Positions 1 to 40,030 of a stretch of 40,030 nt of DNA are shown piece after piece (position 1 is the stretch's first letter; each line of letters starts with the position of its first letter). Location of the stretch: NCBI GenBank assembly GCA_001776775.1, contig MFDD01000001.1:1804-41833 (forward strand), in the 5' to 3' direction. Both the position numbers and the translations under genes were made by a program. Origin of the DNA: Candidatus Daviesbacteria bacterium RIFCSPHIGHO2_02_FULL_43_12 (GTDB taxonomy: Bacteria > Patescibacteriota > Microgenomatia > Daviesbacterales > UBA10151). The notes beneath the pieces were generated by a model. It worked only from the letters and a program-made list of their open reading frames with translations. It ran no database searches and was not told where the DNA came from.

Positions 1-1
1 C

Positions 2-3000
2 CATTTAAGGACTGAAGTAGATGACCTTGGGCGTCAGTTAACTCAGCTCGATACAGAAATAGCCGGAGCTGAAAGAGAGTATTATGACGCAGTAACTGCA
101 CTTGATCATAACAGCACTTTAGCAGCGTCTGAAAATATGCAATTGTTAAGGGAGAATAGATCAAGACTGGAAGAAGAACTAATCAAAGCTCAGCAGAGGT
201 CTAATGATAGATTAGGCATCGTTATTAGCGCGAGTACCCAAGCCGAGGCACAGCTAGGGCCAGCTCAAAATCCTCTTGCGGCGATCGTCAATGCGGTTAC
301 CGGAGGAGACAATAGAACTGCTGCCGAGCTAGCCGAGGATGCGACCAGAGTTGCTCGTGAGTCAGTTGACAATACGGTGGTCCGGGAGGAAGTAACTTCG
401 GCTCGTTTGGCAGCTCAGGCAACAGAGGACCGGGCTGAAGCGGCAGCCTTAACTACCCAGGCAGATGACCTTGCTAGTGGGTCGTCCGGACATGCTGAAC
501 TAAATCGTCTTCTTTCAGAGGAAACGCAGCTAGACCAGAAAATAGCAGAAGCCTCGGCTAAGCTGCAGGCTGCCCAAAAACGGCTTGGCATTGATCACAG
601 TTATGAGAACGACAAACTGGTATCTGATTTAAGAGCAGAAGTAGCAGCACTAGAAAAAGCAAAAACAACACTGAATGAACAACTTGCCAAACTTGAGAAA
701 GAAGTGGGTGATGCTGATATTGCCAGAGCGCGCCAGACTGCCACTGTTGTTGCTAACCCGGGAGCCGGATCAGCCGTAACGCTAGGTCCTAATGCAGAGA
801 CACCAACTTCGGGTACCCAAGCTATACCAGATAGGCCAGTAGCAGTACCAACCGCGGTCGATAATGCCGCCAGAGAGGCCGAGCTGCGGGCTCAGGCCAG
901 GGTAAGGGATGAAGCCGCCCGTCAAGCCGAGCAACAAGCTGCCGAGGCAGCCCAAGGGGCAGAACAGTTGGCCAGACAACCAGAAGTCGTTGCTGCTATT
1001 CCAGTTAGTCCTGCCGCCGCTACCCCGCCCAAGAAAAGTTTCCTAACCAAGATTACAGAGGCGATCATTGGTAAACCAACTGAGTATGCAGTCGAAAGAG
1101 AGGTCCAGGCTGATGGTCAAACATTACTAAAGGTCTCCTTTATTAATGGCAGATCCGGTAAGCTACAATCCTTTCCTATTGCAGTTGAAGGCTGGTTTAA
1201 CCCTGACGAATCTCAGGTACAGTCAATCTTGAAAAACCTTAACAAAAGCGAGATATCTAATGCAAAAAAGGCCGAGTTTGAGCAGGCCTTACGCCAACTA
1301 AAACCTCCATATGCTGATAAAATAGATCAGCTGGTGGCAATCCTTGAGGATGGAGCTACAAGTAAGGATAAAAAGATCCTGGATACGGTGAGAAAGGATC
1401 TAGCTAAACTAAGAAGAGCAAATGACATACCCACTGTTTTAGATAATACGATACTTGACAGGGCTAGCCAGGCAGCGGGGATAATAGATCTTCCCGGCGA
1501 TTTACCTCCAAAATTACATGCTGTTATTGTTAGCTTAAAGGATCAGGCAGCAGTAGAGCGGATTCCTTTAGCCGGGGTAAAGCCGGCACTTCAGGAGGTT
1601 GCGTCAGTAGCCGAAGAGGTAGCGGGAGCTGCCAAGGCCAGGTCACAGCAGTTAAAAGTCAGAGAAAATGCCCTCAGTCAGGTCCGTAAACTACATGACG
1701 AAGCCGATCAGGTGGTCGCCAAAAGAGCAGCGCTTGCAGGCAGCTCTGCCGATACCACGTCCTTGGGTCAGGCTGAAAAAAGACTTAGAGACAGGGCAGA
1801 TGAATTTGCTGCCAAGGCCCAGCAAGCCAAACAGGTGATTGACGAGATCGAACAACAACATCCGGGTGTAGTCCGGTCTGGCACATCAGCCGATAACCGC
1901 AGTCTGGCCAGACAATCAGCTGATGAATATGCTCTGGCTATTGCAGAAAGAGACAGGCTAGCAACTGTTCCTGTTTCCCAGGAAGTTTTTGACAATGCAA
2001 ATGCAGCTGTGGCACAGGCTAAAGCTCAAGCCGATCAGGCAGCAGCCCAGGTTGCCCAGGACAGCAAAAATCCCTTCCAAAAAGCCTGGGATGCAGTTTT
2101 TAATAGGGGCAAAGCTCCAGATGCACCCGCAACGGTAGTAGATAGTGCTACTACTCACCCGGTTACACCAGTTGTTAAAACAGCCAAGCTCTCCAAGGAA
2201 GAGCTTCGAGCTCAGGCCCAAAATGCCGAAGCCGAATTGGCAGCTGCTGATTCTAAATACACAGAAGCTTATCAAGCCGCTGAGAAGAGTCGGTCTGAGC
2301 TAGCTGTTGCCTACGCTGACTATAGTGAGATTAAAGTTCAAGGAGGTGTAGTACCTCCGGATATTGATAATAGGTATCAGTCAGCTAGTAGTAACTATGC
2401 GTTAGCTTCACAGAGATTAGACTCCGCAATAGATTCAGCTAACAAAGCTGTTCAGGTAGCCCAGGCAGCTAACCAGGCATTGGCCGATGCTGAAAAAAAT
2501 CCCTTCCAAAAAGCCTGGGAATCGGTCTTTGGCAAAAAACCGCCTGCAAATGGCACTACTCCTGTAAATGTCGCACCTAAGCCAGCCGCCCAAGTTGCCC
2601 AGACAGTGGACCAACAGACCTCAAAAATCTCGGTTACTTTGGGAACTACCAGAGTCCAAGGTGACTTAAAAATCAGTGACCCTGCCCTAGCAGCTACTCC
2701 TCCAGTCACGATAGATGGGATGGGTCTTAAATTTAAGGGTCAAGATGCCTGGCATCAGGGTAAATATAGTGTGGCCTTGACTGATGGAGTATCTGGCGCA
2801 ACAGATGAACAAGGAACGGTTATATTAGCTCAGGATACAGCCAGATTTGCAACAAATCTGCTGGATCGGGCTGTCGCAGATTTTAATCAACATGGAGACT
2901 TAGGCCAGTCGATAGCTTTTATAAACGAAGAGGTCAAACGGTATGAAGCTGGAGTAGCCTCTCGGGGGGCAAGTGTGGCTACGACCTTGAGCGCAGCAGG

Positions 3001-5818
3001 GCAGTTTGGGGACAAGCTGGTGACTATCAGGGTAGGAGATTCTCCGATGAGCTTGGTTCGAGGAAACCAGGTGGTGGAATTAAGCCCAGCATTAGAGCAG
3101 CCCAAGGGTTTCTTTGGTAAGTTGCTCTCTTGGGGTAAAGACGAATCTGAATATCAACTTCTAGGTCCCAAGATCACCAGTAATCCAAAACAAATAGGTA
3201 GATCAGTGTCTAATCCCAGAATAGATGTATATCAGTTACAGGAAGGAGATAAAATCATTATTAGATCAGATGGAGCAGATAGTTTAGGCATTGGTCATGT
3301 GGCTATTGGAGCTAGTGATGCAGCCGATTTTCAGGCTAAGGCAGGTGCGGTGGTAGGAGGTTTTCGGCTCAATGCAGATGGAACGGCTGTGTCAGGCATA
3401 CCAGACGACGCTTCTTTTATCGGGATGTTTATAGGCAAAACCCAGACAGGAGACGTGACGCAGCAAATAGCAGGACAGATTAAGCCAGAAAATATTAGAG
3501 TCAGAAACATTAACAACAGCCCTACTCAAAATCCTATCCAAAAGTTTATCGCTGCTAAGCCTGCAAAACTGGCTGATGATGCAGTAGTGATTGGTCAGTC
3601 GGCAAATCTGGGGCTTTCTAAAGACAATAACCTATCTAAGTATCTTATAACCTCGCAAGATAGTGCTGCTACTGGGCGCTATAGTGCAGTCATCACTGAT
3701 GGGGCAGGGTCTGGGCTGGATTCGACTGACTATGGAACAAGGGAGCTTAGTCGTAAAGCTGCCGTGGAAGCTAGGAATATTGCCGACCAGGTTTACCTGG
3801 ATGCTCGTTCGGCTGACGACGCAGCTAATCTACTTTCAGACAGACTCTATAATATGTCAGCTCAAGCCGGAATATTAGGGAACCAGACCACCATCATGAC
3901 GGCGATGGTCGTTGATGGAAAACTGGTTGCCGGTAGCTTTGGTGATTCACACCTTTATATAGTCAGAGGTGGTAAAGTCATATCTTTGACAGATAGGCTT
4001 AAGACAACGCATTTCGGACAAGAAGTTGCTCCGCCCAAAGTTATCATAGAACCCCTCCAAATGGGAGATAAAGTCTTTATTTCCTCCGATGGCTTTCCTC
4101 TAGTACGAAACTATGAAAAAATAATGCGTCAGGCAGAGTCTGCTGACGAGTTTACACTTGCTTTGCAAAATCAGCTTAGTCAGGACTTAAAAGCTTTTAG
4201 TAATGCTACTAAGACAGATGATGTTGTCGCAACCCCTATTTTTTACGGAAAACCGAGTCTTTCCCTGTCTGACCGTCTGTCAAAGTTGTTTTCACCTATT
4301 AATTCCAAACTACCAGATTACAAAATTGTAAGGTATGTTCCTTTGGAGGTGGATCTAGGCAATATTGTAGGAGGCTTTGAAGTGATGAGTAATGCTCTAG
4401 CGAACGGTTCACAAGTTGTGGTTTTGACCAGTAATCGCCAGGGAGTTTTGCAGAGTATATTATTGCCTCGTAAATTCAGAGATTTCACCGAGAATGATGT
4501 AAGCGCTGTGCTTGATGAGTTGAGACAAAAGGATGTTGATGACAAAGTTGTAACGGCAATTGGAAAAAAGCTTAGCCTGGATGTCAGAGAGAACCAAGGG
4601 TATATAGAGGCTCCCTTTATTGATATTAACGTACTACCCATGATAACAGGTTATAGACCCTCTACACCAGTTCCTCATGTCACCAGGAATGCTCAGGTCA
4701 CAGCTTTAGATGTAGTAGATCCAAGCTTGCAGCCTCGTGAGCCAGTCCTGGTTCGTGGTATTACGTCCGAAACACCAAGAACAAAACCTCTTTTCAGTGA
4801 GAAAGTTACAGCAGTCCCTGCTTCCGGGTACAAGATGGCCAGCAAGATCTATAAGCTGGCTGACCAGTTTGGCGGAGATCAAATTCCAGCAGAGGAGATC
4901 AAAAAAGAGCTGGAGACCACAGATGTTATTAGTCCACAAGGGTTTCAGGTCAAAGATAAGGTGGTCCTGACTACAGGCGAAAACGGGGCCTTAACAGCTG
5001 CCATCCCGGTCGGTAGGTACGCACTGTCAGTACATCCGGTGCCCGGGATAGAATTTTTGGGAATCCCCGAGCAGGTGATCATCACTCCCAAGCAGGGTTT
5101 GAAAATATTTGTCGGAGTGAATAAATTTGATATTAGTCAATCCGCGAAAATATCCGCTGTCGCAGGGATTCCCACCAATGATGGCAAGCTGACGATTCAG
5201 CTATTTTCAGACCAAAATCGCAATGGCAAGCGTGATTCTGGTGAGCAGTTATTAAAATGGGCAGGAGTCACCTTTCTCGCCGACCAGCAATATGCCTTTA
5301 AGGAGATTAAGCTGCTTAGTGGTTGGAACTTGATCGGCTTTTCGGGTTTACCGGAAGGCATGACCAAGGCTTCGGAGGTGATCCAATCGATCAATAGTGG
5401 AGGTGGACAGGCAACTACAATTTCCCGATTGGTTAGTGGCAAGTGGCAAGAATATATCTCTCGGGGTAACGAAGTTTTTGGTAAGGATTTTAAAATCGAA
5501 AGTGGCCAGGGGTATTTCATCAGAAGCCAGGCAAAATCCACCTGGACTATCAAAGCCAAGCCCTCAGAGGAAACCAAGGTTAGTATCAAACCTGGATGGA
5601 ATGTTATCTCTGCTCCTGCGAGTGGTCAAGCCGGAGTAGATACACTCCTGGATCCCCAAGTCGAAAAAGACTCCCTGGTGGAAAGATTTGATTCTGGTCT
5701 GTGGGAGGCCTATCTTCGCCTCAGCAAAGACATCTATGGTAATGAATTTAGCCTGGAGCCTTTTAAAGGGTATCTGATATGGTCCAGAGCTCCTTATGCA
5801 ATACAATTTAAACAATGA
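2..5818 (+). CDS. Very large coiled-coil protein with two PP2C-like phosphatase domains and a C-terminal pair of GWN(L/V)I-type repeats; 5' end lies upstream of the window
   Basis: The frame of ORF 137..5818 stays open back to base 2 (HLRTEVDDLGRQLTQLDTEIAGAE...). PP2C-like motif sets: VALTDGVSGATDEQ / VGDSPMSLVRG / RSDGADSLG / DDASFIGMFIGK and VITDGAGSGLDSTDYG / FGDSHLYIVRGG / SSDGFPLV / DDVVATPIFYG. Ala/Gln/Glu-rich coiled-coil N-terminal half. Confidence 0.85.
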   Translation, partial: HLRTEVDDLGRQLTQLDTEIAGAEREYYDAVTALDHNSTLAASENMQLLRENRSRLEEELIKAQQRSNDRLGIVISASTQAEAQLGPAQNPLAAIVNAVTGGDNRTAAELAEDATRVARESVDNTVVREEVTSARLAAQATEDRAEAAALTTQADDLASGSSGHAELNRLLSEETQLDQKIAEASAKLQAAQKRLGIDHSYENDKLVSDLRAEVAALEKAKTTLNEQLAKLEKEVGDADIARARQTATVVANPGAGSAVTLGPNAETPTSGTQAIPDRPVAVPTAVDNAAREAELRAQARVRDEAARQAEQQAAEAAQGAEQLARQPEVVAAIPVSPAAATPPKKSFLTKITEAIIGKPTEYAVEREVQADGQTLLKVSFINGRSGKLQSFPIAVEGWFNPDESQVQSILKNLNKSEISNAKKAEFEQALRQLKPPYADKIDQLVAILEDGATSKDKKILDTVRKDLAKLRRANDIPTVLDNTILDRASQAAGIIDLPGDLPPKLHAVIVSLKDQAAVERIPLAGVKPALQEVASVAEEVAGAAKARSQQLKVRENALSQVRKLHDEADQVVAKRAALAGSSADTTSLGQAEKRLRDRADEFAAKAQQAKQVIDEIEQQHPGVVRSGTSADNRSLARQSADEYALAIAERDRLATVPVSQEVFDNANAAVAQAKAQADQAAAQVAQDSKNPFQKAWDAVFNRGKAPDAPATVVDSATTHPVTPVVKTAKLSKEELRAQAQNAEAELAAADSKYTEAYQAAEKSRSELAVAYADYSEIKVQGGVVPPDIDNRYQSASSNYALASQRLDSAIDSANKAVQVAQAANQALADAEKNPFQKAWESVFGKKPPANGTTPVNVAPKPAAQVAQTVDQQTSKISVTLGTTRVQGDLKISDPALAATPPVTIDGMGLKFKGQDAWHQGKYSVALTDGVSGATDEQGTVILAQDTARFATNLLDRAVADFNQHGDLGQSIAFINEEVKRYEAGVASRGASVATTLSAAGQFGDKLVTIRVGDSPMSLVRGNQVVELSPALEQPKGFFGKLLSWGKDESEYQLLGPKITSNPKQIGRSVSNPRIDVYQLQEGDKIIIRSDGADSLGIGHVAIGASDAADFQAKAGAVVGGFRLNADGTAVSGIPDDASFIGMFIGKTQTGDVTQQIAGQIKPENIRVRNINNSPTQNPIQKFIAAKPAKLADDAVVIGQSANLGLSKDNNLSKYLITSQDSAATGRYSAVITDGAGSGLDSTDYGTRELSRKAAVEARNIADQVYLDARSADDAANLLSDRLYNMSAQAGILGNQTTIMTAMVVDGKLVAGSFGDSHLYIVRGGKVISLTDRLKTTHFGQEVAPPKVIIEPLQMGDKVFISSDGFPLVRNYEKIMRQAESADEFTLALQNQLSQDLKAFSNATKTDDVVATPIFYGKPSLSLSDRLSKLFSPINSKLPDYKIVRYVPLEVDLGNIVGGFEVMSNALANGSQVVVLTSNRQGVLQSILLPRKFRDFTENDVSAVLDELRQKDVDDKVVTAIGKKLSLDVRENQGYIEAPFIDINVLPMITGYRPSTPVPHVTRNAQVTALDVVDPSLQPREPVLVRGITSETPRTKPLFSEKVTAVPASGYKMASKIYKLADQFGGDQIPAEEIKKELETTDVISPQGFQVKDKVVLTTGENGALTAAIPVGRYALSVHPVPGIEFLGIPEQVIITPKQGLKIFVGVNKFDISQSAKISAVAGIPTNDGKLTIQLFSDQNRNGKRDSGEQLLKWAGVTFLADQQYAFKEIKLLSGWNLIGFSGLPEGMTKASEVIQSINSGGGQATTISRLVSGKWQEYISRGNEVFGKDFKIESGQGYFIRSQAKSTWTIKAKPSEETKVSIKPGWNVISAPASGQAGVDTLLDPQVEKDSLVERFDSGLWEAYLRLSKDIYGNEFSLEPFKGYLIWSRAPYAIQFKQ

Positions 5819-6660
5819 TTAAGATTTTTGGAGCAATTATTATCGTAATCTTGATTCTGGGAGTCATCCTCGGGGTTAATTTATCCAGTCAAAAAACTAG
5901 CTACCGCTCTTTTGCCTCACCCAGCTTTGAACCCTTGGACGTCCGGATTAGTAACCAGACCGACAACTCCTTGTCAATTTCCTGGCTGACCAAAAATAAA
6001 ACAGTCGGTTTTATCGCTTACGGTACTACACCCGAGTTAGGGCAGGCTTATGCCGATGATCGGGACAAAGATGGACGAGCGGAGCGGTTGACGCATTATG
6101 TGACTTTAAAAAACCTGGATCCTCAAACGGAAATATATTTTCGGATTAGTTCGGGATCAGAGATTTTTGACCAGAAAGGCCAGCCTTTTCTGGTCAAAAC
6201 TGCTCCGACCTCGGGTACTACTCCGGAGGTAAGCTTGCCCTTGGCAGGGAGTGTGTCGGGTGCAGATCAAGACACTCTGATCTTTGCCCGGGTCGATTCG
6301 GGAAGCTTGATTTCCACTTATCCTAACTCTGGAGGAAGATGGGTCTTACCCTTAAACAACTCCCGGACGACTGACCTAAAAGCTTACCTTAAGCTTGGGG
6401 ACACCAGCCAAATTGCTCTGTTTGCTCAAACGAGTAACGGAACTACTCAGCAAAAGCTCATTCTTAAAAAAGCTCTTGAGGTGGTCAATCTCAATATTGT
6501 GCCAAATGCCACCCCGGAGGCAAGCTTCTTGGCAACCCTCACAGACCTGACTCTGTATGAGTCTCCAGCCACACAGATAACCGACCCCGAAGATTTGAAT
6601 AGAGATGGGCAGGTGAATATCTTTGATCGGATACTTAAATTACGGCAACTGCTTAAATGA
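5815..6660 (+). CDS. Membrane-anchored FN3-like protein with a C-terminal dockerin-like motif
   Basis: N-terminal TM (IFGAIIIVILILGVILGV); FN3/purple-acid-phosphatase-N-like segment (SLSISWLTKNKTVGFIAYGTTPELGQ...HYVTLKNLDPQTEIYFRI); C-terminal DLNRDGQVNIFDRILKLRQLL. Start codon overlaps the previous stop (ATGA). Confidence 0.8.
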   Translation: MIKIFGAIIIVILILGVILGVNLSSQKTSYRSFASPSFEPLDVRISNQTDNSLSISWLTKNKTVGFIAYGTTPELGQAYADDRDKDGRAERLTHYVTLKNLDPQTEIYFRISSGSEIFDQKGQPFLVKTAPTSGTTPEVSLPLAGSVSGADQDTLIFARVDSGSLISTYPNSGGRWVLPLNNSRTTDLKAYLKLGDTSQIALFAQTSNGTTQQKLILKKALEVVNLNIVPNATPEASFLATLTDLTLYESPATQITDPEDLNRDGQVNIFDRILKLRQLLK

Positions 6661-6673
6661 GCCTGTCTTTAGT

Positions 6674-9013
6674 CTAGGGAGTGATAGCTTTAGGGAGATC
6701 TTGGGTGTAGGTCGAAAAAGGGTCAGTAAAGGTAATATTTAGCTTTTCATCTTTCTTGGTTTGTCTGCTAACTACTGATCTTTGTTCCAGATTACTCAGG
6801 ACTAAATCCCTGCTGCCGTCAACTGATCCATCCAAAACCTCTACTGGTTTGATAAAGGCTTGTTTATCTCTTGTTGGTAGCAGGGTGAGCATAATCTTAT
6901 TCCAAATTGGGGCAGCTCCAGTGACTCCGGAGGTCAGCCTGGCGTCCATTGGCTGGCCATTATTATTGCCTACCCAGACTCCCACTGTTAAATTAGCCGT
7001 ATATCCAAAGGTCCAGTTATCCTTTTTATTATCTGTAGTTCCTGTTTTAACGGCCACATCGTCCTGTCCGTCAAGAACCAGTAATGATTTAGGACCAAAG
7101 GCTGGGGTACGGGCCTTATTATCCTTTAAGATATCGGTAATCATATAGGCTATTCCTGGGTTTAAGACTTGGATCCCTGCGTCACCTTGGGTGTTGTCTT
7201 CCAAAACATTACCTTGGGCATCGGTAATTTTTAAGATAGGAGTCGGGTAATGTTTGACACCCATTTGGGAGAAGGTTGAATAGACAGTCATCATATCAAT
7301 TAGCCTCACCTCTCCTGCTCCGAGAGTCAGAGACAGTCCGTAGCGGTCTTGGTCATTGAAAGTGGTTATCCCCATATCTCTGGCAGTTTGCAGCATACTT
7401 GGTAATCCCACAATCGCCAGAGCCTTGACTGCTGGCAGATTATACGAAGACCCCAGCGCAGTACGGATAGTCACTGCTCCATGAAAGGTGCCATCATAGT
7501 TGACCGGTGCATAGACATTTACTCCATCTTTGAAGCTGGTTGGAGTATCCAGCATAATCGTACCGGGACCTAAACCAGCCTTAAAAGCGGCGGCATAAGT
7601 GATTGGTTTAATCGATGATCCGGGTTGGCGTAAAGCAACTGCGACATTAAAGTTACCGCCCCGAGGGTCGTAGTAATCGTGTGATCCGACCATTGCTAAT
7701 ATTTGGCCGCTGCGGGGATCAGTGACCATCGCCGCGCCGTTTGTGACATTGAGGTTAGCTATTTTGGCTACCTCCTCACTAACGATATTTTCTACCTTGG
7801 TTTGGGTGTCCAGGTCAAGAGTCGTAATCACTCGTAACCCTCCTTGGGTTAGGTACCGGGCCCCATATTTTTCTTCTAAGAAACTTCGGACATACATCAC
7901 AAAATGAGGAGCTAAAAGAGACGGTCGGTAGGGTTTGATAACGATCTCTTCGGCAGCAGCGGCGTTAGCTTGTTCCTCAGTAATATATCCGTCCTCCACC
8001 ATCCGGCGCAAAACATCCTGTTGTCTCTTTTTACCCAGTTCTGGATTTGGGCCATACGGAGAGTAAGCAGTGGGAGAAGCAGTTAACCCTGCCAAATATG
8101 CAGCCTCACCCAACTCCAAGTCTTTGGCTTTTTTACCAAGATATGTTTCACTAGCTGCTTCAACGCCAATGTTGACTCCACCATAAGGGATTTCGTTAAT
8201 ATACATGGCCAGGATGTCATCTTTGGAAAATATCTGTTCAGTCCAGAAAGAGAGCAGTACCTCTTGGATCTTTCTCTTCCAAGTCCGATCCTGAGTCAAA
8301 AAGATATTCCGCACCAACTGTTGGGTCAGCGTTGAACCTCCTTGTAAGCTATTGTGTTGAAGGTTGGAAACCAGGGCCCGGCCCACGCCAAAGAGGTCAA
8401 TTCCCGGATGAGAATAAAAGTTTTTATCTTCAATCGCAATGGTGGCATTTAATAGATCAGGAGACACATCCGAGAGCTTGATCAGCTGGCGGTTTTTTCC
8501 TTCGTAAAGCCGATAAAGCAATTTGCCATTGCGATCGTAAAATTCATTGGTTAAAGGGTTAATCGGTTCGCGCAGTCTGTTTGGGTTGGGAAGATCATGA
8601 ACCAGCAGTACCAAAACATATGAATACCAGAAAAATAGTACGGAAACGACGATAACCGCCACTCCAATCCGCAGAGGTTTGGGAAAGATAAAATCCAAAA
8701 ACCGCAGGACTTTGCTTATATAAAACGGCAGAAAGGGTTGAGTTCGAGGCCGGCCTCTTTTTTTGGCAAAGGGATTAGGCATGGTAACCTCCAATTTTAC
8801 TCCCCGGACTTTGCTAACCAGCCAAACCAATCCCTGGGCCAGGTATAAAAAGGGGAGTCCGATCATAATGGGAATAGTTTTGAAGCCAGTCCAAACCCAG
8901 CGTAAAAGTGTAAATTCAATCTGCCCGATTTTTACTAAGGCCCACAACAATACTATCAGCGGGGCGAATATTATAGGTGGTTTTCTATTATTGCTTTCCT
9001 GATTCCTGGCCAT
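6674..9013 (-). CDS. Penicillin-binding protein 1A-type bifunctional transglycosylase/transpeptidase
   Basis: GT51 motifs (AIEDKNFYSHPGID, GGSTLTQQLVRN) and transpeptidase motifs (RQPGSSIKPITY, KTGTTDNKKDNWTFGY). Confidence 0.95.
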   Translation of the reverse strand: MARNQESNNRKPPIIFAPLIVLLWALVKIGQIEFTLLRWVWTGFKTIPIMIGLPFLYLAQGLVWLVSKVRGVKLEVTMPNPFAKKRGRPRTQPFLPFYISKVLRFLDFIFPKPLRIGVAVIVVSVLFFWYSYVLVLLVHDLPNPNRLREPINPLTNEFYDRNGKLLYRLYEGKNRQLIKLSDVSPDLLNATIAIEDKNFYSHPGIDLFGVGRALVSNLQHNSLQGGSTLTQQLVRNIFLTQDRTWKRKIQEVLLSFWTEQIFSKDDILAMYINEIPYGGVNIGVEAASETYLGKKAKDLELGEAAYLAGLTASPTAYSPYGPNPELGKKRQQDVLRRMVEDGYITEEQANAAAAEEIVIKPYRPSLLAPHFVMYVRSFLEEKYGARYLTQGGLRVITTLDLDTQTKVENIVSEEVAKIANLNVTNGAAMVTDPRSGQILAMVGSHDYYDPRGGNFNVAVALRQPGSSIKPITYAAAFKAGLGPGTIMLDTPTSFKDGVNVYAPVNYDGTFHGAVTIRTALGSSYNLPAVKALAIVGLPSMLQTARDMGITTFNDQDRYGLSLTLGAGEVRLIDMMTVYSTFSQMGVKHYPTPILKITDAQGNVLEDNTQGDAGIQVLNPGIAYMITDILKDNKARTPAFGPKSLLVLDGQDDVAVKTGTTDNKKDNWTFGYTANLTVGVWVGNNNGQPMDARLTSGVTGAAPIWNKIMLTLLPTRDKQAFIKPVEVLDGSVDGSRDLVLSNLEQRSVVSRQTKKDEKLNITFTDPFSTYTQDLPKAITP

Positions 9014-9234
9014 TGCTTTGGTTTTTTCCTAATCTGGTACTAAAAAACCATGGTGCGTCTTTTGGGCGAACCATCTTAATCCCAACTATGGGATGGCGTA
9101 TTCTATCAATTCAGGGGGTATTAAGGCAAGTGTATTGTAAAGGTCTTCAAAAAGAAACTATCTACTTATGTATCAAAGATAGTCAATATTTAGACCTAGA
9201 ATAGAGCGAATGATTTTCCCAGATTTTGAGGCTG

Positions 9235-9663
9235 TTAAAGTTTTAGGTCTGCTAAGGCTACGATCTTTACCTCTTTAAAATTCTTTAGTTTTTGATCATT
9301 GGTTAAAAAGGCCTCGGCTTTAGCAACGATAGCTGTCGCAAGTTGCAGCGAATCGATGATCCGGATATTTGATTCTCGTCTAAACCTGGCAGCTAGAAGC
9401 GCTATCTCTTGGGAAATATCGAAAATCCTTAAATTAGGTATTGATAAAAAACTCTCCTGCAAACTAGCGAGCTCCTTGTCAGAAGCTTTCGTTGAGAGCA
9501 GCTCGGTTATAGTTACAGTACTGGTAGAGAGTGCAATATTTTGATCAGCAAAGGCGCCTAGTAAAGCTGAGGCAGCAGAGTTAAAAGGAGATTGAGGATC
9601 TAGAAAGTAGATAAAAATATTGGTATCAATGCAGATAGATTTTAAATCAACTAGTTTTTTCAA
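9235..9663 (-). CDS. PIN-domain ribonuclease toxin (VapC-like)
   Basis: CIDTNIFIYFL N-terminus, ITELLS, RIIDSLQLATAI, FLTNDQKLK; overlaps the upstream antitoxin gene by 17 bp. Confidence 0.88.
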   Translation of the reverse strand: MKKLVDLKSICIDTNIFIYFLDPQSPFNSAASALLGAFADQNIALSTSTVTITELLSTKASDKELASLQESFLSIPNLRIFDISQEIALLAARFRRESNIRIIDSLQLATAIVAKAEAFLTNDQKLKNFKEVKIVALADLKL

Positions 9664-9907
9664 AGGATTTTAACCTTTCTTCCTCTTCGTTCCTGCCCCT
9701 TTCTAACTTTTCGATCGGGTTTTTCCAGCTACTCATCATCCCGGACATTTTCTCCACCCAATCGCTGGAGTTTACTTTCACTAGATAGGTATCAGCGTCA
9801 ACTCGTTTGATATTAACCGTATTGCCAGGTATCAGGTTTTTGGAATGAGCCCGAAGTTTTTTAGGAATGACTATTTGGTATTTAGGACTGATGGTAACTT
9901 GTTCCAT
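9647..9907 (-). CDS. AbrB/SpoVT-type antitoxin (VapB-like)
   Basis: VTISPKYQIVIPKKLRAHSKNLIPGNTVNIKRV swapped-hairpin motif; directly upstream of and overlapping the PIN gene. Confidence 0.88.
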   Translation of the reverse strand: MEQVTISPKYQIVIPKKLRAHSKNLIPGNTVNIKRVDADTYLVKVNSSDWVEKMSGMMSSWKNPIEKLERGRNEEEERLKSFEKTS

Positions 9908-9945
9908 ACGTTAAACATTTTACCACATTTCGTTTAACGTTTCAA
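9908..9945 (-). promoter_or_regulatory. vapBC promoter with inverted-repeat operator
   Basis: Minus strand TTGAAA-N17-TAAAAT-N9-ATG. Perfect 8-bp inverted repeat CGTTAAAC (9932-9939, read on minus) / GTTTAACG (9909-9916, read on minus) bracketing the -10. Confidence 0.65.
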
Positions 9946-9954
9946 GATATTAAT

Positions 9955-11805
9955 TTAATGATTGATTGAACTTTTGATATATTCCAAATACTCCGGGTGG
10001 CCGTGTAGAGCCATAAAATACCACCATTCGGCCCCCCAAAGATAAGCGGTTTTGAAATTAGTTTCCCGAGCAAAGGAAATATTAGCTTTAAGCTGTGAAA
10101 GTGGAAAAAACTTTAACTGCTCTTCAATCGGGATCTCTTGAATAGGTACTCTACTCGCCGGCCAGGGTTCGGCTTGGAGCTCGGCAACTAAGGTTTCTTT
10201 AAAGGTAGCCTGAGTTAAATGTTTCATCACCTTTGCTTTTAAATCATAAAAAAGAGGCGGCAGAGGATAGCTGACCTGTCCAAAAAGAGGATTCCAAACT
10301 TGTCGATACATGGTAATACCCAGAATATGTTCTCTGTTTTGATCCGGATCCTGAGTTAAGATATTCATCACTCCTTTCCAACTGGATAATTCGCCGGAAT
10401 CAGTGAGCATAATCGGCCGGTGGTCGAGCTGTTTAATTAAACTCAGCTCTTTTTCCAGGAGCTTGCCCCGCTCTATTGGAGGGATACTGCAGCTGCCAAA
10501 GGAAAGCAAAGGTTCATTTTCGACTTGCCACATGGAGATAGCCTTAAATTCTTTAAAATGAGAAATTTCCCCCAGCAGGAGGCTCAATACCCGCTCTATT
10601 TGACGTTCAATTGGTAGTTTACTTAGCCAGGGAGGAATAAAACATTCTGGCCAGCGGGGCTGCTTGTAGCCGACAACCAGGAGCACCTCGACCCGATATT
10701 TAGCAGCTTCTTCTAAGTAAAAATCAATATCTTTAAAGTAAAAGGCCCCGTCAGTTGGTTCAACCTCGTCCCAATAAACAGGCAGACGGACTTTTTTAAT
10801 TTTTAAATCTTGCAGACTTTGGGTAAAAGTTGTCTTGGCGTCTAACCCTAAACTCTGGGCATAGCGAGGGGAGTAGGTAAGCCCAAAATCAGCCAGTGGG
10901 GATTTGACTTGGGCTAGCCCCAAGATTAAAAGCCCTATTCCAATCAAGACGATCCCTAAAACTTTGGTCATAAATTTTACCAAGGTTGATTTTTCGGCGT
11001 AAATTTTGGGATAGAAGCGGGCCAGTATCAATGAACTTAGAAACAAAAAGATATACTGGGTGCCTTGGAGTGAATTGACCAGAGCTGGGTTAGCCAGGGC
11101 AATGGAAAAGGTCAGTAGTAGCTCCGCTGACCCTCCACAAGCCTGACCAAATACAAAGAGCCAACCCATTTTGGAGAAAAGATTAAAACTTTGGGTTTGT
11201 CCGACAAAGACTCGCTGATGTAACTTGGGGATTAAATAAATCAACATCCCGACAGGAATCAGGATCAATCGAGACCAAGCAAAAACCGTCAGAAAGGGAG
11301 CCAGGGAGTAGGCCCAGTGGAGGACAATATAAGAGCAGGCAAAGAGGAAAGCCGAGCCAAGTTCCAGCCCAAACTCAGCTAGAATTAGCCTACCCTTTAG
11401 ATAAGGTAAGGTTAAGGTCGAAAGCCCCAGGATCAGTATTCCGGCAGCCCAAGCTTGGTTAACTGAGATCGATTGAGAGATATAGCCATAAAAGATGAGT
11501 AGAAAAATTGGTATTAGGGTGCCAATGACCGGGATAACCCGGTAAACCAAGCCTTTTTGCAGAGCTTTGAACATAAAGTAGGCGCCGGTTGTCCAAAGTA
11601 GGGTCGATGAGGAAGCGAGTAAAAAGACCTGAATGTCGGGGGTTTGGGTAAAAGGGATGATAAACAGGCCTATCAGCGAAAAGACACTAAAATAAAAGAC
11701 ATAGACTAAAGGATCAGGGATTTTCTCATTCAGCAGGAATTTATCGATTAACACCGCGATCGAATTTAGAAGATAGGCAAGTAAGGTGAAGGGAAGATGA
11801 CTCAC
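9955..11805 (-). CDS. EamA/DMT-type membrane transporter fused to a clan GH-A-like glycoside hydrolase domain
   Basis: About 10 hydrophobic segments in the first ~300 aa; C-terminal VRLPVYWDEVEPTDGAFYFKDIDFYLEEA, VVGYKQPRWPECFIPPWL, MWQVENEP, VAELQAEPWP. Confidence 0.8.
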   Translation of the reverse strand: MSHLPFTLLAYLLNSIAVLIDKFLLNEKIPDPLVYVFYFSVFSLIGLFIIPFTQTPDIQVFLLASSSTLLWTTGAYFMFKALQKGLVYRVIPVIGTLIPIFLLIFYGYISQSISVNQAWAAGILILGLSTLTLPYLKGRLILAEFGLELGSAFLFACSYIVLHWAYSLAPFLTVFAWSRLILIPVGMLIYLIPKLHQRVFVGQTQSFNLFSKMGWLFVFGQACGGSAELLLTFSIALANPALVNSLQGTQYIFLFLSSLILARFYPKIYAEKSTLVKFMTKVLGIVLIGIGLLILGLAQVKSPLADFGLTYSPRYAQSLGLDAKTTFTQSLQDLKIKKVRLPVYWDEVEPTDGAFYFKDIDFYLEEAAKYRVEVLLVVGYKQPRWPECFIPPWLSKLPIERQIERVLSLLLGEISHFKEFKAISMWQVENEPLLSFGSCSIPPIERGKLLEKELSLIKQLDHRPIMLTDSGELSSWKGVMNILTQDPDQNREHILGITMYRQVWNPLFGQVSYPLPPLFYDLKAKVMKHLTQATFKETLVAELQAEPWPASRVPIQEIPIEEQLKFFPLSQLKANISFARETNFKTAYLWGAEWWYFMALHGHPEYLEYIKSSINH

Positions 11806-11844
11806 TCCTTAACTATACCGAAGGTAACAACTGTTAGCAATTAA

Positions 11845-12429
11845 CTAGCTCCTCTGATCTCTAGGAATATTCAGCATGTCTCTTAACCTTGCCGCCTGCG
11901 CAGCTGCATACAAAGGAGAATGGTGAGCGATGGCCGCACCTACCCTAAGTGGAGCATCAACACCCATTGTCCCCAGAACATCCATAGCAAAGTTTGGCGT
12001 AAACCTAACTCTTGCTAGTCCAAGTAAAAGATGTCCTGATTCGATCATTTCAGTCGGATATAAACTATTAGTTACAGGTGGGATATTTCGATGACGTTCT
12101 CGATCGGCCTCTTTTATCACTGCGTACGCACCATTTCCGAAAACCAGATCAGCAACTCCAACAGGCTGACTGCTTGTTTGAGTAAGGCGAATAATTTCCC
12201 TCCTAACTTGCAGAAGGTCTGTTATACCTAAAGTAATAAGCGCAGCCCGAGCAATATCGTCAGGACTTAGGTGGAACATTCCCAACAAAAAATGCTCAGG
12301 CCCAAGCGGAGCCTGTCCAAGACCATAAGCTTCCTCAGCTGCGGCCTCAGCTACTGTAATTGCTGATTGAGCTAGGGCTAATTGTGTACGTCCTCGAAAT
12401 GCTCCTTCAATAGTGAACCCACCCAACAT
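11845..12429 (-). CDS. Stand-alone Clp N-domain (Clp R repeat)-like protein
   Basis: Two repeat-like halves: AAEEAYGLGQAPLGPEHFLLGMFHLSPDDIARAALITLGI and YPTEMIESGHLLLGLARVRFTPNFAMDVLGTMGV. Start placed at ATG 12429 because the TTG start of the ORF track (12465) lies within the -35 box. Confidence 0.65.
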   Translation of the reverse strand: MLGGFTIEGAFRGRTQLALAQSAITVAEAAAEEAYGLGQAPLGPEHFLLGMFHLSPDDIARAALITLGITDLLQVRREIIRLTQTSSQPVGVADLVFGNGAYAVIKEADRERHRNIPPVTNSLYPTEMIESGHLLLGLARVRFTPNFAMDVLGTMGVDAPLRVGAAIAHHSPLYAAAQAARLRDMLNIPRDQRS

Positions 12430-12465
12430 GTTCTGAAGTTTATTACCTGTGAATGAGTTTGTCAA
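12430..12465 (-). promoter_or_regulatory. Promoter of Clp-N-like gene, leaderless arrangement
   Basis: Minus strand TTGACA-AACTCATTCACAGGTAA(17)-TAAACT-TCAGAAC(7)-ATG. Confidence 0.6.
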
Positions 12466-12490
12466 ACCGATAGGGTTTAGAGAGGTGAAT

Positions 12491-13798
12491 CTAAGCTTTC
12501 TGGTCTTTTTTTAGTACGTCTTTGACATCAACAGAATGTCCCAAGAGCTTTAATAAATAGTGCGGAATACCATTATTTTCAATAATTTCTTGATAGACAT
12601 AGGCTGATGGCCGGGGAGTCCTCTGCAAAGTTTTATAATCCACCTCGATTAGTCCAAAACGGGGGCTAAATCCATCTGACCATTCATAATTATCCATCAA
12701 GCTCCAGTGAAAATATCCTTTAACCTGGACGCCGCTTTGGATAGCATGGTAGATCTCTTTTAGATAAGACAGCAAAAAGCGGACTCGTCTGTCATCATTC
12801 GTTGAAGCCAGTCCGTTTTCCGTAATATAAACTGGTTTATGATAATCTGAAAAATCCATAATCACGTCAAAGATGCCTTCGGGATGAATCTCCCAGCCCA
12901 AGTCTGAAACATCTTTTTTGGTAGTTTCGATATCGACAATCTCCGGGAAATGTCCTTCACCAGAGAAGTTAATATATTGATTAAAGTAATAATTTAAGCC
13001 CAAAAAATCATGAGTATTCTTGCCGGTTAGATAATAAAATAGGTGGTTGGTGGAGATATCCATAAACCACTCCATAAAATCTTCCAAGATAGAGTGATGG
13101 TGAAAGGCCTCGAAACTAGAGACATTATGGGCAATCCCCACGGCTGCATTGGGGACAAATTGATGGATTATTCGATAAGCTTTTTTGTGCGCCCGGCTTA
13201 GATTCCACATCGCCTTTATGGCCGAGATTTTGTTTTTCTTTTGAGGTGGCCACTTGGCTTCTATATATCCGCACCAAACTAGTACGCTAGGCTCGTTAAT
13301 GGTTACCCAAAGATCAACATAAGACTCAAGACGGGGGACGACTGTTTTAACAAATCGCTCAAAATAAAAGGGGGTCTTAAAGTTTTCCCAGCCACCATTT
13401 TTAGCTAGCCATAAAGGATTGGTGAAATGATGCAAGGTAAGCATCACCGTCAACCCCTTTTTCTTGAGGGACGACAGAACCTGGATGTAATGTTCAATGG
13501 CCGCTTCATCGAACTTACCCTCCTCGGGCTCGATCCGGGACCATTCGATCGACAATCGGTGGGCATTGTGGCCTATTTTGGTAACAAGCTCAAAGTCTTG
13601 TTCAAAGCGGTGATATTGATCAACAACTTTACCCGAGCGCTTATTTTCCGGCAAGTGAGTTTTTTCCCATTCCCACCAGTCAGAATTGGTATTTTGGCCT
13701 TCCACTTGGTGTGCCGAAGTGGCTGCCCCCCATAAGAAACCCGGGGGGAAATGTAGCGTTTCATGCTCGTGTTTAGGAGGTGGCTGGGTGTTGGGCAT
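12491..13798 (-). CDS. GH1 family beta-glucosidase-like enzyme
   Basis: FPPGFLWGAATSAHQVEG, TINEPSV (acid/base), YITENG (nucleophile), GYFHWSLMDNYEWSDGFSPRFGLIEVD. Confidence 0.93.
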   Translation of the reverse strand: MPNTQPPPKHEHETLHFPPGFLWGAATSAHQVEGQNTNSDWWEWEKTHLPENKRSGKVVDQYHRFEQDFELVTKIGHNAHRLSIEWSRIEPEEGKFDEAAIEHYIQVLSSLKKKGLTVMLTLHHFTNPLWLAKNGGWENFKTPFYFERFVKTVVPRLESYVDLWVTINEPSVLVWCGYIEAKWPPQKKNKISAIKAMWNLSRAHKKAYRIIHQFVPNAAVGIAHNVSSFEAFHHHSILEDFMEWFMDISTNHLFYYLTGKNTHDFLGLNYYFNQYINFSGEGHFPEIVDIETTKKDVSDLGWEIHPEGIFDVIMDFSDYHKPVYITENGLASTNDDRRVRFLLSYLKEIYHAIQSGVQVKGYFHWSLMDNYEWSDGFSPRFGLIEVDYKTLQRTPRPSAYVYQEIIENNGIPHYLLKLLGHSVDVKDVLKKDQKA

Positions 13799-13800
13799 AG

Positions 13801-14310
13801 CTACTTTTCAGTCAGGGTATAATAACCTGGCTCTCTCCATACAGCTGTTGTGTCCTGATAAGTCACGGTATTTCCGGCATCTTTATCATCAGCATTCTCT
13901 AATTTAGCAGTTAAAATATATCCCTTTCCCGGAGTTCCACCCTCCCATGCTGTCGAAAAATACCCATAAAGATAACAACTTGACGCAGGTGGGCTTTTAC
14001 AACTGGAGGTCTGTTTAACATCAGTAGGTAATTTGTTGGTATAAGTAGAATCGAGTCCTGAAATCCAGGTGCCACCCTTGGTGCTTAAATCCCAGCCAGA
14101 CCCATCGGTAGTACTTGGAAAATTGCCGTTTCTTTGGTAATAAAGCTCCAGAGACAACTTCATATTTTTTAAATCCTGTTTGCGGATAGCATCCCGGGCG
14201 ATTGACTGAGCTTTGCCATAGGCAATAATCCCCATGGTCGAGAGGATCGCGACAATAGTGATGGTGATCATGATTTCCAGAAGAGTAAACCCTCGAGATC
14301 GGGCAGTCAT
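13801..14310 (-). CDS. Type IV prepilin/pseudopilin-like protein
   Basis: SRGFTLLEIMITITIVAILSTMGIIAYG N-methylation/cleavage motif followed by DAIRKQDLKNMKLSLELYYQRNGNFPS. Confidence 0.9.
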   Translation of the reverse strand: MTARSRGFTLLEIMITITIVAILSTMGIIAYGKAQSIARDAIRKQDLKNMKLSLELYYQRNGNFPSTTDGSGWDLSTKGGTWISGLDSTYTNKLPTDVKQTSSCKSPPASSCYLYGYFSTAWEGGTPGKGYILTAKLENADDKDAGNTVTYQDTTAVWREPGYYTLTEK

Positions 14311-14335
14311 GCTTTTAGTCTATCATAAATCAAGC

Positions 14336-14890
14336 TTATTTAATTAATTTTTTTAACAAACTATCGATCGCTTCTCGTTCATGGAGTATCAATCCTAGAG
14401 TTACTCTTGAGCAATGCTCAGGAAGGCTTTTTAATGCGTCATTGCTTCGTGCGGAATCCTGACTGGCGATATCGGCTAAGAACATTGCAAGAGTTGGATC
14501 CGACAGATCAAAATTAAACGCGATGGTTCTACTCCCCGGAACCACAAAAAAAGCAACTTTGTCTAAGGGAATCCACTCGGTATTAACCACCACCCTCCTC
14601 ATTGGGTAAACCCAGGATGTTTTAATCGCCTGCCCGTTTTTATCGACCAACATTGTCCCCTCGGCTAAGGGGCGATCCGCAGCTCGATAATGAGCAAGGG
14701 GGACTTGTCTCAAGCTAAATGGATTAGCTAATCCTAATTCACCAACCAGCCGTTTATTTGAGGATAGTCTATCTGCCTGTACCCATTGGTCATATAGCTT
14801 AGCCACGGCAACCCCGGATGGTAATAGTGCTGCTAATCCTCCTCCGGCCAGTAGCAAATTTCTTCTTGAGGTTCCTTGATCAGGTGTCAT
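14336..14890 (-). CDS. Hypothetical protein with Tat-like signal sequence
   Basis: MTPDQGTSRRNLLLAGGGLAALLPSGVAVAKL; upstream TATAAT. Confidence 0.65.
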   Translation of the reverse strand: MTPDQGTSRRNLLLAGGGLAALLPSGVAVAKLYDQWVQADRLSSNKRLVGELGLANPFSLRQVPLAHYRAADRPLAEGTMLVDKNGQAIKTSWVYPMRRVVVNTEWIPLDKVAFFVVPGSRTIAFNFDLSDPTLAMFLADIASQDSARSNDALKSLPEHCSRVTLGLILHEREAIDSLLKKLIK

Positions 14891-14949
14891 CTTGGTAGAG
14901 GATTATAAGGTCTGGACTGTTTTAAATGCAATACCTGATCTATTAAGGC

Positions 14950-15459
14950 TTAAATTTGTTCAATCACTCCGCAGGCCAATCGTGGGCCGCCGGAGTGGCC
15001 GGATTTAGACTCAGCCGGTTCGCAGTGGTCAGTGTGAGAGTGAAGAACGACCGAGGCTCCGTCTGCGTCAAAAATGGTTAAAGGTCCGTCAGTCAAAGTG
15101 ATTCTACTGGTAATAGTCTCTAAATGACCAACGCCGTCATTATTCACCTGGATATTTGGTAAATCTCCCGCATGGAAAGGATGGTTGACATCCGGATCAG
15201 AGTTGCCGGATGGACCTGGGTCGAAATGTCCTTTAGCCGAGGCAAAGGGAGGTTCGGCAAGTCCGGTTTCGTGGATATGACAGCCGTGAAGGCCAGGGGT
15301 TAAAACTGCTGGATCGCCTTGGACATCAACTGTGACATGCACCAGAGTAACTGTATCCTTTTGGTACTCAGTAAAATTAGCCTGTCCGCTGACCCCTTGT
15401 TCCGAAACAAAATCAGCTTTAGCCTGGGCGGTCTTTGTCCAGTCAGAAAAATCAAACAT
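14950..15459 (-). CDS. sodC: Cu/Zn superoxide dismutase family protein
   Basis: GLHGCHIHETG, GHFDPG, HPFHAGDLPNIQVNNDG, VLHSHTDHCEPAESKSGHSGGPRLACGVI. Start chosen at ATG 15459 (track uses GTG 15465). Confidence 0.88.
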   Translation of the reverse strand: MFDFSDWTKTAQAKADFVSEQGVSGQANFTEYQKDTVTLVHVTVDVQGDPAVLTPGLHGCHIHETGLAEPPFASAKGHFDPGPSGNSDPDVNHPFHAGDLPNIQVNNDGVGHLETITSRITLTDGPLTIFDADGASVVLHSHTDHCEPAESKSGHSGGPRLACGVIEQI

Positions 15460-15515
15460 CTCCACTTATCCTACACTCCTAAAATCCAGATTTCAAGTTA
15501 GAAGATAGTAAGGAA

Positions 15516-16091
15516 TTAGAGATCGTAATCTACCGATGGATCCATCTGGAGACTTCTGATGGCCCCTGGGAGATCAAGTCGAAACATCGGTCCATGGTCC
15601 CTAACCAAGGCGGATTTTCGGATAGGTCGAGAGTCTCTAGGGGTTGAGTCATATAATAGATCAAATCTTAAATCTGGATACAGTGAACTTACATGTCTCA
15701 CATGCTCCCGAACCAGCCGGCTAGGCGTAAAAGTTAAATCAACTAATTCTGCAGAGCTCTGGTCAAAACCGGCTTGTCTCATTTGCGCATAAACGATCTC
15801 CCATAAATCCTCTTGTAACCCTCGGCCCCTGATGTTATTCCTCGCATCTCTGACTACCGCCCAAGGACTTTCGGTATAACTTGTGAAAACTGGTCTACTT
15901 CGGGGAGTCCAGAGTCCTGCTCCAAAACGCCAAGGGTTTTGTACTTGCCAAACTGCAGTATTGATATTACCGGCGATAATAGCTCGAGCTTCATCTGGAC
16001 GGAGTAGAGGAGGTAAGCTATCTTTTCTAGCATCAGTCATATAGTTAGGATCATAAACCGAAGGCTTTGAAAAATCAACCCCAAAATTCAT
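15516..16091 (-). CDS. Hypothetical protein
   Basis: Intact 191 aa ORF overlapping the stop of the upstream sugar transferase gene by 4 nt (translational coupling). Confidence 0.6.
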   Translation of the reverse strand: MNFGVDFSKPSVYDPNYMTDARKDSLPPLLRPDEARAIIAGNINTAVWQVQNPWRFGAGLWTPRSRPVFTSYTESPWAVVRDARNNIRGRGLQEDLWEIVYAQMRQAGFDQSSAELVDLTFTPSRLVREHVRHVSSLYPDLRFDLLYDSTPRDSRPIRKSALVRDHGPMFRLDLPGAIRSLQMDPSVDYDL

Positions 16092-16813
16092 TTAGCCCCA
16101 TTTCCTGTCAGGACTGGCATAAAAGTTGCGCCTACCATCCGGATATCTCCCCAAAAATTTGCCTCCCGTCCATACAAACAGTCATAAGTCACCCGCTCTT
16201 CGAAGGTCATCTCCGCTCGTCCATAGATGCCATATAAGCTAACCACAGCGTAACGCAGTCCGTTTTCGGCTAGGAAGATAAAGTCTTTATAGGGCTGACG
16301 ATCTTTATTGGGCTCAAAACTACAATTCCACTCGTCCTCCCTGTAAGGCCGGGCCCCGACCATCGCTAAATGGCCTCCCAGAACGGAAGGAATTTGGGGC
16401 ATCTCATCAAAGCTTAATTTTCGAAGTGTCCGTCCAATTGGAGTAACCCGGGGATCTCGATGTAGACGTTTAAAGTTATTCATGGAACCATATTGAGCGA
16501 TCAGCTGTTGTTCTAATTCCGCTGATCCTGGCTTCATCGTCCGAACTTTGTAAATATTACGCCTGGCTCCAGTCGAGAGGTCTAAATAAGGTAAACTTAA
16601 AAAAGGGGATTGGCGATCCCAGGCAAAAGCAGCCAGATAGCTTAAACAGGCTATCGGCACAGCTCCGCAAGAGACTGCAGCAGCTATGCTTACATCTAGT
16701 CTGCGCTTGAGAGGGTTGTTTAAATATTCCAGCCCTCTCAGAGAGTCACCGGTGGCAAGTAGTTGTCTGGCTTGAGCAAACTTAGGATGTTCAATGGCAA
16801 TAGCAACCGACAT
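16088..16813 (-). CDS. Bacterial sugar transferase (priming glycosyltransferase family)
   Basis: NIYKVRTM, RDPRVTPIGRTLRKLSFDEMPQIPSVLGGHLAMVGARPY. Confidence 0.85.
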   Translation of the reverse strand: MSVAIAIEHPKFAQARQLLATGDSLRGLEYLNNPLKRRLDVSIAAAVSCGAVPIACLSYLAAFAWDRQSPFLSLPYLDLSTGARRNIYKVRTMKPGSAELEQQLIAQYGSMNNFKRLHRDPRVTPIGRTLRKLSFDEMPQIPSVLGGHLAMVGARPYREDEWNCSFEPNKDRQPYKDFIFLAENGLRYAVVSLYGIYGRAEMTFEERVTYDCLYGREANFWGDIRMVGATFMPVLTGNGAK

Positions 16814-16820
16814 TTATTTA

Positions 16821-16858
16821 AGATTAAAACATAACTAGCGAAGTTAGTAAATCTGGTG
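16821..16858 (+). repeat. 38-bp direct repeat, copy 1
   Basis: agattaaaacataactagcgaagttagtaaatctggtg; 36/38 identical to 17588-17625. Confidence 0.9.
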
Positions 16859-16910
16859 GCATAAAGGATAAGCACAGTTGCTCAACTTAAGAGTGTGATA
16901 TAGTCAATTT

Positions 16911-17588
16911 ATGAAGCCAGTTTCTGCCCAACGCGGTTTTGGTCTGATCCTAATATTGGTAGTCATCGGCCTGAGTATTGCCGGAGGAGTAGGGATATAT
17001 TATTTTACCAGAGCCTCGAAGAATACTCCGACAGCTTCTGCCTCACCCACTGCCCAAGCCACCGACCTCAATGTTCAAATTACTGATCTAAAAAAACAGC
17101 TGGCCGAGATGCAGGCGGAGAAGGCTTCGAAGGAGGATCTGTCTCGTCTAACGGATCAGCTACAAGCCCTAGAGTCTCCCATACCATCTCCAACCGAGGC
17201 TTCTACAGTTACTGTTTATTCATCCAAAACCCCAGTTTATATCCCGATCGGTAGTAGCACTGATTCAGTGACCGCCACAGACTGGAAAAGCTTTGATTCG
17301 CTAACCTTTTCTGCCGACCCAGCTGATTATGCCGGCAACACTGGAATGACTCTGGAAGTAAATATCCGCTCAAATGCTGGAGGGACAGCCTATGCTCGGA
17401 TAATCAATGTTACCGATAACAGCATGGTGGATAATACCGAGGTCTCGACTACTTCAACAACCTTTGCTTTTTTAACTTCTGGACAATTTAAACTATCAGG
17501 TGGAAAAAAGACCTATAAGATCCAGGGTAAAAACCCAACGGGGGACCCTATCTTTATCCAAAATGCTAGAATAAAAGTGACTTTCTAA
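16911..17588 (+). CDS. Secreted/membrane-anchored protein with pilin-like N-terminus, coiled coil and beta-rich C-terminal domain
   Basis: QRGFGLILILVVIGLSIAGGVGIYYF then Pro/Thr/Ser linker, coiled coil, beta-rich tail; TATAGT 6 nt upstream of the ATG. Confidence 0.7.
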   Translation: MKPVSAQRGFGLILILVVIGLSIAGGVGIYYFTRASKNTPTASASPTAQATDLNVQITDLKKQLAEMQAEKASKEDLSRLTDQLQALESPIPSPTEASTVTVYSSKTPVYIPIGSSTDSVTATDWKSFDSLTFSADPADYAGNTGMTLEVNIRSNAGGTAYARIINVTDNSMVDNTEVSTTSTTFAFLTSGQFKLSGGKKTYKIQGKNPTGDPIFIQNARIKVTF

Positions 17589-17625
17589 GATCAAAACATA
17601 AGTAGCGAAGTTAGTAAATCTGGTG
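17588..17625 (+). repeat. 38-bp direct repeat, copy 2
   Basis: agatcaaaacataagtagcgaagttagtaaatctggtg; begins at the last base of the 16911..17588 stop codon. Confidence 0.9.
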
Positions 17626-17647
17626 AGAATAAATTACATACTTAAAA

Positions 17648-18305
17648 CTAATAGGTAGTTAAATTGACACGCCCCCGCAGAGTAGCTCGATACTCTGAGG
17701 TTCTTAAACGCCTTCCGTAGCTAGCGTATATTTCCTGAGTCAAATCTATAGCTGGACATCCACGGATTCCTCCCTCGCGATGGGGTAGTCGAGCAGTTAG
17801 GCTTTGAGCATCTACTGTAAATACCTTTTGTAGTCTGTTTACCAATGTGAGCTAACTTCTGCTGCACAATCTGCGAGTTTCCCTCTTTGAGCAAGTTTGC
17901 TCATCAGCCTAGCTCTTGCAGGTGCCTGGGCAACGGAATCCTGCATGAATTTTAGCCAGATATCAGGAGAATTAAGTCGGGCTAGCTCTACCCCAAGTTG
18001 AAGCTCGTTAAGCCAAGAAGGACCAGTGCCCGTACCAACAGCAAGAAAAGAGCTTCTAAACTCTGTAGCCTGGGTAATGCACTTTTAGGAGCAGGACCCG
18101 CTAAGGCTTCACCGACTACTGTCCCGACTCGTACTTGGTTATTAGCCCAGACACCGACTAGCTGCATTACCTCATGACTCGCTCCAAAAATAGTCAAACG
18201 GAGATCGAGTGCTCTCCTATAAAGCCTATCGGCAATTGCTAAACTAGGTGCGCGGATAATTTGTACTGGCACTAGTCCGCTTTTTTCTCCATGTCCGGTT
18301 CGCAT
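17648..18305 (-). pseudogene. Frameshifted hypothetical gene (or assembly error)
   Basis: ORF 17988..18305 runs to ...EALAGPAPK at an A4 tract (18083-18086). The -1 frame then continues CITQATEFRSSFLAVGTGTGPSWLNELQLGVELARLNSPDIWLKFMQDSVAQAPARARLMSKLAQRGKLADCAAEVSSHW. A further -1 step would join the 65-aa ORF 17648..17845. Confidence 0.5.
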
Positions 18306-18362
18306 GCCGAAAATTATAGTACTTATGCCTTGGTAGGGTCAAATTAGAAGAGTATACAAGTT

Positions 18363-18436
18363 TGGCACGGGCGCAGGGACTTGAACCCCGAGTCGTGGAT
18401 TTGGAGTCCACTGGTTTACCATTAACCGACGCCCGT
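18363..18436 (-). tRNA. tRNA-Trp (anticodon CCA)
   Basis: ACGGGCG/CGCCCGT acceptor, D arm GGTT-AATGGTA-AACC, anticodon arm GTGGA-CTCCAAA-TCCAC, T arm CGGGG-TTCAAGT-CCCTG, encoded CCA end. Confidence 0.95.
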
Positions 18437-19090
18437 ATATTTCTTGCTGAAGGTATTATAGATTGAGTTTAATTCTAAAGCAATTTTGTAATCGTAATAT
18501 CTTACACTGATACTCCCTTTGTAACCTGATCTGGTGTTTTTGCCCGTATGAGGCTTAAGATAGCTTTTAGTAAACTGGGAAAGGGGGATTTTAGTAATTT
18601 GGGACCAGAATTCCTTTATTTCCTTATCGCTATGATATTCATGAATATGTACTAAAGCTCGAAACTTATGTTCCTCTAAAGAGAATCCCTTTCTAAGGGT
18701 GAGTAAGAATAAAGAAACCATCTTGGGATCCGAATTAACAAAAGTAACATAGCTTACATTCTTCTCCCCTTCGGCCCAAAAGAGAAATGAACATAATAGC
18801 TTACTTAAGTTTGTATCCAAGCTAATACCCTCGAGCATCTCACCTGCCCTTTGAAGGAATCCTTCCAGAACTTTTTGCCTCTTAGTTTGCTTAGTGACAT
18901 TCGCCTTGTGCTGACCTAAAACCTTCCTCTCTGCTAACCTCGCGAGAGCTTGGTCGTCAAGTCCTATGCTAGAAAGCCAATTGGAAGACGTGCTTTTTGC
19001 AATCTTTAAAAGATTTGAGATTTCATTAATGGAATAACCCAATTTACGAAGAAAAATAGCCTTTTCTTTTAAAGCCAAGGGATAAGCCAT
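18422..19090 (-). CDS. HTH + LAGLIDADG-like (homing endonuclease-type) protein, copy 1
   Basis: N-terminal HTH (YSINEISNLLKIAKSTSSNWL); core LCSFLFWAEGEKN...VNSDPKMVSLFLLTLRKGFSLEEHKFRALVHIHEYHSDKEIKEFWSQITKI shared with the ORF at 19674..20275. Stop codon lies inside tRNA-Trp. Confidence 0.65.
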   Translation of the reverse strand: MAYPLALKEKAIFLRKLGYSINEISNLLKIAKSTSSNWLSSIGLDDQALARLAERKVLGQHKANVTKQTKRQKVLEGFLQRAGEMLEGISLDTNLSKLLCSFLFWAEGEKNVSYVTFVNSDPKMVSLFLLTLRKGFSLEEHKFRALVHIHEYHSDKEIKEFWSQITKIPLSQFTKSYLKPHTGKNTRSGYKGSISVRYYDYKIALELNSIYNTFSKKYTGVG

Positions 19091-19158
19091 AGTTATATAA
19101 CTAATTATAAGGGTTCGATTAAAATAGAATCAAGATAAGTCTTTAAAACAGAGTATTT

Positions 19159-19329
19159 TTAGCCGAGTTTTTTGAACTCGTCGTGAGGAGTAGCCTTGCG
19201 GCATTTACGACAGTATTTATTCAGGGTTAGTTTGTCTTTGGTATTAACTGAGTTTTTTTGAGAAACATAATTTCTGCTTTTGCAGATAGAACATTCCAGT
19301 CCAAAGATCGATCGGTTATTTTTCGCCAT
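19159..19329 (-). CDS. rpmG: 50S ribosomal protein L33 (absent from supplied ORF track)
   Basis: My translation: MAKNNRSIFGLECSICKSRNYVSQKNSVNTKDKLTLNKYCRKCRKATPHDEFKKLG (56 aa), with CxxC pairs typical of L33. Confidence 0.93.
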   Translation of the reverse strand: MAKNNRSIFGLECSICKSRNYVSQKNSVNTKDKLTLNKYCRKCRKATPHDEFKKLG

Positions 19330-19389
19330 AGGTTCAGATTATATACCAGCCTCTCTCTTCGCGCAAGGGAAGACCTATTTCTTTTTTAG

Positions 19390-19655
19390 AGCCGAAGACG
19401 GGAATCGGACCCGTGACCTCGTTCTTCGCTTTTTACCTCTTCTTAATATTTCAATGCTTATAAAGAGGGCTAGACTGTATCTTTTCCCGTCTTTGACGGG
19501 AATCCTTGTCAGTCGTTCGGGCCCTGTCTTAGCCGGGCCACGGTCTCAATCTTGCATAGATCTTTAACCGTTATTCGGAATTCATTCCGATATTACTATC
19601 GGAATGGGCAATTAGCGATTACCAAGAACGCGCACTACCACTGTGCTACTTCGGC
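19390..19655 (-). tRNA. tRNA-Thr (anticodon GGU) interrupted by a group I intron; exons 19655-19621 and 19426-19390
   Basis: Spliced: GCCGAAG TA GCACAGTGGTAGTGC G CGTTC TTGGTAA GAACG AGGTC ACGGG TCCGATT CCCGT CTTCGGC T; full cloverleaf after removing 194 nt. Confidence 0.92.
19427..19620 (-). ncRNA. Group I self-splicing intron in tRNA-Thr anticodon loop
   Basis: P1 GGU|AAU-CGCUA-AUUGCC with U.G wobble at the 5' splice site; P2 CATTCCGATA-GTAA-TATCGGAATG; P7 GACTG...CAGTC with AAGATACAGTC (S-like element); P8 CCCGTC-AAA-GACGGG; P9 CCTCTT...AAGAGG; 3'-terminal G. Confidence 0.88.
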
Positions 19656-19673
19656 GTACCTTATCGTACTAAC

Positions 19674-20275
19674 TTAGCAGTATTTTTCAAAATAATCCTT
19701 AGACCAAAGTATGATTTGTTCTAAAAGCTTTTTGTTACTGACTAAGATGGTTATTGTACCGTATTTACTCTTATTTTTGTATGTCCCTAGTTTTTGGGTC
19801 TTATTACTGGTGAATAGAAATTTTTCTCGAGTATTCCTGTATGATTACTCCAGAATAGTAGGCTATCCTTGTATATTAAATCATCAAATATATTAATCCA
19901 AGCTCTGATTTTCTCTTCTTTAACTCCGCAGACCTGTCTAAGAAATCTTAGGAACAAGTTAATAATTTTAGGATCGGAATTTGCTAACTTGACTCCAAAT
20001 CTATCCTTTTTTGTTCCTTCGCCCATATAGAGTGCAATCCCTAAAGCGAGGAGCTCTTTATCCTCATAAGCCTCAAGATCGCTTATCTTGAAAGGATCTC
20101 CCGCAGGATTCTTTAAGGCGTAGATAGCTTCGCTACGTGATCTACTAGGAATACTATACTTTTTCATCCAGTAGGCAACCTTGTGATGCGAGACTTTTTG
20201 ATTTAAGGCAATCTGTTGCATTGATAAACCTGAAGAATAGAGAGATAACAGCTGTTTTTTATCAATAAAGGGCAT
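19674..20275 (-). pseudogene. HTH + LAGLIDADG-like (homing endonuclease-type) protein, copy 2, apparently -1 frameshifted near 19791-19795
   Basis: LLALGIALYMGEGTKKDRFGVKLANSDPKIINLFLRFLRQVCGVKEEKIRAWINIFDDLIYKDSLLFWSNHTGI. ORF ends RPKN*, but the -1 frame continues TYKNKSKYGTITILVSNKKLLEQIILWSKDYFEKYC*, which aligns with the C-terminus of copy 1. Confidence 0.65.
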
Positions 20276-20343
20276 AGTTCAAGAGTATCCGAATAATACC
20301 CGAATGTCAAGAATTATGCAAGAAGTGATGGGCCAACACAAAG

Positions 20344-20415
20344 AGCCGCAGGGGAGTTTTGCAATCCCGACTCACGCTTTACAAAAGCGTCACTCTACTT
20401 CTGAGTTACTGCGGC
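20344..20415 (-). tRNA. tRNA-Thr (anticodon UGU) with atypical elbow residues
   Basis: GCCGCAG/CTGCGGC acceptor; D arm ACTC-AGAAGTA-GAGT; anticodon ACGCT-TTTGTAA-AGCGT; T region GGGATTGCAAAACTCCC; no encoded CCA. Confidence 0.88.
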
Positions 20416-20531
20416 ACAGGGTCTATTTTAAGGGAAAAGAGAGGAAAAAGCTACTTGTCCGCCTAAGCGGGTACTATCCGAAGAATTACTTTTAAGCTGC
20501 GCAGCTTGCTCACAAATTTACAATAATTACT

Positions 20532-20761
20532 GCCTACTTGGTCGTGGTTTTGGAGTATTTTTCCGAGAATTTTAAGTGGGGATCCTGGAAGTGTACCAGA
20601 CGGTAACACTACACATTATGGATCTCCTTCAAGGAAATCTTGTAAGGAAAAAATGACTCTCCAAAATGTCAAACGTGCCGGTTTAACTCAGCAATCGGGT
20701 TTGAGTCGATGCCAGGTAGGCCTCGTTAGATTTGTATCCAACAAAGTACCTTACGGTACTT
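20532..20761 (+). ncRNA. Unassigned structured RNA candidate
   Basis: GCCTACTTGG(20532)/CCAGGTAGGC(20712) with a G.U; TTTTGGAG(20548)/CTCCAAAA(20659); GGGGATCC(20578)/GGATCTCC(20620); AGTGTACC-AGAC-GGTAACACT(20590-20610); trailing hairpins GTTAGAT-TTGT-ATCCAAC and AAGTACC-TTAC-GGTACTT. Confidence 0.5.
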
Positions 20762-20956
20762 ACTTATATTACTAATTTTCCCAGACCATGTCAAGTAAGT
20801 TTAAGGTAAATTTAGCCTCAAATTTACTGAAAATTGATCAAATTTCTGTTGTTCGAAACTCTCAATTTAAACAACATAAACGCTCTAATCAGCTGTCTTA
20901 GAAACTGCAAAAAATTCATCTAGTTAATCAAGCCTTAAACATGTATAATAATTTTT

Positions 20957-21181
20957 GTGCTAGAACAACAGTTGGGAAATCCACTACTTATTGCCTCGAT
21001 CCTGCTCTGGAGTCTTCCCTGGAAGGGATTGGCCCTCTGGAGAGCAGCCCAAAGAAAGCATAAAATCTGGTTTATCATCATTTTAGTTATCAATACCTTT
21101 GGGCTTCTGGAGATTATTTATTACTTTTTCCTGAGTAAAAGAGATTGGAATCTAAAAATGTTTACTCGTAAGAAGAGTTAA
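20957..21181 (+). CDS. Small two-TM membrane protein (DUF5652-like by appearance)
   Basis: NPLLIASILLWSLPWKGLALWRAAQRKHKIWFIIILVINTFGLLEIIYYFFL; TATAAT 7 nt upstream of the GTG start. Confidence 0.7.
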   Translation: MLEQQLGNPLLIASILLWSLPWKGLALWRAAQRKHKIWFIIILVINTFGLLEIIYYFFLSKRDWNLKMFTRKKS

Positions 21182-21810
21182 CCCAAAAATAAGATAGTCC
21201 GTAAAAGAGGCACAAAGAATCCTAAAACCAGATCGATCACAGACACCCCGCCAAAATTCAGAAAAAGTAATCCCAGCAATATAAATGGCCCATATCGCTC
21301 ATATTGCATCAAGGTTCGGGCGTGTTTATATGGCAGTTGAGACATCAGAACCTTTGATCCATCCAGCGGGGGGATAGGTAGGAGGTTAAAGATAGTCAGA
21401 GTTAGATTCAGGTTAATAGCCTGACCTAACAAGACAAACCAAAATTGTTGAACAGGAAAAAGCTGCAATATATGCCAGATAATTGATCCTAATATAGCCA
21501 CCCCAAAGTTCGCTCCTACCCCGGCTAGCGAGACTATTAGCTCGCCCCTGCGGATATCCGAAAAATTGAGTGGGTTGACCGGCACTGGTTTGGCCCAGCC
21601 AAAGAGAATCCGGGAGCCTGACATTATGGTTAGGAGCGGTAGGAGGATAGTTCCAATCGGGTCAATATGCGGCAGGGGGTTAAGCGTCAACCTGCCCGCA
21701 TCTTCGGCTGTATAATCGCCAAAATACCGGGCAGCCAGGCCGTGGGCCACCTCGTGGAGGATGACTGAGAAAAGTAGAATAACGATGGAAAAGGCGAGTA
21801 GTTCAGGCAT
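21178..21810 (-). CDS. M50-family (site-2 protease-like) membrane zinc metallopeptidase
   Basis: ILHEVAHGLAARYFGDYTAEDAGRLTLNPLPHIDPIGT (HExxH) and NLLPIPPLDGSKVL. Confidence 0.92.
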   Translation of the reverse strand: MPELLAFSIVILLFSVILHEVAHGLAARYFGDYTAEDAGRLTLNPLPHIDPIGTILLPLLTIMSGSRILFGWAKPVPVNPLNFSDIRRGELIVSLAGVGANFGVAILGSIIWHILQLFPVQQFWFVLLGQAINLNLTLTIFNLLPIPPLDGSKVLMSQLPYKHARTLMQYERYGPFILLGLLFLNFGGVSVIDLVLGFFVPLLRTILFLG

Positions 21811-21813
21811 ATA

Positions 21814-21928
21814 TCAAAAATTCAAAAGTTAAAACTCAAAAATCAAAAATACAAGTTAAAAGTAAAAATCTGCTTCGAGCATAGCCGAGAAGTACAATAC
21901 TTTTGAATTTTGACTTTTGCCTTTTGAG
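21814..21928. repeat. Heptad-period degenerate repeat with inverted arms
   Basis: tcaaaaa ttcaaaa gttaaaa ctcaaaa atcaaaa atacaag ttaaaag (21814-21862) and tactttt gaatttt gactttt gcctttt (21898-21925). Confidence 0.8.
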
Positions 21929-21952
21929 ATCAGTTATGCTATATTCTAGCAT

Positions 21953-22180
21953 ATGTTAATGTGTACTATCTGTGGAAAGATGAAAGTGTATCGGTCTTGG
22001 TCCCGTCACAAGAAGGGGTCGTCCGGTGCATCTGAATGGCCGCTGCGGGCTCAGATTTCCAATAAAACTCAGAAACCAAACCTCCATTCTTTTAAAGGCT
22101 TGCGTTACTGCACCAAATGTCACCGAGCTGTTAAAGAGCTGTTCAATGCTACCAAGTCCGCCCCTGTAGTTTCTGCTTAA
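21953..22180 (+). CDS. rpmB: 50S ribosomal protein L28-like
   Basis: MCTICGK...SWSRHKKGSSGASEWPLRAQISNKTQKPNLHSFKGLRYCTKCHRAVK; alternative start at 21959. Confidence 0.8.
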   Translation: MLMCTICGKMKVYRSWSRHKKGSSGASEWPLRAQISNKTQKPNLHSFKGLRYCTKCHRAVKELFNATKSAPVVSA

Positions 22181-22270
22181 TCTCTTCAAGCGTAATTTAA
22201 GTCGATACCCGAGATGTTCTCAGAGAAAAATTGTAAATTAAGATAGCTTCGGTATATACTCCAACATGAT

Positions 22271-23650
22271 ATGGAAAAATTTAGGTTTGGCTTAATCGGA
22301 ACGGAAACAGAGTATGGTCTACAAGTACACCACCTACCCCCTAAACAGCGTACTCAAGGTCTGGCTGGGGCTATTCCTCGCCGAGTAATGGAAATTAATG
22401 GAGCAGTTCAATCTGCCGGAATAAATATTGGTCCAACAGGAGGCAGTAGCTCCTGGCTTTATAATGGAGGAAGATTCTATCTTGATGCAGGTAATTTTGA
22501 GCTTACAACTCCCGAAGACACTAGTCCTAGGGCAGTCGCTAACTTTGAGTTTGGGAACAGGGCAACTTTAAATCATTTATTAGCTCTGCTGAAAATGGCT
22601 TACGGGATTGATTGTTTTGGTGTAGCTAATAATACAGATTATTATCCGAATAAAAAGACTGGTACTTATAATACAAGAGGGCGTCATCTTAATCTTTCTA
22701 CCTCCGGTTCCAAGATTGATTATTCCTCAGGGATGTTACCCCTGCTCTCGGTAATGGCGCTTCTTGGCGGGAATGGGCAATTTGTAGGTGCAAATACAAT
22801 ACCAGAGGTTACAGGGACAGGTAAGTATTCAATCTCTCAGCGAGCACTAGCTGTTAATATCCAAAATGGGCAATTGATGGTAGGAGAAAATACTCCACCT
22901 ATTATTGTTCATAAAGATGGTCGCAAAGTAGTGCAGTATGCGACCTTAGATACTACTATGTCACCTCATGCAACCTGGTTAGTAATGGGGTTGGTGGGAT
23001 TGGCCCATAAGCTAATAGATGAAGGCTGGCAACCAGATATCCCGATAGGAACTAAAAAAGAAGTAGTAGCTAACTTTCGGGAGAATGCGATGCGGCAACG
23101 GGGTTGGATATATCGGGCAGGAGGCGTTGAGATGCCTGCTGTGGAGGTACTAAATCACTATATTGGTGAAATTGATAGAAAACTTTGGTGGTCGGGAAAC
23201 AAGGAAGTGGTCGAAATCTTACAAGCTGCTAGAAGTGCAGTTGATATGCTAAGTACAGATCCTTTACAGGCTTCTAGTTTTGATTGGGTGGCTAAGAAAC
23301 GGATTTTAGATGAGTACGATCCCTCCGGAGTAAAATCTCGAGAGCTCCAGATTTTATGTATGAGCTATAATATTATCGATCCCAATCGGTCTATTTCGGC
23401 GCAAAGAAGGCTCTGGACTTATGATAAAGCAATGACTGATTCTCAGGGCACCCCGCCCACCCAAAGTCGAGCTGCGGGACGAGGTGCTTTTGTCAGGGGA
23501 ATAAAAGATGTGCTTCCTCACTTAGCTAATCATCCTACTATTGGCTGGACTACACTTTCTTTTCGAGATGAAGCGGTAGTATTACAGGATCCTTTTCGTC
23601 CTTATACTGATGAAGTCGAAACTATGCTCAAAAGACTCGGGTATAATTGA
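22271..23650 (+). CDS. PafA/Dop family protein (Pup ligase / Pup deamidase homolog)
   Basis: GTETEYGL; WLYNGGRFYLDAGNFELTTPEDT; NNTDYYPN...RGRHLNLS; YSISQRALAVNIQ; PHATWLVMGLVGLAHKLIDEG; FDWVAKKRILDEYD; PPTQSRAAGRGAFVRG; all in the order seen in PafA/Dop. Confidence 0.88.
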   Translation: MEKFRFGLIGTETEYGLQVHHLPPKQRTQGLAGAIPRRVMEINGAVQSAGINIGPTGGSSSWLYNGGRFYLDAGNFELTTPEDTSPRAVANFEFGNRATLNHLLALLKMAYGIDCFGVANNTDYYPNKKTGTYNTRGRHLNLSTSGSKIDYSSGMLPLLSVMALLGGNGQFVGANTIPEVTGTGKYSISQRALAVNIQNGQLMVGENTPPIIVHKDGRKVVQYATLDTTMSPHATWLVMGLVGLAHKLIDEGWQPDIPIGTKKEVVANFRENAMRQRGWIYRAGGVEMPAVEVLNHYIGEIDRKLWWSGNKEVVEILQAARSAVDMLSTDPLQASSFDWVAKKRILDEYDPSGVKSRELQILCMSYNIIDPNRSISAQRRLWTYDKAMTDSQGTPPTQSRAAGRGAFVRGIKDVLPHLANHPTIGWTTLSFRDEAVVLQDPFRPYTDEVETMLKRLGYN

Positions 23651-23662
23651 TTGCTTTAAAAT

Positions 23663-24310
23663 TTAGCGGTAGCTGATGTAGCCTGGGGGACAGTTGGGTT
23701 GAGGTCGCCCCATTCGAGGGGGCCTAGTCAAATTTGGCAGACCAGCTTGAAGCAAAGTTTGGCCTAATCGACGCCGGATAACTCGTCTTTCCCATGGCCT
23801 AAAGTTTTCTCCAGTAGTCTCCGCAAATAAATTCATAATCTCTTGTCTGTCAAAAGCTGCCCCAGACACAGAAAACAGGCGCTTGTGATCTGAAGAGGCC
23901 TGAGTCCCATCAAGGGCATAATTAAACACTTTTCCAGAGATAGCTACTTGTGCCATGACGGCTTTTCCATGCCTGAGTGCCCACAGGAAATCGACAAGTG
24001 AAGCAAACTGATGTCCGCCGAAGACACCAGTACTGATCTCATAATTATTTGCCGGGTTTCCATTATGAATAAGGTTCCTCTGTTGGGCTGCATACCAGGG
24101 GTTGTAGGCATTAGCGGTACGGTCGATCGATCTTAAAACCGCAGCTAATCCATCGGCGTCTGGCACGTTAGTCAGCCAGCTGGCCGCAAAAAAGGGTTGT
24201 CCGGTCACTTCTGGTTCAGGAATTGCCACCTCCATAGCCAGTTTATCGCTAACGCTAATTGGGTAGGTATAAATCTCTGGAGTAACTCTAGATCTGTCAT
24301 GTATCGCCAT
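23663..24310 (-). CDS. Hypothetical protein
   Basis: Intact 215 aa ORF with its own strong promoter TTGAAA-N17-TATTAT-N6-ATG. Confidence 0.6.
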   Translation of the reverse strand: MAIHDRSRVTPEIYTYPISVSDKLAMEVAIPEPEVTGQPFFAASWLTNVPDADGLAAVLRSIDRTANAYNPWYAAQQRNLIHNGNPANNYEISTGVFGGHQFASLVDFLWALRHGKAVMAQVAISGKVFNYALDGTQASSDHKRLFSVSGAAFDRQEIMNLFAETTGENFRPWERRVIRRRLGQTLLQAGLPNLTRPPRMGRPQPNCPPGYISYR

Positions 24311-24345
24311 AACCCTATAATAGGTGGCTACGATTAAAATTTCAA
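24311..24345 (-). promoter_or_regulatory. Promoter of ORF 23663..24310, leaderless arrangement
   Basis: Minus strand TTGAAA-TTTTAATCGTAGCCACC(17)-TATTAT-AGGGTT(6)-ATG. Confidence 0.6.
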
Positions 24346-24416
24346 GCCTAGAGATTTTAGGGAGCAGGAGATACTAAGTTGCGACCTATAGTCACTAAAT
24401 GGTATAATTCTTCTCC

Positions 24417-26969
24417 ATGCAAGATAGAGATAATCAGCCACGTCGCTACGATACAAGAATTCCAGCTGAACTGGCAGCCATAACCAAACAAGCAGGATCT
24501 CGAATCAGAAGATATGTAACTCAGCAAGGTTTACGCACCACCAGACCTTATCAAGTACCTTTTCTGCTAGATTTAGCTGATTTTTTTGATCAAGGAAAGA
24601 ATGCTGGATATGAAGCCTTTACTACTGGGTGGGGAAAAACTCATTTTGGAGCAGCTATTATCGAAGCGTTAAGGGTGCCCACTGTTATTCTTTCGCCAAC
24701 TACAGATATTTTAGACAATACTGCTCAAGTGGTAGGAGCAGATCATCGCCAGCTCAGAATTGCTAGCTACTCAGGCGCAAAGAAAGAAGATCTAACCGCA
24801 GCCGAAGTTATAAATACCACCTATCAATCTATTCAAAGGTTGGTGTCCACAGGTCAGGTCGATGCCTCTAAGATCGGATTACTTATTGTTGACGAGGCAG
24901 ACTTAGGGTTAGGAGATATACATCATAAACTTTATCGCCAGTTTCCTAATGCCATTAAAATAGGGTTGACGGCAACTCCCTTTTTTCCTCAAATTGACCG
25001 ATATGCATCTCGAGGACTATTGGATCCCGGCGAACCTTGGATAGCAATGTTTACAACTCGTATCAATGGTCAGAGTTTAACCGAAGGAATGGAGAAAGGT
25101 ATTAATCCACCACTGCGGGCCTTTCAGCTAAGAAGCGGGATTCGGGTAGCTAGAATTGGCACAGATGCTAAAGGAGAGTATAAACTAGGAGAACTTGACG
25201 AGTATCTCAATACAGAGGACTTAGGATTTGAAATCTTAGGTCTTTTGGCTGGTCCGGATAAGCTACAGGCAGTTCGCGGAAATGCACGTTTTTCCGAGAG
25301 ATTAATGGAGGATATTGCAGCTGTTTATCAAGAGATTAAAGGTAGGCCTACCATGGTTTTTGCGAATAGTATTGACCATGCCATCAGTATCCAGGAGCTC
25401 TTAGCTCGCTATAATCTAACAGCGGCCACCTTCTTTAGCAGGGGTCTATCCAGACAGGATAGAAATGATCGCCTAGCCGCTCATAGAAATGGTTCTTTGC
25501 CTATTCTGGTTGGGGTAGATGCCCTAGGAAGAGGAGTAGATGCTCCAGCTACTGAGGTTGGAATTATAAGTCGAAGTACCAGATCAGCTGTTCGACTTGG
25601 GCAAATGGTCGGAAGGCTTACCAGAACGTCTCCTGAAACTGGTAAAACTCACGCCTTAGCTATTCAATTAGTGCATGAGCATGCGGGAGGGAGCGACCAG
25701 AGACCATTGCTTGTCAGTGACTTATTCGATCCTGAATATGTCAAAAGAGGCGGAGCGACAGGAAGGGAGGCAAGGAGACGGCATGCAATTACTACTGGAA
25801 ATATTCTCCCCCCTCCGGTGGTCACTTTTGAGGGGGCAGAGGTTGATGGAATAATCCAGGAAGCACACCAAGCGGATTTAGCTAGAGCTCGTTTTAATGA
25901 GGGTTCAGTTAAAAACCTGAGCGAAACGATCGATCAAGAACTTTCTGAAATTGCGTCACAATTAGGACCACAAGCTTCTCTGCTCGATTTATACCAAAAA
26001 TGGGCAGGTATTTTACCTGGTCATATCAGCTCAACTATTGGAAAAAATGCTTTGCAAGCGATTGCCGATATTGATACCAATTTGGTTAAATATGGCCGAA
26101 AAGTCCTGACTTTTATGTATATGAGCACAATCCTGACAGCGATTAGTCCCTTTATAAAAGGAGTCTCTCATAGTGAACAGGAAGAATATTTAGCTATCGC
26201 TGTGGGTGTTGTTTATGAAAGAGCTCATACAATAGGTTCAGAAGCCAATCTTGCTGGAAGAATCCAGCGCTTAGTTCAAAATGCCTTAGTGAGCTACATT
26301 TCTAAAAGAGATCAGATTCCTGCTGATCTGGTTCGCTCCCAGCATCATCCAGAGATTGTTGCCACCCTGAGGGATGAAGTTAATGGTGGGAGAGAGTTGT
26401 CTAATCTAGTAATAGAAGATTTAAGTAATAGGTTTCATGTAGCCCCCAATGCCATCAGGGCTTACTATGATGAGCTCAAAGAAAGAGCTAAGACAACAGA
26501 TTCTGATTTGAGCCAAGATCCTGTTTTTGAGGCAGTCTCTTTGCAAGAAACAGCTGAATTAATAGATAGGATGACCGATCCGCGAAGGATTGGAATATCA
26601 GATGCAGAGTCAGATCCAAGACTCTTAACAAAAGAGCAAGCTATGGTTTTAAGGATGTTTTTTTTGTTGGAGATGAGCAAGGATGGAATTGGGGGCCAAT
26701 TTGGAATAACGACTAATCGAGGTGTCGATTTAAGAATAGAAGCTGCTCTCGCTAAACTAACCACTCCAGAGTATTTTATGTTACGTTTACTCCATGACCC
26801 TGATCATCCAGCTAGCTTAGAAAGATTTAGGGAGGTCTTTGATAGGAAAATGCTTGAGTCTTTGGTGAGTAAATTAACTCAAGTTATTAATCGTCTGCGA
26901 CACCAGAGTGAGGAAGATCCCGAAATAAACTTTACAGGTTTTTCAGAGGAAAGTCCGGATAACCGTTGA
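24417..26969 (+). CDS. SF2 DEAD/DEAH-type helicase with C-terminal sigma-70-like region
   Basis: TTGWGKTH (motif I), VDEAD (II), GLTATPF (III), QMVGRLTRT (VI); C-terminal half resembles sigma regions 2-4 (e.g. TKEQAMVLRMFFLLEMSKDGIGGQFGITTNRGVDLRIEAALAKL). Confidence 0.85.
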   Translation: MQDRDNQPRRYDTRIPAELAAITKQAGSRIRRYVTQQGLRTTRPYQVPFLLDLADFFDQGKNAGYEAFTTGWGKTHFGAAIIEALRVPTVILSPTTDILDNTAQVVGADHRQLRIASYSGAKKEDLTAAEVINTTYQSIQRLVSTGQVDASKIGLLIVDEADLGLGDIHHKLYRQFPNAIKIGLTATPFFPQIDRYASRGLLDPGEPWIAMFTTRINGQSLTEGMEKGINPPLRAFQLRSGIRVARIGTDAKGEYKLGELDEYLNTEDLGFEILGLLAGPDKLQAVRGNARFSERLMEDIAAVYQEIKGRPTMVFANSIDHAISIQELLARYNLTAATFFSRGLSRQDRNDRLAAHRNGSLPILVGVDALGRGVDAPATEVGIISRSTRSAVRLGQMVGRLTRTSPETGKTHALAIQLVHEHAGGSDQRPLLVSDLFDPEYVKRGGATGREARRRHAITTGNILPPPVVTFEGAEVDGIIQEAHQADLARARFNEGSVKNLSETIDQELSEIASQLGPQASLLDLYQKWAGILPGHISSTIGKNALQAIADIDTNLVKYGRKVLTFMYMSTILTAISPFIKGVSHSEQEEYLAIAVGVVYERAHTIGSEANLAGRIQRLVQNALVSYISKRDQIPADLVRSQHHPEIVATLRDEVNGGRELSNLVIEDLSNRFHVAPNAIRAYYDELKERAKTTDSDLSQDPVFEAVSLQETAELIDRMTDPRRIGISDAESDPRLLTKEQAMVLRMFFLLEMSKDGIGGQFGITTNRGVDLRIEAALAKLTTPEYFMLRLLHDPDHPASLERFREVFDRKMLESLVSKLTQVINRLRHQSEEDPEINFTGFSEESPDNR

Positions 26970-27819
26970 GAAAATCTTTTAAGGGAATAGGGTTTTTCCC
27001 TTCCAGCTGGACTAAATAGTTCACAGTTCTCGGTCCACAGTTCACCCCGATTATATCGGGGTTCACGGTATCCGGTAAAAGTTTTACTATTTTTCCTTTC
27101 CACCTGGTCCAAGCAGTCGGCCAAGGAAAGTAGCCTCTAATCATCCGGTCTAGCACCTCGGGGGCTGGAGGGTTATCGATTTCAAAATAGCCACCCTCTT
27201 TGCTCATCAGGTTACAATAGGACGCTATAGCGTGATCTTGTAACCGAGGCTCGATTTTACCCCCGGTAAAGTCGGAGATAATCTGAGGAGCCAGCTCAGC
27301 CGCTTTTTGCCAGATCTCCTTGAGTAAACTTTGGCTGGTCTCCTGGCCAGTCAGTCTAAACTTTTCTTGATAAATAACGGGTCCATGATCCATTTGACTA
27401 TCTATCTGGATAAAAGAGATACCAGTTTCAGTCTCTCCGTTTAGAATGACCGCCGGTACTGGAGTAGCCCCTCGGTATTTAGGTAGTAAGGAAGGGTGGA
27501 TATTGATCGCTCCCTGAGAGGGGACATCCAATAACGATTGGGGAATAATCTTGCCGTAAGAAGCAACTACAATTAGTTCACAGTTCACAGTTGTCAGTTC
27601 ACGGATAAGCTCATCGTCTAATTTTTGAGGAGTAAAGACTGGGAGGTTCAGTTGGAGGGCCCGTTCTTTGATCGGAGAAGGGGTTAGCTTTTGCTTCCTA
27701 CCGAGAGGGGCGTCCGGGGTAGTAATCACCCCAACAATCGTAAAATGCCGGTGAAGTGCATCTAATACGGTAATTACAAAATCAGGAGTACCAAAGAAGA
27801 CAATCTTTCTATTTTTCAT
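26932..27819 (-). CDS. fmt: Methionyl-tRNA formyltransferase
   Basis: IVFFGTPDFVITVLDAL, VVASYGKIIP, INIHPSLLPKYRGATPVPAVILNGETETGISFIQIDSQMDHGPV. Confidence 0.95.
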   Translation of the reverse strand: MKNRKIVFFGTPDFVITVLDALHRHFTIVGVITTPDAPLGRKQKLTPSPIKERALQLNLPVFTPQKLDDELIRELTTVNCELIVVASYGKIIPQSLLDVPSQGAINIHPSLLPKYRGATPVPAVILNGETETGISFIQIDSQMDHGPVIYQEKFRLTGQETSQSLLKEIWQKAAELAPQIISDFTGGKIEPRLQDHAIASYCNLMSKEGGYFEIDNPPAPEVLDRMIRGYFPWPTAWTRWKGKIVKLLPDTVNPDIIGVNCGPRTVNYLVQLEGKNPIPLKDFLNGYPDFPLKNL

Positions 27820-27859
27820 TGTTTAAGGCCCCTTCTATCTTGGTTATTCTGTAACGTAG

Positions 27860-28402
27860 CTACAGCGCCACTTCTTCAAAGATATCGGCACCTGTTTTAT
27901 CTTTGCCGGTAACCTTAAAAAGCCGGGACTTCTGGCTGAGGACATAGTCTATAAATAACCTACCGTGCAGATGATCATATTCATGCTGAAAGATCATCGC
28001 GTTGACCCCCCGGAGAGTTTCTTTGACGGTCTGGCCATTTGAATTCATATAAATAACTTTGACCATGATCGGTCGGGCGACCTCTCCGTAATAGTCGGGG
28101 ATCGACAAGCAGCCTTCCAGAGAGACTTTGTAACGTTTGGAAAACCAGATTATCGTGGGATTAAAGACGGGCACAAAACCTGTTTGGCCAAGCAGATGAG
28201 GATGGTTTTCTAACTTTGCGATAAAAAACTGTTCATCTTTTCCGATTTGGGTTGCTGCTAAGCCAACCCCTTCTGGATCTGTGAAGCTCTTAGCGGTTTC
28301 AATCATCTCCGAAATAACCTTCATTAAGGCTGGAGTAACTTTTTTAACCAGTTTAGCTTGAGATCTCAGAATATTATTCGGTGCCTTAACTATCTTAAAC
28401 AT
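27860..28402 (-). CDS. def: Peptide deformylase
   Basis: GVGLAATQIG, EGCLSIPDYYGEV, FQHEYDHLHGRLFIDY. Confidence 0.95.
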   Translation of the reverse strand: MFKIVKAPNNILRSQAKLVKKVTPALMKVISEMIETAKSFTDPEGVGLAATQIGKDEQFFIAKLENHPHLLGQTGFVPVFNPTIIWFSKRYKVSLEGCLSIPDYYGEVARPIMVKVIYMNSNGQTVKETLRGVNAMIFQHEYDHLHGRLFIDYVLSQKSRLFKVTGKDKTGADIFEEVAL

Positions 28403-28474
28403 GCCTAAAGTTTATCAGATCAGACCGGTTTTTTCCAATTTTAAGTGACTGGGTGTATAATATAACCTATAACT

Positions 28475-29281
28475 ATGAGAGATAAGGGTATTGATAATTT
28501 AATAATATCTGGTCCGAGCGGTTATCCTATTTCAGTAGCCAAATCAGGATCTGAGGGACCAAATATCCTGAAGCTTCATGCAGCAGGGACTACTCATAAT
28601 GCCGATGCAGAGACTATTCGTCGTTTGGGTGAAGAAGGAGAAGTCTGGGCCCCCAGCCTCTTTGACTTAATAGCCTCCTGTCAGCATCGAGGGATAAAAA
28701 GTCCAACTATTGGAGATATGGTTAACGAATTCTCCTCATTAGAACTAATGAATCGAAATAAAAAAACCGGTTTAGTTACTGACTCTTGGGGAGCTGATTT
28801 TGGATGGGAGTACGCCGCTCGAAATCGTCGGGAAGTGGAGTGGATGGTAGCGGCTAGCCCGACCGGCTGGCCTTTGGGCAGGTCTCTGACAGATTGGATA
28901 CCGGAATTTATTAGGATGATGTACGATGCGAGCAGAACCCCGCAGGAAATACAGAAAAATGATGCTGGTACAGATCCTCTAATGCAGCAATTTCGTAAAG
29001 ATAAGGCTTCTGTCCTACATGGTATTCTCAATTTAGCAGCCAATTCCGATTCTAGGGACGTATTCCCAAGGGTGGAGACCTCGGTCGTCATGCTGCGAGG
29101 AGTAAAAGATAGATATATCCCGTTATATTCAACCCAAAGAATCGCTGCCTCTCTTAGTCACGCTGGAGTGGCAATAGTTTCACCACACGGACATTTATGG
29201 CCAGGTTTTGATCGGGAGCAACTTATTCGACCAGTGGTTCAATTGGCTAGATCGACTTCCGGTTCAAGATCGCCATCCTGA
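28475..29281 (+). CDS. Alpha/beta-hydrolase-like protein
   Basis: Candidate nucleophile TDSWGADFG, acid VMLRGVKDRYIP, histidine VSPHGHLWPGFD. Confidence 0.65.
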   Translation: MRDKGIDNLIISGPSGYPISVAKSGSEGPNILKLHAAGTTHNADAETIRRLGEEGEVWAPSLFDLIASCQHRGIKSPTIGDMVNEFSSLELMNRNKKTGLVTDSWGADFGWEYAARNRREVEWMVAASPTGWPLGRSLTDWIPEFIRMMYDASRTPQEIQKNDAGTDPLMQQFRKDKASVLHGILNLAANSDSRDVFPRVETSVVMLRGVKDRYIPLYSTQRIAASLSHAGVAIVSPHGHLWPGFDREQLIRPVVQLARSTSGSRSPS

Positions 29282-29309
29282 GCCTAAAAGGTGTATAATC
29301 CCTGACACT

Positions 29310-30137
29310 ATGTCAAAACTAATCGATGCTCGTTACCAACCGACAGAACCAATCATGTACTTGCCGGAAACCGGAAGCATTTATCGTGGATCAGGGTTAG
29401 CAATTCCTTTATCAATCTGGAAAGGGGTTTTTGAAGTTTTAGCTACTAAACCTGGCCTTGCGCAGCGAGAAATGGCCGAAGCAATCCGGGTAGTCAGTTT
29501 AGGGCGGACATACCAACCAGCTCCAATCCCCCTAGACATGCTTATAGAGTCTATGCAGAGAGCCAAGCTTTCGCCGTTCTTGGTAGCCCAAGTAAATGTC
29601 TCAGGGTTAACAACGAAAATAGATCGTTCGCCGGGTGCCAGAGTCGTTACTATTGATAAACCTGGGGGAACTGCTCGGCTTAATCGCTTTGTTACTATTT
29701 TAGATAGGCCCCCAAGATTTAATAGGGACTTATTACCTCCAGCGAGCAATCCGGCAGACGCACCAAGGGCTAAAACAGTGGACTTTAATTGGAATGACTT
29801 TTTCAGAAAACATCCGATCAATCCCAATCGCCCTCCATTCAGCCCTCCGAGGATGCAGGTGAATATATTAGCCGGCCGGGTTATGGAGACAGTTGCGCCA
29901 TTTACGGAGAGTCGACAACTCATCTCTAAAGCCACAGTTGCAGCATTGCTAATGCATAGCCCAGACCATAGTCTGGCCAGGGGTTATTTTGATCAATTAT
30001 TTCCCGGCTGGGTCAGACAACTAAAGAGTGGGGGCGTTGGGCTACATAGTTTTGGTCAAAGCCCAAATGAAGTTTTGGCAGTGACTGGACATGTCCAGGC
30101 GCTCAGTGATTATCTAAAAACAGCTTATGCTATATAA
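29310..30137 (+). CDS. Hypothetical protein (start moved from 29208 to 29310)
   Basis: In-frame ATG at 29310 with TATAAT at 29294-29299; the track start would overlap the previous gene. Confidence 0.55.
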   Translation: MSKLIDARYQPTEPIMYLPETGSIYRGSGLAIPLSIWKGVFEVLATKPGLAQREMAEAIRVVSLGRTYQPAPIPLDMLIESMQRAKLSPFLVAQVNVSGLTTKIDRSPGARVVTIDKPGGTARLNRFVTILDRPPRFNRDLLPPASNPADAPRAKTVDFNWNDFFRKHPINPNRPPFSPPRMQVNILAGRVMETVAPFTESRQLISKATVAALLMHSPDHSLARGYFDQLFPGWVRQLKSGGVGLHSFGQSPNEVLAVTGHVQALSDYLKTAYAI

Positions 30138-30397
30138 CCTTGGCTCTTTAATTCTTTTAGCTTCCACATAAATAGCTTTGCTTTAGATTTGGCGTTAGGA
30201 TAATCCTTCACAAAGTTTAAAGCTTGTTCCAGGAGCTGTCTTTGATGGGTCTTAGCAAGCTTAATATACAGAGAATACCGGTCGGTATCTCCCAAGACCT
30301 CACAGATAGAGCATCCATAAAACTGAAACTCTTTAGAGAGGTTTTTCGGACGTTTGGTATTTTTAACTTCATCAATTACAGCTGAAAGTTTCTTCAT
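30125..30397 (-). CDS. Small hypothetical protein
   Basis: Intact 90 aa Lys-rich ORF. Confidence 0.45.
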   Translation of the reverse strand: MKKLSAVIDEVKNTKRPKNLSKEFQFYGCSICEVLGDTDRYSLYIKLAKTHQRQLLEQALNFVKDYPNAKSKAKLFMWKLKELKSQGYIA

Positions 30398-30426
30398 TTG
30401 TATAGCTAAAAGCTCCCGACTAAAGA

Positions 30427-32568
30427 CTACTTTTCTAACTCCTTCATTTTGTCCAAAGCTTCAGGATCATTGGGGACTAGTTTAAAAACCGTAGTATAGG
30501 CCTCTTTGGCCTGGTCTTTTTGACCAAGCTGCTGATAGAACTCTCCAAGGGTTAGATAAGCTTCCCGATAATTTGATTTAAGCTCGATCGCTTTTTGCAA
30601 AGCTTTAAGCCCCTCATCAGTCTGGCCAAACTGACCTAAGATTAAACCTTTGTTGTAGTAAACCTTGGCATCTGTTGGTGCCAGCTGAATGGTTTTATCC
30701 AACATTTGCAGGGTCGTTTTTTGATATTTGTCATCAAGAGCGGAGAGCTGATAATAAGTGCGTATAGCAGTACGATAAAAAGAGGTATTAGCTGGGCTTG
30801 CTTGCAAAGCTAATTTAGTCTCTTGGTCGGCAACTTTAACTAGTTCCCCGGAGAGGCTGGCGTCCTGGTCTGAGGCGAGTGATGCTGTCGAGGCAGCAGC
30901 AAACCCTAACTCCGCTTTGTAATACGGTTCGTCTGGTCGCAGGGTTTGGGCCTGGGACAGATATTTATAAGCCCTAGTCGGAACGCCTGATTCTGAATAA
31001 TTCATGCCTAAGGCAAAAAGCGTGTCAGCATACCAAACAGTTCCAATTCCAAACACCAACCAAGCGATCGTCCCGGCTGTTACCAGTATCGAAAAAAGAT
31101 TAATAGCTCTATTGCTGAAGAAATCTTTCAGCGTGATCAGACTGAAATGAACCTTCCCTTCGGTATTTTGACCAGCTCCGACTATGCCAAAAGCCGGAAA
31201 AAGGTAAAAAAGGGTAGCGATCATTACTACCGAAAAGCCAAAAAAGTTTTGGACCAGATAGGAGATATAGGCTGCAAGAAGGCAGGTAATAAGCAGTTGG
31301 TCGTTGGTCGTTGGTCGTTGTTCGTTGTTGTTTTTTCCGCTTAACGATACACGATACGCGATAAACCAAACAGACCACCCTATAAACACCCCGATCATCA
31401 GCAGATATGTCCCGAAGCCAAACATTCCGGTGGTCGAAAGGTAGTTGAGGTATTCATTATGGGCTTTGTTATATAAAAAATCCCACTCGGAGACGAGATT
31501 ATGCTCAGTAGGCCGAAAGAGATAATAAGAGTAGGCAAAAGTTTCTACTCCAGTGCCAAAAAGAGGGAAGTGTTTAAAAGTTTCCCAGGCCCCTTTCCAG
31601 ACGATCAGTCGGATCTTTCCGGAATCAGTTCCACCCGCTTCCAATTGGGTCACACCGGGAGTGACTGAGGGTTGAGGAATATTGGCCGTTGGCTGGTTAG
31701 TCGTTTGAGTCCTGTTTAGTTGAGATAAATATTGGGCTAAGTTCAATCGTTTGAATCCGGATCCTAAAGATAGATTAATAATTACTATTACAGTTAGCCC
31801 TAGCAGCATAAGTTTCCGGGACAACTGAGGGCTTTTAATCAGACTCAAGAAGCATACGCCTAGTCCAGCGAACAACCCTAAGGTAGCGCTCTGAGAATAG
31901 GTAAAAGAAAAAGCCATATTCAAGCCGATCAGGATAACTAAATAGATGGCTCTAACCAGCAGGTCTTTAGCTGTTAAAAACAGATACAATCCGATAAATA
32001 TGACCATTGCCAAATAGGCTGCTAGCCAGTTGGGTTGACCAAGAGTGGCAAAGACTCTGGCCTGGACATCTTGGATCCAACAAGAGGCGGTCCATTGATG
32101 ATGAAGTAAGACACAAGAAGGAGAGACTCCGTAATGTTCGGGGATAGCGTAAAGAGCCACGATCAAGCCGCCAAAGAGAGTAGCTTTAAGAAAACCTGCC
32201 AGGTCTTGAGCGGTAAAATAAGCTGTAAAGACCAAGAAGAGTAAGCTGTAGCAGATAATCGACAGCAATCCGCCGTTCGACCGAGAATAGTAACCCCAAA
32301 TAGAAGTGTGGAGATCCATCGAAGTGACAGTCGACACTACCTGGGAAGCTAAAAAGAGCAGTATCGGCAAAGCCATAAAGGATTTACGCATAATTAAACG
32401 TTTAGAAAAAAGACAGTCCAAGATCCAGGCTCCGGCAATCAGGGTGGTAAGCAGATAAATAAAGATCATTTTATTAAACTCGAATAGTTCAAAATTTAGG
32501 CTGGTCCAGACCAGTGGAGTAGCTATGAGCAGGCAGTAATATAGGTAGCGGATAGTAGTCTTTAACAT
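30427..32568 (-). CDS. O-antigen ligase/polymerase (Wzy-like) with C-terminal TPR repeats
   Basis: Multiple TM segments, LIVWKGAWETFKHFPLFGTGVETFAYSYYLFRPTEHN...AHNEYLNYLSTTG; TPR tail (AYLTLGEFYQQLGQKDQAKEAYTTVFKLVPNDPEA). Confidence 0.88.
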   Translation of the reverse strand: MLKTTIRYLYYCLLIATPLVWTSLNFELFEFNKMIFIYLLTTLIAGAWILDCLFSKRLIMRKSFMALPILLFLASQVVSTVTSMDLHTSIWGYYSRSNGGLLSIICYSLLFLVFTAYFTAQDLAGFLKATLFGGLIVALYAIPEHYGVSPSCVLLHHQWTASCWIQDVQARVFATLGQPNWLAAYLAMVIFIGLYLFLTAKDLLVRAIYLVILIGLNMAFSFTYSQSATLGLFAGLGVCFLSLIKSPQLSRKLMLLGLTVIVIINLSLGSGFKRLNLAQYLSQLNRTQTTNQPTANIPQPSVTPGVTQLEAGGTDSGKIRLIVWKGAWETFKHFPLFGTGVETFAYSYYLFRPTEHNLVSEWDFLYNKAHNEYLNYLSTTGMFGFGTYLLMIGVFIGWSVWFIAYRVSLSGKNNNEQRPTTNDQLLITCLLAAYISYLVQNFFGFSVVMIATLFYLFPAFGIVGAGQNTEGKVHFSLITLKDFFSNRAINLFSILVTAGTIAWLVFGIGTVWYADTLFALGMNYSESGVPTRAYKYLSQAQTLRPDEPYYKAELGFAAASTASLASDQDASLSGELVKVADQETKLALQASPANTSFYRTAIRTYYQLSALDDKYQKTTLQMLDKTIQLAPTDAKVYYNKGLILGQFGQTDEGLKALQKAIELKSNYREAYLTLGEFYQQLGQKDQAKEAYTTVFKLVPNDPEALDKMKELEK
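31296..31365. repeat. Two heptanucleotide tandem tracts inside the O-antigen-ligase-like CDS
   Basis: (GGTCGTT)x3 then GTTCGTT within 31296-31330; CGATACA CGATACG CGATAAA at 31345-31365. Confidence 0.85.
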
Positions 32569-32569
32569 T

Positions 32570-32631
32570 GATTCACGATTTATGATTCAAGAATATTCAT
32601 AAATCACTGATCATGAACCCTGAATCACAAG
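32570..32631. repeat. Heptad-period degenerate repeat with inverted arms
   Basis: gattcac gatttat gattcaa gaatatt / cataaat cactgat catgaac cctgaat cac. Confidence 0.75.
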
Positions 32632-32686
32632 TTTGTTGCATCAATGATGGTAGCAAAATTCACTAACCTTAAACAAGTTAGCTAAT

Positions 32687-32722
32687 TTGACTTAAATTAG
32701 GCTATCAGATAGAATCCCGCTG
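32687..32722 (+). promoter_or_regulatory. Promoter of ORF 32723, leaderless arrangement
   Basis: TTGACT(32687)-N17-TAGAAT(32710)-N7-ATG(32723). Confidence 0.6.
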
Positions 32723-33259
32723 ATGTCTCTATCAATCGATCGAATCCGGGAATTAGGAAGTAGACTAGCTGACTTAGGTCAAAATGTTGCATTTCCTGAA
32801 GCCAACCGCTATCTCAGTAGGCATGGTCTGAAGCAATCTACCAACCCTGGTCTTCTCTGGGGAGTTGAACCTATCTCTTCTCGAAGAGTCCGGGATTTGT
32901 TTGCAGGCTTTGATATTTTACCTGAGGGTATGAGACCAGCCTTAAGCTGTGGTCAGTGGCGCGAAACATCTGTTTACGGCTATCCATTTTTTATCGCCAC
33001 CAATGCGATCTTGGACCCTGTCTTAAAAGCTCCAAGTGCAGATATTCTCCAGCGCAAGCCCGGGACACGCTTTCGATTTGGTACAGAGATCCATTTTAGT
33101 GGTCAGGGACGGGCAGGGGTGTTTGTTCGATTGCCAGGAGAGATGAGAGGATATGGACGGTTTATCGAAGGTACTCCTATCTGGAGGCTTGTCGAAGGTA
33201 AGTTAACGGAGGTCGAGTTAAATTTTGCCGCAGCAGCTCTGGCAATCCTGTCCCCTTAA
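32723..33259 (+). CDS. Hypothetical protein
   Basis: Intact 178 aa ORF with consensus-like promoter. Confidence 0.6.
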   Translation: MSLSIDRIRELGSRLADLGQNVAFPEANRYLSRHGLKQSTNPGLLWGVEPISSRRVRDLFAGFDILPEGMRPALSCGQWRETSVYGYPFFIATNAILDPVLKAPSADILQRKPGTRFRFGTEIHFSGQGRAGVFVRLPGEMRGYGRFIEGTPIWRLVEGKLTEVELNFAAAALAILSP

Positions 33260-33299
33260 GTCTTGTTCCAACCTGGTTCTTCTGCTACACTCAAGTTCG

Positions 33300-34358
33300 A
33301 TGTTTGACTCCTTCTGGACGCTCTTTGCACACGATATCGGGATCGATTTGGGTACTGTTAATACTCTAGTTGCCATCAAGGGTAAGGGTATTGTAATCCG
33401 GGAGCCCTCTGTAGTTGCCATTCACAAAAAAACCCGCCAAGTCTTAGCGGTCGGTACCGATGCCAAGCGGATGCTGGGTCGGACTCCGGCAGTAATCGAG
33501 GCCATCCGGCCACTTCGAGATGGGGTGATTTCGGACTTTGACACTACCGAGGCGATGCTGCGTCATTTTATCCAAAAAGTTCACCAAAATCCCAAAGGTT
33601 CCGGATTCAGGCTCCCCCGAATTGCCCGTCCGCGGGTAGTGATCGGGATTCCATCTGGTGTCACTGAGGTCGAACGCCGGGCAGTCCAAGACGCGGCACT
33701 GAGTGCCGGAGCCAGGCAGGCTTTTTTAATCGAAGAACCGATGGCAGCAGCGATTGGGGCGGGTTTAAAGATCGAAGATCCAGAGGGGAATTTCATTGTG
33801 GATATTGGTGGGGGAACCACGGAAATTGCCGTCATCTCGCTAGGAGGACTAGTGTTAAACCGATCTTTGCGGGTAGCTGGGGATGAGATGGATCAGGATA
33901 TTATCAACTATATGCGGATGCGTTATGGAGTTTTGATCGGCGAGAGGACGGCAGAGGACATTAAAATCGAACTCGGTAGTGCAACAGTGCAAACGCATGA
34001 GAAGGAAGCAGTAGTCAGGGGGCGAGAACTGGCCTCCGGCTTGCCAAAATCCATCCGTATCTCGACTGCTGAGATCCGTGAGGCGATCTCTGAAACGATC
34101 ATGCAAATCGTTAGTAGTATTCATGATATCCTAGAAGAAACGCCTCCCGAGCTGTTATCCGACATCCTAGAGCGAGGGATTGTGCTGACCGGGGGAGGAG
34201 CATTGATTAAAGGCTTGGATAAGCGAATCTCGGACGAGACCAAAATGCCAGTGCTGGTAGCGGATGATCCGCTGACGACTGTAGTCCGGGGTTGCAGCAA
34301 AGTTTTGGATGATCTTGACTTACTCTCCAAAGTCAAAGTCACCGGCGGTTTACGTTAA
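33300..34358 (+). CDS. mreB: Rod shape-determining protein MreB
   Basis: HDIGIDLGTVNTLVAIKGKGIVIREPSVVAI, FIVDIGGGTTEIAVISLGG, GIVLTGGGALIKGLD. Start moved from 33225 to ATG 33300 by homology and promoter TTGTTC-N17-TACACT-N8-ATG. Confidence 0.95.
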   Translation: MFDSFWTLFAHDIGIDLGTVNTLVAIKGKGIVIREPSVVAIHKKTRQVLAVGTDAKRMLGRTPAVIEAIRPLRDGVISDFDTTEAMLRHFIQKVHQNPKGSGFRLPRIARPRVVIGIPSGVTEVERRAVQDAALSAGARQAFLIEEPMAAAIGAGLKIEDPEGNFIVDIGGGTTEIAVISLGGLVLNRSLRVAGDEMDQDIINYMRMRYGVLIGERTAEDIKIELGSATVQTHEKEAVVRGRELASGLPKSIRISTAEIREAISETIMQIVSSIHDILEETPPELLSDILERGIVLTGGGALIKGLDKRISDETKMPVLVADDPLTTVVRGCSKVLDDLDLLSKVKVTGGLR

Positions 34359-34660
34359 TGACGAAGCGAGAAGGTTCTGCTATCATCACAGATACTCTTG
34401 ATCATTGGAGGATCAGTCGTGCTATCCGAAGACACGGAAAAGACAGAGTAATGCAACTTTTGGAGCGAGCGTTAAGAAGACAAGGCCTGGTCCTTTTTGG
34501 AGGTCCTGAAGTACTAACTCATCGAACTATTCTCAGCCCAGAGCTGATTTATGAAATGGTCTCCGTGGCCACCCAACCATTTGGTCAACAGGAAGTTGTC
34601 GGTATAAAAGTATCTAATCTACAAGAAAGAGAAGAGTTGTTTAATGTAGTACATAATTAA
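34358..34660 (+). CDS. Small hypothetical protein, start overlapping mreB stop
   Basis: 100 aa ORF; TAATG stop/start overlap with mreB. Confidence 0.55.
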   Translation: MTKREGSAIITDTLDHWRISRAIRRHGKDRVMQLLERALRRQGLVLFGGPEVLTHRTILSPELIYEMVSVATQPFGQQEVVGIKVSNLQEREELFNVVHN

Positions 34661-34789
34661 TTTGAAGATTTTAAGAGGGAAGAGGAGAGTGGCACCAGAT
34701 TAAATGATATAGTTTGATATACTGTCTATAGTATTTAACCCATAGTATAAATAGATTGTGAATATCGATTGAGTGGTGCGGGTAAATTC

Positions 34790-35671
34790 TTACATTAAAC
34801 CTTTATCCGAAAGATACTTTTTTGTCAGTGCAGAGTCATGAGTGCGAATGACCTTAGCCCCTCCCCGAACAGCCTTTTCAGTCAGCTCTAAAGCCATTTC
34901 TAGCCTGTCCTGGGGCTCTGGCTTAGCATCAAGCTGATACTTTTGTTGTAGTAAAGTACCCAAAAAACCCTTTCGGGACAGTCCAATCAATATAGGATAA
35001 CCTAGTTTAGCCAATTCCGGCAGACGATCGAGGATCTCGACATTCTCTTGATCAGTCGTCCCAAAGCCGATACCGGGATCAATAATAATCTTCTCCGGGT
35101 CGATGCCCGCCCGAAGCGCTTTTCGGGTTTGGGCTGTGAAAAACTCCAATAGCTCGGTAATAACGTCAGTATGCCTGGCCTGTCGTTTTTGACGAGTGGC
35201 CAGAATCCCAGCCGGAGTGCCGAAGATATGGTAGATCACAAGATAGGCGTTATATTTCGCAACAACTTCATACATGTCAGGAGCAGAGAATTCACCGCAT
35301 AAAAAATTAATCATCTCTACTCCCTTCTGCAGGGCTGCCTCAGCCACTGGCGATTTATAAGTATCTAGCGAAATGATTTGGTCCTTATTCTTTTGATGTC
35401 GCACAATATCTATAACCGGTAAAATTCTGATTAATTCTTGCTCCACATTAACTGGTTTTGAATGAGGATTAGTACTCTCCCCTCCTATATCGATGATTTG
35501 AGATACGTCCAGATCGGGTGGAAGCCGTTTTTGGGGGCTTTTTGCCTGCCCGCCAGTGCCAGGCGTTGGCAGGCGGGAGCCTCCTCTGTAGAGACCATCA
35601 TCAGAGAACGAATCTGGTGTGGCATTGACTATAGACATTAAAATTGGCTTAGAAAAATCTAGTTTGACCAT
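34790..35671 (-). CDS. folP: Dihydropteroate synthase
   Basis: IMSIVNATPDSFSDDG, IIDIGGESTNP, IIIDPGIGFG, PILIGLSRKGFLG, VIRTHD. Confidence 0.93.
   Translation of the reverse strand: MVKLDFSKPILMSIVNATPDSFSDDGLYRGGSRLPTPGTGGQAKSPQKRLPPDLDVSQIIDIGGESTNPHSKPVNVEQELIRILPVIDIVRHQKNKDQIISLDTYKSPVAEAALQKGVEMINFLCGEFSAPDMYEVVAKYNAYLVIYHIFGTPAGILATRQKRQARHTDVITELLEFFTAQTRKALRAGIDPEKIIIDPGIGFGTTDQENVEILDRLPELAKLGYPILIGLSRKGFLGTLLQQKYQLDAKPEPQDRLEMALELTEKAVRGGAKVIRTHDSALTKKYLSDKGLM
35549..35577. repeat. Palindromic element inside folP
   Basis: CCCGCC-AG-TGCCA-GGCGT-TGGCA-GGCGGG; encodes part of GGSRLPTPGTGGQAK between the two conserved N-terminal DHPS motifs. Confidence 0.85.
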
Positions 35672-35678
35672 TAGATAG

Positions 35679-37103
35679 TTATCGGTTCACGGTTCTCAGT
35701 TCAGGGTCTGATTTTTTCTGTGAACTGCTAACTGTCAACTGTGAACTTGTCAGCAAGGGATAAATCTCACTTAAAAAATAGATCGATCCAGTTACAACTA
35801 AAATATTTTCTGTCTCTATTAAAGCTTTGACAAACGCTGTTTTCGACTCTGGCAGTATTTCAATAGCTTTAAAGTTTAACCGATCCAAAACTCTTTGCAT
35901 CTGGTCTGTCTTAGCTGACAGATGATTCCAATCATAGGTACTGGTAAAAAAACTAGTTAGATAGATTTTACTCGCTTTCGGCGCAATCATCTCCAGCATC
36001 TTCGCAAAGTTTTTATCATGCTTAAAGGAAACCAAAAAAGTTGGTTTAGTATCCGGATAAACTTGTTTTAAAGTTTTGATCAGACTAGACATTTTCTGTG
36101 GATTATGGGCACTATCCATAATTAAAGTTTTACCATGTAACTTCATCTGTTCGAACCTGCCCGGCCAAGATGCCTTGTTTAGAACGCCCCTAATTAATTG
36201 CTCTAATATCTGGAAATTATCTTTTTTGGCTAGATCAATTAATGCTGTTAGGGCCAAGCTAGCGTTTTCTGCCTGATGAGCGCCAATTAGCCCTAATTTT
36301 AGATTTTTCCAGGTAATTTTTTGTGTAGACCGATAGTTTGGTAGCTCATAGTTAAATACAGTACTATCGGCTGAAACGCGAACTTTCGAAAAAGTGACAG
36401 AGGGTTTAACCCAGGTTAGAGGACTGTGAGTCATTTGGCACTGATCCTCAATAACCTGATTAGTTTGAGGTAGCTGGTAGAGGCTAACTACCCTATTTCC
36501 CGGCTTTATAATCCCGGCTTTTTGCGTGGCGATATCCGCCAAGCGATGGCCGAGGATTTTGACATGGTCAAAGCCCATCCGAGTGATGATACAAAGCTTG
36601 CTGGGGTTGCTCACCGTATTGGTCATATCGAGTAGCCCACCAAGATTAGTTTCAATAACGGCATAATCGGTCCCCTCCTGCTGAAGGCTATAAAAAGCCA
36701 GGGAGGTTAAGACTTCAGCGTAGGTAGGTTGCCCATATTCTGATTCGGTAGTCTTCTCGATAGCCGGAACAAGTTGGTTTAAATATTTTAAGAATTTAGG
36801 CTTGCTAATCATCCGATTATCTATCTGAACTCGTTCGCGAATGTCTACCAGATGGGGCGAAATATGTAATCCGACTCGAAAACCAAGGGCTTTAAGGAGA
36901 ATACTGATTAGATATGCAGTAGAGCCCTTGCCGGAGGTCCCGGCAATATGCACAATTTTCAATTTGTCTTGCGGGTTTCCGAGCTCACGAAGCAGAAACT
37001 TGGTTCGAGCCAACCCTTTCTTGCCTGAATAAAGCTTTTTTGTACCGGTGGGAATAAAAGAATAGACATATTCCAGAGCCTGATCAAAGGTTTTTAGTTG
37101 CAT
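35679..37103 (-). CDS. folC: Bifunctional folylpolyglutamate synthase/dihydrofolate synthase
   Basis: HIAGTSGKGSTAYLISILLKALGFRVGLHISPHLVDIRERVQI, GLIGAHQAENASLALTAL, MDSAHNPQKM. Confidence 0.94.
   Translation of the reverse strand: MQLKTFDQALEYVYSFIPTGTKKLYSGKKGLARTKFLLRELGNPQDKLKIVHIAGTSGKGSTAYLISILLKALGFRVGLHISPHLVDIRERVQIDNRMISKPKFLKYLNQLVPAIEKTTESEYGQPTYAEVLTSLAFYSLQQEGTDYAVIETNLGGLLDMTNTVSNPSKLCIITRMGFDHVKILGHRLADIATQKAGIIKPGNRVVSLYQLPQTNQVIEDQCQMTHSPLTWVKPSVTFSKVRVSADSTVFNYELPNYRSTQKITWKNLKLGLIGAHQAENASLALTALIDLAKKDNFQILEQLIRGVLNKASWPGRFEQMKLHGKTLIMDSAHNPQKMSSLIKTLKQVYPDTKPTFLVSFKHDKNFAKMLEMIAPKASKIYLTSFFTSTYDWNHLSAKTDQMQRVLDRLNFKAIEILPESKTAFVKALIETENILVVTGSIYFLSEIYPLLTSSQLTVSSSQKKSDPELRTVNR
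35684..35746. repeat. Heptad-period repeat with inverted arms forming the folC 3' end
   Basis: ggttcac ggttctc agttcag / tgtgaac tgctaac tgtcaac tgtgaac. Confidence 0.85.
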
Positions 37104-37147
37104 AAGCGGAGATATTGTAAGAGAAAAGAGTATAAACTACAAATTCA

Positions 37148-37822
37148 TTAAGTCAAGAGTTGCCGCCCGCCCGCCAGGAGAGCCGTAGAATTATATCCGG
37201 ACGGTGACGGTACTGCCGAGTTGCCAGAGAGTAGGCCTAAGGCTCGAGCTAGTCGATTCTGTTCAAATGGGGATGTAATTCTTAGCACATTAGTGTAGTT
37301 ATATGTAGGCGCAACGAGTTTTGAGTTTTCGACTCCCTCTAATAATTTAGCCATGGTCTCGGGAGCGTGGAAATTTGTAAGAAATCCTAATGGATAGGTG
37401 CTGGCAGTGAGAAGACCTAGTTCCCTGTCTTCATTGTCAACAGAAAAAAGAAGTTCAACGGCTTGCCCAGATAAAGAATCTGCTCCAACGAGAGTGTAAG
37501 ATTGTTCTATTACACCAGAGGCCCAGTCACGAGGATATGCTCGACCCTCCCTATAAGTTACGCAACTATCTGCCACAAAAAACCCATTATAGTACACGCG
37601 GCCCCTTCTATCCCGAACATATCCGTTTGGGCTCCAGTCAACAACCTCTGCCGTGAAGCGCCCCATGTGGTGTCTTCCTAAAGTTGCCATAACCTCATCG
37701 TGAGTGGTGTGGGGAGAGTCAAAAAGTGACTCAACGCGAGCTCTCACTGCATCTGCGTCGAGTAATGTTTGACCGCTTAGTATTGTTTGACTTGGAGTAA
37801 GACGATCTGGACCTATTTGCAT
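37148..37822 (-). CDS. Hypothetical protein
   Basis: Intact 224 aa ORF preceded by TTGACA-N17-TATTCT-N6-ATG. Confidence 0.6.
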   Translation of the reverse strand: MQIGPDRLTPSQTILSGQTLLDADAVRARVESLFDSPHTTHDEVMATLGRHHMGRFTAEVVDWSPNGYVRDRRGRVYYNGFFVADSCVTYREGRAYPRDWASGVIEQSYTLVGADSLSGQAVELLFSVDNEDRELGLLTASTYPLGFLTNFHAPETMAKLLEGVENSKLVAPTYNYTNVLRITSPFEQNRLARALGLLSGNSAVPSPSGYNSTALLAGGRQLLT

Positions 37823-37857
37823 AGGCCGAGAATATATCTTCTGAGGTTAGTTGTCAA
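37823..37857 (-). promoter_or_regulatory. Promoter of ORF 37148..37822, leaderless arrangement
   Basis: Minus strand TTGACA-ACTAACCTCAGAAGATA(17)-TATTCT-CGGCCT(6)-ATG. Confidence 0.65.
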
Positions 37858-37866
37858 TGATGAGCT

Positions 37867-38979
37867 TTATTTATATTTATCGGCTTCGACCCCAACGATA
37901 TCGTCGAGTTTTTTAACCTTATGTTTATCCATCCACTCAACTAAGCCTCTCTTGATCTTACCTGCCACAGCCGGACCCTCCGACCTGAGAGCTGATAGGA
38001 GTTGGATCGCCTTGGCCCCGGCCATGATTTTTTCCAAGGCAGTCTGGGTATCCTTTACTCCTCCAACTCCGATGATTTCCAGTTTTTTACCGGACTCCTT
38101 GTAGATATGGGCGATTTTTTCTGAAGACATCCGCCGGTAATCGGCATCATCTCCACTCACTCCCCCCATTTGCGTTTCCCAGTGGAGGCCATATTTGGAT
38201 TTAATCTTGGGGTTATTGGTCGTATTGGTGGCGATCAGGCCGTTGACTGCATTATTGATCGCTACTTCGATCACGTCATCAACTGCTCCTTTAGTCAGGT
38301 CTGGAGCGATTTTGATATATAGAGGCTTCTTGCCGCCCGCTTCTTGCATAGCTTTATTGACAGTCTTAACGATCTCGACTAAATGTTTTTTATCTTGCAG
38401 CTTACGTAGCCCGGCCGTATTAGGAGAGGAGACGTTGATCACAAAATAGGCGGCGTGACGATAGAGTTTTTTGACCACCAAAGCAAAGTTGGAAGGAGCA
38501 TCTTCGGGAGTTTCATATTTATTCAATCCCACGTTCACTCCTACCGGGATTTTATCTTTAATATATCTCTCCAGATTCTTATCCACTATCTCAAAACCAG
38601 GGCTATTAAAGCCCATTCGGTTTAAGTAAACTCCGTTTTCGAGTCTAAATAGCCGAGGCTTGGGATTGCCGTGCTGAGGATAAACCGGCACAGAGCCGAT
38701 CTCTACCCCGGCAAAGCCAAGTTTCCAAAGAGCGCGGACTGCCTGCCCGGTTTTATCCCAACCTGCGGCAATAATCAAAGGATTTTCTAGTTTAATCCCT
38801 CCCAGGGTAATTTGCAGTTTTTTATGCACAAATCTTTCCCCCCGGTGGTTAAAATATTCCAGTAGTTTTAACCCCCAAGGAGAGTTTTCTAGCTTATGTA
38901 AGAGTTGATGGGTGAGATGGTGTCCATATTCAGGATCAACGTATTGATCTAAGAGTGGACTAATGATGTGCTTATACAT
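37867..38979 (-). CDS. pyrD: Dihydroorotate dehydrogenase, class 2-like
   Basis: LENPLIIAAGWDKTGQAVRALWKLGFAGVEIGSVPVYPQHGNPKPRLFRLENGVYLNRMGFNSPG, NVSSPNTAGLR, IGVGGVKD. Confidence 0.94.
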   Translation of the reverse strand: MYKHIISPLLDQYVDPEYGHHLTHQLLHKLENSPWGLKLLEYFNHRGERFVHKKLQITLGGIKLENPLIIAAGWDKTGQAVRALWKLGFAGVEIGSVPVYPQHGNPKPRLFRLENGVYLNRMGFNSPGFEIVDKNLERYIKDKIPVGVNVGLNKYETPEDAPSNFALVVKKLYRHAAYFVINVSSPNTAGLRKLQDKKHLVEIVKTVNKAMQEAGGKKPLYIKIAPDLTKGAVDDVIEVAINNAVNGLIATNTTNNPKIKSKYGLHWETQMGGVSGDDADYRRMSSEKIAHIYKESGKKLEIIGVGGVKDTQTALEKIMAGAKAIQLLSALRSEGPAVAGKIKRGLVEWMDKHKVKKLDDIVGVEADKYK

Positions 38980-39559
38980 TGGTTTTATCTAACCGCTCCC
39001 AGAGCTGATCCACTAAAGAGACAGGTTCCGGATTATAGACCAGTCGGGCTCCAGGTTTAAGTCCAATCCTTGCCTCCAGATCCTTTAGGCTGTCCGCCAA
39101 TCCGCTAGTGCCAGTCAGTACCCCAACAACTCTCCCTTTTTGAATTAGTGCTGCGCACTCGGCGGCCGTCCCCCAACCTCCAGAAAAAATTACTCCTCCA
39201 TTGCAAACGGCAGTGCTGGTAGTAATTCGATATTCCCGACAAGCTGCTTCGTTATCTGCCAGCTCGTAGTCTGGTGGGATAGTAATAATCTTTTTAAAGA
39301 TAGAGAGATCTGCTCCTTGAGGTAAGACCCTTTCTTGAGATGCTCGACTAGTAAAAGGAGGATAAAGCCAAACTTCTCCGCCAGCTTGCTGGGCAGCTAA
39401 GGCTGTTTGATATGGTAACCCCATACATGTACCGACAACGGTGATTGCTTTCTTTTCGGCTAAAGCTTGACCTAAGATAGCCGCTTTGGCAAATAGAGAA
39501 TCTAGATTTCCGGAGGCAGATCCAAAAACACCGATTTTAAAAGGTTCAGGCTCTCTCAT
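38972..39559 (-). CDS. SLOG/LOG-family nucleotide-binding protein (TIGR00725-like)
   Basis: IGVFGSASG, VVGTCMGLPYQTALAAQQAGGEVWLYPP, GVIFSGGWGTAAECAALIQKGRVVGVL. Confidence 0.75.
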   Translation of the reverse strand: MREPEPFKIGVFGSASGNLDSLFAKAAILGQALAEKKAITVVGTCMGLPYQTALAAQQAGGEVWLYPPFTSRASQERVLPQGADLSIFKKIITIPPDYELADNEAACREYRITTSTAVCNGGVIFSGGWGTAAECAALIQKGRVVGVLTGTSGLADSLKDLEARIGLKPGARLVYNPEPVSLVDQLWERLDKTNV

Positions 39560-40030
39560 TTAGGGTCGTGGGGAATATGATCTGTCCTTTAGGGGATCCG
39601 AGAACTTTTCCATCTTCAACTATGGTTTCTCCTCGCAACACTACCCGATTAATCTTGCCTTTAATCTCCCAACCATCATAAGGGCTCCAGCCGCATTTAG
39701 TATATAGTTTGTCGTTAGATATCGTAGTTTCTCCGTCTAAATCTACTTCCACAAAAGTCTCTGTTTGTTTGGGAACGGTAAAGATCCGCTGGGGGTTGTC
39801 GAAGCATAGCCTTTTAATATCCTCTATCTCTAAGCGCCCCTCACTAACCGCATTTAATAAAAGCAGCAAGGTTGTATCCAGGTTGGGTACTCCAAAAGGA
39901 GTCTTTTCGCTGGATTCTTTTTCCTCTTTAGTATGAGGGGCGTGGTCAGAGCCAATGGTGTCAACAGTCCCGTCTTCAATGCCGGCCCAAAGCGCAATTT
40001 GGTCAGCCTTGGTCACCAGAGGTGGCCGCA
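39546..40030 (-). CDS. pyrC: Dihydroorotase, C-terminal part (5' end beyond window)
   Basis: RPPLVTKADQIALWAGIEDGTVDTIGSDHAPHTKEEK; frame open to the window edge. Confidence 0.88.
   Translation of the reverse strand, partial: RPPLVTKADQIALWAGIEDGTVDTIGSDHAPHTKEEKESSEKTPFGVPNLDTTLLLLLNAVSEGRLEIEDIKRLCFDNPQRIFTVPKQTETFVEVDLDGETTISNDKLYTKCGWSPYDGWEIKGKINRVVLRGETIVEDGKVLGSPKGQIIFPTTLNERA

Follow-up and report, generated by a model that had tools for sequence, protein, structure and literature searches.

In the tRNA-Leu(UAA) gene, the group I intron lies between positions 34 and 35. Nakagawa et al. (preprint, 2025; 10.1101/2025.07.03.662931) reportedly describe such introns in tRNA genes of Patescibacteria. 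In the tRNA-Ile(CAU) intron of Azoarcus, the triplet at the end of the 5' exon is the anticodon CAU (PMC6274277), which would place that insertion at 36/37, the same position as in the gene described here. Lui et al. 2021 (PMC8172020) mention that CPR tRNAs contain group I introns, and CPR rRNA introns carry LAGLIDADG endonuclease genes inside them (Tsurumaki et al. 2024, PMC11270868). In the collaborative homing of phages, an ORF-less intron and a free-standing endonuclease share the same site (reviewed in PMC3984707).

Here we analyze an interrupted tRNA gene in a 40,030-nt stretch of DNA (the window) from Candidatus Daviesbacteria bacterium RIFCSPHIGHO2_02_FULL_43_12, an ultra-small CPR bacterium. 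With high confidence, we identify the insert as a group I intron; it separates positions 36 and 37 of the sole tRNA-Thr(GGU) gene detected in this genome. An essential tRNA of a minimal genome would depend on a ribozyme missed by the standard Rfam model.

The interrupted tRNA-Thr(GGU) gene and the fold of its insert

The tRNA-Thr(GGU) gene extends from 19655 to 19390 on the minus strand, and its anticodon loop is split between positions 36 and 37 by a 194-nt insert (19620-19427), with the junctions GGU↓AAUCG...AAGCG↓AAGAACG. When introns were allowed, ARAGORN reported tRNA-Thr(ggt) and placed an intron of 194 nt behind gene nucleotide 35, which is tRNA position 36; the exons joined without the insert form a 72-mer that ARAGORN folds into a complete tRNA-Thr(GGU) cloverleaf. 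A preliminary description of this DNA had proposed the same insert and junction without naming a strand, as well as the recovery of a full tRNA-Thr cloverleaf upon removal of the insert, and both claims are borne out, with the feature on the minus strand. Its expectation that an annotation pipeline would miss the tRNA was also correct: neither ARAGORN without introns nor Rfam cmscan found the interrupted gene. The 95-aa ORF that it regarded as spurious is indeed a mechanical reading frame. The features are listed in Table 1.

Table 1. Features of the interrupted tRNA-Thr(GGU) gene and its neighbors, in window coordinates; helix strands are given as RNA and arrows mark the splice junction.
Feature	Position	Strand	Remarks
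tRNA-Trp(CCA)	18363-18436	-	uninterrupted; 3' neighbor of HE1
HE1, paralogue of HE2	18422-19090	-	final 15 nt lie within the 5' part of tRNA-Trp
Spurious 95-aa ORF	19280-19567	+	mechanical; antisense to exon 2 and intron
tRNA-Thr(GGU) 3' exon	19390-19426	-	starts A37 A38; T arm and acceptor 3' strand
Group I intron	19427-19620	-	194 nt, ORF-less; starts AAUCG, ends GCG; terminal (omega) G at 19427
P9 (CCUCUU/AAGAGG)	19436-19468	-	compensated in G007, absent in G040
J8/7 AAGAUA and P7 3' strand CAGUC (S-like element)	19473-19483	-	sequence; P7 covariation
P8 (UUCCCGUC/GACGGGAA)	19484-19502	-	covariation
P3 3' strand GGA	19503-19505	-	covariation
P7 5' strand GACUG	19510-19514	-	covariation
P6 (GGCCC/GGGCC)	19520-19539	-	97.5% paired; all 5 pairs with compensatory changes
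P4 (ACGG/CCGU) enclosing P5 (GAUCU/AGAUU)	19540-19571	-	covariation
P3 5' strand UCC	19577-19579	-	pairs with 19503-19505, crosses P7; C-G to U-A compensation
P2	19583-19606	-	10 bp, GNRA-type GUAA cap
Internal guide sequence AUUGCC (P1 3' strand)	19607-19612	-	pairs with GGU↓AAU; U36.G at the splice site
tRNA-Thr(GGU) 5' exon	19621-19655	-	positions 1-36, ends in anticodon GGU
HE2 ORF (putative endonuclease)	19787-20275	-	131 nt 5' of tRNA-Thr(GGU); N-terminal HTH and LAGLIDADG-like motif; frameshifted near its end
tRNA-Thr(UGU)	20344-20415	-	uninterrupted; upstream neighbor of HE2; Rfam match

The genome contains 41 uninterrupted tRNA matches, 40 of which were typed by ARAGORN; the remaining one is the tRNA-Thr(UGU) of the window, which Rfam detects at 51 bits and ARAGORN does not. 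Thr(GGU) is absent from these 41 matches and Thr(CGU) is present. This leaves the interrupted gene as the sole Thr(GGU) gene detected in the genome, whose completeness is rated 100%, and ACC codons would consequently have no cognate tRNA without splicing.

The elements named in the preliminary description, namely P1 with a U.G pair, a 10-bp P2 with a GUAA cap, P7 (GACUG/CAGUC) with the AAGAUACAGUC element, P8, P9, and a terminal G, are all present. With regard to the features of subgroup IC3 that we looked at, the window intron has a GNRA-capped P2 and no clear GNRA loop on P9. U36 pairs with G12 of the guide, giving the U.G pair at the 5' splice site, and the minimum free energy of the intron corresponds to z = -6.4 relative to dinucleotide shuffles.

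Covariation was assessed in an alignment of 91 distinct intron sequences, made with a model that contains the nested structure only and leaves P3 out. Across P3-P8, 94.8% of the core cells are paired, individual helices ranging from 86.6% (P3) to 100% (P7), and double-sided compensatory changes occur in 24 of the 27 core pairs and in all six helices. The covariation score was 0.377, compared with 0.116 for shuffled controls and at most 0.073 for slid controls. P3 is small, with only 3-4 canonical pairs; since it lies outside the model used for the alignment, its covariation provides independent support, and its change from C-G to U-A is seen in the window and in the related genome G007. The central claim of the preliminary description, a group I intron following anticodon position 36, is thus upheld by the compensatory changes in six helices, together with the terminal G of 115/115 introns and the empty sites described below.

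The covariance-model check that had been suggested gave the opposite result. RF00028 produced no match to the window intron at E<=10, the intron was also absent from the RF00028 match list of its own genome, and 14 further members of the intron family all scored under the gathering threshold of 50 bits; the covariation nonetheless supports a group I fold. RF00028 does recover rRNA introns and one tRNA-Phe intron. Because the core covaries, we regard the failure as a blind spot of the model rather than as a missing group I fold, and the class assignment rests on structure, independent of RF00028. With introns allowed, ARAGORN misnames the host in about half of the listed loci, as Arg(gcg), His(gtg), Pro(ggg), and others. 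We rejected these hosts: in each case the gene is this Thr(GGU) gene, and ARAGORN has shifted the junction into the intron, which the intron's own GCG or GTG end permits. Since Rfam is blind to the intron and ARAGORN misnames the host, the tRNA inventories compiled for Patescibacteria are distorted.

From established group I chemistry, we infer that the intron is self-splicing. In the precursor, the anticodon GGU would pair with the guide sequence of the intron, so that the U36.G pair marks the 5' splice site. An exogenous guanosine occupying P7 would attack after U36; the freed 3'-OH of U36 would then attack after the last intron G, so that the exons join and the tRNA matures. The frameshift in the neighboring HE2 gene would suit an insertion that has likewise died, leaving a tRNA pseudogene in which splicing is lost, but this is very unlikely given that the catalytic elements and both exons are all intact and conserved, and that no other Thr(GGU) gene was found in a genome rated 100% complete. 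Still less probable, to the point of being negligible, is a protein-spliced intron of the archaeal or eukaryal bulge-helix-bulge type. Its canonical 37/38 position is close to this one in the anticodon loop; however, the actual insertion is at 36/37, and the length of the insert, the complete covarying P3-P8 core, the P7/J8-7 element, the U.G splice pair, and the terminal G all contradict it. Bulge-helix-bulge tRNA introns are not known in bacteria.

Distribution of the intron family

Within the GTDB family of this bacterium, the genomes G007 and G040 have homologous introns of 191 nt and 170 nt at the identical site, to which the window intron is 79% and 71% identical, respectively. In 20 other genomes of this family, the gene is intronless: the 5' and 3' exon sequences are contiguous and the tRNA halves abut, mostly in the same tRNA-Thr/tRNA-Trp neighborhood.

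A scan of 85,462 species genomes with an exact core pattern recovered the intron core from at least 118 contigs, almost all of which bear Patescibacteria or CPR titles. The 118 listed loci with a readable 5' exon include the window and its two family relatives, and one locus is counted twice (L002 = L069); in every one of them, the 5' exon ends in ...TGGT of tRNA-Thr(GGU). Among the listed matches, 115 introns were fully delimited. All 115 have a terminal G and an xGCC guide and are ORF-less, and their length is 170-243 nt (median, 192). In an even sample of 290 genomes of the phylum, the core model found 14 carriers in 12 families, a patchy occurrence of approximately 5%. The intron is a member of a Patescibacteria-wide family that is restricted, as far as found, to position 36/37 of tRNA-Thr(GGU). 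With at least 118 contigs and one exact site, patchily occupied, the family offers a large comparative set for studying group I mobility. The preliminary description suggested that Thr(GGU) might be a new host. The host itself is confirmed, but its novelty is tempered by the number of contigs and by the 2025 preprint on Patescibacteria tRNA introns, which may well include this family.

In the genome of the window, a search with model R1 matched only the window intron, the next best match having an E value of 0.6. RF00028 gave a weak match (28.7 bits) at G000:C8:46731-46958 (L155) in an apparent initiator tRNA-fMet gene, which ARAGORN calls Leu(caa) with a 221-nt intron. Three further RF00028 matches in this genome, one of them above the cut-off, fall within 23S rRNA gene sequence (L152-L154; G000:C11:16671-16935, G000:C12:38059-38362, and G000:C12:38569-38871).

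A viral scan for the intron core yielded one related intron and two chance matches; the former, on an IMG/VR contig (L149, ~5936-6147, plus strand), has a related core scoring 52 bits with R1 and apparently splits a phage tape-measure gene. The Bacteroidota isolate Niastella populi carries a family intron in its tRNA-Thr(GGU) gene (L052, ~5196-5451, minus strand), with a tyrosine recombinase-like gene and a TraG/VirD4-like gene immediately after it. This copy was probably acquired by horizontal transfer on an integrative element. Assembly contamination is disfavored, as the 300-kb contig includes ORFs that by eye seem bacteroidotal. The same recombinase (50-67% identity, some partial) adjoins the intron-bearing tRNA-Thr(GGU) gene in several Patescibacteria (L037, L059, L070, L119, L120, L123, L124, L142, and L164), which suggests that the 3' end of tRNA-Thr(GGU) serves as an attachment site.

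The putative endonuclease gene HE2

HE2 homologues were found just 5' of the host tRNA, on the same strand, in 40 of the 118 listed intron loci and were missing from 78. The stop codon of the ORF is U8A9G10 of the tRNA in 15 of the 40 loci, and three ORFs extend past it. No HE2 was found at any of the 20 intronless tRNA-Thr(GGU) loci of the same GTDB family. Among the 290 sampled genomes, 7 of the 14 intron carriers (one remnant included) have an HE2-type gene beside tRNA-Thr(GGU), as opposed to 6 of the 276 intronless genomes. By chance, about 0.6 such co-occurrences would be expected rather than 7 (odds ratio 45; Fisher p = 1.6e-7, uncorrected for phylogeny). In contrast, intron divergence and HE2 divergence did not correlate across 24 loci (Mantel r = -0.09).

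HE2 is probably a nuclease, since it combines an HTH with a LAGLIDADG-like helix and has a confident model, weak LAGLIDADG_3 matches, and one fold match. The helix, LFGLGLGLYWGEG, is conserved in the family with an invariant GEG; Pfam LAGLIDADG_3 gave weak matches in 4 of 30 members (best E 0.0077). The predicted structure is confident (pLDDT 90), and Foldseek returned one moderate match, to the intein homing endonuclease 7qss (probability 1.00, E 0.05, TM 0.35). Run against PDB sequences, the HE2 profile yielded nothing beyond chance matches or weak ones in the HTH region, and a search of viral contigs for HE2 gave none. In the window copy of HE2, the motif GTYKNKSKYG, conserved at the C terminus, sits in another frame, suggesting that the gene is broken by a frameshift unless the metagenome assembly is in error there; the frameshift fits the decay expected after fixation.

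The HE2 profile also detects a wider group of ORFs. A same-strand tRNA lies directly downstream of 29 of its best 30 matches in the phylum (L183-L212), in 28 of them at a distance between -100 and +135 nt from where the ORF ends. The tRNA differs by subfamily: HE2 precedes Thr(GGU), and others precede Ile(UAU), Tyr, Gly, Thr(UGU), Ile(GAU), or Phe(GAA). The subfamily nearest HE2 was found solely at tRNA-Thr(GGU). HE1 has homologues in two loci of the same GTDB family (L010 and L011), in L011 directly 5' of tRNA-Trp. In L209, the tRNA-Phe(GAA) gene (1171-1459, minus strand) has a group I intron recognized by RF00028 at 63.9 bits, and an HE2-family ORF is located directly 5' of it. From their sequences and positions, we read the HE1/HE2-type ORFs as a family of putative free-standing homing endonucleases at tRNA edges.

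The arrangement of the genes, an ORF-less intron and a free-standing putative endonuclease gene at the same target gene, matches collaborative homing. Our tentative reading, to which we give about one chance in three, is that free-standing endonucleases of Patescibacteria with HTH and LAGLIDADG-like parts move by homing into the 5' edges of tRNA genes, the tRNA varying with the member and the ORF often ending inside the tRNA at U8A9G10, and that ORF-less group I introns exploit the enzyme; the intron partner would reside at tRNA-Thr(GGU) and perhaps also at tRNA-Phe(GAA). Both the endonuclease activity and the homing are inferred. There is a serious possibility, not far short of an even chance, that HE2 has no part in intron movement and is an independent selfish gene homing into tRNA 5' edges, in which case the intron would owe its spread to vertical inheritance, reverse splicing, or recombination involving the entire tRNA locus. 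Family members 5' of many intronless tRNAs (Ile, Tyr, Gly, Thr(UGU), and Trp), the six intronless tRNA-Thr(GGU) genes with HE2, the missing co-divergence, and the 78 intron loci devoid of HE2 all favor such independence, whereas the strong excess of co-occurrence at tRNA-Thr(GGU) and the confinement of the nearest subfamily to this gene speak against it. Since the divergences do not correlate and each element occurs alone, any partnership between intron and HE2 is loose, in the manner of phage collaborative homing. Under collaborative homing, the ORF-less intron family would probably spread, at least in part, with the help of the free-standing LAGLIDADG-like genes 5' of tRNA-Thr(GGU), and the helper gene in the window would be decaying by frameshift. 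The endonuclease-like genes at tRNA edges offer a specific, testable case of collaborative homing beyond phages.

Comparison with known systems

The window intron resembles the IC3 intron of Azoarcus tRNA-Ile(CAU): both are small ORF-less tRNA introns in which the anticodon, here GGU, is the 5'-exon triplet. In contrast to Azoarcus, the host is tRNA-Thr(GGU), the core is unrecognized by RF00028, P3 is short, the introns span 170-243 nt, and P9 is absent in one member. Introns of cyanobacterial and plastid tRNA-Leu(UAA), cyanobacterial tRNA-fMet, and proteobacterial tRNA-Arg(CCU) are likewise group I introns of the anticodon loop, in different hosts.

As in the collaborative homing of phages, an ORF-less intron is accompanied by a distinct putative endonuclease gene next to its host gene. 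Unlike the phage systems, the present one involves cellular tRNA genes of Patescibacteria and a LAGLIDADG-like family with predicted cleavage activity, and shows no co-divergence. Group I introns and LAGLIDADG genes are abundant in the same phylum, as the CPR rRNA introns illustrate; however, the putative endonuclease gene described here lies outside the intron and often overlaps the 5' end of the tRNA. The intron is thus ordinary in its class and notable in its extent: its kind is already known in Patescibacteria tRNAs, and the flanking-endonuclease arrangement is possibly new.
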